NCBI GenBank assembly: GCA_020721445.1
Contig: DYMU01000005.1
Location: 1-64,000, forward strand
Direction of reading: 5' to 3'
DNA: 64,000 nucleotides
From: Gemmobacter nectariphilus
GTDB taxonomy: Bacteria > Pseudomonadota > Alphaproteobacteria > Rhodobacterales > Rhodobacteraceae
The notes beneath the pieces are model-generated. The model saw only the letters and a list, made by a program, of their open reading frames with translations, made no database searches and was not told the origin of the DNA. Made by a program: the position numbers and the translations under genes. This document shows positions 1-64,000 of this stretch, piece by piece (position 1 is the stretch's first letter; the number at the start of each line of letters is the position of its first letter).

Positions 1-16
1 GAATGCCCGGATCAGA

Positions 17-148
17 TCAGCAATGGCAGGAGGGGGGCGGCGTCGCGCTTACGTTAAGCTCAAGAGAGATACGGTGCAACAGTTCATGGTTTGTGGTCCA
101 GCAAGCAATTTGTGCCACATCAAAACGTGCCAGGTCCATGACGGCCAT
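17..148 (-). CDS. Small ORF coupled to GTA g15 stop (hypothetical)
   Basis: A 43-codon open frame whose ATG overlaps the TGA of the g15 gene by one base (TGATG), the same coupling used between other genes of this cluster. The predicted peptide starts MAVMDLARFDV and ends in a Pro/Cys-rich tail. I do not recognise it. It has the low G+C of the adjoining 3' half of g15. It could be a real short downstream gene, the remnant of a longer one, or chance. The position right behind g15 is its only support. Confidence 0.3.
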   Translation of the reverse strand: MAVMDLARFDVAQIACWTTNHELLHRISLELNVSATPPPSCHC

Positions 149-3100
149 CAAAAAACACGCAGTGAATTCGAACCTCCGAAGCCATAACCAGTTGAGATTT
201 GCGCGACCTCTACAGCGAAGGACTCTGGGCAGCCATCCTCAAGTTGCATGTGATGCAGATATGCGAATCTTGGTTCGTTTACCTCATAAAACTTAAGAAT
301 CAATCCCGACAGGCTTCTAATTGTCACCCCATAGGCTTCTGCCTCCTCCGCCAATGGAACTTCAAAGCTGCTCCAAGTATCACTGTCCACCCTGCTTCGC
401 CGCTTCCAGCAAAACTCAATATTTCCCAACGCATCTGTCTCAGAACGCAGATGGACGACAGAAAGTGGACGCAACCCGTTGCCCTTGAACGCACGACTGT
501 AGTGAAGATCACCGTTCACATCATCGCCGGATGAACGATTTGACACTCTGTAATGCCGCTCCAGATTTCTTGCCGTTGCAGGATGGTCAATCTGCTCAAT
601 CGATGAGTCCAACAGAACGACGCGACTTCCCGCCGGCCAGGCCGTGCTTAAACTACGATCAGTGCCCAATTGACCTCGCAAGCGCAGACGGAGATCGAAC
701 GCCATTTCATCCACGATCGACGCCTCTTGGAACTGAAAGATTTCCCAAGCGTCAGGATCGCCATTTCCGATAGCAAGCAGATTTGTTCCGTTCAGCATCA
801 GAAACTCGCTCACCGATGATAGACCCGCACCCAGCAGCTTCACCGTAAGTGCTGGCCCCTGGTCGATCAAACCTGATCGAGCCGGAAGCAGTTCGTTCAA
901 TGTAAACCCAACCGTCGACCTTTGGTTTACAACCGTGTTCAAGGCATAATTGCTATCTTGGTTTGATGACCAAACAATTGCACTTTCCTTCCAAGGGTCG
1001 CCACTGATGGCTACATATGGCGCAGATGGACTATCTGCCTCGCGAATGATCGGTATATCCAGCCACATTGCGAGCAAATCACCAGCTACACTATGTGGTT
1101 TCCACTTTGTAGCTTCATGCACGTCCTGTTGTGATTGATAACAAGTAGGCTCGATCTGGACTGCGTAGATTGATTTGGTTTCCGACCACTCCAATCGATT
1201 GACGCGGAAGTATTTCTTGCTGATTTCAATTGTGCACCCAATCTGGATATCCACCGAAGAAAGTGGTAATTGACATTGAAGTCCTTCGCGTCCGATTTCC
1301 ACTTCAGCGACCCATGTCTCAACGATGGACTTTCCACGGTCCATTGGCAAAGATATCTGGACCTCGACTTCAGACGCACCAATGCTTTTGTCGCCGCTGC
1401 GTGTTGATTCGGCGATCGCCGTCGAAAAGTCCCCATCTGCTGAATAATAAATCAGACGCTGGATGGTGCCACTCTCGGATCTTGCAGTTCTCGAGAATTC
1501 AAGGCTATCTGAATTATCTTTGGCCAGAACTACGATGTCTTCAGAGAAACTCGCGAATGAACTGATAACACGCGACTTGAAGGTTGCAATCCCCTGCTGA
1601 TCGAAAAAGTCAAAAAAGCTTGTCATAGATAATGGCTGGATCTGTGATCTTGCCGTCGCCGTCTGGGAAACAATATATCCCTGTGTCAAACCGTAGAGCA
1701 GAGAATGATCGATATTCATCACATCGCTAGATTGACAAATCTCTTGAACCACCCGACCAAGTGGAACCGATGAAGATCTCCCATTCAACCAATGCCCCGC
1801 AAAGTAGTTCAATCCATCGGCCCAAAGCTCAGAACTTCTTGGAAAGTCCGGGTAGGGACGCGCATCCCACGCCCAGGCATGGCTGTGTGCAAGGTCAATC
1901 ATTGAACCAGCATACAGATCTGACATCAAGTTGTTCTTGGGATCCGACCAATGCTGCGAAATGGCAGAATAGTATTGAAGCTGGATATAGTCGTCCCTCG
2001 ACCCGTTTGAGCCGAGTGGCAGGGATGATTCAGAAGAAAATTGATCTACAAATTTGTTCGGCTCATTGGTCGCATTGTCAACTGCGGCGCAACCATACTC
2101 GGTAAATCGAATAGGCTTGGACCTTGGAATCCAATCTGTTGGTATTTCGTTTTTATGTCCGTCTATTCTGTTGAAATGTTGATGGGACCACCATGACGGA
2201 AAGTCCTTGAAACGAAATACCCAGCTTTCGCCATAATAAGAATCGATGATCGGCCTTCTTTGCTGCGCGATCCGTGCCTCATTGCTTTCGTAAAACCAGT
2301 CGTAACCTTCGCCGCCCATGATGTTTGAAAGCAGGTACTCTATGTTATACACTGACCCCCAGGCTGCATCGCAGTTCTGATTTCCATGCCGCCAGTCTGA
2401 CAATGGCATGTAATTGTCAATACCAACAAAATCAATATTGTGATCTGCCCAAAGCGGATCGAGGTGAAAGTAGACATTACCATCACGATGGTATCCGAAA
2501 TACTCTGACCAATCTGCAGCATAGCTGATCTTGGTTTCATTACCAAGTATCGAACGCACCTCTGCTGCCAGATCGATCAGCGCGGCAACCGCCGGGAATG
2601 AGTGATTGGCTCCCCTGATTTGCGTGACTCCCCGCAGTTCCGATCCAATGCAAAAGGCATCCACACCCCCCGCGAGGCGACAAAGATGCGCATAGTGCAG
2701 AATAAAGCGTCGAAATCCCCAATCCTCCGGACCGTTGTAATAGACGTCCGCGCCCACTGCCAAAAAATCAGACGCTGCCGCTGCACCAAAAAACTTGGCG
2801 ACGGCAAGCTCGGCATCATTGGTGCCATCAATCGTGCCCGCGCGGCCGGGCGCGACAGGCAGCGTGATCCTCCCACGCCAGGGCATGATCGGCTGCTCGT
2901 CGGTATCGGAATACGGATTAGGCAGCGTATTTCCTGCAAGTTGATCCATCAACACAAATGGATAGAACATGACGGACTGTCCGCCGTCGTGAATGGCTTT
3001 TATCGCTTGAATGACGGATGCATCTGCCGGGGTTCCGCCATAGATTGACTGTCCGTCTCTGCGCGGAACTTCCAGCGCTTCCATGCGGCCAATTCCCCCG

Positions 3101-4044
3101 GCGCGCCAGGGCATCTTGTGGCTCTCCGCTGCGACAGCCTCGACCTTCGGCCTGATGTCGCACTCTGTGCATCGCAGGTCATTGCCAAACCAGGACACCA
3201 CCAGCGACACAGCACCGCAATTCGGCAATTCCCGGCGCAATTGCGTCAGCGATGTCACCAGATCGGGCTCGTCCGAAGGCGAGTTCACGTTCACGGGTCT
3301 CGACAAGCCAAACTCATCGGTTTTACTGACACGCTGGGTCGCAAGGGCGTATTCACCCGTTCCCGGTATCAGCGCCACGCCCCTGATACAGTCCTGCAAA
3401 TCCGGGACCGTTTCCGCCTCTGACCCCTGGCCGCGCCGCATGACCTCAAAGCTCAACTGAGGGACGCGGTTGCCAAAAGACGAAAGGTCAAGGTTTTCGA
3501 TCACCACATAGGCGATCCCCCGATAGGACGGGGTATCTTCCAGGCCCAGATATGCCGCCAGCCCCGGGTCTGGCAGTTGGTCTTCTGTCCCGGTGTAGAC
3601 GCTAAGATGCAGTTTCTTGGGCGCGATTTCATCGCCATCGGCCCAGATCCGACCGATACCAAGAATTTCGCCTTCGCACAGGGCAAGGGCCAGACTGACC
3701 GTATAAGAATAGCGCGTCACGGTTGGCCTCGGCGCCCCCTTTCCTCCGCCGCTGGTGGCGGTGATTTCCGTGAAGGGCGACGCCCAGATCACCTGGCCCG
3801 GCAAGCGAACCCGCCCCCAGCAGCGCGCAATCGGCGCACCATAGCCGGCGCCCATGATCTGGAACCTGTCCATCCGGCCGGTTTCCACGGGCTCTGAACC
3901 CGTCCCCATGATGCGCTGATCAATCAGCCGTCCGAACGCCGCCCCTGCAGCACGGCCAATGACGGCCCCCGAAAGCCCAAGCACGGTACCGCCAAAGCCC
4001 GCCCCAAGCGCCGCACCTGCGGCCGACAGAAGGATCGTCGCCAT
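148..4044 (-). CDS. GTA g15: megatron/host-specificity tail tip protein
   Basis: A 1298-residue protein closing the GTA tail operon, about the size of R. capsulatus g15. In that particle the protein forms the tail-tip 'megatron' used for envelope contact and DNA delivery. The N-terminus is a Gly/Ala-rich hydrophobic stretch (about residues 1-40). The middle carries the GTA TIM-barrel-like region with the readable segments VGIDNYMPLSDW and FTEYGCAAVDN. The C-terminal half is beta-rich tail-fibre-like sequence. Its ATG directly follows the g14 TAA. From about codon 450 onward the DNA becomes visibly AT-richer than the rest of the cluster, suggesting recombination in the distal part. The frame is open throughout, so it is probably functional. 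Confidence 0.93.
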   Translation of the reverse strand: MATILLSAAGAALGAGFGGTVLGLSGAVIGRAAGAAFGRLIDQRIMGTGSEPVETGRMDRFQIMGAGYGAPIARCWGRVRLPGQVIWASPFTEITATSGGGKGAPRPTVTRYSYTVSLALALCEGEILGIGRIWADGDEIAPKKLHLSVYTGTEDQLPDPGLAAYLGLEDTPSYRGIAYVVIENLDLSSFGNRVPQLSFEVMRRGQGSEAETVPDLQDCIRGVALIPGTGEYALATQRVSKTDEFGLSRPVNVNSPSDEPDLVTSLTQLRRELPNCGAVSLVVSWFGNDLRCTECDIRPKVEAVAAESHKMPWRAGGIGRMEALEVPRRDGQSIYGGTPADASVIQAIKAIHDGGQSVMFYPFVLMDQLAGNTLPNPYSDTDEQPIMPWRGRITLPVAPGRAGTIDGTNDAELAVAKFFGAAAASDFLAVGADVYYNGPEDWGFRRFILHYAHLCRLAGGVDAFCIGSELRGVTQIRGANHSFPAVAALIDLAAEVRSILGNETKISYAADWSEYFGYHRDGNVYFHLDPLWADHNIDFVGIDNYMPLSDWRHGNQNCDAAWGSVYNIEYLLSNIMGGEGYDWFYESNEARIAQQRRPIIDSYYGESWVFRFKDFPSWWSHQHFNRIDGHKNEIPTDWIPRSKPIRFTEYGCAAVDNATNEPNKFVDQFSSESSLPLGSNGSRDDYIQLQYYSAISQHWSDPKNNLMSDLYAGSMIDLAHSHAWAWDARPYPDFPRSSELWADGLNYFAGHWLNGRSSSVPLGRVVQEICQSSDVMNIDHSLLYGLTQGYIVSQTATARSQIQPLSMTSFFDFFDQQGIATFKSRVISSFASFSEDIVVLAKDNSDSLEFSRTARSESGTIQRLIYYSADGDFSTAIAESTRSGDKSIGASEVEVQISLPMDRGKSIVETWVAEVEIGREGLQCQLPLSSVDIQIGCTIEISKKYFRVNRLEWSETKSIYAVQIEPTCYQSQQDVHEATKWKPHSVAGDLLAMWLDIPIIREADSPSAPYVAISGDPWKESAIVWSSNQDSNYALNTVVNQRSTVGFTLNELLPARSGLIDQGPALTVKLLGAGLSSVSEFLMLNGTNLLAIGNGDPDAWEIFQFQEASIVDEMAFDLRLRLRGQLGTDRSLSTAWPAGSRVVLLDSSIEQIDHPATARNLERHYRVSNRSSGDDVNGDLHYSRAFKGNGLRPLSVVHLRSETDALGNIEFCWKRRSRVDSDTWSSFEVPLAEEAEAYGVTIRSLSGLILKFYEVNEPRFAYLHHMQLEDGCPESFAVEVAQISTGYGFGGSNSLRVF

Positions 4045-4524
4045 TTACACACTCTCCTCTGGGAAACGATAGATGGCCGCAATCTTGCGGGCCCAAGGGC
4101 CAGAAAGCGGGCTTTCCACGACGCCATGCCCGGTATAGGCGTGCACGAACGTCGGGATCGGAACGCGCGACACCACAACGCCAAGGTGTTTTGCGACCGA
4201 CCCTGCCCGCATCCGGAACAACAGGATATCGCCGGGCTCTGGGCAAAGCTCCTGCTTTCTGACAAGCCAGGTATTGGCGACGGTCATCAGCACCTCGTCC
4301 TGACTTGGTTCTGACCAATCCATTGTATAGGGCGGCGGAACCACAGGCTCGGGTCCGACCACGGCGCGCCAGATACCCCTGATCAGGCCAAGGCAATCGG
4401 TGCCTGCGCCAAGCGCCGACATCTGGTGGCGGTACGGCGTTCCCAACCATAGCCGGGCCTGCGTGACGATCCGGTCGGATCGCATGTCCATCTGGACGTT
4501 CGTCTGGGACAGATCGGTTTTCAC
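4045..4524 (-). CDS. GTA g14: NlpC/P60 cell-wall peptidase
   Basis: A 159-residue peptidase of the GTA tail. It probably cuts peptidoglycan during DNA delivery. The motif WLGTPYRHQ followed by GTDCLGLIRG supplies the catalytic Cys, and KHLGVVV/FVHAYTG supply the His region of the NlpC/P60 fold. I chose the GTG at 4524. It has an AGAGGTG ribosome-binding sequence 5-6 bases upstream and lies 10 bases after the g13 TAG. An in-frame ATG lies further upstream at 4596 but would overlap g13. It is followed immediately by g15. Confidence 0.9.
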   Translation of the reverse strand: MKTDLSQTNVQMDMRSDRIVTQARLWLGTPYRHQMSALGAGTDCLGLIRGIWRAVVGPEPVVPPPYTMDWSEPSQDEVLMTVANTWLVRKQELCPEPGDILLFRMRAGSVAKHLGVVVSRVPIPTFVHAYTGHGVVESPLSGPWARKIAAIYRFPEESV

Positions 4525-4534
4525 AAGATCACCT

Positions 4535-5389
4535 CTACCTGTTGCGGGCGGGGTTTGACCGCAACCAGTCGTCCCCCGGAACATGCGGGAAGCCACGAAA
4601 ATTCAGGAAGTTGCCAAACTTCGCTTTGCACGCGGATGCACTCTTGTCGCAGCCGGCAGTCAGGCGCAGGGTGTCACCAGGCGCCGGGAACAGGCCAAAC
4701 GGCTGCCAAAGCTCGATGACACGCCCACCGTCCTGTTCGTGGTCGCGGCGAATGAACCTGACCTGATCATGACCTGTGCCAGAGGTCAGCATCGCCAGTC
4801 CATGCGCGAACCAACCATCGGGCAAATGCGGATAAGGTGGCACGATCAGCACGCGACCCTGGTCGATGTGCAAAAGGGTGGCGTTCACCGTCCTGTCCAT
4901 CACCAACAGGTCAATTCCACACCGGTCATCACCAAGGCTGGCATTGCAATCGGGATGATAGACCTTGCCGGTCGGGATATTCAGCCGTTCTGCCAATCCA
5001 CGCAGTTCCACGCTGAAAGCGCCACCCTTGCGGGTAATCTCGCCAAATGTGCCGCGAAACAGAATGTCGCGTTGCTCGACATCGGCCCAGTTGACCATGA
5101 AAATGGTCACCTCGGCATCGTCATATCGACCGGCCTGAATATCCTCTTCGTTGATTGCGGCATCGGACAGCGCGCCAAACGCCTCGCTGTTATCAACCGC
5201 CATGCCGGTGGATTGCTCCAACGCCCGCGCGGTAAGGCCGGTGCGCGCGGCAAACATCACGCCCTCAAAGGTCAGATCCTCATCATGATCCGCAAACCCC
5301 AGCACAACCCCATCCTTGCGTCGCACCCTCCAGGCGCGGCACACCGTGGTCGAGCCGGTTTTCAAATGTGCATCCAGTGTGCTGACCAT
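4535..5389 (-). CDS. GTA g13: tail hub protein (DUF2163)
   Basis: A 284-residue hub protein of the GTA baseplate, DUF2163 family. Four cysteines stand out: a pair spaced by eight residues (CNASLGDDRC) and a C-terminal pair spaced by six (CDKSASAC). They are followed by KFGNFLNFRGFPHVPG. This resembles the Cys set that binds a metal cluster in tail-tip proteins such as lambda gpL and, as I recall, the R. capsulatus hub. The start ATG overlaps the g12 stop as TGATG. Confidence 0.92.
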   Translation of the reverse strand: MVSTLDAHLKTGSTTVCRAWRVRRKDGVVLGFADHDEDLTFEGVMFAARTGLTARALEQSTGMAVDNSEAFGALSDAAINEEDIQAGRYDDAEVTIFMVNWADVEQRDILFRGTFGEITRKGGAFSVELRGLAERLNIPTGKVYHPDCNASLGDDRCGIDLLVMDRTVNATLLHIDQGRVLIVPPYPHLPDGWFAHGLAMLTSGTGHDQVRFIRRDHEQDGGRVIELWQPFGLFPAPGDTLRLTAGCDKSASACKAKFGNFLNFRGFPHVPGDDWLRSNPARNR

Positions 5390-6021
5390 CAGACCCGAAC
5401 CTCCACAACCGGCACGTCCGGCACTCCGCCGGCGTTGAACGACGCCACCGAGGTCATGATGGCATCGGTGTCGAACCGCACCGGAACGTCGAATTCGAAC
5501 CCGGCATAGACCGTGACGCCAATATCTGGCGGCACCGCAAAGGTGATCTCGCCGGTCGCCAGGTTGACCTCGAACTCCTGACCCTCCACCTTCGGGTCAC
5601 GCGCAACCGAGATCATCACGCTGCCTGCAACCGGCTTGGTGATGCGCCGGGTATAGGTCTCAAGGCCCGAGCGATAGGTTTTGCTCAGGGCAAAAACCAC
5701 AGTAACACCGTCCCCTGTCCCGATCTCCTGATCGATGTGCGACGGTTTTTGCGACGGTGGGCACGATTTGTAGTCAGACCAGTCTTTCCAGCGAAACCCG
5801 TGCATCCGCCCCCGCCGCGCTTCAAAGAACGCAATCAGCCGGTCGACATCATCCAGCGTCCGCAGCCCGGCCCCCGCCTCATAGCGCCGGCGCGAATGGG
5901 CCCAGGGCGTGTTGCGTTCCTCGAACCCATTGGCCAGGGTCACCACTTCGGTGCGCCGCTCGGGGCCCCCGACCGAACCAAAACTCAGGTTTGCCGGAAA
6001 TCTGATCTCATGGAAGGCCAT
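5389..6021 (-). CDS. GTA g12: distal tail protein (DUF2460)
   Basis: A 210-residue DUF2460 protein. It begins MAFHEIRFPANLSFGSVGGPERRTEV in type (family opening FHEVRFP) and contains the typical FEARRGRMHGFRWKDW segment. In the R. capsulatus particle this gene product joins the tail tube to the baseplate. Length is normal for the family. It is coupled to g13 by a one-base stop/start overlap and lies 12 bases behind g11. Confidence 0.92.
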   Translation of the reverse strand: MAFHEIRFPANLSFGSVGGPERRTEVVTLANGFEERNTPWAHSRRRYEAGAGLRTLDDVDRLIAFFEARRGRMHGFRWKDWSDYKSCPPSQKPSHIDQEIGTGDGVTVVFALSKTYRSGLETYTRRITKPVAGSVMISVARDPKVEGQEFEVNLATGEITFAVPPDIGVTVYAGFEFDVPVRFDTDAIMTSVASFNAGGVPDVPVVEVRV

Positions 6022-6033
6022 CTGCCTGCTCCC

Positions 6034-6687
6034 TTACCGGTTTCGTTGACCACGGGCCAAAGCGCGCGAAGCCTGCGCTGCAATCTGGGTCCGGCTGCGC
6101 TGAAACCCCTCGACATCCGGGGTCTGGATGTTCATCACCACCGTCACCGGGCGCGCGCCGCCTGACGCCTGCACGCCCAGCCGACCATCGGCCCCGCGTG
6201 CCAAAGGCATGATCGCCTCCGGCCCCGCTTCGCCCATCAGCCCAGCACCACCGCGCATCGGAAACGAGGTCGGGCTCGACACAACCCCGCCCTTGGCAAA
6301 AGGCATCACCCGGCCTTGGGAAAACGCGCCCCCATTCTTGAACGGCAAAAGACCGCTCAGGACCGAGTCGATCCCTTCCGCCACCAATCCGCCGACGGCC
6401 CCTTGAACCGGCTTCATCGCCACGTTGTAGACGCCGCTGATCATAGACTGGGCGACCATGCGCAGCGCATCCGACAGCTTCATGCCGTCAAAGATCAGGC
6501 CGTCAAACGCCCGCCGCAAGCCACCGCCGATCCCGTTGGTCAGGCTGTTCACCTCGCGCCCGGTAAACAGCATGGTTTCCTGCATGCGGGCCAACTCGCC
6601 CTCAAACGCAACCACCATTGCGCTGGACGCCCCCAGCGTTGCCTCAAGCGCCGCCACCTGGTCTGCCAGCTCTTCGATCTGTGCCAT
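6034..6687 (-). CDS. GTA g11: short tape measure protein
   Basis: A 217-residue protein that sets tail length; GTA tails are short, so this tape measure is tiny beside phage ones. The N-terminus is helical (EELADQVAALEATLG). A Gly-rich C-terminal part holds GGAFSQGRVMPFAKGG and GLMGEAGPEAIMPLARGADG, classic tape-measure C-terminal motifs. I prefer ATG 6687 over GTG 6690 because AGGAG then sits seven bases upstream. It overlaps the end of g10.1 by 44 bases. Confidence 0.92.
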   Translation of the reverse strand: MAQIEELADQVAALEATLGASSAMVVAFEGELARMQETMLFTGREVNSLTNGIGGGLRRAFDGLIFDGMKLSDALRMVAQSMISGVYNVAMKPVQGAVGGLVAEGIDSVLSGLLPFKNGGAFSQGRVMPFAKGGVVSSPTSFPMRGGAGLMGEAGPEAIMPLARGADGRLGVQASGGARPVTVVMNIQTPDVEGFQRSRTQIAAQASRALARGQRNR

Positions 6688-6886
6688 CACGGCTCTCCTG
6701 TGCTGTGTCGGGAAAGGCTGCCGAAAGTTCGGCCAACCGGGCCCGCGTCAAAGGCGGGCTTGCTGCCTCTGCCCCCATCATGATCCTCAATTCCACCGGG
6801 CTCAGCCGCCAGAACACTGCAGGCTCCAGCCGCAGCCCATGCAGTCCAACCCGGATCAGCCCCGGCCAGTCGATGCCATCCGTCAT
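6644..6886 (-). CDS. GTA g10.1: tail assembly chaperone-like small protein
   Basis: An 80-residue protein starting MTDGIDWPGLIRVGLHGLRL, with the segment FWRLSPVELRIMMG, matching the small gene (rcc01693 type) between g10 and g11 in Rhodobacter GTA clusters. The ATG lies 10 bases after the g10 stop, and the 3' end overlaps g11. Its probable role is tail assembly, together with g10, in the place where lambda-like phages encode a frameshifted chaperone pair. Confidence 0.85.
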   Translation of the reverse strand: MTDGIDWPGLIRVGLHGLRLEPAVFWRLSPVELRIMMGAEAASPPLTRARLAELSAAFPDTAQESRDGTDRRAGRPGGGA

Positions 6887-6896
6887 CTGTTGCCCG

Positions 6897-7217
6897 TCAT
6901 GTCTCACCGGGCAGGGCAAAGGCCCGCGCCAGCAATTCGGCGGCCAACCTGGCTGCCTCCATCGGCCCGCCCCCGATCTCGACCGACAGCAGGTCTTCGG
7001 CCCGCCCGGTCCATCCTCCCCCCCGCAACCCGGCAACCAGCAGGGCCACGACATCGCGCGTCGAAAACCGCCCGGCCTCAAACCGTTCAACCAGGTCGAT
7101 CAAAGATCCGGCAGCCAGCGCCGCTTCCAGCTCGGCCAATGCGCCCAGGGTCAACTTTGCCACATGGCGTCGGCCATCCAGCACCACCGCCACCTCGCCC
7201 GCCCAAGGGTTCGCCAT
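6897..7217 (-). CDS. GTA g10: tail tube assembly chaperone-like protein
   Basis: A 106-residue protein of the GTA TAC-like family (transfers-agent orfg10), with LGALAELEAALAAGSLIDLVERF as its most typical region. It probably acts as a tail assembly chaperone. ATG 7217 overlaps the g9 stop (TGATG). A GTG one codon upstream is possible. No clear Shine-Dalgarno is visible, consistent with translational coupling to g9. Confidence 0.88.
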   Translation of the reverse strand: MANPWAGEVAVVLDGRRHVAKLTLGALAELEAALAAGSLIDLVERFEAGRFSTRDVVALLVAGLRGGGWTGRAEDLLSVEIGGGPMEAARLAAELLARAFALPGET

Positions 7218-7630
7218 CACAGCGCCACAAAAGTCAGTGCCCCGGCCGAGGCCAGCGACAGCTCATACGTCGCCTCGCCATTGTGGCTTCCGGCATATTC
7301 GACGGCGGTAATCTGGAACGGCCCTTCCACCACGCCGAAATCCGGGATGATCACCTGAAAATCCGGCACCTCTCCGTCAAAGAAAATCTGCCGCGCCCGC
7401 TCATCGGTGTTGGCGTCGCGAAAAACGCCCGATCCCGAGATGGACGCCGACTTCACCCCGGAACCGCCCAACAATTCGCGCCAGCCGCCTGCACTTTCCA
7501 GACTGGTCACATCCACCGTTTCCGCATTGAAACTGATCCGCGTGGCACGCAGACCCGCCACCGTCTCAAACGTGCCATCGCCCGTCAGATCGACCTTCAA
7601 CAACAGGTCCTTACCGCTTTGAACCGCCAT
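7217..7630 (-). CDS. GTA g9: major tail tube protein
   Basis: A 137-residue major tail protein. The opening MAVQSGKDLLLKVDLTGDG and the segment AETVDVTSLESAGGWRELL are diagnostic of GTA/lambdoid TP901-1-like tail tube subunits. I start at ATG 7630 rather than three codons earlier because the MAxQxGKDLLLK opening is conserved in GTA g9. It lies 35 bases downstream of g8. Confidence 0.93.
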   Translation of the reverse strand: MAVQSGKDLLLKVDLTGDGTFETVAGLRATRISFNAETVDVTSLESAGGWRELLGGSGVKSASISGSGVFRDANTDERARQIFFDGEVPDFQVIIPDFGVVEGPFQITAVEYAGSHNGEATYELSLASAGALTFVAL

Positions 7631-7665
7631 TCCGAACACTCCGATTATTTTGGCCTATCAGGCCG

Positions 7666-8064
7666 TTAAAGCTCGACCCTCGCGCGAAAGGTCAGGTCTA
7701 CCCGCCGCACGTCGCCATCTTTCAACCGCTTGGCCACTGCCTTGACAAAGGCGATGCCAACCACCCGGCCGCGGGTCAGCGGTGGCTGGGCCGCCACCAG
7801 GGCATCCGACACCGCAACAGCCACGACCTTGGCCGCCAGAAAACCGGTGGCATCCGAAATCACGCTGATCGAAAACCGATGCTCGGCTCCATCGCCACTT
7901 TTGTCAGACCGGTCCAGCACGTCTTCCGGGCCGATCAGCACGAAGGTGCCGCTGCCGCCACCCGGTGGCAACGCGTCGACGATGGCCACCCCGGCCAAGG
8001 CCGGGCTTGCCGCCAAAACGCCATAGATCGCGGCCTGCAAGGCCGCCGCTGCGCCATAGCTCAT
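7666..8064 (-). CDS. GTA g8: tail terminator (DUF3168)
   Basis: A 132-residue DUF3168 protein opening MSYGAAAALQAAIYGVL and ending in VDLTFRARVEL, both typical of GTA g8. It probably caps the tail tube and mediates head-tail joining. Its ATG overlaps the g7 stop (ATGA). Confidence 0.92.
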   Translation of the reverse strand: MSYGAAAALQAAIYGVLAASPALAGVAIVDALPPGGGSGTFVLIGPEDVLDRSDKSGDGAEHRFSISVISDATGFLAAKVVAVAVSDALVAAQPPLTRGRVVGIAFVKAVAKRLKDGDVRRVDLTFRARVEL

Positions 8065-8399
8065 GCTGGCTCCTCCTCCCGCGCAAAGCAGGTCAGATAA
8101 TGTCCCGCCGCGTCGCGTTCGGTAACGGCAAGGATGCGAAACAGCCGCCCGCCCTCGCGCAGCCTTTGCCCCGGAGCCGGGCGTCGATCAGCCCCCTCCG
8201 GCGCTCCGCGCACGGTGATGCGATAAGGAATGCTCGACAGCGTCACTTCCTCGCCCCCGGTATCCCGCCCCGCGCCGGGTAGAACTTCGGCCCACAGCGT
8301 TCCGATTTCCGCCCAGGATGTGGCATAGCCACCCGCCCCGTCCGGGGTCTGCACCGGCCGTTCCAGAACCAGAAGCCGGGTCAGATGAACCGCCTTCAT
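8061..8399 (-). CDS. GTA g7: head-tail adaptor/stopper
   Basis: A 112-residue phage head-tail joining protein. The segments VLERPVQTPDGAGGYATSW and REGGRLFRILAVTERDA match the SPP1 gp16-type head closure family. I start at ATG 8399, which overlaps the g6 TGA (ATGA). An in-frame start further upstream would run deep into g6. Confidence 0.9.
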   Translation of the reverse strand: MKAVHLTRLLVLERPVQTPDGAGGYATSWAEIGTLWAEVLPGAGRDTGGEEVTLSSIPYRITVRGAPEGADRRPAPGQRLREGGRLFRILAVTERDAAGHYLTCFAREEEPA

Positions 8400-8995
8400 A
8401 CCCCGCCTCCGCCAAGCACCCGCACCGTGCGCCACCGCTCGATCAGCGACTGAACCGTCAGGGGCAAGGCCGCACCGCGTTGCCCGCCGTCATGCCTGCG
8501 TTCATAGAATTCAGATGCCAACAGCAGCACCGCCTGCGCCAGATCGGCTGGAACCGCGGCCCAACTGGTGCCAAAGCCGGCATCGAACACAATCTCCACC
8601 GCGCCGCCCTCGGAAATGCACGGCAACGCCCGTCCGATCCCCAGCAGGCGCGGCCGCGCCATGTCGGCCTCAAGCCGATACAGATCAGCGGCCAGGACCG
8701 AGGGCACGCCCAACGCGTCCAGCAGCGTCACCGATACCAGTGCCGAAACCGGCGCCATCGGCAAGGCCTGCGCCGCGCCACGCCACCGCAACAGCCGCAA
8801 CAGAAAGCGCCGCGCCAGCAGCGCCTTGCCCGTTCGCCCTTCGATGGTGGCAATCGCGGCCCGCAAATGCGCAGTTATCAACCCGTTCTGCATCCCGTCA
8901 TCGGCAAAGCCGGTGCCAAGACGCAGATGATCCTTCATCGCCTGCATCGGCAGCGCCTCATCGGGCACCGCGGTTTGCTCGGTCAACATCATCAT
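8396..8995 (-). CDS. GTA g6: head-tail connector adaptor
   Basis: A 199-residue connector protein with the opening LTEQTAVPDEALP and MKDHLRLGTGFADD, matching g6/gp15-like phage adaptors. The C-terminal helix LAQAVLLLASEFYERR is also typical. Three consecutive ATG codons occur at the start; the first is taken. A 154-base gap with stem-loops separates it from the capsid gene. Confidence 0.9.
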   Translation of the reverse strand: MMMLTEQTAVPDEALPMQAMKDHLRLGTGFADDGMQNGLITAHLRAAIATIEGRTGKALLARRFLLRLLRWRGAAQALPMAPVSALVSVTLLDALGVPSVLAADLYRLEADMARPRLLGIGRALPCISEGGAVEIVFDAGFGTSWAAVPADLAQAVLLLASEFYERRHDGGQRGAALPLTVQSLIERWRTVRVLGGGGV

Positions 8996-9110
8996 CTCTC
9001 TCCGATTGCCCCATCAGCGTCAAAGGTCGGGCGCGCGCCCCACACCGCTCGAACGGAGGGGGGGAGCAGCTAGACGGCATGGGTTTTCATGCGCGCGCCC
9101 GAGGGGTGGC

Positions 9111-9134
9111 CCGGGGGGGAAGCACATCCCCCGG
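9111..9134 (-). promoter_or_regulatory. Stem-loop in the GTA capsid-g6 intergenic gap
   Basis: A 7-bp G+C stem (CCGGGGG pairing with CCCCCGG) lies about 15 bases downstream of the capsid stop codon. A 12-base GC palindrome occurs at about 9034-9045. These lie in the only long gap (8996-9149) between structural genes. They could be a partial terminator or an RNA stabiliser that raises capsid over tail expression. No U-run follows, so a strong intrinsic terminator is unlikely. Confidence 0.4.
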
Positions 9135-9149
9135 ACATGCCGCACTGTC

Positions 9150-10346
9150 TTAGGACAGGGCGAACTTCAGCAGCTTGATCGCCGCAAAGTCGGACACATC
9201 GCCGCCCACGCGCTTGGACGCATAGAACAGGACGTGCGGCTTGGCGCTGAACGGGTCACGCAAAACCCGCAGGTCGGGACGTTCCGCAATCGTGTAGCCG
9301 CTGGCAAAATCGCCAAAGGCAATCGCATAGGCGTTGTTGGCGATATCGGGCATGTCTTCGGCGATCAGCACCGCATAGCCCATCAGTCGTGCAGGCTCGC
9401 CCGCCGCCAGACCATCCGACCACAGGAACCGACCATCGGCATCCTTCATCTTGCGCACGGCCCCGGCGGTTTTCGAGTTCATCACAAAGGTCGCATTGGC
9501 GCGGTAGGTGGCATCCAGCGCATAGACCAGATCCACCACCGCATCCGCCGGATTGGTGCCATTGAAATCGCCCGCAACGCCGGTCGCGATATAGCCAAGG
9601 TTGCCCCAGGTCCAGGTTGCCTCTGCAACCTTGGTGTGGGTCAGAAAGCCTTTGGGCTTGTCCACCCCGTCACCGGCCACAAACGACGCGGCTTCGGCGC
9701 GGGCAAACTTGTCGGCAATCCGCCCCGCCAGCCAGCCTTCCACGTCAAAGGCGCTGTCATCCAGCAGGCGCTGGCTGGCTTTCGGCATGGCCGACAACTC
9801 GTGCAGCGGGATCGAGATGCGCTCGATCATCGGTGTGGCGCTTTCCACCATCGCGCCCGCTTCGGTCGCCCAACCCGAGCCGACGTCGGAGTGGTCGATC
9901 AACACGTCGAACGAAGACGCCTCGACCTGCACGACATTGGCCACCCCACGGATTGACGAGGTCGATTTCAGGCTTGAGCGGATCATTTCGGCGGTCGCCG
10001 GGTCCACCAGATAGCCACCCTCTGCGGCAACGGCGGTATTCAGCGCCTTGCCTTCCAGCACCAGGCCGCGCAGGCCATCGTCATCGCCCGACCGCAGATA
10101 GGCGTCAAAGGCCTTCTGATGCGGCGCTTCCACAGTCGTGGCGGCCGACAGGGCCGGACGGCCATAGCTCATCGTCTTTTGGTTCAACATGGTCAGTCGC
10201 TCTTCCTGATGTTGCAGCGCTTGTTTCACTTCGGTCTGAAAGCTAATAATTTCTTTCAAAAATCCGGCCATGGCAGATTTCACCTCCACCCCCGGATGCA
10301 GGGCCGCAGGGAAAGCTTCCCCGGCCCGAGCCTCTCTCTCGGTCAT
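9150..10346 (-). CDS. GTA g5: HK97-fold major capsid protein
   Basis: A 398-residue major capsid protein, the same length I recall for R. capsulatus g5. It carries an N-terminal scaffold-like helix (about residues 25-65, QTEVKQALQHQEERL), then the HK97 fold with typical motifs (YLVDPATAEMIRSSLKSTSSIR, ETPxMIERISIPLHELSAMPKASQRLLDDS). ATG 10346 is preferred over GTG 10352: AGGAG then lies five bases upstream. The N-terminal part is presumably removed by the g4 protease. Confidence 0.95.
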   Translation of the reverse strand: MTEREARAGEAFPAALHPGVEVKSAMAGFLKEIISFQTEVKQALQHQEERLTMLNQKTMSYGRPALSAATTVEAPHQKAFDAYLRSGDDDGLRGLVLEGKALNTAVAAEGGYLVDPATAEMIRSSLKSTSSIRGVANVVQVEASSFDVLIDHSDVGSGWATEAGAMVESATPMIERISIPLHELSAMPKASQRLLDDSAFDVEGWLAGRIADKFARAEAASFVAGDGVDKPKGFLTHTKVAEATWTWGNLGYIATGVAGDFNGTNPADAVVDLVYALDATYRANATFVMNSKTAGAVRKMKDADGRFLWSDGLAAGEPARLMGYAVLIAEDMPDIANNAYAIAFGDFASGYTIAERPDLRVLRDPFSAKPHVLFYASKRVGGDVSDFAAIKLLKFALS

Positions 10347-10380
10347 CGTCACTCCTGATGTTTGAACGAAAGCCGGGGCG

Positions 10381-10938
10381 TTACCGCTCGGCCAGTTGTT
10401 GGCGCGCGTCCGTCAGGATCGCCGCCAGATCACGCCAGTGCCGGTCATCGTCATCGTCCGATTTCGCCTGCACCCGCGCTTCGGAAAGCATCGGGAATGT
10501 CACCAACGACACCTCCCAAAGCTCCAGCTCTGACAAAAGCCGCTGTCCCTTGCCATCGCGTTCCGCCTTCAGCGTGCGATAGCCGATCGACAGACCGTCA
10601 ATCGCCCCCGCCGCCAACAGGGCCGCCGCCTCGCGGCCCTTTTCCACCTCGGTCAACAGCCGCCCCTTGACCCACAGGCCAATGGCGTCCTCGCGCACCT
10701 CGTCCCAGATGCCGATCGGTTGTGCTGGGTCGTGCTGCCACAGCATCTTGACCTTCGCCCCCTTCGCTGCCAACCGCTTCAGGCTGGCCGCATAGGCACC
10801 GCTCTGCACCACATCGCCGCCCTGATCCTTGACGCCAAACAGGCTGGCATAGCCTTCGACACCGCTGCCATCGGTCACCTTCAGCGCGGTCTCCGGTGCC
10901 AGGTATTTGCGCTCGGGTGCGCCATAGTCCGTGTTCAT
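10381..10938 (-). CDS. GTA g4: prohead protease
   Basis: A 185-residue HK97-family prohead maturation protease. Visible motifs are VEGYASLFGVKDQGGDVV, MLWQHDPAQPIGIWDEVRED (containing the catalytic His) and AIDGLSIGYRTL (containing the catalytic Ser). GAGGTGAAGCG precedes the ATG. It is followed by the capsid gene, as expected for protease-capsid pairs. Confidence 0.94.
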   Translation of the reverse strand: MNTDYGAPERKYLAPETALKVTDGSGVEGYASLFGVKDQGGDVVQSGAYAASLKRLAAKGAKVKMLWQHDPAQPIGIWDEVREDAIGLWVKGRLLTEVEKGREAAALLAAGAIDGLSIGYRTLKAERDGKGQRLLSELELWEVSLVTFPMLSEARVQAKSDDDDDRHWRDLAAILTDARQQLAER

Positions 10939-10942
10939 CGCT

Positions 10943-11188
10943 TCACCTCAATGCGGCTTGCAAAAGTGCCTCGGCCCCCTGCGCCAGCAGGAACGCCGCA
11001 ACCCCGTAAACGCCCAGCCAGATGCGTTTTTCCAGCCGCTCCAACACGGCATCAATCTGGCCAAGCCGATAGTCCAGCGCCGCCCAACGCTCTTCGGACA
11101 CGCGTTCATTCGCCTCGATCCGCGCGGCGGCGGCGTCGAAACTGTCATACAGGAACCGTGACCCTCCAGGCGATCTGGGCGGTGTCAT
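10943..11188 (-). CDS. GTA g3.5: small head-assembly protein
   Basis: An 81-residue protein at the g3.5 position. It has a charged helical N-terminal half (RIEANERVSEERWAALDYRL) and a C-terminal hydrophobic segment of about 20 residues (VYGVAAFLLAQGAEALLQAAL) that could span a membrane. Its ATG overlaps the portal stop (ATGA). The exact function in the family is unclear. Confidence 0.85.
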   Translation of the reverse strand: MTPPRSPGGSRFLYDSFDAAAARIEANERVSEERWAALDYRLGQIDAVLERLEKRIWLGVYGVAAFLLAQGAEALLQAALR

Positions 11189-12375
11189 TCATTCTCGGCC
11201 AGTGCCGGCAGCCCCAGCAGCCGACGCTTTTCCGCCACCGTCAGAAACGCGGCAGCCCCTACCCGCGCCCATTGCTGGTCACGCTCCATCGCCAGGGCGG
11301 GGATCTGGTCAAGGTCCACCTTCACCTCCACCGCCTCGCCGGCAAACCCTGCCAGCCAATGGCTGACATCCGCCATCACCTTGGCCGCCAGGGGCAGCAC
11401 GGTCAGCCGATAGAATGCCCGGTTGGCCTCTTGGTAATTGGCATAGGTCGCATCCCCCGGTATCCCCAGCAGCATCGGCGGAATGCCAAAGGCGATGGCA
11501 ATCTCGCGGGCTGACGCTTCCTTGGTCTTCTGAAACTCCATGTCGCTGGGCGAAAACCCCATCGGCTTCCAGTCCAAGCCCCCTTCCAGCAGCATCGGCC
11601 GCCCGGCATTGCGCGCGCCCTGATGGTTGGCCTCGATCTCACCCACCAGCCGGTCATACTGGTCGCTGGACAAAGATCCCTGCCCGTCCACACCCTTGTA
11701 GACAATCGCCCCCGACGGCCGCGCCGCATTGTCCAGCAAAGCTTTCGACCAGCTTGACGCTGCATTGTGCACGTCCACCGCCGCCGCCGCCGCCTGCATC
11801 GGCGACAGGCCATAGTGGTCATCCTGCGGATGGAACATCTTCAGATGACAGACCGGCTTGGCCTCGCCGCGCATGTCAAACCGATGCGCCCGCCCACCCA
11901 CGGTATAGTCATAGGCCACCGGCCAGCCATCGGCACCGGGCACCAAGGACATCCGGTCCGACCGCAGCACATGCAATTCGCCCGGAACCCGTGCCATCCC
12001 CGGCACCGCCTCCAGATAGGCATTGCCGGTCAGCATCAGATAGCCATAGACCGCCTCCAGAAACTCGGCCCGGCCCTGCGCGCCATTGGGCCGGTTGATC
12101 ACCGCAAGCACCGGGTGCTGCTCATAACGCCGCTCGGCATCCTGGCAGACCAGCGGCAGCGCCGCCGCCGCCTCGGCCACCAGCTTCACTGCCCGAAACC
12201 CGACCGGGTTGGCCATGAACCCGGTCCGTGTCAAAGACGCCGCATCGCGCGGGCTCCACTTCACCCTCCCCGACGCCCCCCAAGCCGCAACCCGCCCGGT
12301 GGCACTGGCTTTCTTTTCCATAACCATCTCGGGCGCGGGCGACCCATCGCCCCGCCGCAGGAAATTGAACACCAT
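11185..12375 (-). CDS. GTA g3: portal protein
   Basis: A 396-residue HK97-type portal, the ring through which DNA enters the capsid. Family signatures visible are PVGFRAVKLVAEAAAALPL, FLEAVYGYLMLTGNAYLE, FDMRGEAKPVCHLKMFHP, and the FGIPPMLLGIPGDATYANYQEANRAFYRLTVLP type C-terminal stem region. It follows the large terminase by 38 bases. Confidence 0.95.
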   Translation of the reverse strand: MVFNFLRRGDGSPAPEMVMEKKASATGRVAAWGASGRVKWSPRDAASLTRTGFMANPVGFRAVKLVAEAAAALPLVCQDAERRYEQHPVLAVINRPNGAQGRAEFLEAVYGYLMLTGNAYLEAVPGMARVPGELHVLRSDRMSLVPGADGWPVAYDYTVGGRAHRFDMRGEAKPVCHLKMFHPQDDHYGLSPMQAAAAAVDVHNAASSWSKALLDNAARPSGAIVYKGVDGQGSLSSDQYDRLVGEIEANHQGARNAGRPMLLEGGLDWKPMGFSPSDMEFQKTKEASAREIAIAFGIPPMLLGIPGDATYANYQEANRAFYRLTVLPLAAKVMADVSHWLAGFAGEAVEVKVDLDQIPALAMERDQQWARVGAAAFLTVAEKRRLLGLPALAENE

Positions 12376-12413
12376 CTTTTCCGATCTCCGTTTGCGGGGT
12401 CACCCCCGATGTC

Positions 12414-13763
12414 TTAGCGCCCCAACGACCGCACTTGCGGCTGCGCCTGCACCGTCAAGGCAGGCTCGATCATCGTCTCGAACAGCGCCCAGACCAGTGC
12501 ATCCACCCGGTCAGGGCTGCCCTTGCCCTGAAACCCGGTGCGGGTCATCTGGCACATCTGTTCCTCCAGCGCCGCCAGACCGCGCCTGTGCATCACGCGG
12601 CCCTGCTCATACAGTGCCGCCACCGGCTCGGCCCGCGCCACCTTGCCCCGCGTGGCGTTGACCGCGCGATAGGGCACCAGCACATCTTGCTGGCGGATCA
12701 TCTGCTCCACCAACTCGCCGCCCTGATTGACCTCGGCCACGATGCGGTCCGCCCCGTGGCGCTGGCAGGCCGCCACCGCCGCCCGCGCCCATTCGGTCGA
12801 GGTGCCACGCATGCTGGCATCCTCCAGCACCACCGCCCGCCACCGGCTGACCGGGCCTTCGGTGGCAACCCCCACCACCACGATGCCGCATTCGTCCGAC
12901 CCCGGCCTGCTGGTCACCGGGGGGTCCACCGCCACCACGATCCGGCTCAATCGCTCCGGCTCGGCTCCGCGTGCCCCCTCCAGCATGGCGGTCGTCCACA
13001 GCGCCCCGTTGAGATCGTCGATCAACTTGCCCTCCAGCTCTTGCCGCCCCAGCCGGGTGCCGCCGTAACGGGTCTCGACCTCTTCCAGAAACGACTTCGC
13101 CAGATAGGCCCGGTTTGCCTCGGTCGGCGCATGGGTCAGCACGGTAGAGGGGTTTTTCACAATCGCCTTCAACACCGGCACCGATTGCGGGGTTGTCGTC
13201 ACTACCTGCTGCGGGTTTCCCCCCAGCCGCAGCGCAAACTGCAACTGGTCCCAGGTGTCTTGGCCCTTCTTCCACTTCGCCAACTCATCCACCCACGCCG
13301 CATCGAACTGCGGCCCGCGCAGACTGTCGGGGTCATGCGCCGAAAACAGTTGCGCCGTGGCCCCGTTGGGCCAGTTCAGCATCCGCCGCGTTGCGTTCCA
13401 TTCTGGCCTGCGGTCTGGCGGCGAACACGCCAGCAGCCCGCTGTCGCCAAACACCATCACTTCACGCGCCTGATCCAGCGTTTCGGCCACCAGCGCCACC
13501 CGGCTCGCCCTGCCGGGGTCGAGCGGGCCAGAGCCTTCAACCATGCTCCGCACCCACTCGGCCCCGGCCCGCGTCTTGCCTGCCCCACGCCCGCCCATGA
13601 TGACCCATGTCTTCCATGCGCCTTCGGGGGGCAACTGGTGCGGCAGCGCCCAGAATTCGAACATCCACGGCAGCGCGATCAGCGCCGCGTCGGACAAACC
13701 ACCCAGGAACTCATCAATACCCTCCGGCGTCGCGGAGGAGAGCCAGACGGCGCCCGATTTCAT
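12414..13763 (-). CDS. GTA g2: large terminase (packaging ATPase/nuclease)
   Basis: A 449-residue large terminase if started at ATG 13763. Walker A GGRGAGKT falls at residues 57-64 and Walker B AAWVDE at about 155-160. The nuclease part has VVAVDPP, EVNQGG and SPDRVDALVWAL, typical of DNA-packaging terminases. I chose 13763 because homologues begin shortly before the ALPWMFEFWALPHQLPPEG segment; the frame is open upstream into g1. The overlap with g1 is 50 bases. GTA terminases package host DNA by headful without sequence specificity. Confidence 0.93.
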   Translation of the reverse strand: MKSGAVWLSSATPEGIDEFLGGLSDAALIALPWMFEFWALPHQLPPEGAWKTWVIMGGRGAGKTRAGAEWVRSMVEGSGPLDPGRASRVALVAETLDQAREVMVFGDSGLLACSPPDRRPEWNATRRMLNWPNGATAQLFSAHDPDSLRGPQFDAAWVDELAKWKKGQDTWDQLQFALRLGGNPQQVVTTTPQSVPVLKAIVKNPSTVLTHAPTEANRAYLAKSFLEEVETRYGGTRLGRQELEGKLIDDLNGALWTTAMLEGARGAEPERLSRIVVAVDPPVTSRPGSDECGIVVVGVATEGPVSRWRAVVLEDASMRGTSTEWARAAVAACQRHGADRIVAEVNQGGELVEQMIRQQDVLVPYRAVNATRGKVARAEPVAALYEQGRVMHRRGLAALEEQMCQMTRTGFQGKGSPDRVDALVWALFETMIEPALTVQAQPQVRSLGR

Positions 13764-14049
13764 CGCGCGCGGTGTCAAAGTCGAGGGCACCTGCCCCGAC
13801 AGCCCCGGCAACCGATTTGCGGAGTTTGTCAACTTTGTTCCTCTCTTCCATAAGCAGCCGGACAAAACCCAGCAGCATGTCGGTGGCCTTCTTGGCCTCC
13901 GTCACCTGCTCGAACTTCCCGGCCTCGACCTCGTCAATCACCTGCGACAGCTTCAACGCCGCCCGCTCCAGGTGCCTCTCGGCCATCCCCAGCAGGTCGT
14001 TCGGCGCCTCGGTCTTGTCTGCGTTCGTTGCAGTGAAGTTGATTGTCAT
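13714..14049 (-). CDS. GTA g1: small terminase
   Basis: A 111-residue protein opening MTINFTATNADKTEAPNDLL. It is mostly helical with a charged centre (MEERNKVDKLRKSVAGAV). This matches GTA g1, shown in Rhodobacter to act as a TerS lacking a specific DNA-binding domain. I used ATG 14049; the longer open frame upstream would run through the leader and promoter. It is the first gene of the cluster and overlaps g2. Confidence 0.9.
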   Translation of the reverse strand: MTINFTATNADKTEAPNDLLGMAERHLERAALKLSQVIDEVEAGKFEQVTEAKKATDMLLGFVRLLMEERNKVDKLRKSVAGAVGAGALDFDTARDEIGRRLALLRDAGGY

Positions 14050-14098
14050 GCTGTGCTGCCACCCGCCTCGTAGTCCCTCCGGACGAGTTGACATGGAA

Positions 14099-14130
14099 AG
14101 AGCGGCGAAGGGTATGGCCCCCGCCGCTCT
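14099..14130 (-). terminator. 9-bp perfect stem-loop in GTA leader (terminator or leader structure)
   Basis: A perfect 9-base inverted repeat, 14099-14107 and 14122-14130 (AGAGCGGCG on the plus strand), with a 14-base loop. On the minus strand the stem ends ...CGCTCTTTCC, giving only three Ts. It sits between the proposed GTA promoter and the g1 ATG, 50 bases upstream of g1. It may terminate mltG read-through or form a structured 5' leader on GTA mRNA. Confidence 0.5.
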
Positions 14131-14155
14131 CGACACGTCATCTAGCATGCCACAA

Positions 14156-14184
14156 GGTATACGCTGGACCGCGCGGCAAGTCAA
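14156..14184 (-). promoter_or_regulatory. Candidate GTA operon promoter
   Basis: On the minus strand, TTGACT (14184-14179) is separated by 17 bases from TATACC (14161-14156), close to the sigma-70 consensus. Transcription would start near 14149, about 100 bases before g1. The region upstream to 14246 is AT-richer than its surroundings. In R. capsulatus the GTA promoter is activated by GafA. I cannot assign a GafA site here. Confidence 0.6.
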
Positions 14185-14246
14185 GCCGAAAATCAATCCA
14201 GATCAATTGGTTACAGGTCGCCTCGTTTACCCTTTGTTAACCGCGG

Positions 14247-15425
14247 TCACTCGCCCTGCACCCCGGTTGGCGCGGGCTGGCCCTGCTGGCGCTCGATCTC
14301 GCGCCAGCGCGCCACATTGGCGTTATGGTCTTCCAGCGTTTCGGCAAAGGCATGCCCGCCGCTGCCATCGGCGACGAAGAACACATATCCGGTGCTGGCC
14401 GGGTTCAAGGCGGCCTCGATGCTCAGCCGTCCGGGGTTGGCAATCGGCGTCGGGGGCATCCCGTCGATGACGTAGGTGTTATAGGGCGTCTCACGCCGCA
14501 ATTCGCTTTGCCGCAGGCCACGCCCCAGAATGCCTTGCCCGTTGGTGATGCCGTAAATCACCGTCGGGTCGGTTTGCAGCCGCATCCCGCGCTCCAGCCG
14601 GTTGACGAACACGCTGGCCACCTCGGGGCGCTCTTCGGCGATCCCGGTTTCCTTTTCCACGATCGAGGCCATGATCAACGCCTCTTGCGGCGTGTCATAG
14701 GGCAGACCATCGGCGCGGCTGGCCCAAAGGGCGGCCAATATCTGGCTCTGCGCCTCGGTCATCCGCGCAATCAACGCGTCGCGCTGCGATCCGCGCTCCA
14801 CCTCATAGCTGTCGGGCGCCAATGTTCCTTCGGTCGGCACAGCGGCAATCTCGCCTGCCAGAAACTCTGCCCGCTTCAACGCCTCGACCATCTGCCAACT
14901 GGTCACCCCCTCGGCAAGGGTCACGCGAAACCGCAAATCCGCCTCGTTGGCGACGTTGACATAGGCCTCGGGCGCCGGTTCGATCCCGGGCACGAACTTC
15001 ACCACCTCGACATAGCGGTTGCTGGCCGCGTCCAGCTCGCGCAGCACCACATCGGCGCTGTTGATCCCGATGCGGAAGTTGACCTCGCGGCCACAGGTCG
15101 ATTGCCCGCCCGCAGTCAACGCCTCCAGCACCTCGCGCATGCTCGAACCGGGCGATATCCGATACGACCCGAATTTCAGCAAGTCGGCCTTGTCCGAATA
15201 ATCCGCACCGATGCGAAACACCCGCGCGTCGGACACCACGCCCTGCGCCTCCAGCGCCCGGCTGACAGCGCTCAGCGATGCCCCCCGCTCCACCCGGAAA
15301 CAGACCGCATCGGTCAGCGGCCCCGGCCCCTTGAACTGCTCGCGCCCCCAGGCCAGCAGCCCTGCGGCCACCACAAGGATCAGGATGAACAGCGTCAACG
15401 CGTTCGAGGCCAGGGATCGCCACAT
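14247..15425 (-). CDS. mltG: Endolytic transglycosylase MltG
   Basis: A 392-residue MltG/YceG-like lytic transglycosylase that cuts nascent glycan strands at the inner membrane. There is one N-terminal membrane helix (ALTLFILILVVAAGLLAWG, about residues 9-27), a LysM-like region, and the catalytic segment SIVEKETG with its Glu. Further family motifs are LQTDPTVIYG, SPYNTY-type ETPYNTYVIDGMPPTPI and GYVFFVADGSGGHAFAETL. The start lies three bases after fabF, a widespread pairing in Rhodobacterales. Confidence 0.95.
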   Translation of the reverse strand: MWRSLASNALTLFILILVVAAGLLAWGREQFKGPGPLTDAVCFRVERGASLSAVSRALEAQGVVSDARVFRIGADYSDKADLLKFGSYRISPGSSMREVLEALTAGGQSTCGREVNFRIGINSADVVLRELDAASNRYVEVVKFVPGIEPAPEAYVNVANEADLRFRVTLAEGVTSWQMVEALKRAEFLAGEIAAVPTEGTLAPDSYEVERGSQRDALIARMTEAQSQILAALWASRADGLPYDTPQEALIMASIVEKETGIAEERPEVASVFVNRLERGMRLQTDPTVIYGITNGQGILGRGLRQSELRRETPYNTYVIDGMPPTPIANPGRLSIEAALNPASTGYVFFVADGSGGHAFAETLEDHNANVARWREIERQQGQPAPTGVQGE

Positions 15426-15428
15426 GGC

Positions 15429-16688
15429 TTAGCGCACCTTTCCGATGATCAGGCTGGCGTTGGTGCCGCCAAAGCCAAAGCTGTTCGACAGCGCCACATC
15501 AATCTTGCGCCGACGCGCCACGTTCGGTGCCAGATCAATCCTGGTGCCTTCGGGCGGGGTCTCCAGGTTCAGCGTCGGCGGGGCCACCTGATCACGGATC
15601 GCCAGAATGCAGAAAATCGCCTCCACCGCGCCCGCCGCGCCCAGCAGATGCCCGATGCTGGACTTGGTCGATGACATCGTCGCTGTTTCCACCGCATCGC
15701 CCATCAACCGCTCGACCGCGCCCAATTCGATGGTATCGGCCATGGTGCTGGTGCCATGCGCATTGATATAGTCGATATCCGCCGGCACCATCCCGGCCCG
15801 CTGCAAGGCCGCCGCCATGCTGCGATAGCCGCCATTGCCGTCTTCGGCCGGGGCCGTGATGTGATAGGCATCGCCCGACATGCCATAGCCCAGCACCTCG
15901 GCATAGATCTTCGCGCCACGCGCCACGGCATGCTCATATTCCTCCAGCACCACCACGCCTGCGCCTTCGCCCATGACAAAGCCGTCACGGTCGGCGTCAA
16001 ACGGGCGGCTGGCCTTGGTCGGGTCATCGGCGCGCTTGCTGGACAAGGCCTTCAGCGCGTTGAACCCGGCAATCCCGATTTCAGACACCGGGCTTTCCGC
16101 CCCGCCCGCCACCATCACATCGGCATCGCCCCACATGATCAACCGGGCCGCATCGCCAATTGCATGCGCCCCCGTCGAACAGGCTGTGACAACGGCATGG
16201 TTCGGCCCCTTGAAGCCGAAGCGGATCGACACCTGCCCCGACACAAGGTTGATCAGCGCGCCGGGAATAAAGAATGGCGACACCCGCTTGGGGCCCTTTT
16301 CCTTGATCAGCACGGCTGTCTCGGCAATGAACGACAGACCGCCGATGCCTGACCCGATCATCACCCCGGTCCGGCAGCGGTCTTCCTCGGTCGCAGGTTC
16401 CCAGCCACTGTCAAGCACCGCCTGCGTGGCCGCCGCCATGCCATACAGGATGAAGTCGTCCACCTTGCGCTGGTCTTTCGGCAGCATCCAGTCATCGGGA
16501 TTGAACGTGCCATCGCTGCCATCGCCGCGCGGCACCTCGCAGGCATAGGACGTGACCACATTGCTGGCATCAAACCGGGTGATCGGCCCCGCCCCCGACT
16601 GCCCCGCCACCAGCCGGCTCCACGTTGGCTCAACCCCGCAGGCCAAAGGGGTGACCATGCCAAGACCGGTGACAACAACGCGACGCAT
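15429..16688 (-). CDS. fabF: 3-oxoacyl-ACP synthase II (FabF)
   Basis: A 419-residue condensing enzyme elongating acyl-ACP in fatty acid synthesis. It opens RRVVVTGLGMVTPLACG. The catalytic Cys is C170 (VTACSTGAHAI). The two catalytic His residues are in NAHGTST and GHLLGAAG, and the C-terminus has NSFGFGGTNASLI. ATG 16688 matches the family start. The acpP gene that often precedes fabF is not here; the next gene upstream is divergent. Confidence 0.96.
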   Translation of the reverse strand: MRRVVVTGLGMVTPLACGVEPTWSRLVAGQSGAGPITRFDASNVVTSYACEVPRGDGSDGTFNPDDWMLPKDQRKVDDFILYGMAAATQAVLDSGWEPATEEDRCRTGVMIGSGIGGLSFIAETAVLIKEKGPKRVSPFFIPGALINLVSGQVSIRFGFKGPNHAVVTACSTGAHAIGDAARLIMWGDADVMVAGGAESPVSEIGIAGFNALKALSSKRADDPTKASRPFDADRDGFVMGEGAGVVVLEEYEHAVARGAKIYAEVLGYGMSGDAYHITAPAEDGNGGYRSMAAALQRAGMVPADIDYINAHGTSTMADTIELGAVERLMGDAVETATMSSTKSSIGHLLGAAGAVEAIFCILAIRDQVAPPTLNLETPPEGTRIDLAPNVARRRKIDVALSNSFGFGGTNASLIIGKVR

Positions 16689-16946
16689 AGGGCAAACTCC
16701 TGCTGCTAGGGCTTTTGCGCCTGATACACGCGGGGGCAGTCCGGCGCAACATCCGGGCGCGGGCGGCAAGGTCCGGCGGCGGAAACCCGAAAGCCCATGA
16801 CACGCGCGCGCTGTGTGCCCGGCTATGCTTCCCGCGCAACGCCTTGCAATAAATGCAAACCGCGGCAGCGAAGATTTGACCGGCCTCTTGCATTTCGGGC
16901 GATCAACCCAAAGTCCAAACCAAAGTGCCAGATAAGGGAGCACCTC

Positions 16947-17861
16947 TTGACCTATCTTCTGTTCAGCATCGGGCTTGTTGCCCTGTTCTTTGGCGGTGAA
17001 TATCTGGTGCGCGGCGCATCAAACATCGCCCGGCACTATAATCTGTCCCCCATGGTCATCGGCCTGACCATCGTTGGCTTTGGCACCTCGGCCCCCGAAC
17101 TGCTGGTGTCTGTGCAAGCCGCGCTGGCCGGACAACCCGCCATTGCCATCGGCAACGTGCTGGGGTCAAACATCGCCAATATCCTGCTGATCCTTGGGGT
17201 TTCCGCCGCGATTGCCGCGCTGATGATCCCGCTGCGCAAGGTCTGGCGCGATCTTGGATTCATGCTGCTGGCCACGGCGACGATCTGGATCATGCTGCTG
17301 GATGGAACCGTCAGTCGCCTCGAAGGCGTGCTTCTTGCGGTGGGTCTTGTGGTCTTCATAGCAACGGCCTTCATTCTTGGCAAAGAGGAGCCCGACATCG
17401 ACGCCCTCCCACCCTCGTCCATGGCTATCGCCATCGCGCAAACCATCGGCGGCCTGATCGTTCTGGTCATCGGCGCGCGTCTGTTGGTGGACAGCGCCAC
17501 CGACATCGCCCGGACCTTCGGCATTTCCGAGGCCGTGATCGGCCTGACCGTCGTCGCCGTCGGCACCAGCCTGCCGGAACTGGCGACCAGCGTGATCGCC
17601 GCCATCCGCAAGCAAACCGAAATCGCCGTCGGCAACGTGATCGGGTCGAACATTTTCAACGTCTTCGGGATTTTGGGCGTCACCGCCCTGATTGCGCCCA
17701 TCCCGGTGGACCCGCGCTTTGCCAGCGTCGACATGCCGTGGGTCGCAGGCTCTGCCATCCTGCTGACGCTGTTCGCCGTGCTGCTCAGGGGCGTCCCGCG
17801 GCTGGCAGGGGTCGCGCTGATCGCCATCTACGGCGGCTATGTCGCGTTGATGATGGCCTGA
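16947..17861 (+). CDS. CaCA-family sodium/calcium antiporter (YrbG-like)
   Basis: A 304-residue inner-membrane antiporter with two inverted halves. Each half carries an alpha-repeat: VIGLTIVGFGTSAPELLVS (about residues 34-52) and VIGLTVVAVGTSLPELATS in the second half. GNVLGSNIANILLI and GNVIGSNIFNVFGI follow them. About ten hydrophobic segments are visible. The start is probably TTG 16947, preceded by AAGGGAG; no ATG fits the conserved LLFSIGLVALFFGGEYLVRGA opening. It is divergent from fabF. Confidence 0.92.
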   Translation: MTYLLFSIGLVALFFGGEYLVRGASNIARHYNLSPMVIGLTIVGFGTSAPELLVSVQAALAGQPAIAIGNVLGSNIANILLILGVSAAIAALMIPLRKVWRDLGFMLLATATIWIMLLDGTVSRLEGVLLAVGLVVFIATAFILGKEEPDIDALPPSSMAIAIAQTIGGLIVLVIGARLLVDSATDIARTFGISEAVIGLTVVAVGTSLPELATSVIAAIRKQTEIAVGNVIGSNIFNVFGILGVTALIAPIPVDPRFASVDMPWVAGSAILLTLFAVLLRGVPRLAGVALIAIYGGYVALMMA

Positions 17862-17995
17862 TGCCCCTGGGCCCGAGTCGCTTTCGCGCGCCCGATCAAG
17901 GTTGGGCTTTGCGAAAGTTAGGAAAACGCCCCGCGTCAAGCAACTATTCTTAAGGTTTTACCCCATCCTGCGACACTTTCGATCTGCTTTTGCGG

Positions 17996-18024
17996 TTGAC
18001 GACCGCCTGATGCCGCCATAGTTT
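17996..18024 (+). promoter_or_regulatory. Candidate promoter of ilv leader
   Basis: TTGACG at 17996-18001 and a weak -10 (TAGTTT at 18019-18024, spacer 17; or CATAGT two bases earlier). Transcription would begin near 18031, just upstream of the leader peptide. It is the only near-consensus -35 in the 317-base gap 17862-18178; the first 130 bases of that gap hold nothing I can assign. Confidence 0.45.
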
Positions 18025-18050
18025 GCCGCCAGACAGCCATGGGGGCGGCA

Positions 18051-18098
18051 ATGCTGCATATTCTCGTCGTAGGGGTAATCAGGCGCATGGGCCGGTAA
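18051..18098 (+). CDS. ilv leader peptide
   Basis: A 15-codon ORF encoding MLHILVVGVIRRMGR. Seven of 15 residues are branched-chain amino acids (two Leu, two Ile, three Val), and they precede the RNA hairpins that control ilvIH. GGGGGCGG lies just upstream as a possible ribosome-binding site. Composition and position are those of an attenuation leader. It is too short for normal gene calling. Confidence 0.8.
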   Translation: MLHILVVGVIRRMGR

Positions 18099-18149
18099 CG
18101 GTTGACCATAACAGGTTCCCATGCGCCCCCGGTCCCCCGGGGGCTTTTT
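18082..18149 (+). promoter_or_regulatory. Transcription attenuator of ilvIH (antiterminator plus intrinsic terminator)
   Basis: Two competing structures can be read. Terminator: GCCCCCGG (18125-18132) pairs with CCGGGGGC (18137-18144), followed by five Ts (18145-18149). Antiterminator: GGCGCATGGG (18082-18091), inside the last leader codons, pairs perfectly with CCCATGCGCC (18118-18127), taking three bases of the terminator's left arm. A ribosome stalled at the early Leu/Ile/Val codons leaves 18082-18091 free, so the antiterminator forms. A ribosome reaching the stop at 18096-18098 covers it, so the terminator forms. Confidence 0.8.
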
Positions 18150-18178
18150 GTTGCGCGATCAAAGCGGAGAAACGGAAG

Positions 18179-19933
18179 ATGACACAGAACATGACGGGCG
18201 CTCGGATGGTGGTGCAGGCACTGAAGGATCAGGGCGTCGAGGTTGTCTTCGGCTATCCCGGCGGGGCGGTGCTGCCGATCTATGACGAGATCTTTCAGCA
18301 AAACGATATCCGCCACATCCTTGTGCGCCATGAACAGGGCGCCATCCACATGGCCGAAGGCTATGCCCGCTCTACCGGCAAGGTGGGTGTGGCACTGGTC
18401 ACCTCGGGCCCCGGGGCCACCAATGCGGTGACCGGTCTGGTCGACGCGCTGATGGACAGCATCCCGCTGGTGGTGCTGACGGGCCAGGTGCCAACCTTCA
18501 TGATCGGCACCGACGGCTTTCAGGAAGCCGATACCGTCGGTATCACCCGCCCCTGCACCAAGATGAACTGGCTGGTCAAGGACACCGCGAAACTGTCGGA
18601 AACCATCCACCTTGCCTTTCATGTGGCCCGCTCGGGCCGCCCCGGCCCGGTGCTGATCGACATTCCGAAAGACGTGCAATTTGCCGATGCCGACTATGTG
18701 ACCAAGGAAAAGATCAAGGTCAGCCACTATCAGCCCAAACTGAAGGGCGATATCGACCAGATCACCCGGTTGGTCGAAATGATCGAAACCGCCGAGCGCC
18801 CGATCCTGTATACCGGCGGCGGCGTCATCAACTCTGGCCCCGGCGCCAGCCAACTCTTGCGCGAACTGGCCGAGGCGACAGGGTTTCCGGTCACCTCTAC
18901 CCTGATGGGTCTGGGGGCATACCCTGCATCGGGCAAGAACTGGCTGGGCATGCTGGGCATGCATGGGCTCTATGAAGCCAACCTTGCAATGCACGGCTGC
19001 GATCTGATGATCAACATCGGCGCGCGCTTTGACGACCGCATCACCGGCCGGATCAAGGATTTCTCGCCAAACTCGAAAAAGGCCCATATCGACATCGACG
19101 CCTCAAGCATCAACAAGGTGGTGCATGTCGATGTGCCGATCCTGGGCGATGTCGGCCATGTGCTGGAAGACCTGCTGCGGATCTGGAAATCGCGCGGGCG
19201 CAAGGTCAACAAGGCTGGCCTTGCGGGATGGTGGCGCCAGATCAACGACTGGCGGGCGGTGAAGTGCCTGACCTACAAACCCTCGACCACCACCATCAAG
19301 CCGCAATATGCGCTGGAACGGCTGGAGGCCCTGACCAAGGGCATGGACCGCTACATCACCACCGAAGTCGGCCAGCACCAGATGTGGGCGGCACAGTTTC
19401 TGGGCTTTGAGGCGCCAAACCGCTGGATGACCAGCGGGGGGCTTGGCACCATGGGCTATGGCCTGCCTGCCAGCATCGGCGTGCAGATTGCCCACCCCGA
19501 GGCCTTGGTGATCAACGTGGCGGGTGAGGCGTCCTGGCTGATGAACATGCAAGAAATGGGCACCGCCATGCAGTTCCGCGCGCCGGTCAAGCAGTTCATC
19601 CTGAACAACGAACGCCTTGGCATGGTGCGCCAGTGGCAGGAATTGCTGCACGGTGAGCGCTACAGCCAAAGCTGGTCGGAAAGCCTGCCCGATTTCGTCA
19701 AACTGGCCGAGGCCTTTGGCTGCAAGGGCATCCAGTGCAAGGATCCAAAGGATCTGGATGACGCCATCATGGAGATGATCCGCTATGACGGCCCGGTGAT
19801 CTTTGACTGTCTGGTGGAAAAGCACGAAAACTGCTTCCCGATGATCCCATCGGGCAAGCCGCACAACGAGATGCTTTTGGGCGATGCCGACACCCAGGGG
19901 GTGATCGGTGCCAAGGGCGCCGTTCTGGTGTGA
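18179..19933 (+). CDS. ilvI: Acetolactate synthase large subunit
   Basis: A 584-residue thiamine diphosphate enzyme making acetolactate or acetohydroxybutyrate, the first common step of Val/Leu/Ile synthesis. The TPP-activating Glu is in HEQGAIHMAEGYA (E52). FVTSGPGATN-type VTSGPGATNAVTGL follows. The C-terminal TPP/Mg motif reads VAGEASWLMNMQEM, with Glu where many family members have Asp. ATG 18179 is preceded by GGAGAAACGGAAG. It lies behind the attenuator and is paired with the small subunit 73 bases downstream. Confidence 0.96.
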   Translation: MTQNMTGARMVVQALKDQGVEVVFGYPGGAVLPIYDEIFQQNDIRHILVRHEQGAIHMAEGYARSTGKVGVALVTSGPGATNAVTGLVDALMDSIPLVVLTGQVPTFMIGTDGFQEADTVGITRPCTKMNWLVKDTAKLSETIHLAFHVARSGRPGPVLIDIPKDVQFADADYVTKEKIKVSHYQPKLKGDIDQITRLVEMIETAERPILYTGGGVINSGPGASQLLRELAEATGFPVTSTLMGLGAYPASGKNWLGMLGMHGLYEANLAMHGCDLMINIGARFDDRITGRIKDFSPNSKKAHIDIDASSINKVVHVDVPILGDVGHVLEDLLRIWKSRGRKVNKAGLAGWWRQINDWRAVKCLTYKPSTTTIKPQYALERLEALTKGMDRYITTEVGQHQMWAAQFLGFEAPNRWMTSGGLGTMGYGLPASIGVQIAHPEALVINVAGEASWLMNMQEMGTAMQFRAPVKQFILNNERLGMVRQWQELLHGERYSQSWSESLPDFVKLAEAFGCKGIQCKDPKDLDDAIMEMIRYDGPVIFDCLVEKHENCFPMIPSGKPHNEMLLGDADTQGVIGAKGAVLV

Positions 19934-19949
19934 TTTCCTGCTGCAAGCC

Positions 19950-19992
19950 CCGGGGGTTTCACCCCCGGACCCCGAGGATATTTTTGGAAAGA
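19950..19992 (+). repeat. Dispersed palindromic intergenic element, copy 1 (ilvI-ilvH gap)
   Basis: CCGGGGG (19950-19956) pairs with CCCCCGG (19962-19968) around a 5-base loop. It is followed by CCCCGAGGATATTTTTGG and GAAAGAGAAAG. The arrangement of a GC stem, a TATTT block and a GAAAGAG tail resembles the elements at 33418, 43481 and 54417. The 3' part supplies the purine-rich sequence upstream of ilvH. Confidence 0.55.
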
Positions 19993-20006
19993 GAAAGGGC
20001 AGGCCC

Positions 20007-20567
20007 ATGTCGCCGCTCAATATCAAAAAGGGCTCTACCAGCCATTCGGCCTATGATCTGCGCGACCCCTATGCCGATGTCAGCGAGGCGCATACGCTGG
20101 CGGTGATTGTCGACAACGAGGCTGGGGTTCTGGCACGGGTGATCGGGCTGTTTTCCGGCCGCGGCTACAACATCGACAGTCTGACTGTCGCGGAAGTAGA
20201 CCACACCGGGCATCTGTCGCGCATCACCATCGTCACCCATGGCACGCCGCAGGTGATTACCCAGATCAAGTCCTTGCTGGCGCGCATGGTGCCGGTGCGC
20301 GCCGTGCATGACCTGACCGAGGAAGGCCCCAGCGTGCAGCGCGAACTGGCGCTGTTCAAGGTGGCAGGCAAGGGCGAGCATCGGATCGAGGCCTTGCGGC
20401 TGGCCGAGATCTTTCGCGCGCATGTGGTGGACAGCACGCTGGAATCCTTCGTGTTCGAGATGACGGGCCCCCCGGAAAAGATCGACAGCTTTGCCGAGTT
20501 GATGCGCCCGCTGGGCTTGCGCGAAATTGCCCGCACCGGGGTTGCCGCGCTGTCACGCGGGGCCTGA
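20007..20567 (+). CDS. ilvH: Acetolactate synthase small (regulatory) subunit
   Basis: A 186-residue regulatory subunit that confers valine feedback control. The N-terminal ACT domain is clear: HTLAVIVDNEAGVLARVIGLFSGRGYNIDSLTV (about residues 26-58), with the valine-binding NEAGVLARV loop. The C-terminal domain has REIARTGVAALSRG. ATG 20007 follows AAAGGGC. Co-transcription with ilvI is likely. Confidence 0.96.
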   Translation: MSPLNIKKGSTSHSAYDLRDPYADVSEAHTLAVIVDNEAGVLARVIGLFSGRGYNIDSLTVAEVDHTGHLSRITIVTHGTPQVITQIKSLLARMVPVRAVHDLTEEGPSVQRELALFKVAGKGEHRIEALRLAEIFRAHVVDSTLESFVFEMTGPPEKIDSFAELMRPLGLREIARTGVAALSRGA

Positions 20568-20618
20568 TCCCTTGCGGCGGGGCACGGATCATGGTCCCGC
20601 CGGCGTTTGGAACTGCGC

Positions 20619-21395
20619 CTAGCGCCCTTCAAAGCGGGCGGGGCGCTTGTCCAGAAAGGCCATCACGCCTTCCATGAAGTCGCGGGTCTTGCCGCAGGTG
20701 CCTTGCAACTGCGCCTCACGCGACAATTGCGCCTCAAGATCATTGGCCGAACTTTGCCGCAGGGCCTGTTTGACCCCGCGATAGGCCACCGTCGGCCCCT
20801 TGGCCAGGGCCGCCGCGCGGCTGGCGACATGGGCGGCGAACTCGGCGTCCGGGATCGCCTCCCAGATCATGCCCCAGTCGGCGGCTTGGCGGGCGCTGAT
20901 CGTGTCGGCAAACAGCATCGCCCCCATGGCGCGGGCAAAGCCGACCTGACGCGGCAACCAGTAGGTGCCACCGGCATCGGGCATCAAGCCGATGCGGGTG
21001 AAGGCCTGAATGAAGCTGGCGCTTTCGGTCGCGATCACCACGTCGCAGGCCAGCGCCAGATTGGCCCCCGCCCCGGCGGCCGCCCCATTCACCGCCGCAA
21101 TCGTCGGCACCGGGCAGTCGATGATCGCGCGGATCAGCGGTTCGTATTCATCGCGCAAGGTGCGTTCCAGATCAATCTCGGCAATCCGGGCCCGGTCGCC
21201 CAGATCTTGCCCCGAGCAAAACGCCCGGCCCTGCCCGGTCACCACCACCACCCGCGCGGTTTGTCCGGCGTGGCGCAACGCATCCAGCAGTTCGGCCCGC
21301 ATCTGGGTGGACAGCGCGTTCATCACCTGGGGCCGGTTCAGCGCGATGGTGGCAATGCCGCCTGCTTCGGTGGTGGTCAGTGTGGCATAATCCAT
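20619..21395 (-). CDS. paaG: Enoyl-CoA hydratase/isomerase family protein, PaaG-like
   Basis: A 258-residue crotonase-fold protein. Oxyanion-hole segments are GRAFCSGQDLGDR and AAAGAGANLALACD. The features GLMPDAGGTYWLPRQVG, ADWGMIWEAI and MAFLDKRPARFEGR at the C-terminus resemble PaaG, the 1,2-epoxyphenylacetyl-CoA isomerase, more than FadB-type hydratases. No other phenylacetate gene lies nearby, so the physiological substrate is unsure. It is convergent with ilvH and downstream of ccmH. Confidence 0.85.
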   Translation of the reverse strand: MDYATLTTTEAGGIATIALNRPQVMNALSTQMRAELLDALRHAGQTARVVVVTGQGRAFCSGQDLGDRARIAEIDLERTLRDEYEPLIRAIIDCPVPTIAAVNGAAAGAGANLALACDVVIATESASFIQAFTRIGLMPDAGGTYWLPRQVGFARAMGAMLFADTISARQAADWGMIWEAIPDAEFAAHVASRAAALAKGPTVAYRGVKQALRQSSANDLEAQLSREAQLQGTCGKTRDFMEGVMAFLDKRPARFEGR

Positions 21396-21462
21396 GGCAT
21401 CCCCCTGCGCTTGCGGGTTCAGACTATCCGGCCCCTGCCACAAGGAAAGGCCAAACGCAGCG

Positions 21463-21921
21463 TCACTTTTGCATCAGGTCGTGCAGACGGGCTTCTTCGT
21501 CGGACGACAGGCCTGCCTCGACAGCCGGGCCATGCCCACGCCGTCGCACATAGGCGACGGCAACCACAGCCCCGATCAGCAACAGCCCCGGTCCGGCCAG
21601 CCACAGGATCAGGTTTACCCCGGTGGCCTGCGGGTTGAACAGCACAAACTCGCCATAGCGGGTCACGACAAAGTCGATCACCTGGGCATCGTCATCGCCT
21701 GCCATGATCCGCTCGCGCACCACCAGCCGCAGGTCGCGGCTGATGGCGGCATTGCTGTCGTCGATCGACTCGCCCTGGCAGACCGGGCAGCGCAGGTTGC
21801 GACTGATGCTGCGGGCGCGGGTCTCCAGCGCCGGGTCGGCCAGCACCTCATCGGGCTGCACCGCAAAGGCCGGGGCGATGGGGGCAAGGCACAGCGCCAA
21901 GGCAAGTAACAGACGCCTCAT
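21463..21921 (-). CDS. ccmH: Cytochrome c maturation protein CcmH
   Basis: A 152-residue periplasmic thiol oxidoreductase that prepares apocytochrome c cysteines for haem attachment. It has a signal peptide (LLLALALCLAPIAPAFA), the LRCPVCQGESIDDSNA motif with the CxxC pair, and a C-terminal membrane helix (LWLAGPGLLLIGAVVAVAYV). ATG 21921 lies just after the ccmF stop. Cytochrome c maturation is needed for the SoxXA type proteins encoded further right. Confidence 0.95.
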   Translation of the reverse strand: MRRLLLALALCLAPIAPAFAVQPDEVLADPALETRARSISRNLRCPVCQGESIDDSNAAISRDLRLVVRERIMAGDDDAQVIDFVVTRYGEFVLFNPQATGVNLILWLAGPGLLLIGAVVAVAYVRRRGHGPAVEAGLSSDEEARLHDLMQK

Positions 21922-21926
21922 CACCG

Positions 21927-23906
21927 TCACTCCGCCGGCATGGCATTGGGTGCGACGGTGCGGCGGCTGGCCCCGGCGGCCACGCGATAGCGCCGGTCCG
22001 ACAGGCTGAGAAAGCCGCCAAAGGCCATGATCAGCACGCCGCCCCACAACCAGTTGGCAAACGGCTCGATATAGGACCGCACCGCCCAACCGCCGCCCGC
22101 CTGCGGGTCACCGATCACCAGATAGATGTCGCGCAGGAACCCATAGTCGATGGCGGCTTCGGTCGTTGGCATCGCCTGCACCGGATAGACCCGCTTTTCC
22201 GGCTGCAAGGTGGCAACCAGACGATCGCCGCGCCGCACCTCCATGGTGGCAAGGGTGGTGTAGTAGTTCGGCCCCTGGGTTTGCTCGACCTTTGTCAGCG
22301 TCACCTGATAGGCGCCAATCGGATAGCTGCCGCCTTCGGGAACCACACGAATGTCTTCCACCTTCCACGCCAGCATCGCACAGACCGCAAAGATCGTGAT
22401 GCCCAGCCCGGCATGGGCGGTCGATTTGCCCCAGTCGGCGCGCGGCAAACGGGTCAGACGCGCCAGACGCCCGGCAATCGGCCCGCGGCCAGTGCGGCTC
22501 CACAGATCAACCAGCGTGCCGAACACCACCCAGACGCCCAGCACCACGCCCACCGGGCCCAAGGCCGTGCGCCCGGTCTGCATCGACCAGACCAGAACCC
22601 CCAGCGCGAAGGCCAGCACCGCCACCGGGATCAGCGGGCGCAGGCTGCGCAGCACAAGGCCCCGCTTCCACGGCATCATCGCGCCAATCGGCAGGATCAG
22701 CGCCAAACCGACAAAGAACGGCGAGAAGGCGGCGTTGAAGAACGGCTCGCCCACGCTCAGCTTGCGGTCAAAGAACAACTCGGCCAACAGCGGCCAGATC
22801 GTGCCGATGAACACCACAAACGCCGACACCGACAGCAGCAGGTTGTTGGCCACCAGCGCACTTTCGCGGCTGACCATGGCAAATATGCCCTTCGCCTCCA
22901 TCGCCCCGGCGCGGAACGCAAACAGTGTCAGCGCGCCACCCATGAACACCGCAAGGATCAGCAGAATGAACACCCCGCGTTCCGGGTCACTGGCGAAGGA
23001 ATGGACCGAGGTGATGACGCCCGAGCGCACGATGAAGGTGCCGATCAGCGAAAAGCCGAAAGCCATGATTGCCAGCAGAATGGTCCACGCCTTCAGGCTT
23101 TCGCGCTTTTCCACCACAATGGCGCTGTGCAGCAAGGCCGCCGCCAACAACCACGGCATCAGCGAGGCATTCTCGACCGGGTCCCAGAACCAGAACCCGC
23201 CCCAGCCAAGTTCGTAATAGGCCCACCACGACCCCAGACCGATACCGATGGTCAGGAAAATCCAGGCGGCCAACGTCCACGGCCGCACCCAGCGGCCCCA
23301 GGCGGCATCAACCCGGCCTTCGATCAGCGCGGCCACGGCAAAGGAAAACGCCATGCTAAGGCCGACATAGCCCAGATACAGGAACGGCGGATGAAACGCC
23401 AAACCGGGGTCTTGCAGCAGCGGGTTCAGGTCGCGGCCATCCAAAGGTGGCTCTGCCAGCCGCAGGAACGGGTTCGAGGTGAACAGCATGAACGCAAGGA
23501 ACGCCAGACCGATCATGCCCTGCACCCCGATCACCCGCGCCTTCAGCGTCGGCGGCAGGTTGCCGCCAAACCACGCAGCGCAAGCTCCGAACAGCGCGAG
23601 TATCAGCACCCACAGCAAGAGCGACCCCTCATGGTTGCCCCAGACGCCCGACACCTTGTACAGCATCGGCTTGAGGGTGTGCGAGTTCTGCACCACCAAA
23701 GACAGCGAAAAGTCCGACACCACAAAGGCATAGGTCAGCGCGCCAAAGCTGGCCGCCACCAGAAGGAACTGGATGATCGCCGCAGGCTCTGCCAAGGCCA
23801 TCAGCGCGGTGTTGCGCCGATAAGCCCCCCACATCGGCAGCGTGGATTGCACCAAGGCCACGGCCAGCGCCAGAACCAATGCAAAATGGCCAAACTCTAC
23901 GATCAT
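21927..23906 (-). CDS. ccmF: Haem lyase CcmF
   Basis: A 659-residue polytopic membrane protein of the system I cytochrome c maturation pathway. The diagnostic tryptophan-rich signature reads WAYYELGWGGFWFWDPVENASLMPWL in type (central portion), with GVWGNHEGSLLLWV, the haem-handling motifs of this family, near residue 90. The start at ATG 23906 (MIVEFGHFALVLALAVAL) matches the family. ccmE and ccmG are not in the window. Confidence 0.96.
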   Translation of the reverse strand: MIVEFGHFALVLALAVALVQSTLPMWGAYRRNTALMALAEPAAIIQFLLVAASFGALTYAFVVSDFSLSLVVQNSHTLKPMLYKVSGVWGNHEGSLLLWVLILALFGACAAWFGGNLPPTLKARVIGVQGMIGLAFLAFMLFTSNPFLRLAEPPLDGRDLNPLLQDPGLAFHPPFLYLGYVGLSMAFSFAVAALIEGRVDAAWGRWVRPWTLAAWIFLTIGIGLGSWWAYYELGWGGFWFWDPVENASLMPWLLAAALLHSAIVVEKRESLKAWTILLAIMAFGFSLIGTFIVRSGVITSVHSFASDPERGVFILLILAVFMGGALTLFAFRAGAMEAKGIFAMVSRESALVANNLLLSVSAFVVFIGTIWPLLAELFFDRKLSVGEPFFNAAFSPFFVGLALILPIGAMMPWKRGLVLRSLRPLIPVAVLAFALGVLVWSMQTGRTALGPVGVVLGVWVVFGTLVDLWSRTGRGPIAGRLARLTRLPRADWGKSTAHAGLGITIFAVCAMLAWKVEDIRVVPEGGSYPIGAYQVTLTKVEQTQGPNYYTTLATMEVRRGDRLVATLQPEKRVYPVQAMPTTEAAIDYGFLRDIYLVIGDPQAGGGWAVRSYIEPFANWLWGGVLIMAFGGFLSLSDRRYRVAAGASRRTVAPNAMPAE

Positions 23907-24075
23907 GCGAACCCCCCGATTTGGAACCAGTCTAAGCATATACGTCCGACGACGCCATAGGATGCGTGGCTTGGTCGCGTTCACGGATACGGCATTTTGC
24001 GCCCGGTGCAAAAGGGGTCGCATCCGCGCGTGCTTTGCGCAATGCTGACCGGGCACAGCACAGGACAAAAGCCAC

Positions 24076-24999
24076 ATGCCCAACATCATTCTGATCGGCG
24101 CGCCGATTGACGCAGGCCAGCGCCGCGCCGGCTGTCTGATGGGGCCTGCCGCCTATCGCGTTGCGGGCCTTGCGCAGGGGATTGCCGATCTGGGGCATGG
24201 GGTGGTCGACTGGGGCGATCTGGCCTGCCCGGTTGTGGCGGCCCCGCCCTGCCCCAACCCGGCGGTGCATTCGCTGGATCAGGTGCTGGGCTGGACCCAT
24301 ATCCTGTCGGACAAGGTTGATGACGCCCTGTGTGCCGGCGGCTTGCCGATCATTCTGGGCGGCGATCATTCGCTGGCACTTGGGTCCGTTGCCGGCGCCG
24401 CCGCCTATGCCAGCCGCACGGGCCGCCCGCTGTTCCTGCTATGGCTGGATGCCCACAGCGATTTTCACACGCCGCTGACCACAACCACCGGCAACCTGCA
24501 CGGCACGCCCGTCGCCTATATCGCCGGGCGCACCGGGTTTGAGGCCTTTGCGCCCTTCCCCGCACCCATTCCGGCCGACCGTATCTGCCTGTTCGGCATC
24601 CGCTCGGTCGACCCGGCGGAACATGCCGCCCTGCTGGAGCATGACATTGCCATCAACGACATGCGGGTGCTGGATGAGTTGGGCGTCGTCGCCCCGTTGC
24701 GCAGCTTTCTGCACCGGGTTGCGGCGGCGCAGGGCATGCTGCACGTCTCGCTGGATGTCGATTTTCTTGATCCGTCCATCGCGCCCGCCGTTGGCACCAC
24801 GGTTCCCGGCGGCACCACCTTCCGCGAGGCGCATCTGGTGATGGAACTGCTGCACGAAAGCGGCCTTGTCACCAGCCTTGATCTGGTGGAACTGAACCCC
24901 TTCCTTGATGACCGCGGCATGACCGCGCGGCTGATGGTCGATCTGGTCGGCAGCCTGATGGGTAAGAAGGTGTTCGACCGCCCGACACGGTCGCAATAG
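24076..24999 (+). CDS. rocF: Arginase
   Basis: A 307-residue ureohydrolase converting arginine to ornithine and urea. Manganese ligands are visible: H98 in GGDHS, D125/H127/D129 in DAHSD, and D227/D229 in SLDVDFLDP. The SGNIHGMP-type loop reads TGNLHGTPVA and supports arginase over agmatinase. It is monocistronic, divergent from ccmF, with a structured 300-base gap after it. Confidence 0.92.
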   Translation: MPNIILIGAPIDAGQRRAGCLMGPAAYRVAGLAQGIADLGHGVVDWGDLACPVVAAPPCPNPAVHSLDQVLGWTHILSDKVDDALCAGGLPIILGGDHSLALGSVAGAAAYASRTGRPLFLLWLDAHSDFHTPLTTTTGNLHGTPVAYIAGRTGFEAFAPFPAPIPADRICLFGIRSVDPAEHAALLEHDIAINDMRVLDELGVVAPLRSFLHRVAAAQGMLHVSLDVDFLDPSIAPAVGTTVPGGTTFREAHLVMELLHESGLVTSLDLVELNPFLDDRGMTARLMVDLVGSLMGKKVFDRPTRSQ

Positions 25000-25299
25000 C
25001 GAAGCAAGCGCGCGCGAGACCGCCTCACGCGAGTTTCTCCTCAAGTTCACTTGGAATGTCGTCCTGCCACGCTCCCTTTGGCCCCGGCCATCGCCGGGGT
25101 CATGCTGCGCGCTTTCCACATCCCGGTCGGGGGCCAAAGCCCCCGGCCAGTGCCCGCCCCGCCAAAGGCGGGCACTTCGTCCCCGCCGGGGCAGGCACCG
25201 GCCTCTGTTCGGGCTTGGGTGAAACGGTTGTGCCGCACCTTGATCGCTTCGGGCGGGGAAACGCGATGCGTTTCCTTCATCCGCCCGATCCCGGCAAGC
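25000..25299. other. Hairpin-dense intergenic region
   Basis: No gene I trust. At least four perfect stems can be read: 25082-25088/25093-25099 (7 bp), 25128-25134/25139-25145 (7 bp), 25149-25158/25167-25176 (10 bp), and 25257-25264/25268-25275 (8 bp), the last flanked by GGGCGG/CCGCCC. An enclosing 10-bp repeat (25076-25085 with 25130-25139) allows an alternative fold. It lies between convergent rocF and the Lrp gene, so part may be terminator. A tandem array this dense may be a structured RNA or a composite intergenic repeat. Confidence 0.5.
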
Positions 25300-25761
25300 C
25301 TACAGCGGCAGCACCGTGGTTGACTTGATCTCTTCCATGCTCAGCAGCGCGGTCACGTTGTAGATCTTCACCTCGGCAATCAGCGCCTGATAGAACTGGT
25401 CATAGGCGCGGGCGTTCTTGACCCGCACTTTCAGGATATAGTCGATATCGCCCGCCAAGCGATGCGCCTCCAGCACCTCGGGCCGGTCGCGCAGGGTTTT
25501 CAGAAACTTGCGCTGCCAATCGGCCTCATGCTCGCTGGTGCGGATCAGCACGAAAAAACACGCCTCCAGCCCCAGCGCCTCGGCATCCAGCAGCGCGGTC
25601 TGGCGCAAGATCACCCCGGCCTCACGCATCCGGCGGATGCGATTCCACACCGGCGTCTTGGACGACCCCACCTTGCGCGCAATCTCATCCAGCGACTGGC
25701 TGGCATTTTGCTGCAACGCGCCAAGGATTTTCCGATCCAGTTCGTCCAGTTGGACAGCCAT
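25300..25761 (-). CDS. Lrp/AsnC-family transcriptional regulator
   Basis: A 153-residue regulator. The N-terminal helix-turn-helix is LDELDRKILGALQQNASQSLDEIARKVGSSKTPVWNRIRRM in outline (about residues 5-46). The C-terminal RAM domain begins near VFFVLIRTSEHE-type FFVLIRTSEHEADW and includes LAGDIDYILKVRV. It is divergent from the cobA-cysI-cysH operon and is a good candidate for its cysteine- or methionine-responsive regulator; that is inference from position. Confidence 0.92.
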   Translation of the reverse strand: MAVQLDELDRKILGALQQNASQSLDEIARKVGSSKTPVWNRIRRMREAGVILRQTALLDAEALGLEACFFVLIRTSEHEADWQRKFLKTLRDRPEVLEAHRLAGDIDYILKVRVKNARAYDQFYQALIAEVKIYNVTALLSMEEIKSTTVLPL

Positions 25762-25848
25762 TCGCCTTTTCCCCTGCCATGTGGAACCATCCCAGCATTC
25801 CGCCGCAGTATCAGAACAATCATCCTTATTCGCAAGGGCAGATAGCCA

Positions 25849-25865
25849 AATAATGGGAAATTATT
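25849..25865. promoter_or_regulatory. AT-rich palindrome in Lrp-cobA divergent region
   Basis: AATAAT (25849-25854) and ATTATT (25860-25865), separated by five bases, form an AT-rich palindrome in an otherwise GC-rich region. It sits 34 bases upstream of the cobA start and next to TATTCTATAC, a possible -10. Position and shape fit an Lrp-type operator. Confidence 0.45.
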
Positions 25866-25898
25866 CTATACCCGGACAGCAACCAAGGGATGCCCGCC

Positions 25899-26645
25899 AT
25901 GACCACAGCCCCCCCGAATGTCACCTTTGTCGGCGCAGGCCCCGGTGCGGCCGAGCATCTGACGCTGGGCGCCTTGCGGGCGCTGCAAGCGGCGGATGTG
26001 GTGATCCACGACCGGCTGGTCGGCCCCGAGGTGCTTGCCCTGATCCCGGCCCATGTGACCCGCGTTGATGTGGGCAAGGCCGGCTTTGGCCCGTCAACCC
26101 CGCAAGCCACGATCAACGCAACCCTGGTGGCCCATGCCCTGACCGGCGCGCGCGTGGTGCGGCTGAAAGGCGGCGACTGCGGCATTTTCGGCCGACTGGA
26201 GGAAGAAATCGCAGCACTGGAGGCCGCCGACCTGCCGTTCCGCATCCTGCCGGGCCTGACCACAGCCGCCGCCGCCGCTGCGGCCATCGGCCAAAGCCTG
26301 ACCGGGCGCGGACGCAATGTCGCGCTGCGCATCGTGACCGGCCATGACATGCAGGGCTATGCCGAACAGGACTGGCGCGGGCTTGCCCGCAAGCAAGAGG
26401 TCGCCGCGATCTACATGGGAAAAAGATCTGCCCGCTTCGTGCAAGGCCGCCTGATGATGCATGGTGCCGACCCCGCCACGCCGGTCAGCATCGTGGAAAA
26501 CGTCAGCCGCGCCGATCAACGCATCATCGCCACCACACTGGCACAGTTGCCCGCCGCCATAGCCCCCTGCGACGGCCCTGCCATCATCCTGTTCGGCCTT
26601 GCCCCGCGACAGGCCGCCGTCAGCCAGCAAAGGGCGCAAGCATGA
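25899..26645 (+). CDS. cobA: Uroporphyrinogen-III C-methyltransferase (siroheme synthesis)
   Basis: A 248-residue SUMT that methylates uroporphyrinogen III to precorrin-2, feeding siroheme for the sulfite reductase encoded downstream. The family signatures are VGAGPGAAEHLTLGALRAL, VVIHDRLVG, RLKGGDCGIFGRLEEE, and PVSIVENVSRADQR. ATG 25899 is chosen because AAGGG lies nine bases upstream; ATG 25890 would abut it. It lacks the dehydrogenase/chelatase half of CysG. It overlaps the next gene by four bases. Confidence 0.94.
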   Translation: MTTAPPNVTFVGAGPGAAEHLTLGALRALQAADVVIHDRLVGPEVLALIPAHVTRVDVGKAGFGPSTPQATINATLVAHALTGARVVRLKGGDCGIFGRLEEEIAALEAADLPFRILPGLTTAAAAAAAIGQSLTGRGRNVALRIVTGHDMQGYAEQDWRGLARKQEVAAIYMGKRSARFVQGRLMMHGADPATPVSIVENVSRADQRIIATTLAQLPAAIAPCDGPAIILFGLAPRQAAVSQQRAQA

Positions 26646-26944
26646 CCCCGCGCTTCTGCCCGATGGTTGTCACCGCCAACGATCTGCGGCTCGGCGATGT
26701 GGTCTATCTGACCGCCGATGACCACTGGACCCGCCACCACCATCAGGCCGAGTTGATCGAAGACGAGGCCCACGCCCAGATGCGCCTGCTGCACGCCATT
26801 GCACAAAAATCTGTCATCGTCGGCGCTTATCTTGCCGATGCCCGACAAGGTCCGCGCGGCCCGGAATCCGTGCATTTCCGCGAGGCGTTCCGCACCCGTG
26901 GCCCGTCGAACTATGCCCATGGCAAACAGGCCGACCATGTATAG
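26642..26944 (+). CDS. DUF2849 protein of sulfite reduction operon
   Basis: A 100-residue DUF2849 protein. It contains NDLRLGDVVYLTADDHW and a C-terminal GPESVHFREAFRTRGPSNY. Start and stop overlap its neighbours (ATGA with cobA; eight bases with cysI), so it is an integral operon member. Biochemical role unknown; constant linkage to cysI suggests a sulfite reductase accessory function. Confidence 0.88.
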   Translation: MTPRFCPMVVTANDLRLGDVVYLTADDHWTRHHHQAELIEDEAHAQMRLLHAIAQKSVIVGAYLADARQGPRGPESVHFREAFRTRGPSNYAHGKQADHV

Positions 26945-28607
26945 CTATTCCGACTTTGACGAAGCCTTTGTCCGCGCCCGCGTCGCGCAATTCTTGCAAC
27001 AGGTGGCGCGGCGTCTGGATGGCAGCCTGACAGAGGACGAGTTTCGCCCGCTGCGCCTGATGAACGGCCTTTATCTGCAACTGCATGCCTACATGCTGCG
27101 CGTGGCCATCCCCTATGGCACGGTGTCCCCGCGCCAGATGCGGCAGTTGGCGATGATCGCCGACACCTATGACAAGGGCTATGGCCACTTCACCACCCGC
27201 CAGAACATCCAGTTCAACTGGCCGAAACTGCCCGACGTGCCCGCCATCTTGCAGGCGCTCGCCGATGTTGAAATGCACGCCATCCAGACCTCTGGCAACT
27301 GCGTGCGCAATGTCACCGCCGACCATTTCGCCGGCGCCGCGGCGGATGAGATCGAAGATCCCCGCGCTTACGCCGAGCTTTTGCGCCAATGGTCCACCGA
27401 CCACCCCGAGTTTCAATTCCTGCCGCGCAAGTTCAAGATCGCCATCAGCGGCGCGCCCAATGACCGTGCTGTGACCCGCGCGCATGACATCGGCCTGCGC
27501 ATGGTGCGCAACGCGGCGGGCGCGCCGGGGTTCGAGGTGCTGGTGGGCGGTGGCCTTGGCCGCACCCCGATGATCGGGCAAGTGGTGCGCACCTTCCTGC
27601 CGGTGGCCGACCTGTTGCCCTATGTCGAGGCGGTCCTGTCGGTCTACAACAGCTTTGGCCGACGCGACAACAAATACAAGGCCCGCATCAAGATCACCCT
27701 GCATGAGACTGGAAAAGAAGAACTTTCCCGTCTGATCGAAGAGCGGTTCACCGAATTGCGCCCGCTGTTTGGCGGCCATGACCAGCGCCTTCTGGCCGAC
27801 ATCCGCGCGGCCTTTGCGCCCCCAGCCTTTCGCAGCGCACCGACCGACAGCTTTGATGCCATCTACAGCGCCGATCCGGTGTTCCGCGCCTGGGCCGACA
27901 CCAATCTTGCCCCCCATCGCCACCCGGATTACGCCATTGTCACCATCAGCCTGAAGGCGCATGGCCAGACCCCCGGCGATGCCACGTCCGACCAGATGCG
28001 CCTGATCGCCGATCTGGCCGAACGCCATGGCCACTCTGACCTGCGCATCAGCCACGAGCAGAACATCATCCTGCCGCATGTCCACAAATCCGACCTGTCG
28101 GCCCTGCACGCGGCCCTGATGCAGGCCGGGTTGGCGACGGCGAATGTCGGGCTGATTTCCGACATCATCGCCTGCCCCGGCATGGATTACTGCGCCCTTG
28201 CCACCGCACGCTCGATCCCCATCGCCACCCAGATCGCCCAGCGGTTCAAGGCGCTGGATATCGAGCATGACATCGGCCCGCTGAAGCTCAAGATCTCGGG
28301 CTGCATCAATGCCTGCGGCCATCACCATGTGGGGCACATCGGCATTCTGGGGCTCGACCGCGCGGGGGTGGAAAATTACCAGATCACCCTTGGCGGCGAT
28401 GGCACGCAAACCGCGGTGATCGGCGAAAAGACCGGCCCCGGCTTTGCCTATTCCGAGATCGTGCCCGCGATCGAACGTCTGATCCTGGCCTATCTGAACC
28501 TGCGCCTGTCCCCGGAAGAGACCTTCCTGACCACATTCCGCCGTCTTGGCATGCTGCCCTTCAAGGACGCGCTTTACATCGAAAAGGACGCGCATCATGC
28601 CGCGTGA
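26937..28607 (+). CDS. cysI: Sulfite reductase (nitrite/sulfite reductase haemoprotein)
   Basis: A 556-residue siroheme/4Fe-4S reductase that reduces sulfite to sulfide with six electrons. The substrate/haem region HFTTRQNIQFNW and TSGNCVRNVTADH is visible. The cluster cysteines lie in CPGMDYC and GCINACGHHHVGHIG. ATG 26937 (MYSYSDFDEAFVR) overlaps DUF2849. The single-subunit ferredoxin-type form fits the Fpr gene downstream as an electron source (inference). Confidence 0.94.
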   Translation: MYSYSDFDEAFVRARVAQFLQQVARRLDGSLTEDEFRPLRLMNGLYLQLHAYMLRVAIPYGTVSPRQMRQLAMIADTYDKGYGHFTTRQNIQFNWPKLPDVPAILQALADVEMHAIQTSGNCVRNVTADHFAGAAADEIEDPRAYAELLRQWSTDHPEFQFLPRKFKIAISGAPNDRAVTRAHDIGLRMVRNAAGAPGFEVLVGGGLGRTPMIGQVVRTFLPVADLLPYVEAVLSVYNSFGRRDNKYKARIKITLHETGKEELSRLIEERFTELRPLFGGHDQRLLADIRAAFAPPAFRSAPTDSFDAIYSADPVFRAWADTNLAPHRHPDYAIVTISLKAHGQTPGDATSDQMRLIADLAERHGHSDLRISHEQNIILPHVHKSDLSALHAALMQAGLATANVGLISDIIACPGMDYCALATARSIPIATQIAQRFKALDIEHDIGPLKLKISGCINACGHHHVGHIGILGLDRAGVENYQITLGGDGTQTAVIGEKTGPGFAYSEIVPAIERLILAYLNLRLSPEETFLTTFRRLGMLPFKDALYIEKDAHHAA

Positions 28608-29343
28608 TCACCATCTGGGGCTGGGAAGCGAACGGGTCCACGCCCTTAATCTGCGCCACCAGCATGACACCGCCGCCGCGATTTTGCACCACAGCCTGCA
28701 CGATGGCGCGCTTGGCGCGCTGGCCCTGGTGTCGTCTTTTGGCGCGGAATCGGTGGTGCTGCTGCACATGCTCAGCCAGATCGCGCCACAGACCCCGGTG
28801 CTGTTCATCGACACAGGGCTGCTGTTTCCCGAAACGCTGGACTATCAGCGCCGGATCAGCGACCTGTTGCATTTGCGCGATGTCCGCATCCTGCGCGCGG
28901 CCCCGCAGCGTCTGGCGGCCGAAGACCCCGACTGCAGCCTGCATCACCGCAACGGTGATGCCTGCTGCGCCCTGCGCAAGGTGGAACCGCTGGAGCAGGC
29001 CCTGTCAGGGTTTGACGGCTGGATCACCGGTCGCAAACGCTATCAGGCCAGCACCCGCGAAACGGTCGAGTTCTTCGAGGCCGAGGGCGACAGCCGCATC
29101 AAGGTCAATCCGCTGGCGCGTTGGGGACGCGATGACATAGACGCCTACATGACCGCGCACCGCCTGCCACGTCACCCGCTGGTGGCCAAAGGCTTTCCCA
29201 GCATCGGCTGCATGCCCTGCACCTCGGCGGTCAAGCCGGATGAAGACCCGCGCGCAGGCCGTTGGCGCAACTCGGAAAAAACCGAATGCGGCATTCATTT
29301 CATCAATGGCGCCGCCCACAGCACGAAGGCCCGCACGACATGA
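28597..29343 (+). CDS. cysH: Phosphoadenylyl/adenylyl-sulfate reductase
   Basis: A 248-residue thiol-dependent reductase giving sulfite from activated sulfate. The cluster-type cysteines C123-C124 (DACCALRKVEPL) and C205/C208 (GCMPCT) indicate a 4Fe-4S APS reductase rather than the cluster-less PAPS enzyme. The catalytic C231 is in KTECGIH. SFGAESVVLLHM and FIDTGLLFPET form the nucleotide site. It overlaps cysI by 11 bases. Confidence 0.95.
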   Translation: MPRDHHLGLGSERVHALNLRHQHDTAAAILHHSLHDGALGALALVSSFGAESVVLLHMLSQIAPQTPVLFIDTGLLFPETLDYQRRISDLLHLRDVRILRAAPQRLAAEDPDCSLHHRNGDACCALRKVEPLEQALSGFDGWITGRKRYQASTRETVEFFEAEGDSRIKVNPLARWGRDDIDAYMTAHRLPRHPLVAKGFPSIGCMPCTSAVKPDEDPRAGRWRNSEKTECGIHFINGAAHSTKARTT

Positions 29344-29744
29344 GCGTGATCGTCACCGACACGGGCTTTGCCCCGGCTGAACCCGTCAATGCCGTCACGC
29401 TGGCCGATCTGGCGCTGCATCAGGGCGCGGTCGATCTGGCCCCGACCGACCCGCCCGACGCCCTGCGCGACGCCCTGCCCGCGCTGCATCTGATCCGCAT
29501 TGCCTGCCCCGGTTTCAGCGACGGCCGCGCCTTCACCATCGCGCGTCGCCTGCGGATGATGGGCTTTGCCGGCGAGTTGCGCGCGCTTGGCCCGCTGCTG
29601 GCCGATCAATACACCATGCTGCGCCGGGTGGGGTTTGACTCGGTCGAGATTCCCGACGCTCTGGCCGCCCGGCAACCCGCCGCGCAATGGCAGTTCCGCG
29701 CCGACTGGCAGGCGCATGACTATCAGGCCCGCTTGCGGGCCTGA
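29340..29744 (+). CDS. DUF934 protein of sulfite reduction operon
   Basis: A 134-residue DUF934 protein, found almost always next to cysI/cysH. Typical segments are FSDGRAFTIARRLRMMGFAGELRALGPLLADQ (in part) and MLRRVGFDSVEIPD. The ATG overlaps the cysH stop (ATGA). It is the last gene of the operon. Its role is unproven; a sulfite reductase helper is the usual suggestion. Confidence 0.9.
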   Translation: MSVIVTDTGFAPAEPVNAVTLADLALHQGAVDLAPTDPPDALRDALPALHLIRIACPGFSDGRAFTIARRLRMMGFAGELRALGPLLADQYTMLRRVGFDSVEIPDALAARQPAAQWQFRADWQAHDYQARLRA

Positions 29745-29775
29745 CCATTGGCCGCACCCGCATCTGATCTGGCCT

Positions 29776-29789
29776 CTGATCTGGATCAA
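29776..29789 (+). promoter_or_regulatory. FNR-type box upstream of fpr
   Basis: CTGAT-CTGG-ATCAA matches nine of the ten conserved bases of the FNR/CRP-type box TTGAT-N4-ATCAA. It lies about 41 bases upstream of the fpr ATG. FnrL would be the expected regulator in this group. No strong -10/-35 could be fixed next to it, so it could act as activator or repressor, or be fortuitous. Confidence 0.45.
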
Positions 29790-29829
29790 AGCTAGAAAGT
29801 ATATGCCGGAATAGGCCGGACCAAAGCCA

Positions 29830-30663
29830 ATGACCGAAGTGATCCCCATGAAAGATGCATCCCCCGACCCCGCCGTTCGCAAACATCTGCCCGATGCGGC
29901 AAAGGTCACGCACGTCACCCATTGGACCGACCGGCTGTTTTCCTTCCGGGTCGAGCGGCCGCGCACCTTGCGCTTCCGGTCGGGCGAATTCGTGATGATC
30001 GGCCTGATGGATGAACGCGACAAACCGCTCTTGCGCGCCTATTCCATCGCCTCGCCGTCCTGGGACGAAGAGCTGGAGTTCTATTCGATCAAGGTGCCCG
30101 ATGGCCCGCTGACCTCGAAACTCCAGCACATTCAGGTTGGCGATGAAATCATCTTGCGGCCCAAGCCGGTCGGCACACTGGTGCATGACGCGCTGTTGCC
30201 CGGCAAGCGGCTGTGGTTTCTGGCCACCGGCACCGGCATCGCACCCTTTGCCAGCCTGATGCGCGAACCCGAGACCTATGAAAAATACGATCAGGTTATC
30301 ATGATGCACACCTGCCGCGAACTGGCCGAGCTGGAATATGGCCGACAGTTGGTGGACAGCCTGAAAGACGATCCGCTGATCGGCGAGTTGGTTGGCGACA
30401 AGCTGCTCTATTACCCCACCACCACGCGCGAACCCTCGGCGCACATGGGCCGGGTGACCGACAACCTGTCGTCCGGCAAGGTCTTTGCCGACCTGAACCT
30501 GCCACCGATGGACCCGGCAAGCGACCGCGCCATGGTCTGCGGCAGCCTTGCCTTCAACATTGACGTCAAGGCCATCCTCGAAGGCTTCGGCCTGCGCGAG
30601 GGCGCAAACTCGGAACCCCGGGAATATGTGGTGGAAAAGGCCTTCGTCGGCGACGGCATCTAA
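29830..30663 (+). CDS. fpr: Ferredoxin/flavodoxin-NADP+ reductase
   Basis: A 277-residue FAD enzyme of the bacterial class. FAD binding is at RAYSIASP (residues 65-72 by eye), followed by EFYSIKVPDGPLTSKLQHI. NADP binding is at FLATGTGIAPFASLMR and VCGSLAFNIDVK. The C-terminus EYVVEKAFVGDGI is that of the R. capsulatus enzyme. It could shuttle electrons to ferredoxin for the sulfite reductase just upstream. Confidence 0.95.
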   Translation: MTEVIPMKDASPDPAVRKHLPDAAKVTHVTHWTDRLFSFRVERPRTLRFRSGEFVMIGLMDERDKPLLRAYSIASPSWDEELEFYSIKVPDGPLTSKLQHIQVGDEIILRPKPVGTLVHDALLPGKRLWFLATGTGIAPFASLMREPETYEKYDQVIMMHTCRELAELEYGRQLVDSLKDDPLIGELVGDKLLYYPTTTREPSAHMGRVTDNLSSGKVFADLNLPPMDPASDRAMVCGSLAFNIDVKAILEGFGLREGANSEPREYVVEKAFVGDGI

Positions 30664-30684
30664 GGCCGCAGCGTCACCTTGCAA

Positions 30685-30715
30685 AAAAGGGCCGCACCCA
30701 TGGCGCGGCCCTTTT
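30685..30715. terminator. Bidirectional intrinsic terminator (fpr / Ala-rich gene)
   Basis: A perfect 11-bp stem, AAAAGGGCCGC (30685-30695) with GCGGCCCTTTT (30705-30715), loop nine bases. It is flanked by A-rich and T-rich tracts on both sides, so it can stop transcripts of the convergent genes on either strand. Confidence 0.85.
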
Positions 30716-30738
30716 CCTTTGATCTGCCCGGGGCCGGT

Positions 30739-31401
30739 TTACAGGCCCAGGGCGGCTTTCACCTGGGTGATGACGCCGTCCAGCAGCGACGGATTGGCCG
30801 CGGCGGCATCGACCGCCGATTTCAGCGAGGTCTTGGTGGCCTCGTCCAGCGCCGCGCCGTCGATCAGGCCTTTCACCGCATCGGCGTTGAAATTGGCCGG
30901 GTCCAGCACCGCAGCAGCGCCTTCGACAGCCGAGGCCGCAGCATCCGTCGCGGCGGCGGCGGCGTCAGAGGCCGCAGCAGCGGCGCCGTTGGCAGCATCG
31001 GTCGCCACATCGGCGGCGGCATCGGCCGCGTCGGTGGCCACGGCAGTCGCGCCCTCGACCGCCTCGGTCGCGGCGGCGGCAGCATCGCCGGCCGCTTGCG
31101 ATGCGGCGGCAGCGGCGTCTTCGGCAACCGCAGCCGCCCCTTCAACCGCGCCGGTCAAGGCTTCGGTCGCGGACTCGGTCGCAGCCGTCGCCGCGGCGGC
31201 AGCCTGCTCGGCTGCGGTCTTGGCGGCGGCTTCCGCCTCGGTTGCAGCTGCGGCTGCCGCTTCTTCGGCTGCCTTTGCCGCGTCGGCCGCGGTGGCCACA
31301 GCTTCTTCAGCGGCCTTTTGTGCCGGTGCATAGCTGAACAGATAATACCCGCCCGCCGCAAGCAGGACGATGATCGCACCGATGATGACGTTCTTGTTCA
31401 T
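30739..31401 (-). CDS. Alanine-rich membrane-anchored protein (unknown)
   Basis: A 220-residue protein with an N-terminal membrane helix (VIIGAIIVLLAAGGYYLFSYA, about residues 5-24). A low-complexity region of roughly residues 30-165 follows, dominated by Ala with Glu/Asp/Thr at intervals (AAEEAAAAAATEAEAAAK-type). A more normal C-terminal helical segment (NFNADAVKGLIDGAALDEATK) comes last. ATG 31401 has GGAGG about nine bases upstream. I do not recognise a named family. It could be a periplasm-facing helical spacer or a stress/LEA-like protein. Confidence 0.8.
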   Translation of the reverse strand: MNKNVIIGAIIVLLAAGGYYLFSYAPAQKAAEEAVATAADAAKAAEEAAAAAATEAEAAAKTAAEQAAAAATAATESATEALTGAVEGAAAVAEDAAAAASQAAGDAAAAATEAVEGATAVATDAADAAADVATDAANGAAAAASDAAAAATDAAASAVEGAAAVLDPANFNADAVKGLIDGAALDEATKTSLKSAVDAAAANPSLLDGVITQVKAALGL

Positions 31402-31580
31402 TTTCAAACCTCCATATTCGGAATTTCATCCGATTGTCCGGTCGATATGGCACCGGGCGGACCGAATGAGAAGCATGCAGATCGCCGCCCCCCTCTGCGC
31501 CGCACGGCCTGCTGCCCGCATCGGCTGATTTCCGCCGTGCCCGGCCCCTGCGATCCGGCGGGCGGATGCAATGAATGGCA

Positions 31581-31609
31581 TTGAACCCAAGGCCCGGTCC
31601 GTCTATCCT
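31581..31609 (+). promoter_or_regulatory. Candidate infC promoter
   Basis: TTGAAC (31581-31586), a 17-base spacer and TATCCT (31604-31609) give a good sigma-70 promoter. The predicted 5' UTR is about 30 bases to the proposed AUA start at 31647. Confidence 0.55.
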
Positions 31610-31646
31610 GCTACGCCTGTAGCCCAACCACAAAAGGACGACCACC

Positions 31647-32186
31647 ATAGCCCGCAGACCCCACAACGCCCCGCCGCAGCGCGAAACGGGCCCCCGTGTG
31701 AATGACCGTATCCGTGGCGCGGAAATCCGCCTGATCGGTGCCGATGGCGAAAATGTCGGCGTCGTCTCGCCCGCACGCGCCATGCAGCTTGCCGAAGAGG
31801 CGGGTCTTGATCTGGTCGAGATCAGCCCGAACGCGGAACCGCCGGTCTGCAAGATCATGGATTTCGGCAAGTTCAAGTATGAGACGCAAAAGCGCGAGGC
31901 CGAAGCGCGCAAAAAGCAAAAGATCATCGAGATCAAGGAAATCAAGTTCCGCCCGGGCACCGACACGCATGATTATGACGTGAAGATGCGCTCGGTGCTG
32001 AAGTTTCTGGAAGAGGGCGACAAGGTAAAGGTCACCTTGCGCTTTCGTGGCCGCGAAATGGCCCACCAGAATCTGGGTCTGGAACTGTTGAACCGGGTGG
32101 CTGCCGATGTCGGCGAAAACGGCAAGGTGGAATCGATGCCCCGGCTGGAAGGCCGCCAGATGGTGATGATGATCGGGCCAAGGTAA
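31647..32186 (+). CDS. infC: Translation initiation factor IF-3 (apparent AUA start)
   Basis: A 179-residue IF-3. The N-terminal domain has [21 protein letters not shown] and [17 protein letters not shown]; the C-terminal domain has [19 protein letters not shown] and ends MVMMIGPR. No ATG, GTG, TTG or CTG lies in frame between the upstream stop (31620) and GTG 31698. The codons for the conserved [16 protein letters not shown] stretch lie upstream of that GTG. They are preceded by ATA at 31647 with AAAAGGA eight bases upstream. AUA would fit the rare-start autoregulation known for infC (AUU in E. coli). The GTG would give a protein 17 residues shorter. Confidence 0.92.
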
Positions 32187-32209
32187 CAGCCCGGTCCACG
32201 GCATCGGTC

Positions 32210-32232
32210 ACGGGGGCATCGGCCCCCGTTTT
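32210..32232 (+). terminator. Intrinsic terminator after infC
   Basis: ACGGGGGC (32210-32217) pairs with GCCCCCGT (32222-32229) around a 4-base loop, followed by a TTTTCGTTT tract. It lies 24 bases after the infC stop. Confidence 0.8.
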
Positions 32233-32370
32233 CGTTTCCGCGGCCTTGTCTGGGGAGCGGCTTTGTCTGGCACGGCAGCCCTGTGCCAGCCAGCCGCCGC
32301 TGCGCAATTCGCGCCGGACTTTTGCAGCTGCCCACTGGAAACCGGCCGCTCTTTGCGCTAGGCGACAGGC

Positions 32371-33414
32371 ATGACCCAGGAACTCACCCTCATCCGTCCC
32401 GATGACTGGCACCTGCACCTGCGCGATGGCGCGGTGCTGCACGGGGTGCTGCCCGAAACCGCGCGTCATTTTGCCCGCGCCATCATTATGCCAAACCTGG
32501 TGCCACCGGTGGTGACCGGCGCTGACGCCGCGGCCTACCGCGACCGTATCCTTGCCGCCCTGCCCGAAGGTGCCGCGTTCACGCCGCTGATGACGCTTTA
32601 TCTGACCGAAGCCACCGACCCCGCCGACGTGGCCGCCGCCCAGGCCTCGGGTCTGGTCAAGGCGGTCAAGCTTTACCCGGCCGGGGCCACCACCAATTCG
32701 CACGGCGGCGTGCATGATACCGACAAGGTCATGCCGGTGCTGGAGAAAATGGCCGAGATCGGCCTGCCCCTGTGCGTGCATGGCGAGGTGACGACACCCG
32801 AAGTCGACATCTTCGACCGTGAGGCGGTGTTCATCGACACCGTGCTGGATCCGCTGCGCCGCCGCCTGCCGGGCCTGCGCGTGGTGATGGAACACATCAC
32901 CACCGAACAGGGTGTGGCCTATGCCCGCGCCGGTGGACCTGACCTTGGCGCCACCATCACCACCCATCACCTGATCCTCAACCGCAACCACATCTTGGTC
33001 GGCGGGATCAAGCCGCACTATTACTGCCTTCCGGTCGCCAAGCGTGAGCGTCATCGCCTGGCCCTGCGCGAGGCCGCGACTTCTGGCGAGGCCCGGTTCT
33101 TTCTGGGCACCGATTCCGCGCCGCATGTCGATGCGCTGAAAGAACAGGCCTGCGGCTGTGCGGGCTGTTTTACCGCCACCAACACCCTGCCCCTGCTGGC
33201 ACATGTGTTTGAGCAAGACGGCGCCCTTGACCGGCTTGAGGCCTTCACCAGCCGCAACGGCCCGGCCTTCTACCGACTGCCGGTCAACGAGGCGCACCTG
33301 CGCCTTGTCAAGCATCAGACCCCGCAAGCCTGGCCCGAGAAGATCTTCACCGAAGCCGGCCCCGTCACCGTTTTCAACCCTGGCTTTCCCGTGTTCTGGC
33401 ATGTGGAAAGCTGA
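32371..33414 (+). CDS. pyrC: Dihydroorotase (class II)
   Basis: A 347-residue zinc amidohydrolase closing carbamoylaspartate to dihydroorotate in pyrimidine synthesis. The zinc motif DWHLHLRDG is at residues 11-19. The carbamylated Lys lies in [25 protein letters not shown] and [10 protein letters not shown] supply further ligands. Length is normal for the short class II type. It is followed by pyrE across a palindromic element. Confidence 0.95.
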
Positions 33415-33417
33415 TTT

Positions 33418-33496
33418 CCTCTTGGCAAAAATACCCCCCGCGGAGCGTCCCCGGCCAGCCGCGGATGCCTCCGGCGGGGGTATTTCGACCAAGAGG
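33418..33496. repeat. Dispersed palindromic intergenic element, copy 2 (pyrC-pyrE gap)
   Basis: A long inverted repeat: CCTCTTGG (33418-33425) with CCAAGAGG (33489-33496), and AAATACCCCC (33429-33438) with GGGGGTATTT (33476-33485). About 37 bases lie between the inner arms. This is the full two-armed form. The copy at 43481 has only the left arm. It could act as a terminator or as an RNA-processing signal between the pyr genes. Confidence 0.7.
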
Positions 33497-33519
33497 ATGC
33501 AGCCCGAAAGAACCCTTTC

Positions 33520-34197
33520 ATGATCGCCGCCGCCTTTCCGCCGAAGGATGAAATTGCCCGCCTGACCGCCCGCGCCTTGTTGGAGATCAAGGCGGTGCAT
33601 TTCAATGCCGAGACGCCGTTCACGCTGGCCAGCGGTCTGCCCAGCCCGACCTATATCGACTGTCGCAAGCTGATCTCTTACCCGCGCATCCGCAGCCTGC
33701 TGATGGATTTCATGACGGTGACGGTGATGCGCGAAGCCGGGTTCGAGGCGTTCGACAACATTGCCGGGGGCGAAACCGCCGGCATCCCGTTTGCCGCGCT
33801 GGTGGCCGAGCGTCTGGCCCTGCCGATGACCTATGTCCGCAAGAAGCCCAAAGGCTATGGCCGCAACGCCCGCATCGAAGGCGTGATGACCGAAGGGCAA
33901 CGGGTGTTGCTGGTCGAGGATCTGACCACCGATGGCGGATCGAAACTGTCGTTTGTCGATGCGATCCGCGACACCGGGGCGCAGTGTGCCCACACTGCGG
34001 TGATCTTTTACTACGGCATCTTTGAGGGCACCGAAGAACGTCTGGCCGCGCATGGGGTGGCCTTGCACCACCTGTGCACCTGGTGGGATGTGCTGGCCGA
34101 GGCCCGCGCCCAGGCTGCGTTCGACACTGCCACACTGGCCGAGGTCGAGGCGTTCCTGAAAGCCCCGCGCGCCTGGCAAGAGGCCCGCAAGGTCTGA
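33520..34197 (+). CDS. pyrE: Orotate phosphoribosyltransferase
   Basis: A 225-residue type I phosphoribosyltransferase making OMP. The opening [19 protein letters not shown] and the PRPP-binding loop [14 protein letters not shown] are clear, with [17 protein letters not shown] as the flexible loop. Together with pyrC it covers two adjacent steps of pyrimidine synthesis. Confidence 0.95.
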
Positions 34198-34499
34198 CCC
34201 CCGGCAAGGCCTGCCCGCCGCAAGATCTGACGCCTGGCACCGGGGCCGTCGCTTCCTGACGCAAGGTGAGGCGGGACAAGTCTGTGGGCGATTTGCGCAT
34301 AACCCCTGCGGCGAATCGCAGATATGTGCTACGTCGTAGGGCGCACCGCTATTGCTGGTAGGTAGGCACGGACAAAGCGCCAGCCTTGGCTTGGCTGTAA
34401 AACCGTCCAAAGGCTTATCCCCAAGGTTACCCGGTCTTGCCCGGTTCCGCCCCAACCGGCTATAGCGGGTGCCACAGAAAAAATTCGCGGGGGCAGGAT
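34198..34499. other. Non-coding gap upstream of dnaB
   Basis: I see no gene in these 302 bases. A weak promoter can be proposed for dnaB: TTGCCC (34437-34442), 18-base spacer, TATAGC (34461-34466), about 34 bases before the ATG. The first 100 bases are GC-rich with short repeats of CTGACGC-type sequence and no convincing terminator. Confidence 0.4.
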
Positions 34500-35999
34500 A
34501 TGAGCGACGTAGCCAAGAGCAGCACCAATCTTTCGCTGGTGCCAGAGACAGACACCCAGCCGCACAATATCGAGGCTGAACAGCAGCTTCTGGGCGCGAT
34601 CCTGACCAACAATGACGTCTATGACCGCATCAGCAGCACGGTGAAATCCGAGCATTTCTATGACCCGGTCCACCAGCGCATCTATCAGAAATCCGCCGCC
34701 CGCATCCAGAAGAACGCGCTGGCCAGCCCGGTCACCTTGAAGCCGTTCTTTGACGACGACGAAGGCCTGCGCGAATTGGGTGGTCCGGCCTACCTTGTGC
34801 GGCTGGCGGGGGCGGCGATCAGCGCCTATGCCGCGCGCGATTATGCCCAGATGATCTATGACCTTGCGGTGCGGCGCGAGCTGATCGCCCTTGGCCGCGA
34901 CATCTCGGCCCGCGCGGCCAAGGTCGACATCGCCTCTGAGCCGCGCGAGCAGATCATCGAGGCCGAGCAGCGGCTTTACAAGCTGGGCGAACAGGGCGTG
35001 GCCGAGCGTGGATTTCAAAGCTTTCTCAAGGCCGTAACCGACGCTGTGAACGTGGCAAACGCCGCCTATCAGCGCGGCGGCGGCCTCGCGGGTATTTCCA
35101 CCGGGCTGGTCGATCTGGACAAGAAGCTGGGCGGTTTGCACGAAAGTGATCTGTTGATTCTGGCTGGGCGGCCGTCGATGGGCAAGACCTCGCTGGCCAC
35201 CAACATCGCCTTCAATGTCGCCAAGGCCTACAAGCGCGGGCGCAAGCCCGACGGGTCGGAGGGTGCTGTCGAAGGCGGCGTGGTGGGGTTTTTCAGCCTT
35301 GAGATGAGCGCCGAGCAGCTTGCCGCGCGGATCCTGTCCGAGGCCTCGGAAGTGCCATCGGAACAGATCCGCCGTGGTGACATGACCGAGGTGGAGTTCC
35401 GGCGCTTTGTTGATGCCGCCAAGCAGCTTGAATCCTGCCCGCTTTATATTGACGACACGCCCGCCTTGCCGATCAGCCAGGTGGCGGCACGCGCGCGTCG
35501 TCTCAAGCGCACCCATGGTCTTGATCTGCTGATCATCGACTATCTTCAGCTTCTGAAAGGCTCGGCCAGAAGTTCGGAAGGCAACCGGGTACAGGAAGTC
35601 TCGGAAATCACCCAAGGGCTGAAGGCCATCGCCAAGGAACTGGATATTCCGGTGATCGCGCTGTCGCAGTTGTCGCGTCAGGTGGAAAGCCGCGAGGACA
35701 AGCGGCCGCAACTGTCTGACCTGCGCGAATCCGGGTCGATCGAACAGGACGCCGATGTGGTGATGTTTGTCTACCGCGACGAATACTACAAGGAACGCGA
35801 AAAGCCCGGCGACCACGAGCTGGAAAAGATGGCCGCCTGGCAGCAGGTGATGGAGCAGGTGCATGGCAAGGCCGAGGTGATCATCGGCAAGCAGCGCCAT
35901 GGGCCGATCGGGTCGGTCGAGCTGTCGTTCGAGGGTCGTTTCACCCGGTTTGGCAATCTTGCCAGGCCCTGGCAGGGCAACGAGACCAACGGCTACTGA
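34500..35999 (+). CDS. dnaB: Replicative DNA helicase DnaB
   Basis: A 499-residue hexameric helicase that unwinds the fork 5' to 3'. The N-terminal DnaB domain starts PHNIEAEQQLLGAIL. The RecA-like domain has Walker A GRPSMGKT (residues 223-230), the FFSLEMSAEQLAAR motif, DLLIIDYLQLL (Walker B) and ALSQLSRQVE. No intein is present. ATG 34500 follows GGGGGCAGGAT. Confidence 0.97.
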   Translation: MSDVAKSSTNLSLVPETDTQPHNIEAEQQLLGAILTNNDVYDRISSTVKSEHFYDPVHQRIYQKSAARIQKNALASPVTLKPFFDDDEGLRELGGPAYLVRLAGAAISAYAARDYAQMIYDLAVRRELIALGRDISARAAKVDIASEPREQIIEAEQRLYKLGEQGVAERGFQSFLKAVTDAVNVANAAYQRGGGLAGISTGLVDLDKKLGGLHESDLLILAGRPSMGKTSLATNIAFNVAKAYKRGRKPDGSEGAVEGGVVGFFSLEMSAEQLAARILSEASEVPSEQIRRGDMTEVEFRRFVDAAKQLESCPLYIDDTPALPISQVAARARRLKRTHGLDLLIIDYLQLLKGSARSSEGNRVQEVSEITQGLKAIAKELDIPVIALSQLSRQVESREDKRPQLSDLRESGSIEQDADVVMFVYRDEYYKEREKPGDHELEKMAAWQQVMEQVHGKAEVIIGKQRHGPIGSVELSFEGRFTRFGNLARPWQGNETNGY

Positions 36000-36094
36000 C
36001 CGGGCCGCGCCGATCTGGCGCAAACCCTGCCCCGGCGGAATCTTGGGGTGCGTTTTGGGCTTGACCACGACGCGGTGCCTGTCAAGAAAGCGCC

Positions 36095-37144
36095 ATGGCA
36101 ACAGCATCCCTTTCCATCGACCTAGACGCCCTGGCCGCGAACTGGCGGGCGCTGGACCGCGCCTCGTCTTCGGGCGTGCAAACCGCCGCCGTGGTCAAGG
36201 CCGATGGCTATGGCCTTGGCATCGCGCGTGTGGCGCGGGCGCTGGCGCAGGCGGGTGCGCGACGCTTTTTCGTGGCGGTGACCGAGGAAGGCGCGGCCCT
36301 GCGTCAGGCGCTGGGGCCGGGGCCGCAAATCTGCATCCTGTCGGGCCACATGCCGGGCGATACCGACATGCTGCACGATCTTGACCTGACCCCGATGCTC
36401 AACAGCATTGATCAGGTCACGCGCCAGCTGGAATCGCTGCCCGGCCTGCCGTTCGGCGTGCAGCTTGACACCGGCATGAACCGTCTTGGCATGGAAGAGG
36501 CCGAATGGGAGGCCGTGGCCCCCTTCGTGCTGGAGGCCGGGCCGGAACTGATCATGTCGCATCTGGCCTGCGCCGATGAACCCGACCATGCTCTGAACGA
36601 GGTGCAGCTTGCCACCTTCCACGCGATGACCGATGGCACCGGCGTGCCGCGGTCGCTGGCGGCAACCGGCGGCATCCTTCTGGGGCCGAAATATCATTTC
36701 GACCTGACCCGCCCCGGCATCGGCCTCTATGGCGGTGCACCCTACGAAGGCGCCAGCCGCGTGGTCACCCTGTCCTTGCCGGTGATCCAGACCCGGATCG
36801 TGCAACCGGGTGAGGCCGTGGGCTATGGCTGCACCTGGACCGCTGACGCGCCGACGATGATCGCCACCCTGTCGGGCGGCTATGCCGATGGCTTGCCGCG
36901 CAGCTTGTCCAACGCCGCGGTGCTGTGGGATGGCGATACCCCTTGCCCGCTGGTGGGGCGGGTGTCGATGGACCTGATCACCGTCGATGTCGGCCATCTG
37001 GCTTACGTTCCGCGCAGCCTTGATATCCTTGGCCCGCATCAGACGGTGGATGAACTGGCCGCCATCGCCGGCACCATCGGCTATGAGATCCTGACCGCGC
37101 TTGGCCCGCGTTACAGCCGCCGCTATCTGGAAGGTGGCGCGTGA
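36095..37144 (+). CDS. alr: Alanine racemase
   Basis: A 349-residue PLP enzyme supplying D-alanine for peptidoglycan. The PLP lysine K35 is in VVKADGYG. The second catalytic residue is the Tyr in [16 protein letters not shown] and [12 protein letters not shown] are also visible. It overlaps the next gene by GTGA. Confidence 0.95.
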
Positions 37145-37923
37145 CCCTGACGCGGGGCTTGCGCGCGCTGGGGCGGCCGGTGCTGGCAAGCCTTGCCGCG
37201 ATTGGCCGCGTCACCCTGTTTGCCACTTTGATCATCGGCCATATCCTGCGCCCGCCGTTTTACGCGCGTGAATTTGGCGTGCAGCTTTTGCACATCGGCT
37301 GGTTCAGCCTGCCGGTGGTCGGGCTGACAGCGCTGTTCACTGGCGGCGCTTTGGCGCTGCAAATCTATTCCGGCGGCGCGCGCTTCAACGCCGAGGCGGT
37401 GGTGCCGTCGATTGTCGCCATTGGCATGGTGCGCGAACTTGGCCCCGTGCTGGGCGGGCTGATGGTGGCGGCGCGGGTGGCATCGTCCATCGCCGCCGAA
37501 CTGGGCACCATGAAGGTGACCGAACAGATCGACGCGCTGACCACGCTGTCGACCAACCCGATCAAATACCTTGCCGTGCCGCGCGTGCTGGCGGCCACAC
37601 TGGCGGTGCCGGTGCTGGTGGGCGTGGGCGATGCCATCGGCATCATGGGCGGCTGGCTGGTCGGCATCACCCGGCTGGATTTCAACTCGGCCACCTACCT
37701 GAAAAACACCATCGACTTTCTGGAAGGCTGGGATGTGGGGTCTGGTCTGGTCAAGGGGGCGGCTTTTGGCTTTATCGTGGCCTTGATGGGCTGCTATCAC
37801 GGCATGACCTCGGGTCGCGGTGCGCAAGGTGTGGGTAAGGCGACCAAATCGGCAGTGGTCGCGGCATCGGTGCTGATCCTTGCCAGCAATTACATCCTGA
37901 CCGAGGTGTTTTTCACCTCATGA
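37141..37923 (+). CDS. mlaE: MlaE-type ABC transporter permease (lipid transport)
   Basis: A 260-residue MlaE/Ttg2B permease. Family motifs visible are [52 protein letters not shown] (core part) and [20 protein letters not shown]. About five membrane segments are visible. GTG 37141 overlaps the alr stop. It probably moves phospholipids or related lipids between membranes; the MCE (MlaD) partner is not in the window. Confidence 0.92.
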
Positions 37924-38666
37924 TCGAACTTTCCGGCGTCACCAAGGCCTTCGGGCCGAAAAAGGTTCTGGCGGGGGTCGATCTGACCATTCCGTCGGGA
38001 AAAAGCATGGTCATCATCGGCGGGTCGGGCACCGGCAAATCGGTGCTGCTCAAATGCATCCTTGGCCTGATCGTGCATGACGCAGGCTTCATCACGCTGG
38101 ATGGCCAAGACGTGCGCCGGGCCGAGCGCGACGCCTTTCTGGCCCGCTTTGGCATGCTGTTCCAAGGCGGCGCCTTGTTTGACAGCCTGCGCGTCTGGGA
38201 AAATGTTGCCTTTCGTCTGATGCGCGGCGCGTCGCGTCACCCCAAGGCGCAAGCGCGCGAGATGGCAATTGAAAAGCTGCGCCGGGTTGGTCTGACCCCC
38301 GATGTCGCCGACCTGTACCCCGCCGAATTGTCGGGCGGCATGCAAAAGCGCGTGGGGCTTGCCCGCGCCATCGCCGCCGAGCCCGAGATCATCTTTTTCG
38401 ACGAACCCACCACCGGGCTTGACCCGATCATGGCCGGTGTCATCAATGACCTGATCCGCGAGATCGTGGTCGAGATGGGGGCAACCGCAATGACCATCAC
38501 ACATGACATGAGTTCCGTGCGCGCCATCGCCGATCGGGTGGCGATGCTGCATGACGGGCGGATTCAATGGACCGGGCCAATCGAAGAATTGGACACGTGT
38601 TCAGACCCTTATGTGCAACAGTTCATCCATGGCCGCGCCCATGGCCCGATCAGCGCCATCCGATAG
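37920..38666 (+). CDS. mlaF: MlaF-type ABC transporter ATPase
   Basis: A 248-residue ABC ATPase. Walker A is GGSGTGKSVLL, the signature ELSGGMQKRVGLARA, Walker B EIIFFDEPTTGLDP, and the H-loop ITHDMSS. The LDPIMAGVINDLI extension is typical of Mla ATPases. It overlaps mlaE by ATGA. Confidence 0.94.
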   Translation: MIELSGVTKAFGPKKVLAGVDLTIPSGKSMVIIGGSGTGKSVLLKCILGLIVHDAGFITLDGQDVRRAERDAFLARFGMLFQGGALFDSLRVWENVAFRLMRGASRHPKAQAREMAIEKLRRVGLTPDVADLYPAELSGGMQKRVGLARAIAAEPEIIFFDEPTTGLDPIMAGVINDLIREIVVEMGATAMTITHDMSSVRAIADRVAMLHDGRIQWTGPIEELDTCSDPYVQQFIHGRAHGPISAIR

Positions 38667-38675
38667 GCCGGCAGT

Positions 38676-39125
38676 ATGGGCGGGATGTTTCAGGCCGATC
38701 TGAGCTTTCTGTTCGAGCAGCCGTCGATCTGGCGATCCCTGGTGCAGGTCTTGATCACCACCACCCCGCTGGCCATTGCCCTGTCGGGATTTGCCGTCTG
38801 GCGGGTTGGCGACCGCAATGGCGTGCTGCTGATGCTGTGGGTGGTGATCTACATGATCTGGATGCTGTGGCCCACCCCGCTGCAACCCGAACTGATCTTG
38901 CCGGGGCGCGTGGTCTCGGTGATCGGATGGTTCTGGCTGTTGGGGGCCTGGGCACGGCGCGTCAACTGGCATCAGCCACTGCTGTTGGCATCCAACAGCG
39001 TTGTGGTGGCCTTCCTGATCGCGCTGACCCTGACCACGGGCGTTGCCGGCTTGCGCGATGTCATGGGCTGGGATCAGCCGACGGGGCCTGACCTGTCCTT
39101 GGGCAGCGGCGGACAAACCCCATGA
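38676..39125 (+). CDS. Small membrane protein of unknown function
   Basis: A 149-residue protein with about four hydrophobic segments (VLITTTPLAIALSGFAVW, LLMLWVVIYMIWMLW, VSVIGWFWLLGAW, NSVVVAFLIALTLTTGVAGL). I do not recognise the family. It lies nine bases after mlaF and overlaps the PqiA-like gene by four bases. It is therefore probably part of the same envelope-lipid operon. Confidence 0.75.
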   Translation: MGGMFQADLSFLFEQPSIWRSLVQVLITTTPLAIALSGFAVWRVGDRNGVLLMLWVVIYMIWMLWPTPLQPELILPGRVVSVIGWFWLLGAWARRVNWHQPLLLASNSVVVAFLIALTLTTGVAGLRDVMGWDQPTGPDLSLGSGGQTP

Positions 39126-39541
39126 AATGGCTGAACCTGTGTCTTCTGGTGCTGTTTCCCGTCGCCTGGTTTGCGCCCCTGCTGCGCGCGGGGCTGCTGC
39201 CGCTGTTCGGGCTGGACGAGATTTCGGTGATCTCGGGCCTGCAATCGCTGTGGGGCAGCGACCCGGTGCTGGCGCTGGTGGTGACCAGCATGGCGATCTT
39301 TGCGCCCTGGGCCAAGACCATCGGCCTGGCCCTGTTGGACTTTGGCCTGCTGTCGCCGCGCGCCCTGCCCGCGCTGCATCTGCTGGGCAAGCTGGCGATG
39401 GCCGATATCTTCCTGATTGCGCTTTATATCGTCATCGTCAAGGGCATCGGGCTGGCCACGGTCGAGGTGGCCTGGGGCACCTGGCTGTTCACCGCTTGCG
39501 TGTTGGCCAGCCTGCTGCTGTCGCATCGCGGCAAGGCTTGA
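39122..39541 (+). CDS. PqiA-like inner-membrane protein
   Basis: A 139-residue protein resembling one half of paraquat-inducible protein A: four membrane helices and the motif LHLLGKLAMADIFLIALYIVIVKG. Full-length PqiA has two such halves. This single-half form lacks an N-terminal zinc-ribbon pair. PqiA works with MCE proteins, which fits linkage to mlaEF. Confidence 0.8.
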   Translation: MKWLNLCLLVLFPVAWFAPLLRAGLLPLFGLDEISVISGLQSLWGSDPVLALVVTSMAIFAPWAKTIGLALLDFGLLSPRALPALHLLGKLAMADIFLIALYIVIVKGIGLATVEVAWGTWLFTACVLASLLLSHRGKA

Positions 39542-39573
39542 AGCGCGCCCCCAATCCGGGCTAGGGCTGTGAC

Positions 39574-40929
39574 ATGAGCAAAGCGCCCGCCTTTACCTGC
39601 ACCGCCTGCGGTGTTTCCCACAAGAAATGGCAAGGCCGCTGCGATGCCTGCGGGGCGTGGAATTCCGTCGTCGAAGAAGCGCCGCTGTCGGCGGGGCCAA
39701 AATCGCTGGGCGGCCGCGGTCGCAGTATTGCGCTGACCGATCTGGCCACCGAAGAGGCGCCGCCGCTACGCGCAAGCTCGGGCATTGACGAGCTGGACCG
39801 CGTGCTGGGCGGCGGGCTGGTCGCGGCCTCGGCCATTCTGGTGGGCGGCGATCCGGGCATCGGCAAATCCACCCTGCTGTTGCAAGCTGCGGCAAGTTTT
39901 GCCCGCACCGGCCTGAAAGTCATGTATATTTCCGGCGAAGAGGCCCCGGCCCAAGTGCGGATGCGGGCCCAAAGGCTGGACCTGCAAGATGCCCCCGTTG
40001 CCTTGGGCGCGGAAACCAATCTGCGCGACATCCTGACCACGCTGGACGCCGAACGCCCGGCGTTGGCCATCATCGACAGCATCCAGACCATGTGGCTGGA
40101 CACGGTTGAGGCTGCCCCCGGTTCTGTGTCACAGGTGCGCGCGGCGGCGCATGAGCTGGTGACTTTCGCAAAAAAGCGCGGCGTTGCAGTCATTCTGGTC
40201 GGCCATGTCACCAAGGACGGCCAGATCGCCGGCCCGCGCGTCGTCGAACACATGGTCGATACCGTGCTTTATTTCGAGGGCGAGCGCGGCCATCAGTTCC
40301 GCATCCTGCGCGCGGTGAAGAACCGCTTTGGCCCGGCCGATGAAATCGGGGTGTTCGAGATGACGGGCGGCGGCTTGGCGCAGGTCACCAACCCCTCGGC
40401 GCTGTTTTTGTCCGACCGTGATCGCCCCGCGCCCGGATCAGCGGTGTTTGCCGGGATCGAGGGCACAAGGCCGGTGCTGACCGAGATCCAGGCGCTGGTC
40501 GCCCCGTCCACCCTTGGCACCCCGCGCCGCACCGTGGTGGGGCTTGATTCGGGGCGGCTGTCGACGATTCTGGCGGTGCTTGAGGCGCGTTGCGGCATCC
40601 CCTTCACCGGCATGGATGTGTTCCTGAACGTGGCGGGCGGCTTGCGCGTCAACGAACCCGCCGCCGATCTGGCGGTGGCAGGTGCCCTGTTGTCGGCGCG
40701 CGAGGATGTGGCAATTCCGCCAGATATGGTGCTTTTCGGGGAAATCTCGCTGTCGGGCGCGCTGCGCCCGGTAGGACAGACCGAAAACAGGTTGAAAGAG
40801 GCTTCGAAACTTGGTTTTCAACAGGCCACCTTGCCGACGCGGTCGAAAACCGCGGGCGGGTCAGGCATGAAACTGCGCGAAATGGCCGATCTTGCGGCTT
40901 TTGTGGGCGAGATGTTCGGCGCAGGCTGA
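39574..40929 (+). CDS. radA: DNA repair protein RadA
   Basis: A 451-residue RecA-like branch-migration helicase. It has an N-terminal zinc finger (CTACG...CDACGAW), Walker A GGDPGIGKST, the RadA-specific KNRFG motif (VKNRFGPADE) and a C-terminal Lon-like domain (GLDSGRLSTILAVLEARCG, LFGEISLSGALRPV). It is about the usual length. cvpA follows after 19 bases. Confidence 0.96.
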   Translation: MSKAPAFTCTACGVSHKKWQGRCDACGAWNSVVEEAPLSAGPKSLGGRGRSIALTDLATEEAPPLRASSGIDELDRVLGGGLVAASAILVGGDPGIGKSTLLLQAAASFARTGLKVMYISGEEAPAQVRMRAQRLDLQDAPVALGAETNLRDILTTLDAERPALAIIDSIQTMWLDTVEAAPGSVSQVRAAAHELVTFAKKRGVAVILVGHVTKDGQIAGPRVVEHMVDTVLYFEGERGHQFRILRAVKNRFGPADEIGVFEMTGGGLAQVTNPSALFLSDRDRPAPGSAVFAGIEGTRPVLTEIQALVAPSTLGTPRRTVVGLDSGRLSTILAVLEARCGIPFTGMDVFLNVAGGLRVNEPAADLAVAGALLSAREDVAIPPDMVLFGEISLSGALRPVGQTENRLKEASKLGFQQATLPTRSKTAGGSGMKLREMADLAAFVGEMFGAG

Positions 40930-40948
40930 TGCGCGAAGGAGTGGACGG

Positions 40949-41536
40949 ATGGACGGCTTTACCTTGATCGACGCCCTGGTGGCGGGCGTGATCGTCCTGT
41001 CGGCGATCCTTGCCTATTCACGCGGTCTGGTGCGCGAGGCTCTGGCGATTGCGGGCTGGGTGGGCGCGGCCATTCTTGCCTTTGTCTTCGCCCCCGCCGC
41101 ACAGCCGCTGATCAAGGAACTGCCGGTGGTGGGCGAGTTTCTGGGCGACAGTTGCGAATTGTCGATCATCGGCGCCTTCGCGGTGGTGTTTGCCATCGGT
41201 CTGGTCATCGCATCGCTGTTCACCCCGCTGTTTGCCAGCGTCGTGCAACGCTCGGCACTGGGGGGCATTGACCAGGCGCTTGGCTTTTTGTTCGGCGTGG
41301 CGCGGGGGGTCATTCTGGTGGCGGTGGCGTTCATCGTCTACGATCGTGCGGTTGCGGCCAACACCGTGCCGATGGTTGACGAGTCACGCTCGGCCAAGGT
41401 GTTTGCCAGCTTTCAGGAAAATATCGACAAGAACATCCCCGCCGATGCGCCGGGCTGGATCGTGTCGCGTTACAATGATCTGACGGCGGTCTGCGCGGCC
41501 CCGGCGGCGGCCCCTACAGCGGCCCCTTCGAACTGA
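40949..41536 (+). CDS. cvpA: CvpA family membrane protein
   Basis: A 195-residue CvpA-type protein with four to five helices (FTLIDALVAGVIVLSAILAYSRG opening, GWVGAAILAFVFAP). The C-terminal tail is Ala/Pro-rich. CvpA commonly precedes purF, as here, and is linked to envelope stress and colicin V production in E. coli. ATG 40949 follows GCGAAGGAGTGGACGG. Confidence 0.9.
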   Translation: MDGFTLIDALVAGVIVLSAILAYSRGLVREALAIAGWVGAAILAFVFAPAAQPLIKELPVVGEFLGDSCELSIIGAFAVVFAIGLVIASLFTPLFASVVQRSALGGIDQALGFLFGVARGVILVAVAFIVYDRAVAANTVPMVDESRSAKVFASFQENIDKNIPADAPGWIVSRYNDLTAVCAAPAAAPTAAPSN

Positions 41537-41639
41537 CCCGCCGCAGCGCAGCAAATTGACCGGCCGTGCCCGTTTCGGGACGTGACACTTGCGTGACGTT
41601 GGCTTACACGAAGGTCATCTGCCATAGACGGAGTCGCCC

Positions 41640-43106
41640 ATGCGCCCCTTCCTGTCCCACCCCTTTGATGATGACAAGTTGAAGGAAGAGTGCGGGATCT
41701 TTGGCGTCATCGGCGTGTCCGATGCGGCCAATTTCACCGCCCTCGGCCTGCATGCCCTGCAACACCGCGGGCAAGAGGCCGGCGGCATCGTCAGCTACCA
41801 CCCCGACCACGGCTTCAACTCGGCCCGCCGCTTTGGCTATGTGCGGGACAATTTCACCAAGGCCGATGTGATGGACACGCTGCCCGGCCAACTGGCCATC
41901 GGCCATGTGCGCTATTCCACCGCCGGGTCCAAGGGCGCCACCGCGATCCGCGATGTGCAGCCGTTCTTTGGCGAGTTCTCGATGGGCGGTTGTGCCATCG
42001 CCCACAACGGCAACCTGACCAACGCCAACGCCCTGCGGCGCGAGTTGATCGAGCGCGGCTCGATCTTCCAGTCGTCATCGGACAGCGAATGCATCATCCA
42101 CCTGATGGCGCGCTCGATCCAGAAAAACCTGTCCGAGCGCATCAAGGACGCGCTGCGCGCCTGCGAAGGTGCGTTTTCGGTGGTCGCCATGACCCGCACC
42201 AAGCTGATCGGTGTGCGCGACAGCCTTGGGGTGCGGCCGCTGGTGCTGGGCCGAATCTCGGATCATGGCTGGGCACTGTCGTCGGAAACCTGCGCGCTGG
42301 ATATCATCGGTGCCGATTTCGTGCGCGAAATCGAACCCGGCGAAATGGTGGTGATCGAAGGCAACAAGGTGATCTCGACCCGCCCCTTCAACCCGGCCCC
42401 ATCGCGGTTTTGCATCTTCGAGCAGGTGTATTTCTCGCGCCCCGACAGCATCATCGGCGGCCGCTCGGTCTATGAAACCCGCCACCAGATCGGCGTCGAA
42501 CTGGCGCGTGAGGCCCCGGTGGATGGCGATCTGGTCTGCCCGGTGCCCGACTCTGGCACCCCCGCCGCCATCGGCTACAGTCAGGAATCAGGCATCCCCT
42601 ATGCGATGGGGATCATCCGCAACCAATACATGGGCCGTACCTTCATCGAGCCGACCGAGAGCATCCGCAACATGGGGGTGCGGCTGAAGCTGAACGTCAA
42701 CCGCGCGCTGATCAAGGGCAAACGGGTGATCCTCGTCGACGACTCGGTGGTGCGCGGCACCACCAGCCGCAAGATCAAGGACATGATCCTTGAGGCCGGT
42801 GCCGCCGAAGTGCACTTCCGCATCGCCTCGCCGCCCACCGCCTGGCCGTGCTTTTACGGCGTCGATACGCCAGAACGCTCAAAGCTGCTGGCCGCCACCA
42901 TGACCGAAGAGGAAATGCGCGTCTGGATAGGGGTGGACAGCCTGAAGTTCATCTCGCTTGACGGGCTTTACCGCGCCGCGGGGCAAGCCGCGGGCCGCAA
43001 CCCGGCTGCGCCCAAGTTCTGCGACGCCTGCTTTTCCGGTGACTACCCGGTCGCGCCGTCCGACAAGATCGCCCAAGGGTTTGAGATGAAAGCCGCCGCA
43101 GAATGA
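41640..43106 (+). CDS. purF: Amidophosphoribosyltransferase
   Basis: A 488-residue glutamine PRPP amidotransferase, the first committed step of purine synthesis. The glutaminase nucleophile is C18 (EECGIFGVIG) after an 17-residue N-terminal extension that would be processed. HNGNLTNA and SSSDSECIIHLM lie in the amidotransferase domain. The PRPP loop is VILVDDSVVRGTTSRK. Confidence 0.96.
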   Translation: MRPFLSHPFDDDKLKEECGIFGVIGVSDAANFTALGLHALQHRGQEAGGIVSYHPDHGFNSARRFGYVRDNFTKADVMDTLPGQLAIGHVRYSTAGSKGATAIRDVQPFFGEFSMGGCAIAHNGNLTNANALRRELIERGSIFQSSSDSECIIHLMARSIQKNLSERIKDALRACEGAFSVVAMTRTKLIGVRDSLGVRPLVLGRISDHGWALSSETCALDIIGADFVREIEPGEMVVIEGNKVISTRPFNPAPSRFCIFEQVYFSRPDSIIGGRSVYETRHQIGVELAREAPVDGDLVCPVPDSGTPAAIGYSQESGIPYAMGIIRNQYMGRTFIEPTESIRNMGVRLKLNVNRALIKGKRVILVDDSVVRGTTSRKIKDMILEAGAAEVHFRIASPPTAWPCFYGVDTPERSKLLAATMTEEEMRVWIGVDSLKFISLDGLYRAAGQAAGRNPAAPKFCDACFSGDYPVAPSDKIAQGFEMKAAAE

Positions 43107-43462
43107 CCCCGGGCGTCAAGGCCTACCTTGACGCCCTACCCCCCGACCTACGCGCCGCACTGCATGACCTGCGCGCCCTGTTGCAAGCCCTGCTGCCCGA
43201 TCATCCCGAGGTGATCTCCTACGCCATGCCGGGCTTTCGCGCGCCGGGGCCAAAGGGCCGCATGATCGTGGGCTATGCTGCCTTCGCAAGGCATCTGGGG
43301 CTTTACCCGCATTCCGGCAGCATCATCCCGAACATCGACTGCACCCCGTTCAAGACAACGAAAAGCGGTGTCCTGTTCATGCCATCGCATCCCCTGCCCC
43401 CGGCGCTTGTCACAACCATTATCCGGGCGCGGCAGGCCGAAGTCGCGGCCATCCGTCGCTGA
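43103..43462 (+). CDS. DUF1801 protein
   Basis: A 119-residue DUF1801/YdhG-like protein with the YAMPGFR motif and LGLYPHSG. Members include an iron chaperone, but most have no known function. The ATG overlaps the purF stop (ATGA), so it is translated with purF. Confidence 0.85.
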   Translation: MTPGVKAYLDALPPDLRAALHDLRALLQALLPDHPEVISYAMPGFRAPGPKGRMIVGYAAFARHLGLYPHSGSIIPNIDCTPFKTTKSGVLFMPSHPLPPALVTTIIRARQAEVAAIRR

Positions 43463-43480
43463 TGTCTGACCTTGCCCTTT

Positions 43481-43510
43481 CCTCTTGGCTGAAATACCCC
43501 CGCCGGAGGC
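43481..43510. repeat. Dispersed intergenic element, copy 3 (left arm only)
   Basis: CCTCTTGG (43481-43488) followed by AAATACCCCC and GCCGGAGGC. The first arm matches the element at 33418 almost base for base. The return arm is absent. It lies in the leader of the SDR gene. Confidence 0.65.
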
Positions 43511-43547
43511 TCCCGCCCTCAGCCCCAATTGCGAAAGGCCCCAGATC

Positions 43548-44204
43548 ATGACCCAGAACATCGCCCTTGTTACCGGTGCCTCGCGCGGGCTTGGCGCGGC
43601 CATCGCCGAACAGCTTGCGCGGAGTGGCTGGCATGTGGTGGCGGTGGCGCGCACCGTTGGCGGGCTGGAAGATCTGGATGACCGGGTCAAAAAGGCCGCG
43701 GGCACGGGCACGGGCGGGCTGACGCTGGCCCCGATGGACATCACCGATGACGATGCGATGCGGCATCTGTGCCGGTCGATCCATGACCGCTGGGGTGGGC
43801 TGCAATTCTGGGCGCATACCGCGATCAGGGCCGAGTCGCTGACGCCTGCCGCCTCGGTGGACATGAAGGATCTGGACAAATCGGTCGCGGTCAACCTGCG
43901 GGCAACTGCCTTCCTGATCACCATGGTGGAACCGCTGCTGCGCGCCGGCAACGGCACCGCGATGTTCTTTGATGACCCGGTGGCTGCGAAAAAATTCGCG
44001 GGCACCTATGGTGCCACCAAGGCCGGCCAGATGGCGCTGGCCCGCAACTGGCAGGCCGAGACGCGTCGCATCGGCCCGCGGGTGCTGGTCGAAACCCCGC
44101 AGCCGATGCCAACGGCGGTGCGGGCGCGGTTCTTCCCCAGCGAAGACCGCAGCCCGTTGACCGACACCCGCGACGAAGCCGCGCGCCTGATCGGGCTTAT
44201 CTAA
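43548..44204 (+). CDS. Atypical SDR-family protein
   Basis: A 218-residue short-chain dehydrogenase fold with the nucleotide motif TGASRGLG (residues 9-16) and a YxxxK pair (Y154, K158 in GTYGATKAG). The usual catalytic Ser about 13 residues before the Tyr is not present: the region reads FFDDP (140-144). The NNAG motif is also altered (AHTA). It may be a reductase with a changed mechanism or a non-catalytic member. It is convergent with the next gene and overlaps it by eight bases. Confidence 0.85.
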   Translation: MTQNIALVTGASRGLGAAIAEQLARSGWHVVAVARTVGGLEDLDDRVKKAAGTGTGGLTLAPMDITDDDAMRHLCRSIHDRWGGLQFWAHTAIRAESLTPAASVDMKDLDKSVAVNLRATAFLITMVEPLLRAGNGTAMFFDDPVAAKKFAGTYGATKAGQMALARNWQAETRRIGPRVLVETPQPMPTAVRARFFPSEDRSPLTDTRDEAARLIGLI

Positions 44205-45300
44205 GCGCCGCGGCCATTGCCTCCCACAGCGCCTCGGTCGGTTCCACCCCGATTGACAGCCGCACAAAGCCTTCGGGCACCGCGTCGCCCCAGCGGGCGC
44301 GGCGCTCGCCCGCCGAATGGGTGCCGCCGAAACTGGTGGATCGGACGATATAGGGGCAGCGCTCCAGAAAGCCTTCGGCCACGGTGGCGTCTTTCAGCGT
44401 CATGCCGATCAGAAAGCCAAAGCCCGCCATCTGCCGCGCCGACAGCGCGTGCGACGGGTCATCGGGCAGCCCCGGATAGCGCAGTTTCAGCACCATGGGA
44501 TGCTCGGCCAACCGTGCAGCGATCACCCCGGCGCTGGCGCACATCCGCTCCAGCCGCAGCTCCAGCGTCTCCAACCCGCGATGCACCAGCCAGGCCTCCA
44601 GCGCGCCGGGGGTGGCGCCCGACATCCGCCGCCAGTCGCGCACCCGTGCCATCCGGGCGGCATCGCGGCCCGCGACATGGCCAAACAGCGCGTCACTGTG
44701 GCCAGCAGGGGCCTTGGTATCGGCGGCCACCACCAGATCGGCGCCAAGGTCCAGCGGGCGCTGCAACAAGGGCGTCATCGTGGTGTTGTCCACGATCACC
44801 ACCGCCCCCGCCGCATGGGCGCGCGCCACCACATCGGCAATATCCACCACATCCAGCCCCGGATTGGACGGGGTTTCAAGGTAAACCACCGCCGCCCCGG
44901 TGAAATCCGCGGTCGCATAGGAAAGCGTCGGGATCTGCACCACATCGACCCCCAGCGGGGTCAGGAAACCTTGGCTCAGCACCCGCGTCACGTAATAGCC
45001 ATCCGACGGAATGATCACCCGGTCCCCGGCCTTCAACGTGGCAAACAACGATGCCGCAATCGCCGCCATCCCGGTGGGAAAGGCCACGCATTCGGCGTCT
45101 TCCAGCAGGGCAAGCTGGGCCTCGACCGCGTCCCACGTCGGGGTGCCGTTTCGGCCATAGACGAAAGCCGCACCCTGCACGTCGGGCAAATGATAGCTCG
45201 TCGAGGTGGTCAGCGGCAACGAGACCGGGTCGCCCTTTTGCAGCCCCGCGCTGCGGTGGTGCAAAAGCCCGGCCAAACGGCGCTGCATGTCGGTATCCAT
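44197..45300 (-). CDS. metC: Cys/Met-metabolism PLP enzyme (cystathionine beta-lyase type)
   Basis: A 367-residue fold-type I PLP enzyme. Signatures are YGRNGTPTW (substrate/PLP loop from the neighbouring subunit), FPTGMAAI, ETPSNPGLDVVD, and the PLP lysine in ADTKAPAGHSDALFGHV. STSFGGTHS follows. The sequence fits cystathionine lyases; whether beta-lyase, gamma-lyase or synthase cannot be fixed by eye. It fits the sulfur theme of the window. Confidence 0.85.
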   Translation of the reverse strand: MDTDMQRRLAGLLHHRSAGLQKGDPVSLPLTTSTSYHLPDVQGAAFVYGRNGTPTWDAVEAQLALLEDAECVAFPTGMAAIAASLFATLKAGDRVIIPSDGYYVTRVLSQGFLTPLGVDVVQIPTLSYATADFTGAAVVYLETPSNPGLDVVDIADVVARAHAAGAVVIVDNTTMTPLLQRPLDLGADLVVAADTKAPAGHSDALFGHVAGRDAARMARVRDWRRMSGATPGALEAWLVHRGLETLELRLERMCASAGVIAARLAEHPMVLKLRYPGLPDDPSHALSARQMAGFGFLIGMTLKDATVAEGFLERCPYIVRSTSFGGTHSAGERRARWGDAVPEGFVRLSIGVEPTEALWEAMAAALR

Positions 45301-45718
45301 CCCCTACCCCCTTGATTTTGTGCGCCTGACAATCGGTCAGCCGCACGGGATTGGCAAGGGTGGTGAACATTGGCTTGATGTCCGGCCTCGCATCGGCCGT
45401 TCGCCATTTTCGACCGGTCATCTGTCCCGTCAGAGGGCAGCGCCTGACCGCCGGGTGGGCGCCGCAACATCAGTTCTAGGCGCTTTATGGTTCAACAACT
45501 CCCACAGGAATTCTGCTGGTGACGTTGCAAAAGCGCCCGCCCGAGGGGGGTGATGAGCGAAAAGAAATCTTCCGGTGGAAGATTTCCGCGAAGAACGCCC
45601 GGCCCGTGGCCGGACCGGGAGGCGGGCGCTGCCCGGCGGCGCTAAAGCGCCTTGATTCCGGGCGAAGGAAAAGAAAACGGCAACGTCCCCAAGCCAGTCA
45701 GAACCAGTCGGACCAAGC
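45301..45718. other. Gene-free, structure-rich intergenic region
   Basis: No convincing gene. The main feature is an inverted repeat AGCGCCCGCC (45532-45541) with GGCGGGCGCT (45621-45630). It encloses a perfect 10-bp hairpin GAAATCTTCC/GGAAGATTTC (45564-45586, 3-base loop) and a 6-bp CCGGCC/GGCCGG stem near 45601-45612. This is a possible multi-branched RNA fold. 45301-45531 shows nothing I can assign except the possible promoter zone of the lyase gene. Confidence 0.5.
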
Positions 45719-45752
45719 AAAAAGCCCCCGAAGCTGCCTTCGGGGGCTTTTT
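45719..45752. terminator. Strong bidirectional intrinsic terminator
   Basis: A 15-bp perfect stem, AAAAAGCCCCCGAAG (45719-45733) with its complement (45738-45752), 4-base loop, A-tract on one side and T-tract on the other. It lies just downstream of the cyclophilin gene on the minus strand. It also ends anything transcribed rightward from 45532-45718. Confidence 0.9.
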
Positions 45753-45770
45753 CAACAGATACCCGGCCGA

Positions 45771-46382
45771 TCACTCGGCCACGGTGACCTTTGCCATCTG
45801 GTCGGGATCATTGACCTCGCCGTTGCTGCCGTCACCTTTCTTGATCGCATCGACCACCTCCATGCCGGCCACAACGCGGCCGACCACGGTGTATTGGCCG
45901 TCAAGGAAAGGGCCGGGGGCGAACATGATGAAGAACTGGCTGTTGGCACTGTTGGGGTCCTGGCTGCGGGCCATGCCCACCACGCCCCGGTCAAAGCCGA
46001 TCGACGAAAACTCGGCCGGCAGGTCAGGCAAGGACGACCCGCCCATGCCGGCCCGCCCGGTATCGCCGCCCGCCTTGCCAAACTCTACATCGCCGGTCTG
46101 CGCCATGAAGCCGTCGATCACCCGGTGGAACACCACGCCGTCATACTGGCCTTCACGGGCCAAGGCCGTGATCTGCGCCACATGGTTGGGCGCCACGTCG
46201 GGCAACAGGTCGATGACGATCTGGCCATTGGCCGTGCCAGCGACATCAATCAGCAGATTGGGGCCGGGGCCATCTTCGGCCTGCGCCATGACCGGGCCTG
46301 CCATTTGGCTGATGCCATAGCCGCCAACAAGGGCTACCCCGAGGGCAAACACGCCGCCCGCGATGAAACGATCACGCGACAT
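45771..46382 (-). CDS. Peptidyl-prolyl cis-trans isomerase (exported cyclophilin)
   Basis: A 203-residue cyclophilin with an N-terminal signal/anchor (FIAGGVFALGVALVGGYGISQMA). The catalytic region is FHRVIDGFMAQTGDVE, NSQFFIMFA and YTVVGRVVAGMEVVDAI. It probably folds proteins in the periplasm. It overlaps the cytoplasmic paralogue by 11 bases, an arrangement common in Rhodobacterales. Confidence 0.93.
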   Translation of the reverse strand: MSRDRFIAGGVFALGVALVGGYGISQMAGPVMAQAEDGPGPNLLIDVAGTANGQIVIDLLPDVAPNHVAQITALAREGQYDGVVFHRVIDGFMAQTGDVEFGKAGGDTGRAGMGGSSLPDLPAEFSSIGFDRGVVGMARSQDPNSANSQFFIMFAPGPFLDGQYTVVGRVVAGMEVVDAIKKGDGSNGEVNDPDQMAKVTVAE

Positions 46383-46881
46383 CGGCAGCCACCCGCACGG
46401 TGATCATGCGATCCGGGCTTGCCGGTGGCTCGCCCCGGGTGATCTTGTCGACATGTTCCATCCCCGACAGCACGCGGCCATAGACGGTGTATTGCCCGTT
46501 CAGGAAATGGTTGTCGGCAAAGTTGATGAAGAACTGGCTGTTGGCGCTGTCGGGGCTGGACGAGCGTGCTGCCCCGATGGTGCCGCGATCATGCGGCAGC
46601 TTGGAAAACTCGGCCGGAAGATCGGGCATGTCCGACCCGCCGGTGCCGGCGCGCCGCAGGTTGAAGCCCTTTTCCATGTTGCCATTGGCCACATCGCCGG
46701 TCTGCGCCATGAAGCCGTTGATCACCCGGTGGAAACACACGTTGTCATAGGCCTTGGCGCGGGCCAGTTCCTTCATCCGCGCGGTATGTTTGGGGGCCAC
46801 ATCGGCCAACAGCTCAATCACCACTTCGCCGTCTTTCAGCGTCAGGATGATGGTGTTTTCGGGGTCTTTGATCTCGGCCAT
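46372..46881 (-). CDS. ppiB: Peptidyl-prolyl cis-trans isomerase (cytoplasmic cyclophilin)
   Basis: A 169-residue cyclophilin without signal peptide. Catalytic segments are CFHRVINGFMAQTGD, NSQFFINFADN and YTVYGRVLSGMEHVDKI. ATG 46881 (MAEIKDPENTIILTL) follows CAAGGAGCC. Divergent from pgk. Confidence 0.94.
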   Translation of the reverse strand: MAEIKDPENTIILTLKDGEVVIELLADVAPKHTARMKELARAKAYDNVCFHRVINGFMAQTGDVANGNMEKGFNLRRAGTGGSDMPDLPAEFSKLPHDRGTIGAARSSSPDSANSQFFINFADNHFLNGQYTVYGRVLSGMEHVDKITRGEPPASPDRMITVRVAADVA

Positions 46882-47022
46882 GAGGCAGGCTCCTTGGGGT
46901 TTTCCTGCCACAGAACCTAGTCACCAAGGCGGCGCATGAAAAGAGGCAAAGCCGCGCATCGCAGTTGACGTGCAGGCCTTTCCAGAGGAAACCAAGGCAA
47001 CATAGTCACTCAGGAGGCCGAA

Positions 47023-48213
<1,191 letters not shown>

Positions 48214-48249
48214 TCGCCCGGCGGCAGGCTGCCCAAGAAGGCTGAATGT

Positions 48250-48283
48250 GAAGGGAAATCCCGGTGTTGGGGGATTCCCTTCC
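48250..48283 (+). terminator. Imperfect hairpin after pgk
   Basis: GAAGGGAAATCCC can pair imperfectly with GGGGATTCCCTTC about 8 bases further on. It lies 37 bases after the pgk stop. No T-run follows, so it may be a weak or Rho-assisted terminator. Confidence 0.4.
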
Positions 48284-48344
48284 CCTGTTGGATGTGCAAT
48301 GATTTCATCAAGGTTCGGGCAAACCGGACAGCAGAGGCACGCAG

Positions 48345-48647
48345 ATGACAACAGCAGGCACCCGTCCCGCGATTGGCGGCATGATTTATCTGATCCTTGC
48401 GGTGATGCTGGGGGGATATTTCACCTTTGCCGCCGTGCAAGGCGATTACGGTGTGTTGCGTCAGGTGCAGATCCGCGCCGAGGCGCAGGCCTTGCGCGCC
48501 GAACGTGATCTGCTTTACGCCGAGTTGTCGCGCATGACCAACCTGACCACCCGCCTGTCCGACCGCTTTCTGGACACCGACCTGCTGGACGAACAGGTGC
48601 GCGACGTGCTGGGCTATATCCGCGCCGACGAGATTGTCATCCGCTGA
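48345..48647 (+). CDS. ftsB: FtsB/DivIC-like septum formation initiator
   Basis: A 100-residue bitopic protein with one membrane helix (GGMIYLILAVMLGGYFTFAAVQG) followed by a coiled-coil-like segment (AEAQALRAERDLLYAELSRM). This matches the short DivIC/FtsB family of divisome linkers. It sits upstream of pdhA, as often seen in this order. Confidence 0.85.
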   Translation: MTTAGTRPAIGGMIYLILAVMLGGYFTFAAVQGDYGVLRQVQIRAEAQALRAERDLLYAELSRMTNLTTRLSDRFLDTDLLDEQVRDVLGYIRADEIVIR

Positions 48648-48671
48648 TCTTTGCATCCTTGCTGGCCAGCA

Positions 48672-48693
48672 CCCCGCTTTGGCGGGGCGTTTT
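48672..48693 (+). terminator. Intrinsic terminator after ftsB-like gene
   Basis: CCCCGC (48672-48677) pairs with GCGGGG (48682-48687), loop TTTG, followed by CGTTTT. It separates the ftsB-like gene from the pdh operon. Confidence 0.75.
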
Positions 48694-48803
48694 GGGCAAC
48701 GCAGTTGACGCAAGAAATTCATGCAACTTTTGTTTTGCCCCGGATTTCCCGTTACGCTATGAATGGTTTAAGGTTAAACTATATCTGCCAGCGACGCTCA
48801 CAA

Positions 48804-48832
48804 CCGACTTCGCCACCGACTTCGCCACCGAC
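48804..48832 (+). repeat. 12-bp tandem repeat in pdhA leader
   Basis: CCGACTTCGCCA occurs twice in direct tandem (48804-48815, 48816-48827), followed by a partial CCGAC copy. It ends 14 bases before the pdhA ATG, so it spans the leader just ahead of the ribosome-binding site. Copy number could vary by slippage and alter the spacing of the leader. Confidence 0.8.
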
Positions 48833-48846
48833 GGGAGATTGCCACT

Positions 48847-49836
48847 ATGGTCGCCAGGAAACCAGCCGACAGGCCGAATGCCTCGAAGGAAGACTTGCTC
48901 AAGTATTACCGTGAGATGCTGTTGATCCGCCGGTTTGAGGAAAAGGCCGGCCAACTGTACGGCATGGGCCTGATCGGCGGCTTCTGTCATCTGTATATCG
49001 GCCAAGAGGCGGTGGTTGTCGGGCTGGAGGCTGCGGCCAAGGACGGCGACAAGCGCATCACCAGCTACCGCGACCATGGTCACATGCTGGCCTGTGGCAT
49101 GGATCCCAAGGGCGTGATGGCCGAATTGACCGGGCGCATCGGCGGCTACTCCAAGGGCAAGGGGGGCAGCATGCACATGTTTTCCAAAGATCGGCATTTC
49201 TACGGCGGCCATGGCATCGTGGGTGCCCAGGTGCCGCTGGGGGCAGGCCTTGCCTTTGCCGACAAGTATCTTGGCAATGACAACGTGACCTTCACCTATT
49301 TCGGCGATGGCGCCGCCAATCAGGGTCAGGTGTACGAGACCTACAACATGGCCGAGTTGTGGAACCTGCCGGTGGTTTTCGTGATTGAAAACAACCAGTA
49401 TGCCATGGGCACCAGCATGAAGCGGTCGACCAAGTCGCCCTCGATGTGGGAACGCGGTGCCGCCTATGGCATCAAGGGCGAGGCGGTTGACGGCATGGAT
49501 GTGCTGGCGGTCAAGGCGGCGGGCGAAAAGGCGGTGGCCACCTGCCGGGCCGGCGATGGCCCGTATATTCTGGAAATGATGACCTATCGCTATCGCGGCC
49601 ATTCGATGTCGGACCCGGCCAAGTATCGCACCCGCGAAGAGGTGGACAAGATGCGCAGCGAAAAGGACGCCATCGACCATGTCCGCGACCTGCTGTTGCA
49701 GGGCGGTCTGGCGTCGGACGACGACCTGAAGGCCATCGACAAGGACATCAAGGCCCGCGTCAACGAGGCCGCCGAATTCGCCAAAGACAGCCCGGAACCG
49801 CCGCTGGCGGATCTGTGGACCGACATCTACGCCTGA
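48847..49836 (+). CDS. pdhA: Pyruvate dehydrogenase E1 alpha subunit
   Basis: A 329-residue TPP-binding subunit. The motif GDGAANQGQVYETYNMAELW...NN (TPP/Mg) and the phosphorylation-loop-like YRYRGHSMSDPAKYRTREEV are visible. Start MVARKPADRPNASKEDLL. It lies 15 bases before pdhB. Confidence 0.96.
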   Translation: MVARKPADRPNASKEDLLKYYREMLLIRRFEEKAGQLYGMGLIGGFCHLYIGQEAVVVGLEAAAKDGDKRITSYRDHGHMLACGMDPKGVMAELTGRIGGYSKGKGGSMHMFSKDRHFYGGHGIVGAQVPLGAGLAFADKYLGNDNVTFTYFGDGAANQGQVYETYNMAELWNLPVVFVIENNQYAMGTSMKRSTKSPSMWERGAAYGIKGEAVDGMDVLAVKAAGEKAVATCRAGDGPYILEMMTYRYRGHSMSDPAKYRTREEVDKMRSEKDAIDHVRDLLLQGGLASDDDLKAIDKDIKARVNEAAEFAKDSPEPPLADLWTDIYA

Positions 49837-49851
49837 CGGGGGGACCGACAC

Positions 49852-50082
49852 ATGGCAACCGAAGTATTGATGCCCGCCCTGTCGCCCACGATGGAAGAGG
49901 GCACGCTGGCGAAATGGCTGGTGAAAGAGGGCGACTCGGTGAAATCCGGGCAAATCCTGGCGGAGATCGAAACCGACAAGGCCACGATGGAGTTTGAGGC
50001 GGTCGATGATGGCATCATCGGCAAGCTGTTGATCGCGGAAGGCACCGCCGGGGTAAAGGTCAACACCCCGATTGCGGTGCTG
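49852..50082 (+). repeat. Lipoyl domain copy A (pdhB), near-duplicate of 51233-51463
   Basis: The first 77 codons of pdhB and of pdhC encode lipoyl domains identical at 72 positions (differences at 5, 26, 29, 56 and 58). Long identical DNA runs are also present. The pattern suggests a recent duplication or ongoing gene conversion. Confidence 0.9.
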
Positions 50083-51222
50083 GTTGAAGATGGCGAAACG
50101 GTCGATGACACCGCCCCCGCCACCAAGCCAGCGACCGTGGCAGCCACTGTGGCGGCAGCTGCACCTGTCGCGGCACAGGCCGCCGCCCCTGCCCCCGTTG
50201 CGGCAAAAGGCTGGCCGCACGCCGACCTGCCCGAAGGCCCGACCAAGACCATGACCGTGCGCGAGGCGTTGCGCGAAGCGATGGCCGAGGAAATGCGCCG
50301 CGACCCATCGGTGTTTCTGATGGGTGAGGAAGTTGGCGAATACCAGGGTGCCTACAAGATCAGCCAAGGCCTGCTGGATGAATTCGGCGCCAAGCGGGTG
50401 GTCGATACGCCGATCACCGAACATGGCTTTGCCGGTATCGCGGTGGGGGCAAGCTGGGGCGGTCTGCGCCCGATCGTCGAGTTCATGACCTTTAACTTCG
50501 CCATGCAGGCCATTGACCACATTATCAATTCTGCGGCCAAGACGCTGTATATGTCGGGTGGCCAGATGGGCAGCCCGATGGTGTTTCGCGGCCCGAACGG
50601 TGCCGCCGCCCGCGTCGGCGCGCAGCACAGCCAGGACTATGCGGCGTGGTATTCCGCCATTCCGGGGCTGAAGGTCTGCATGCCCTATTCGGCGGCGGAT
50701 GCCAAAGGTCTGCTGAAAACCGCGATCCGCGATCCGAACCCGGTGATTTTCCTTGAAAACGAGATCCTTTACGGAAGGTCGTTCGAGGTGCCCACCGACC
50801 CCGATTTCACCATTCCGCTTGGCAAGGCGTCAATCCTGCGCGATGGCGATGATGTGACCATCGTGTCGTTCAGCATCGGCCTGACCTATGCGCTGCAAGC
50901 CGCCGAAATCCTTGCAAAAGACGGTATCAGCGCCGAGGTGGTCAACCTGCGCACCCTGCGCCCGATCGACTATGACACAGTGCTGGCCTCGGTGATGAAG
51001 ACCAACCGCTGCGTCACAGTGGAAGAAGGCTTCCCCGTCGGGTCCATCGGCGATCATCTGGCCAGCACCATCATGCAGCGCGCCTTTGACTATCTGGACG
51101 CGCCGGTGGTCACCTGCACCGGCAAGGATGTGCCGATGCCCTATGCCGCCAACCTTGAAAAGCTGGCCCTCACGACGACCGCCGATGTGGTCGCCGCCGT
51201 TAAATCCGTCTGCTACCGGTAA
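49852..51222 (+). CDS. pdhB: Pyruvate dehydrogenase E1 beta subunit with N-terminal lipoyl domain
   Basis: A 456-residue protein. Residues 1-77 form a lipoyl domain ([11 protein letters not shown], lipoyl Lys K43). An Ala/Pro linker of about 40 residues follows, then the transketolase-like E1 beta part ([30 protein letters not shown] core). A lipoyl domain on E1 beta is known in several alphaproteobacteria. Confidence 0.96.
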
Positions 51223-51232
51223 AGGGGGCACC

Positions 51233-51463
51233 ATGGCAACCGAGATTCTGATGCCCGCGCTGTCGCCCACGATGGAAGAGGGCACGCTGGCGAAATGGCT
51301 GGTCAAACCGGGCGATGCGGTCAAATCCGGGCAGATTCTGGCCGAGATCGAAACCGACAAGGCAACGATGGAGTTTGAAGCCGTCGATGACGGCATCGTT
51401 GGCACGCTGCTGATCGCCGAGGGCACCGCGGGCGTCAAGGTCAACACCCCGATTGCCGTGCTG
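51233..51463 (+). repeat. Lipoyl domain copy B (pdhC)
   Basis: Partner of the repeat at 49852-50082; see that entry. The two copies are in the same orientation, 1.4 kb apart. Recombination between them would delete most of pdhB. Confidence 0.9.
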
Positions 51464-52540
51464 CTGGACGAGGGCGAAGACGCCTCTGCCGCGCCGGCAC
51501 CGGTGCCAGCAGCTGCAAAAAGCGAAGGCGCGCCAAGCGCCAAGCCTGCCCCAGTCGCAGCGCCCACCCCTGCCCCTGCTGCAATAATGGCAGCACCCGG
51601 TGGCGCGCGGGTCTTTGCCTCGCCTCTGGCGCGTCGGATGGCCCGGGACAAGGGTCTGGACCTTGCCTTGGTCACAGGTTCGGGCCCGCATGGCCGCATC
51701 GTGCGCGCCGATGTCGAAGGCGCGCCGGTTGCGGCCAAAGCCGCTGCCGTGGCACCCGCCCCCCCGGCGGCCGCCGCTGCCGCCCCCACAAAAGCCGCCA
51801 TGCCTACGGGCATGGCGGCCGAAACCGTGATGAAAATCTATGCCGACCGCGCCTATACCGAGGTGCCGCTTGATGGCATGCGCCGCACCATTGCCGCCCG
51901 CCTGACCGAGGCAAAGCAGACCATCCCGCATTTCTATCTGCGCCGTGATGTGCAGCTTGATGCGCTGATGGCCTTCCGCGCACAGTTGAACAAAGGGCTG
52001 GAAAGCCGGGGCGTCAAGCTGTCGGTCAATGATTTCATCATCAAGGCCAGTGCCTTGGCCCTGCAAGCGGTGCCCGATTGCAACGCGGTCTGGGCCGGCG
52101 ACCGCATCCTCAAGCTGAAGCCTTCCGATGTGGCGGTGGCCGTCGCGGTGGAAGGCGGGCTGTTCACCCCGGTCTTGCGCGACGCCGAAACCAAGACCCT
52201 GTCCGCCCTGTCGGCCGAGATGAAGGATCTGGCCGCGCGCGCCAAGACCAAAAAGCTTGCCCCAGGCGAATACCAGGGCGGCAGCTTTGCCATTTCAAAC
52301 CTCGGGATGATGGGGATCGACAGTTTCGATGCCGTGATCAACCCGCCGCATGGCTCTATTCTGGCGGTTGGCGCGGGCGTCAGAAAGCCCGTCGTCAAGC
52401 CCGATGGCACCCTTGGCGTCGCCACCGTGATGTCGATGACCCTGTCGGTCGATCACCGCGTCATCGACGGCGCACTTGGCGCGCAGTTCCTGCAAGCCAT
52501 GGTCGAAGCGCTCGAAAACCCGCTGTCGATGCTGGTCTGA
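51233..52540 (+). CDS. pdhC: Dihydrolipoyl acetyltransferase (E2) of pyruvate dehydrogenase
   Basis: A 435-residue E2. The layout is an N-terminal lipoyl domain (K43), Ala/Pro linker, peripheral subunit-binding domain ([30 protein letters not shown] core, about residues 123-155), second linker, and catalytic domain. The last ends with [16 protein letters not shown], containing the catalytic His. ATG 51233 lies 11 bases after pdhB. The E3 gene lpd is not in this stretch. Confidence 0.96.
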
Positions 52541-52639
52541 TCCACGCAGGGCGTATCCCGGCATCGGTGGTGATCCAGATCATGGCCGCGACATGGGCTT
52601 TACGTCATACCCGACGCGATCCCATGGAAGGAGACAGCG

Positions 52640-52975
52640 ATGGACTGGAAAGCAGAGCGTGACCGGCTGATGGACGGCATGGCCGCCCATGCTGGTAACA
52701 GCCCGGCGACGGCGCAGGGCTTCGGGGCCTTGCACCATGCAGCAACAGCGCCCGGCGCGCTGGACGCCAAGACCAAAGAGCTGATCGCCTTGGCCATCGG
52801 CATTTCCAAACAATGCGTCGGCTGCATCGTGTTCCATGTCACTGCCTGCAAGGCCGCCGGTGCCACGCGGGCCGAGTTTGTCGAGATGGTGAACGTCTGC
52901 ATCCTGATGGGCGGCGGACCGGGCTATGTCTACGGTCTCAAGGCAATCGAGGCCTGGGACGCGCTGCCCGCCTAA
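52640..52975 (+). CDS. AhpD-like/carboxymuconolactone decarboxylase family protein
   Basis: A 111-residue AhpD-fold protein with the redox motif C59-V-G-C62 followed by H66 (CVGCIVFH). LIALAIGISKQ precedes it. The CxxC-x3-H layout points to a peroxide-linked thiol function rather than decarboxylation. Next to pdhC and its lipoyl domains this is suggestive: AhpD in Mycobacterium uses lipoyl-bound E2 as reductant. Confidence 0.88.
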   Translation: MDWKAERDRLMDGMAAHAGNSPATAQGFGALHHAATAPGALDAKTKELIALAIGISKQCVGCIVFHVTACKAAGATRAEFVEMVNVCILMGGGPGYVYGLKAIEAWDALPA

Positions 52976-52989
52976 GGCAGGCGGCCAAG

Positions 52990-53793
52990 TCACTCCGGCA
53001 ACACCTGATCCATGGTCAGCGCCGGGTTGGAACACCCGGCCTCTCCGACCACCCGCGCCGGAACCCCGGCCACGGTCACACAGCGCGGCACGTCATGCAG
53101 CACCACCGATCCCGCCGCGATGCGTGAACAGCTGCCGACGTGGATATTGCCCAACACCTTGGCCCCGGCCCCGATCAGCACGCCATCGCCGATCTTCGGG
53201 TGGCGGTCGCCATCTTCCTTGCCGGTGCCGCCCAGCGTCACCGAATGCAGCATCGACACATTGTCACCGACCACCGCGGTCTCGCCGATGACGATGGAAT
53301 GGGCGTGGTCGATCATCAGCCCGCGCCCGATGCGCGCGCCGGGGTGGATGTCGACGCCAAACGCCTCGCTGATGCGCATCTGCACGAAATACGCAAGGTC
53401 GCTGCGCCCCTGCTGCCACAGCCAATGCCCGACGCGGTAGGCCTGCACCGCCTGATAGCCCTTGAAGAACAGGATGGGTTGCAAATACCGGTGGCAGGCC
53501 GGGTCACGATCAACCACCGCCATCAGGTCGGCCCGCGCCGCCGCCGCCAGATCGGGGTCATCGTCATAGGCCTGATCGGCGATTTCACGCAGGATCTGCT
53601 CGCCCATCTCGGGCGAGGCCAGCTTGAACGAAAACCGGTAGGCCAAGGCCTGTTCCATCGTCGTGTGATGCAACAGCGACGAATGGATCATCCCGCCCAA
53701 CAGCGGATCGTCCTTGATCGCGTCTTCCGCCTCGTCGCAGACCCGCGACCAGACCGGGTCGATCGGCATCAGTTTGGCCTTGCGCTCGCCCAT
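52990..53793 (-). CDS. cysE: Serine O-acetyltransferase
   Basis: A 267-residue hexapeptide-repeat acyltransferase making O-acetylserine for cysteine synthesis. The N-terminal helical domain has DPVWSRVCDEAEDAI. The left-handed beta-helix starts at DIHPGARIGRGLMIDHAHSIVIGETAVVG (core) and TLGGTGKEDGDRHPKIGDGV holds the active-site loop. It is convergent with the AhpD-like gene. Confidence 0.95.
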   Translation of the reverse strand: MGERKAKLMPIDPVWSRVCDEAEDAIKDDPLLGGMIHSSLLHHTTMEQALAYRFSFKLASPEMGEQILREIADQAYDDDPDLAAAARADLMAVVDRDPACHRYLQPILFFKGYQAVQAYRVGHWLWQQGRSDLAYFVQMRISEAFGVDIHPGARIGRGLMIDHAHSIVIGETAVVGDNVSMLHSVTLGGTGKEDGDRHPKIGDGVLIGAGAKVLGNIHVGSCSRIAAGSVVLHDVPRCVTVAGVPARVVGEAGCSNPALTMDQVLPE

Positions 53794-53887
53794 GGCGGAC
53801 TCCTTGTCAGGATGCTGTCAGCAGGAAATGGCGCAAAGACGGCAGGTATTCAACAGTCAACGGCAAAAACCCTAAACCAGACGCCCT

Positions 53888-53926
53888 TGCATAAACCGAC
53901 TTTACAAAATAAAGTGTTTCTGTCAA
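53888..53926. promoter_or_regulatory. Overlapping divergent promoters (cysE / hemP operon)
   Basis: An AT-rich block holds two back-to-back promoters. Minus strand: TTGACA (53926-53921), 16 bases, TAAAGT (53904-53899) for cysE. Plus strand: TTGCAT (53887-53892), 17 bases, TAAAGT (53910-53915) toward the small ORF and hemP. A CTTTA-N5-TAAAG palindrome (53900-53914) overlaps both -10 regions and could be an operator, for example for an iron regulator. Confidence 0.5.
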
Positions 53927-53989
53927 CTATTTCCTCAGCCAGTCCGACCGGGCCAGCCATGACACTGATCCATGATAAAGGATGGTTCC

Positions 53990-54184
53990 ATGACACCCCG
54001 CCCTGCCCCTTTGGCCCTGCTTGCCGACGACACTCTTGAAATGCTGCGTCAGGCGCTTTCCGGTGCCGCGCCCAGCGATCTTCTGACGTTGCTGCTTGAC
54101 CGGGTAGAGGGCCGCCGATGGCCACGCGCTCGCCCGCCCCGGCGCAAACCGGCACCATTCCGCAGCACGATGCCGAACGCCTGA
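53990..54184 (+). CDS. Small ORF overlapping hemP start
   Basis: A 64-residue frame opening MTPRPAPLALLADDTLEMLRQAL, with a helical N-terminal half (SDLLTLLLDRVEG) and a basic Pro/Arg-rich tail. AAAGGA lies seven bases upstream of the ATG. It runs 67 bases into hemP in another frame, suggesting translational coupling. Family not recognised; the N-terminal half looks like a genuine small protein. Confidence 0.55.
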   Translation: MTPRPAPLALLADDTLEMLRQALSGAAPSDLLTLLLDRVEGRRWPRARPPRRKPAPFRSTMPNA

Positions 54185-54276
54185 CCGAAGGCGGGCGCGA
54201 GGCCCGTATCGTGCTGAAGGGCACGGTCTATTGCCTGCGCATCACCCGCGTCGGCAAGCTGATCCTGACCAAATAG
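54118..54276 (+). CDS. hemP: Hemin uptake protein HemP
   Basis: A 52-residue protein whose C-terminal half is the HemP signature: RLTEGGREARIVLKGTVYCL followed by RITRVGKLILTK. HemP family members are iron-regulated and affect haem receptor expression. The ATG lies inside the upstream small ORF; no receptor gene is adjacent. Confidence 0.88.
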   Translation: MATRSPAPAQTGTIPQHDAERLTEGGREARIVLKGTVYCLRITRVGKLILTK

Positions 54277-54416
54277 CGCACCAGTTCAGCGCGTTCCCAA
54301 GGCGGAAAATGGCACGGCTGTCCGCGTGACCCTGTAACACGGTCGGGATGGCAGCCCGTCTGGTTTTGCGCCGGACGCGCGAAAGCCCATCGCCCTGCGC
54401 CTTTGGATTTGCTGCT

Positions 54417-54460
54417 TGGACAAATACTCCGGGGGTCCGGGGGCAGCGCCCCCGGGGTAT
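54417..54460. repeat. Dispersed palindromic intergenic element, copy 4
   Basis: TTGGACAAATACTCCGGGGG followed by a perfect 8-bp hairpin, CCGGGGGC (54437-54444) with GCCCCCGG (54448-54455), then GGTAT. It shares the TTGG-AAATAC-C/G-stem-GTAT layout with the element at 33418. It lies in the 271-base gap between hemP and gcdH, where I see nothing else. Confidence 0.6.
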
Positions 54461-54547
54461 CGGCAATCGCCAAAGGCTCGTGCATGCAAGCCACATCTTT
54501 CCCCCCGGCCCGCGCCGTGGCACACTCAAGCCGAACCGGAGGATGAC

Positions 54548-55771
54548 ATGAGCCTTGATGCCCCACCCCGCAAAGCCAAGGATGCCCCCGATCTAAGCCG
54601 CTTTGACTGGGAAGACCCGTTCCGCCTGAACGATCAGTTGACCGAAGAAGAGCGCATGTTGCGCGATGCTGCCCGGACCTATGCGCAGGAAAAACTGCAA
54701 CCACGGGTGATTGCCGCCTATCGCGACGAATCGACCGATCCCGCAATCTTCCGCGAAATGGGCGACATGGGTCTTCTGGGCGTGACGATTCCCGAAGCCT
54801 ATGGCGGCTTGGGCGGATCCTACGTTGCCTATGGCCTGATCGCGCGTGAGGTTGAGCGCGTCGACAGCGGCTATCGCAGCATGATGAGCGTGCAATCCAG
54901 TCTGGTGATGTATCCGATCCATGCCTATGGCACCGAGGCGCAGCGGCTCAAATACCTGCCGAAACTGGCCAGCGGCGCCTGGATCGGCTGTTTTGGCCTG
55001 ACCGAGCCTGACGCCGGGTCCGACCCGGCAGGCATGAAGACCACCGCCCGGAAAACCGCCAATGGCTATGTCTTGAACGGCGCCAAGATGTGGATTTCCA
55101 ACGCACCGATTGCCGATGTCTTCGTGGTCTGGGCCAAGTCCGAAGCGCATGGTGGCAAGATCAAGGGTTTTGTGCTTGACCGTGGCACCAAGGGCCTGAC
55201 CGCGCCCAAGATCGGCGGCAAGCTGTCGTTGCGCGCCAGCATCACCGGCGAGATCGTGATGCAGGATGTCGAGGTGGGCGAAGACGCCCTGCTGCCGCAT
55301 GTCGAAGGGCTGAAAGGCCCGTTCGGCTGTCTGAACCGGGCGCGCTATGGCATTGCCTGGGGCGTCATGGGCGCGGCCGAGTTCTGCCTGCACGCCGCGC
55401 GCGACTATGGGCTGGACCGCAAGCAGTTTGGCAAGCCGCTGGCGCAGACCCAGCTTTTCCAGCTTAAATTGGCCAACATGATGACGGAAATCAGCCTTGG
55501 CTTGCAGGGATGTCTGCAAGTTGGCCGTCTGCTGGACACAGCCCAGGCCGCGCCCGAGATGATTTCCATTATCAAGCGCAACAATTGCGGCAAGGCGCTG
55601 GACGTGGCCCGAATGGCGCGTGACATGCACGGCGGCAACGGAATTCAGGAAGACTACCAGATCATGCGCCACATGGTGAATCTGGAGACGGTCAACACCT
55701 ATGAGGGCACGCATGACGTGCATGCCCTGATCCTGGGCCGCGCCATCACCGGCTTGCAGGCGTTTTTCTAG
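54548..55771 (+). CDS. gcdH: Glutaryl-CoA dehydrogenase
   Basis: A 407-residue acyl-CoA dehydrogenase fold. [17 protein letters not shown] and the [18 protein letters not shown] segment are those of glutaryl-CoA dehydrogenases, which oxidise and decarboxylate glutaryl-CoA from lysine/tryptophan breakdown. The catalytic Glu is in [21 protein letters not shown] 54548 follows GGAGGATGAC. Confidence 0.94.
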
Positions 55772-55860
55772 GCAAGGCACGCTTTTCCCCCTGACGGTCG
55801 CTGATCGCGCGGCGCGACACGACCGCCAGGCAAGGTCAAGCCCGCCCCAAAGGACAGACC

Positions 55861-58047
55861 ATGGACCGCGCCGATATCGTTCACGACACCTTCCTGCGCC
55901 GGGTGGCTGCGGGGGATTTGCCCGCAGGTGCCGCCCCCAAGAGGCCGCTTTCGCCCGATCAAGCCCGGCTTGCCTTTCGCGCCGGCTGCCTGTCACGCGC
56001 GCTGGACCGTCAGGCGCGGGTGATGCAGCGCGCGGGTCAGGGCTTTTATACCATCGGCTCGTCGGGCCACGAAGGCATGGCTGCCGTCGCGCTTGCGCTG
56101 CGAACCGGCGACATGGCGCTGTTGCACTACCGCGACGCCGCCTTTCAGATCGCCCGCGCCCTGACCGTGCCGGGGCAAGACCCGGTTTGGGACATGCTGT
56201 TGTCCTTTGCCGCCTCCTCGGATGACCCCATTTCCGGCGGCCGGCACAAGGTGCTGGGGTCGCGCGCGCTGATGATCCCGCCGCAAACCTCGACCATCGC
56301 CAGCCACCTGCCCAAGGCGGTGGGGGCGGCCTATGCGCTGGGGCTGATGCGCAGGCACCGGCCCGCCCATGCGATCATGGACCCGGATTCGGTGGTGATG
56401 TGCAGCTTTGGGGATGCTTCGCTGAACCATTCCACCGCGCAAGGGGCGCTGAACGCCGCCGGTTGGGCGGCGTGGCAAGGTGCACCCCTGCCCTTGCTGT
56501 TTGTCTGCGAAGACAATGGCATCGGCATTTCCACCAAATCACCGCCCGGTTGGGTGCAGGCGGTGCTGCGCGCCCGGCCCGGCCTTGCCTACCATGCCGC
56601 CGACGGGCTGGACCTGTATGACACCTATGCCACCGCCCGCGCCGTGGTCGATGACATCCGCCGCACCCGCCGCCCCGCCATTTTGCACCTGCGCACCGTG
56701 CGGCTTTATGGCCACGCCGGGGCCGATGTGCCGACCACCTACCTGCCCCGCGCCGAGGTTGAGGCGGATGAGGCCAATGATCCCTTGCTGCATGCCGTGC
56801 GGCTGCTGGACCAAGCCGGGGTGATGACACCAGCGCAGGCGCTTGCGCTGTATCACGCTGCCACAGATGAGGTTGCCCTGCGCGCCGCAGAGGCCGTCAC
56901 GCGCCCCCGCCTGCAAACGGCGGCGCAGGTCATGGCCAGTATCGTGCCGCCGCCCCGCAAGGTTGCCCCCCGCAACAGCCCGTCGCCCGAGGCGCGCGCC
57001 GAAGTGTTCGGCGCCGACCTGAAGGCGATGGACGACCCGCAACCGATGAGCCGCCTGATCAACTGGGCGCTGACCGACCTGATGTTGGACCGGCCCGAGA
57101 CCGTGCTGATGGGCGAAGATGTGGGACGCAAGGGCGGGGTGTATGGCGTCACGCAAAAGCTGCTGGCCCGGTTTGGCGGTGCCCGCGTGGTGGATACCCT
57201 GCTGGACGAACAATCCATCCTTGGCCTTGCAATCGGTTTGGGGCAAAACGGCTTTCTGCCGATCCCCGAGATCCAGTTCCTCGCCTATCTGCACAATGCC
57301 GAGGATCAGATAAGGGGCGAGGCCGCGACCTTGCCGTTCTTTTCGCAAGGTCAGTTCAGCAACCCGATGGTGCTGCGCATCGCGGGGCTTGGCTATCAAA
57401 AGGGCTTTGGCGGGCATTTCCACAACGACAACTCGCTGGCGGTGCTGCGCGATATTCCGGGCGTGATCCTGGCGGTGCCGTCGCGCGGCGACGAGGCCGC
57501 ACTGATGCTGCGCGAATGTGCAAGGCTGGCCGCCGAAGACCAGCGCGTGGTGGTTTTTGTCGAACCCATCGCGCTTTACCCCGCACGCGATCTGCACAGC
57601 CCCGGCGACGGGTTGTGGATGGCCCGCTACCCCGCCCCTGACCGGCGCATCGGGTTTGGTCAGGTGGGTGTGGCGGGCGACGGCGGCGATCTGGCGATCG
57701 TCACCTATGGCAATGGCGTTATGCTGTCACATCAGGCGCTGCCGGTGCTGGCGGCTGCGGGGATTGGTGCGCGCATCATTGACCTGCGTTGGCTGGCGCC
57801 GCTGCCCGAAGCCAGCCTGCTGGCCGCGCTGGACGGCGTCCGCCATGTGCTGATCGTGGATGAATGCCGGCGGTCGGGCAATGTGTCCGAGGCGCTGATG
57901 ACCCTGCTGTCGGGCCGCGCTTGTGTGGCGCGCGTCACCGCCGAGGACAGTTTCATCGCCACCGGCCCCGCCTATGCAGCCACCCTGCCCTCGGCCAGCA
58001 GCATTGCCGCCGCCGCCCTTGCCCTTTGCGCCGCGACCAGCAACTAG
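55861..58047 (+). CDS. Fused E1 alpha-beta 2-oxo acid dehydrogenase
   Basis: A 728-residue fusion. The alpha-type half (about residues 35-350) has the TPP motif GDASLNHSTAQGALN...EDNGIGIS. The beta-type half (about residues 390-725) has MGEDVGRKGGVYGVTQKLLARFG and PEIQFLAYLHNAEDQ. Such fusions resemble branched-chain 2-oxo acid dehydrogenase E1. No E2/E3 genes adjoin, so it must borrow them. Substrate unconfirmed. Confidence 0.88.
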   Translation: MDRADIVHDTFLRRVAAGDLPAGAAPKRPLSPDQARLAFRAGCLSRALDRQARVMQRAGQGFYTIGSSGHEGMAAVALALRTGDMALLHYRDAAFQIARALTVPGQDPVWDMLLSFAASSDDPISGGRHKVLGSRALMIPPQTSTIASHLPKAVGAAYALGLMRRHRPAHAIMDPDSVVMCSFGDASLNHSTAQGALNAAGWAAWQGAPLPLLFVCEDNGIGISTKSPPGWVQAVLRARPGLAYHAADGLDLYDTYATARAVVDDIRRTRRPAILHLRTVRLYGHAGADVPTTYLPRAEVEADEANDPLLHAVRLLDQAGVMTPAQALALYHAATDEVALRAAEAVTRPRLQTAAQVMASIVPPPRKVAPRNSPSPEARAEVFGADLKAMDDPQPMSRLINWALTDLMLDRPETVLMGEDVGRKGGVYGVTQKLLARFGGARVVDTLLDEQSILGLAIGLGQNGFLPIPEIQFLAYLHNAEDQIRGEAATLPFFSQGQFSNPMVLRIAGLGYQKGFGGHFHNDNSLAVLRDIPGVILAVPSRGDEAALMLRECARLAAEDQRVVVFVEPIALYPARDLHSPGDGLWMARYPAPDRRIGFGQVGVAGDGGDLAIVTYGNGVMLSHQALPVLAAAGIGARIIDLRWLAPLPEASLLAALDGVRHVLIVDECRRSGNVSEALMTLLSGRACVARVTAEDSFIATGPAYAATLPSASSIAAAALALCAATSN

Positions 58048-58097
58048 ACCTGTTGAATGTCAGCCCCGCTGACCCACCGGCATCCGCCATTCCGGGG

Positions 58098-58466
58098 CTA
58101 GCCTGCCGCAAGGCGACGGATCTTTGCGACAAGGGCCGCCTCGTCAAACGGCTTGGCGATGATGCCGTTGGTGCCTGCCGAGCGGGCCCGGTCCCACGCG
58201 CCGGGGGTGCAGTCGGCTGTCAGGACCACGATCGGCACGCCGGACGCCACGCTGCCGTTGCGAATTGCGGCGATCAACCCAAAGCCATCAAGGCGCGGCA
58301 AGATCAACTCTGTCAGCACAAGATCAGGGGGCGCGTCGGTCAGGCGGTTCAGCGCGTCAAGCCCGTCTTCGGCCAGCGTCACCGCAAAGCCTGCCTCGGT
58401 CAGGGTCTGGCGCAGCATTTCACGCGTGGTCAGCGACGCGTCGACCGCAAGGATGCGCAGGCTCAT
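58098..58466 (-). CDS. Degenerate CheY-like receiver domain protein
   Basis: A 122-residue stand-alone receiver domain. The residue expected to be the phosphoacceptor Asp is Glu (E53 in VLTELILPRLDG). The paired acidic pocket is reduced (D9-A10 in LAVDAS instead of two acidic residues). The conserved Thr (VVLTAD) and Lys (IAKPFDE) are kept. It probably does not take up phosphate normally; Glu can mimic the active state. It is coupled by ATGA to the small ORF upstream. No kinase is adjacent. Confidence 0.88.
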   Translation of the reverse strand: MSLRILAVDASLTTREMLRQTLTEAGFAVTLAEDGLDALNRLTDAPPDLVLTELILPRLDGFGLIAAIRNGSVASGVPIVVLTADCTPGAWDRARSAGTNGIIAKPFDEAALVAKIRRLAAG

Positions 58467-58699
58467 GCCGATGCCCCGCCTTGCGACGACGTCGCCGCCT
58501 TGCAACCGACCGGCGCCGGGGCTGCGGCAACCGACCTGGCATTTCGCATGGCCCGCCGGCCTGCGGCACGCGTCAGGTGCAGTCCGGCCATGCTTTGGGT
58601 TGGCCGACCATCGGCATCGGCCGGGGCTGACCAGCCGCCGCCGGCAACGCCGGATGCCCCCTTCGCAGCAGCCGCCTGAACCGGGTCAATCCTGTCCAT
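58463..58699 (-). CDS. Small ORF coupled to the receiver gene
   Basis: A 78-residue frame opening MDRIDPVQAAAAKGASGVAGG and rich in Ala/Gly/Arg. Its TGA overlaps the ATG of the receiver gene (ATGA), which supports real translation. Unknown family. A weak promoter is possible at 58844-58872 (minus: TTGACT, 17, TATTGC); otherwise the gap 58700-58910 is empty. Confidence 0.6.
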   Translation of the reverse strand: MDRIDPVQAAAAKGASGVAGGGWSAPADADGRPTQSMAGLHLTRAAGRRAMRNARSVAAAPAPVGCKAATSSQGGASA

Positions 58700-58910
58700 C
58701 TTGCACCATTCCCTTCGCCCTGCCTGTCAGGGCGGCCCGTGCGCCCCGTCGCACTGGCCTAGCGGTCAAAGGTTGAAGCAAGAGTTCAGAGCCGCCATGA
58801 AATGCATGGCATTTGAAACAAGCGCAGCCCAAAGCGGGGGCGGCAATACCCCCGGCAATCAAGTGAAGTCAATGACTTGCAGGCTTATCCTGCCGCAGCA
58901 GCCGCATCTG

Positions 58911-59957
58911 TCAGTCGGGCTGATACCAGCCCAGCAACTGTTGCAACCCGATCACCGCGCCCAGTCCGATGGCGACCAGCGTCACCGGACCCGACCAGGC
59001 CAGCGTGGCAAAGGCGGTGATGCCTTGGCCCACCGAACAGCCCATGGCCACCACGCCGCCGACGCCCATCATGACGGCACCACCGACCTGACGGCCCAGT
59101 TCGCGCGGGTCTTCGCAGGCCTCCCAGCGGAACAGGCCGCGCCAGATCGACCCGATCAGCGCGCCGATCATCACCCCGGCGACCGATCCGACCGAAAAGG
59201 TGATCCCCCCGGCGGTCGAGGTCATCAGGAAAATCAACGTGCGACCGACCGGAGCGGTAAAGGACGGCCCCTCAACCGGCACCGCGCCAAAGGTGTTGTC
59301 GGCAAGCCAACTGGTGCCGACAAAGCACCATCCCACGGCCAGACCCGCAGCAATGCCCCAGGCAACCATGTCGCCGCGCTTGCGCAGCGGGGCATAGGAC
59401 AGACCCCAGGCAAGCGCCGCAAAAGCAATGGCAAGGATGATGACAATCGCCGGCAGCCCGGTCAGCGCGTTGACATCATGGACAATGCCCTGTGGCCCGG
59501 TGGCGTCGGGCTGCGGAAACAATGCCGTGCGCAGCGGCCCAAGCGGCCCCGACAGCGCGACAAAACCAAAGATGCCCATCACCACGACCACCACCAGCGA
59601 CCGCAGATCGCCGCCGCCAAAGCGCACCAAGGCGCCAAAACCGCAGTTTCCCGCCATCGCCATGCCATAGCCGAACACCAGCCCCCCTACGATCGACGCC
59701 AGCGGATTCCACTGGATTTCGTGGTAAAAGCTGGCCGACAGGTCCACCACGCCAGCCAAAGCCCCCAGTTGCACCACCAGGATCGACACGCCCAGCACCA
59801 CACCCCACAGCCGCAGACGCTTTTGGTCCTTGCCATAGGTTGCCGATTCCAAGGCCCCCAGCGTGCAAAAATCGCCCAGACGTGCGGCCAGCCCCAGCAC
59901 GATGCCGCCCAGCAGACCGATCACCGCGGCCAAAGCGCCGTACGGGATGTTTTCCAT
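58911..59957 (-). CDS. soxT: YeeE/YedE-family sulfur transporter (SoxT)
   Basis: A 348-residue integral membrane protein of the DUF395/TsuA family, with about nine helices in two repeats. Conserved channel cysteines are in GDFCTLGA, AGNCGFGALVRFGGG and MGCSVGQG. Position beside soxR and soxS identifies it as SoxT, a likely thiosulfate or sulfur-compound importer. ATG 59957 (MENIPYGALAAVIGLLGG) is the best start. Confidence 0.92.
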   Translation of the reverse strand: MENIPYGALAAVIGLLGGIVLGLAARLGDFCTLGALESATYGKDQKRLRLWGVVLGVSILVVQLGALAGVVDLSASFYHEIQWNPLASIVGGLVFGYGMAMAGNCGFGALVRFGGGDLRSLVVVVVMGIFGFVALSGPLGPLRTALFPQPDATGPQGIVHDVNALTGLPAIVIILAIAFAALAWGLSYAPLRKRGDMVAWGIAAGLAVGWCFVGTSWLADNTFGAVPVEGPSFTAPVGRTLIFLMTSTAGGITFSVGSVAGVMIGALIGSIWRGLFRWEACEDPRELGRQVGGAVMMGVGGVVAMGCSVGQGITAFATLAWSGPVTLVAIGLGAVIGLQQLLGWYQPD

Positions 59958-60017
59958 CGCTTCTTTCCCCTTCCCTTCGCCGCGGCGCAACCTGCGGCGG
60001 TATCGCCTGCCCGGCTC

Positions 60018-60359
60018 TCAGGCCGGTTTGCAGAACAATCGTGTCAAAACGCCCAGCGTTTCCTGAACCTTCGGGTCCAGGATCGAATAGAAAATCGCCT
60101 GCCCTTCGCGCCGGGCACTGACCATGCCTTCAAAGCGCAGACGGGCAAGCTGTTGGCTGACCACAGCCTGACGGGATGACAGCAGGTTTTCCAGCTCTGT
60201 CACGCTTTTCGGCCCCGAGGTCAGGTGACACAGGATCATCAGCCGCCCGTCATGGCCCAAAGCCTTCAGGAAGTTGGCAGCATCCAGAGCATGCGGGATC
60301 AGGGCGCAACTTTGCAGCACCTCGTCCGTCAGCGTAAACTTTCCGAATGTATCGCCCAA
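60018..60359 (-). CDS. soxR: ArsR-family sulfur-responsive repressor SoxR
   Basis: A 113-residue winged-helix repressor. LKALGHDGRLMILCHLTSGPKSVTELENLLSS-type HTH core occupies about residues 32-62. Cysteines are C18, C44 and C110. The C44-C110 spacing of 66 equals that of C41-C107 in the persulfide sensor SqrR of R. capsulatus (as I recall). The start is probably TTG 60359; no ATG lies in frame before the stop at 60386. It probably represses the sox promoters. Confidence 0.9.
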   Translation of the reverse strand: MGDTFGKFTLTDEVLQSCALIPHALDAANFLKALGHDGRLMILCHLTSGPKSVTELENLLSSRQAVVSQQLARLRFEGMVSARREGQAIFYSILDPKVQETLGVLTRLFCKPA

Positions 60360-60424
60360 TAGACTGATCGCCCTTACCGGCTGTCACTTCATGCTGACAC
60401 GAAGCCCTGCTTGCCGCAATGCCT

Positions 60425-60790
60425 TCACTGCGAAGGGGCAGCATCCTTGATCATCGCGGACAGCAGGCCCCAGAAGAAATCCTCGCCCGGATAGCCCTCG
60501 ATCCGGCTGACCTCAAGCCCGTTTTCCAACAGGATGAAGGTCGGGGTAAAGACCGGCGGCGAGACGATGGTGATGCCTTCGGGCAGTGGCGCGCGCATCT
60601 GGACCTGCAACAGCGGTGCGGCCTTGCCCTCGCTGGTCAGCGCATATTCCGGCCCGACATCGGCGTGCCATTGTTCGCAATAGATGCAACCGGCCTGTTC
60701 GAACATCAGCAACTGCAACTCGGCCAGTGCGGTGCTGGCAAGGCTGGCCGCCATCACGGCGGCAAGGGCAAAGGATTTGATGATTTGCAT
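60425..60790 (-). CDS. soxS: Periplasmic thioredoxin-like SoxS
   Basis: A 121-residue exported thioredoxin-like protein. It has a signal peptide (FALAAVMAASLASTALA), redox C35-I-Y-C38 (QAGCIYCEQW), and the cis-Pro loop PVFTPTFILLENG. In Paracoccus SoxS keeps the SoxY active-site Cys reduced. First gene of the leftward soxS-soxR-soxT unit, divergent from soxV. Confidence 0.93.
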   Translation of the reverse strand: MQIIKSFALAAVMAASLASTALAELQLLMFEQAGCIYCEQWHADVGPEYALTSEGKAAPLLQVQMRAPLPEGITIVSPPVFTPTFILLENGLEVSRIEGYPGEDFFWGLLSAMIKDAAPSQ

Positions 60791-60808
60791 GATTGACGCG
60801 GCCCTTGT

Positions 60809-60822
60809 GATATTGAAATATC
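60809..60822. promoter_or_regulatory. Candidate SoxR operator, soxS-soxV region
   Basis: GATATT-GA-AATATC, a near-perfect palindrome in the 81-base divergent region, followed by TAATATC. ArsR-type repressors bind such AT-rich palindromes. It lies between soxS and soxV, where SoxR binding has been described in another sox-bearing alphaproteobacterium. Confidence 0.55.
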
Positions 60823-60871
60823 CTAATATCTTTTGCCGATCATGGCAATCGGGCGCTGTCAGGGAGGGCAG

Positions 60872-61609
60872 ATGCTTGATATCAGCTTCGGGGGCGCGGC
60901 CCTCGCTGGACTTTTGTCCTTTCTATCCCCCTGCATCTTACCGATGGTGCCGTTCTACCTGTGCTACATGGCCGGGTTGTCGATGCAGGAATTGCGCGCC
61001 GATGGCGGCATTCCGGCGGGCATTCAGCGGCGGTTGGTGGTTCAGGCCATGGCGTTTGCGCTGGGGGTCACCACGATTTTCGTGATGCTGGGTTTGGGCG
61101 CCACCGCCCTTGGCCAGGTGTTCTTGCAATGGCGCGAGACCTTGTCCTGGGTCGCAGGCGGTGTGCTGATCGTCTTTGGCCTGCATTTCCTTGGCATCCT
61201 GCGCATCGGGTTTCTGTATCGTGAGGCCCGGATTGAAACCGAGGCCAAGCCCACCACGCTGGTCGGGGCCTATGTCATGGGCCTTGCCTTCGGCTTTGGC
61301 TGGACGCCCTGCGTCGGCCCGGCGCTTGCCGCCATCCTGATGGTGGCCAGCGGCATGGGCGATCTGTGGCGCGGCGGGCTTTTGTTGCTGGTCTATGGCC
61401 TGTCGATGACCCTGCCCTTTGTCGTGGCCGCCCTGTTTGCCCGGCCGTTCCTGTCCTGGGTCAGCCGGCACCGCAGCGCGCTCGGGCTTGTCGAAAAGGT
61501 CATGGGGGCGATGCTGATCATCTTTGGTTTGCTGATCGCCACCAATTCGGTCAACCTGATCGGGGATTGGTTGATCCGCAATTTCGACTGGAGTGCCACT
61601 TTGAAATGA
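60872..61609 (+). CDS. soxV: CcdA-like thiol-electron transporter SoxV
   Basis: A 245-residue DsbD/CcdA-type membrane protein with six helices. Active cysteines are in LSPCILPMVPFY (helix 1) and GWTPCVGPALA (helix 4). It carries electrons across the membrane to SoxW. AGGGAGGGCAG precedes ATG 60872. Confidence 0.94.
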   Translation: MLDISFGGAALAGLLSFLSPCILPMVPFYLCYMAGLSMQELRADGGIPAGIQRRLVVQAMAFALGVTTIFVMLGLGATALGQVFLQWRETLSWVAGGVLIVFGLHFLGILRIGFLYREARIETEAKPTTLVGAYVMGLAFGFGWTPCVGPALAAILMVASGMGDLWRGGLLLLVYGLSMTLPFVVAALFARPFLSWVSRHRSALGLVEKVMGAMLIIFGLLIATNSVNLIGDWLIRNFDWSATLK

Positions 61610-61632
61610 CGCCCAAGGGAGGGGCTGACGCC

Positions 61633-62193
61633 ATGATGCGAACTGTCTTTGCCATAGCCACTGCCAGCCTGCTGGCGCTGCCCGCACTGGGGGCCGAGTT
61701 GGGCGACGATGGCCTGCACAAGCCCGATTGGCTGCGCGACACCTTCAAGGACCTGCGCGAGGATCTGGCCGAGGCCAATGCGGAAGGCAAACGCCTGCTG
61801 ATCACCGTCGAACAGCGCGGCTGCATCTACTGCACCGAGATGCACGAAAAGGTGTTTCCCGACCCCGCCGTCGAGGCCCTGATCCGCGAGAATTATTTCG
61901 TCGTCCAGATGAACCTGTTCGGCGATGTCGAGGTGACGGACTTTGACGGCACGGTGCTGCCGGAAAAGGACATGGCGGTGCGCTGGGGCGTGATGTTCAC
62001 GCCGACCATGATCTTTCTGCCCGAGGTGATTCCCGACGGCCAGACGGCGGCAGAATCAGCCGTGGCGATGATGCCCGGCGCATTCGGCATCGGCACCACA
62101 ACCGCGCTGCTGACATGGGTCCGCGACCATGGCTATGAAAACGGCGAGCACTTTCAGAAGTATCTGGCCGAGCAAGGTCAGCTTAAGAACTGA
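61633..62193 (+). CDS. soxW: Periplasmic thioredoxin SoxW
   Basis: A 186-residue exported thioredoxin-like protein with a signal peptide (FAIATASLLALPALGA) and C64-I-Y-C67 (RGCIYCTEMHEKVF). It takes electrons from SoxV and reactivates SoxY. ATG 61633 has AGGGAGGGG eight bases upstream. An ATG at 61606 overlapping the soxV stop would only add nine residues before the signal peptide. Confidence 0.92.
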   Translation: MMRTVFAIATASLLALPALGAELGDDGLHKPDWLRDTFKDLREDLAEANAEGKRLLITVEQRGCIYCTEMHEKVFPDPAVEALIRENYFVVQMNLFGDVEVTDFDGTVLPEKDMAVRWGVMFTPTMIFLPEVIPDGQTAAESAVAMMPGAFGIGTTTALLTWVRDHGYENGEHFQKYLAEQGQLKN

Positions 62194-62203
62194 TGGCAAA
62201 TAC

Positions 62204-62232
62204 TTGAAAAAATTGGACGTATACGAATATTC
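62204..62232 (+). promoter_or_regulatory. soxX promoter with candidate SoxR operator
   Basis: TTGAAA (62204-62209), 16 bases, AATATT (62226-62231) as -10. The -10 lies inside the palindrome GAATATTC (62225-62232), which shares ATATT half-sites with the soxS-soxV palindrome. Two CGTATAC copies flank it (62218-62224 and 62263-62269). A repressor bound here would block the soxXYZA promoter. Confidence 0.5.
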
Positions 62233-62311
62233 ACGGATCGCTATATTTCTATTGCCTACGACCGTATACCGGGGTTATCGTCTTAACAGTGAGTGATCAG
62301 GGAGGATCGCA

Positions 62312-62785
62312 ATGACACGTCAGCTTATGCTGGTGACCTTGGCGGCAATGGCCGCCGCAACGCCTGCAATCAGTGAAATCGCACCAACCGCAGTGGCCTA
62401 CACCGAGGGCAAGATTTCCGAATCGTTGACCGGAACACCGGGTGATCCTGTCGCCGGCGTGAAGGTGATGACGACCAACGCCTTGGGTAACTGCGTGGCA
62501 TGCCATGTCATTGGCGCTTTGCCCGATGTGCCGTTCCAAGGCAACATCGGCCCCGCGCTGGATGGCGTGGCCAGCCGCTATGACGAAGCCCAGCTTCGCG
62601 GTATCGTCGCCAATTCCAAACTGACGTTCGAGGGCACCTTCATGCCCGCGTTCTACAAGACCGACGGGTTTGTCCGCCCGGGCAACGCCTACACCGGCAA
62701 GGCTCCGGAGAGCGAACTGACGCCCATCCTGACCGCACAACAGATTGAAGACGTCGTGGCCTATCTTGTTACTCTGAAAGAGTGA
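62312..62785 (+). CDS. soxX: Sulfur-oxidizing protein SoxX (cytochrome c)
   Basis: A 157-residue monohaem cytochrome c subunit of SoxXA, which couples thiosulfate to the SoxY cysteine. It has a signal peptide (LMLVTLAAMAAATPAIS) and the haem motif C61-V-A-C64-H65. The axial Met probably lies in GTFMPAFYKTDG. GGGAGGATCGCA precedes the ATG. Confidence 0.95.
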   Translation: MTRQLMLVTLAAMAAATPAISEIAPTAVAYTEGKISESLTGTPGDPVAGVKVMTTNALGNCVACHVIGALPDVPFQGNIGPALDGVASRYDEAQLRGIVANSKLTFEGTFMPAFYKTDGFVRPGNAYTGKAPESELTPILTAQQIEDVVAYLVTLKE

Positions 62786-62811
62786 CGGCCCCCAGATCAG
62801 AGGAGAAGACA

Positions 62812-63231
62812 ATGAACCTTTCCAGACGAGACGCCCTTTGGGTCGGCCTTGGCGGTCTTGCCGCAGCCGCCCTGCCCGGTTCGGTGATGGCCGCAACCAA
62901 TGACGAGCTGATTGCCGCTTTTGCCGCTGGTGGCGCCGAAGGTACCGGCACCTTTACCCTGACCGCCCCGGAAATCGCTGAAAACGGCAACACCGTTCCA
63001 GTGTCGTTCGACGCACCCGGCGCTGTTGCCGTGATGCTGCTGGCCACCGGCAACCCGGAACCGGCTGTTGCAACCTTCACTTTCGGCCCCGCGGCCGGCC
63101 GCCAGATGGCTGCCACCCGTATCCGCCTTGCCAAGACCCAGGACGTTGTTGCCGTAGCCAAGATGGCAGACGGGTCGATCCTCAAGGCACAGACGACCGT
63201 CAAGGTCACCATCGGCGGCTGCGGCGGCTGA
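62812..63231 (+). CDS. soxY: Sulfur-carrier subunit SoxY
   Basis: A 139-residue Tat-exported carrier. The twin-arginine signal is SRRDALWVGLGGLAAAALPG. The C-terminal swinging arm ends GGCGG, with C137 holding the sulfur intermediates. ATG 62812 follows AGAGGAGAAGACA. It pairs with SoxZ. Confidence 0.96.
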   Translation: MNLSRRDALWVGLGGLAAAALPGSVMAATNDELIAAFAAGGAEGTGTFTLTAPEIAENGNTVPVSFDAPGAVAVMLLATGNPEPAVATFTFGPAAGRQMAATRIRLAKTQDVVAVAKMADGSILKAQTTVKVTIGGCGG

Positions 63232-63253
63232 GTCAGAGATCAGGAGAGAAAAA

Positions 63254-63583
63254 ATGGCAGATGATGCAAAACCCCGCGTGAAAGTTCCCAAGTCGGCAGC
63301 GGCTGGCGAAATTGTCACGATCAAGAGCCTGATTTCGCACAAGATGGAATCGGGTCAGCGCAAGGACGCCAAGGGCGAACTGATCCCTCGGTCGATCATC
63401 AACCGCTTCACCTGTGATTTCAACGGCGTCAACGCCATTGACATCGCGATTGATCCGGCCGTGTCGACCAACCCTTACTTTGAATTTGACGTGAAAGTGG
63501 ACGCAGCGGGCGAGTTCAAGTTCACGTGGTATGATGACGATGGTTCTGTCTACGAAGACAGCAAGCCCATCACCATCGCCTGA
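63254..63583 (+). CDS. soxZ: SoxY-binding subunit SoxZ
   Basis: A 109-residue SoxZ. It opens MADDAKPRVKVPKSAAAGEIV and has SHKMESGQRKDAKGELIPR and the beta-sandwich FEFDVKVDAAGEFKFTWYDDDG core. It has no signal peptide and is exported with SoxY. 22 bases from soxY. Confidence 0.96.
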   Translation: MADDAKPRVKVPKSAAAGEIVTIKSLISHKMESGQRKDAKGELIPRSIINRFTCDFNGVNAIDIAIDPAVSTNPYFEFDVKVDAAGEFKFTWYDDDGSVYEDSKPITIA

Positions 63584-63617
63584 TCGCTTCGCAGAAAACT
63601 CGAGGGAGGAGAGACCT

Positions 63618-64000
63618 ATGCAGAAGCAGATGATCAAGACATTGGCAGCCTCGGCTGCTTTCGGCCTTGCCCTTACGGGCATGGCCATGTCCACGCCGGT
63701 GGATGACAAGCTGGTGATCGAAGGCGAAGAGGGCACCATTGAACTGGTGACCTCGACGAAAGCCCCAGAGCACCTGCAAGAGGTGATGGACACCATCTAT
63801 TCCGGTTGGCATTACCGCGAAGACGACACCCGGTCGATGCAGATGGACGACTTCGACAATCCGGCCATGGTGTTTGTTGACCGTGGGCGCGATCTTTGGA
63901 ACGCCGCCATCGGCAAGAACGGCGAATCCTGCGCCGGTTGCCACAATGGACCGGAAAGCATGAAAGGCCTGCGCGCCGTGACCCCTCGGGTCGACGCCAA
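63618..64000 (+). CDS. soxA: SoxA (diheme cytochrome c subunit), 5' part only
   Basis: The first 127 codons of SoxA, cut by the window edge. Signal peptide TLAASAAFGLALTGMAMS. The segment HYREDDTRSMQMDDFDNPAM is typical of SoxA, and the first haem motif is C105-A-G-C108-H109. The full protein is usually about 280 residues; the catalytic persulfide-Cys lies beyond the window. GGGAGGAGAG precedes the ATG. Confidence 0.95.
   Translation, partial: MQKQMIKTLAASAAFGLALTGMAMSTPVDDKLVIEGEEGTIELVTSTKAPEHLQEVMDTIYSGWHYREDDTRSMQMDDFDNPAMVFVDRGRDLWNAAIGKNGESCAGCHNGPESMKGLRAVTPRVDA

What the first reader, a model, noticed from the sequence alone, without database searches (positions are those of the whole stretch)
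1..2700. Abrupt G+C drop inside GTA g15
The last two thirds of g15, and the small ORF behind it, are markedly AT-richer than the rest of the GTA cluster. By my count 1201-1260 has 27/60 G+C, and 3721-3780 in the same gene has 42/60. The switch lies around 2600-2800 (codons ~420-480). The distal part of the megatron/host-contact protein may have been exchanged by recombination. That would change host recognition of the particle while keeping conserved head and tail genes.
Basis: partly seen in the sequence, partly recalled or inferred. Interest (0 to 1): 0.65.

Follow-up and report, generated by a model that had tools for sequence, protein, structure and literature searches.

The report
AT-rich, fast-diverging half of megatron gene
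The last two thirds of the gene for the tail-tip protein of a bacterial gene-transfer particle are unusually AT-rich; this is an old trait of the group of bacteria rather than a fresh import, but part of the same stretch looks as if it was swapped with a close relative.

Summary
The drop is real: in g15 (megatron, window 148-4044, minus strand) G+C falls from 61% to 49% and GC3 from 69% to 50% near codon 417 (window ~2796); no 2.45-kb stretch starting beyond base 4000 falls below 58.7%. It is not the mark of a recent import. Nine of 14 same-genus relatives share it, 0 of 26 genomes of other genera do, and GC-rich g15 homologues sit in some of the same genomes.

Against the nearest relative, synonymous differences per site are 0.23 from g2 to codon 187, 0.44 to codon 553 and 0.74 (saturated) beyond, an outlier among 30 close pairs. 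The distal part, not the proximal one, conflicts moderately with the tree of other GTA proteins (p-AU 0.017-0.031).

I conclude: an old, lineage-specific AT-rich, fast-diverging distal megatron, plus a probable replacement beyond codon ~554 in this lineage or its sister. The sister is a metagenome-assembled genome whose contig ends inside g15, so chimeric assembly is not excluded.

The parts
148..4044 (-). g15, GTA megatron (baseplate multidomain protein), 1298 aa, last gene of the cluster
   Evidence: NCBIfam GTA_megatron 1604 bits, cut-off 800; only match in the genome
2797..4044 (-). GC-richer proximal part, codons 1-416, GC3 69%
148..2796 (-). AT-rich distal part, codons 417-1298 and stop, GC3 50%
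   Evidence: best GC3 split 2dlnL 45
2386..3483 (-). codons 188-553, intermediate synonymous divergence from G015 (0.443 per site)
   Evidence: change-point segmentation
1666..2385 (-). codons 554-793, saturated synonymous divergence from G015 (0.741 over the segment 554-800); probable replaced tract, its far end unknown because the G015 contig ends there
1840..2721 (-). GTA_TIM domain (PF13547), residues 442-735
   Evidence: 445.5 bits, cut-off 27
1189..1665 (-). Phage-tail_3 domain (PF13550), residues 794-952
616..915 (-). Rcc01698_C domain (PF23666), residues 1044-1143
4045..13865 (-). upstream GTA genes, labelled g14 to g2 by order (labels recalled), used as reference
   Evidence: homologues in the same order in relatives
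1..52 (.). repeat shared with the ends of contigs C8, C33, C34 and C51, 95 bases behind the g15 stop

Best explanation
Two things lie on top of each other. (1) Shown: in most of this genus the distal two thirds of g15 sit at a low G+C and diverge unusually fast at synonymous sites while the protein stays under purifying selection; this is an old, lineage-specific regime and not donor DNA that has yet to ameliorate. (2) Probable: since the window's lineage split from its nearest known relative, one of the two replaced the stretch from about codon 554 onward (perhaps also codons 188-553) by homologous recombination with an unsampled relative inside the genus. Inferred: the two are linked, because a tail-tip segment whose alleles are repeatedly exchanged, and too different to recombine freely with each other, would lose codon selection or GC-biased repair and drift towards A+T. 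Whether this changes which cells take up the particle is not shown.
For: Drop shared by 10 of 15 genus genomes (window included) and 0 of 26 others. Change-points of synonymous divergence at codons 188 and 554; dN rises with dS. Ratio 3.62 against a mean of 1.12 and a maximum of 1.58 in 104 other pairs. Rise of dS within g15 6.1-fold, others 0.2-2.5 apart from two saturated pairs, in 30 close pairs. Distal part, not proximal, conflicts with the tree of other GTA proteins. Raised synonymous divergence reaches into the unrelated convergent neighbour in G009/G011.
Against: No donor was found: G015 stays the window's nearest relative in the distal part as well (100/100). G015 is a metagenome-assembled genome with a contig end inside g15. 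In the trio G003/G009/G011 all three distances rise alike, as a local rate effect would give. The tree conflict could be attraction of long branches or of like composition; six-state recoding weakens but does not remove it. Pairs share branches, so the 104 and 30 are not independent trials. The link between exchange and A+T is untested.
Confidence: 0.55

Rival explanations
1. No exchange: the 3' end of the GTA operon is weakly expressed or weakly constrained in this genus, so codon selection is relaxed, GC3 drifts down and synonymous change is faster.
For: GC3 declines along the operon (head 79, g12-g14 69-76, proximal g15 67, distal 50 in the window). Close pairs of the genus show raised distal synonymous divergence in general.
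Against: A two-state mutation-selection model predicts only about 25% slower change at GC3 79% than at neutrality, against several-fold differences. The excess of the window/G015 pair over other genus pairs is not explained. The neighbouring gene is affected too.
Confidence: 0.22
2. Chimeric assembly: the end of the G015 contig joins g15 of two organisms, so the step at codon 554 is not biological. The composition regime would remain.
Against: Divergence rises in two steps, codons 188 and 554; the G015 piece is still the nearest to the window; composition is the same on both sides. None of this is decisive.
Confidence: 0.18
3. The genus took its distal g15 from an AT-rich donor, or the window's strain did so recently, and the composition is donor composition.
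For: A sharp intragenic step.
Against: Drop shared by diverged relatives with synonymous sites near saturation; genus is one clade for the distal part with 100/100 support; g15 homologues elsewhere in the same genomes are GC-rich.
Confidence: 0.03
4. Chromosomal position: g15 lies at the replication terminus, with local mutation towards A+T.
For: GTA clusters of Rhodobacterales lie near the terminus (PMC9836097, passages).
Against: In G009 the sampled GC skew changes sign between 808 and 880 kb, while g15 lies at 1,036 kb. Downstream ORFs differ between genus members although the drop stays. Only one genome was sampled for skew.
Confidence: 0.02

Closest known systems
RcGTA megatron Rcc01698 (g15) of Rhodobacter capsulatus
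   Same: Same family over the full length, last gene of the cluster, same Pfam domains.
Mosaic or diversifying receptor-contact proteins of tailed phages (recalled)
   Same: A tail-tip protein with a conserved proximal part and a distal part that diverges faster and seems exchanged.
   Different: Domain content is unchanged and the probable donor is a close relative; no binding data.
Exchange hotspots such as O-antigen loci (recalled)
   Same: AT-rich core, and raised synonymous divergence that fades into a housekeeping neighbour in one pair.
   Different: Here it is part of a single gene, and strain-level allele swapping has not been shown.

Membership tests
GTA megatron (g15) | Full-length match to the family model above its cut-off | tested here: met
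   NF048004.1, 1604 bits against 800, residues 1-1293
GTA megatron (g15) | Last gene behind the head-tail genes in one direction | tested here: met
   gene labels g2-g14 by order, recalled
GTA megatron (g15) | Protein is part of particles that transfer DNA | not testable with these tools
   Needs culture work
Recent import of foreign DNA | Composition deviates only in the recipient strain | tested here: not met
   9 of 14 relatives share the drop
Recombinant gene | The two parts have conflicting trees | tested here: inconclusive
   Distal part rejects a clade supported by six other GTA proteins (p-AU 0.017-0.031), proximal part does not; long branches and composition not excluded; G000+G015 sisters in both parts
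Recombinant gene | Step in synonymous divergence between close relatives | tested here: met
   one partner is a MAG
Recombinant gene | Donor lineage identified | tested here: not met
   No closer distal sequence in 15 genus genomes or the IMG/VR scans apart from an identical copy of the window
Diversifying host-recognition locus | Excess of amino-acid change over synonymous change | tested here: not met
   dN/dS about 0.1 in both parts for G000/G015; gene-wide averages only
Diversifying host-recognition locus | Different alleles change which cells bind or receive the particle | not testable with these tools
   Needs binding or transfer assays

The most novel reading that the evidence does not exclude
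The distal megatron is a recombining diversity island: a set of old alleles of the GTA tail tip, kept different by selection and swapped between species of this genus by homologous recombination, with AT-rich composition as the by-product of their small allele populations. GTAs would then diversify their own recipient range, as phages do, perhaps with DNA that GTA particles themselves carry.
Probability: 0.15. Interest if true: 0.75.

Novelty: new variant of a known kind. Interest (0 to 1): 0.42.

Why it matters
GTA clusters are usually treated as slowly evolving core-like genes. A gene-internal composition and divergence step that is strongest in one genus shows that the tail tip can follow a regime of its own, and warns against reading a G+C step as import without looking at relatives. 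If distal replacement is confirmed with strains, it gives a direct handle on how the recipient range of GTAs evolves.

Tried and rejected
Composition as evidence of recent import: rejected. Replication terminus: rejected for G009; matches to dif-like patterns inside g15 in G009 and G011 (loose patterns) were taken as chance and not followed. Amino-acid make-up of the domain as sole cause: the same protein family needs no low G+C in 26 genomes of other genera or in GC-rich homologues of the same genomes. Prophage-like donor: those homologues are GC-rich. IS66 as the repeat at the contig edge (guessed from recalled end letters): PF03050 had no match in the assembly, so the repeat is unnamed. Strain variants in IMG/VR: only an identical copy of the window turned up.

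Dropped rows; gene pairs with pS under twice pN, overlapping ORFs, pairs under 150 codons and genes starting at 1,032-1,052 kb of G009 were left out before the count of 236; clusters differing by at most two codons were merged (129 to 120), and pairs under 400 head codons or with head pS outside 0.05-0.34 were left out; dS ratios for pairs with pS of 0.74 or more are a ceiling and mean 'saturated' only. G017 and G018 left out of the alignment; two of 15 genus genomes (G007, G012) lack enough genes for the tree of other GTA proteins (13 used). One search printed only the 40 closest pairs; the output was cut in the middle. Searches failed part way (an error in my script; a thread setting) and were repeated; the tables that one search printed first are used. 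I left the odds as they were: the conflict favours exchange, the confounders remain.

Full report
What is there. The window begins at base 1 of contig C7. Bases 148-4044 on the minus strand encode a 1298-residue protein that matches the NCBIfam model GTA_megatron over residues 1-1293 (1604 bits, cut-off 800), with the Pfam domains GTA_TIM (442-735), Phage-tail_3 (794-952) and Rcc01698_C (1044-1143). It closes a run of ORFs in one direction that reaches to about 13.9 kb, with homologues in the same genus; the labels g2-g14 follow gene order and are recalled. It is the only match in the genome.

The composition step. G+C is 61.0% over 2700-4044 and 48.6% over 148-2600; the lowest 2450-base stretch that starts beyond base 4000 has 58.7%. 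The best single split of GC3 is codon 417 (window ~2796), 0.69 to 0.50. First and second codon positions fall too (64 to 54, 52 to 44), and the third-position drop runs through most amino-acid families. It sits on a gentler decline along the operon: head genes 79, g12 76, g13 69, g14 70, g15 codons 1-460 67, codons 481-1298 50. The 147 bases behind g15 have 55% G+C; about 52 of them also stand at the ends of four other contigs, so this is a repeat at an assembly edge, and no gene is evident.

Who shares it. The genome search returned 16 genomes of the genus; 15 have both parts of g15 and one has only a short match. Ten of the 15 (the window and nine of 14 relatives) show GC3 lower by at least 8 points in the distal part; of 26 fetched genomes of other genera (five of them from one genus) none does. 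In a wider set of 120 distinct clusters that includes IMG/VR contigs, 13 reach 8 points: ten from this genus and three from elsewhere (L193, L203, L176), so a milder form occurs outside it. In the tree of six other GTA proteins (g3, g5, g6, g9, g11, g12) the genus splits into two clades; both contain genomes with the drop and genomes without it. Eleven further g15-like loci in G001, G006, G011, G014 and G015 were examined: nine long ones have 65-70% G+C and no drop, two fragments 59 and 62%. In the 40 closest genus pairs listed, synonymous differences in the distal part are 0.63-0.87 per site, so no donor composition could have survived unaided. The low G+C is an old and maintained property of the GTA copy in this lineage.

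Trees. With 29 genomes the genus is one side of a branch for codons 1-460 (100/99) and for 481-1298 (100/100); G000+G015, G005+G006, G003+(G009+G011) and G007+G008 are well supported in both. Deeper in the genus there is conflict. The proximal tree joins G010 to G007+G008 (99/94), the distal tree does not, though its data do not reject it (p-AU 0.101). The six other proteins support G000+G015+G004+G014+G008+G010 as one clade (100/99). The distal part rejects this clade under LG+G4 (p-AU 0.031), under LG+C20 (0.017) and with six-state recoded residues (0.024); the proximal part does not (0.345, 0.40, 0.33). Along the distal tree the genomes line up much as their G+C does, and G008 and G010 are long branches, so attraction is a live alternative. 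This is a moderate conflict within the genus, not an exchange with another genus.

Divergence. Against G015, the nearest relative (97% identity over the six proteins), synonymous differences per site are 0.230 from g2 to g15 codon 187, 0.443 over codons 188-553 and 0.741 over 554-800 by change-point segmentation. dN rises with dS, dN/dS staying near 0.1, as expected of an older common ancestor rather than of relaxed selection on the protein. The ratio of nonsynonymous divergence in codons 554-785 to that in 1-441 is 3.62 (bootstrap 2.36-5.50) for this pair, and 1.12 on average (sd 0.12, maximum 1.58) in the other 104 genus pairs; pairs share branches, so these are not 104 independent trials. 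Among 30 close pairs from 120 clusters the rise of dS from proximal g15 to codons 554-785 is 6.1-fold here, itself at the edge of saturation; two pairs with L247 are at the ceiling (5.8 and 3.8), G009/G011 has 2.5, and the other 26 lie between 0.2 and 1.7. The weak point is that G015 corresponds to a metagenome-assembled genome (record JAFGXY010000031.1) whose contig stops at codon ~793. The window side is safe: an IMG/VR contig repeats window 148-12044 without a difference; whether it comes from the same reads is unknown.

A local regime beyond one event. In G009/G011, 236 background genes over about 420 kb have mean pS 0.340 (sd 0.066, maximum 0.63) and GC3 of at least 66%; g15 has pS 0.60 and GC3 53%. 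The convergent neighbour is a vitamin B12-dependent ribonucleotide reductase. Its two 300-codon blocks towards g15 have pS 0.55 and 0.52, reached by 1 and 2 of 169 background blocks; the far blocks have 0.39 and 0.43. Raised divergence thus seems to reach past the operon, as linkage would give. But in the trio G003/G009/G011 all three distances rise alike, as a local rate effect would give. With one genome per species I cannot separate these. A two-state model of codon selection predicts about a 25% lower rate at GC3 79%, too little for a several-fold difference. In a control genus of five genomes (ten pairs) distal g15 is about as divergent as g12-g14. In another group (G196, L219, L229 and others) divergence is already high from g12 on, so a fast tail tip is not special to this genus, while the low G+C mostly is.

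Position. The terminus is not the cause in G009: sampled GC skew changes sign between 808 and 880 kb and g15 lies at 1,036 kb. Downstream ORFs differ among genus members while the drop stays.

Function. [quoted passage not shown] By simple numbering the AT-rich stretch includes most of the peripheral domain, the central domain that docks to the tail, and the fiber-binding domain. It is thus not purely a host-contact part, and a change of host recognition remains open.

Print. Five searches of the held library list no paper whose title or printed abstract start reports a composition or divergence step inside g15. I read only passages of PMC7296036, PMC9836097, PMC7360931 and PMC10883770. PMC7360931 reports that GTA genes as a group do not differ in GC3 from the genome average, which a step inside one gene of one genus would not disturb.

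Verdict. A real, strong composition step. The composition-based claim of exchange falls; exchange of the stretch beyond codon ~554 is probable on other evidence. Interest is moderate.

Noticed in passing
1-52: The contig starts inside a repeat that also stands at the ends of contigs C8, C33, C34 and C51, 95 bases behind the g15 stop; it looks like the end of a mobile element, but PF03050 (IS66) has no match in the assembly.
   Followed up: partly
L219, L224, L229, L230, L247, L254 and genome G196: In this other group synonymous divergence steps up at g12: head genes 0.22-0.34, g12-g15 mostly about 0.6. The whole baseplate block diverges faster than, or has a history apart from, the head block.
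   Followed up: no
L193, L195, L196, L199, L203: Patchy synonymous divergence between GTA genes of close relatives (for example L195/L196: g13 0.03 but g15 proximal 0.40), which suggests recombination inside the cluster.
   Followed up: no
genome G006 (L063, L067, L069, L070, L071, L072): Six further g15 homologues at 41-43% identity in one genome, all 68-70% G+C, probably prophages.
   Followed up: partly
L210, L211, L214, L288: IMG/VR proviruses of near kin are only 9.2-9.7 kb long and, judged by their length and the place of g12 or g3, stop before g15; the trimming may follow the composition step.
   Followed up: no
genome G028, C1:3026994-3030874: g15 matches in two frames that meet at residue 477/478, with two stop codons inside the first match: a broken or frameshifted megatron gene.
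   Followed up: no
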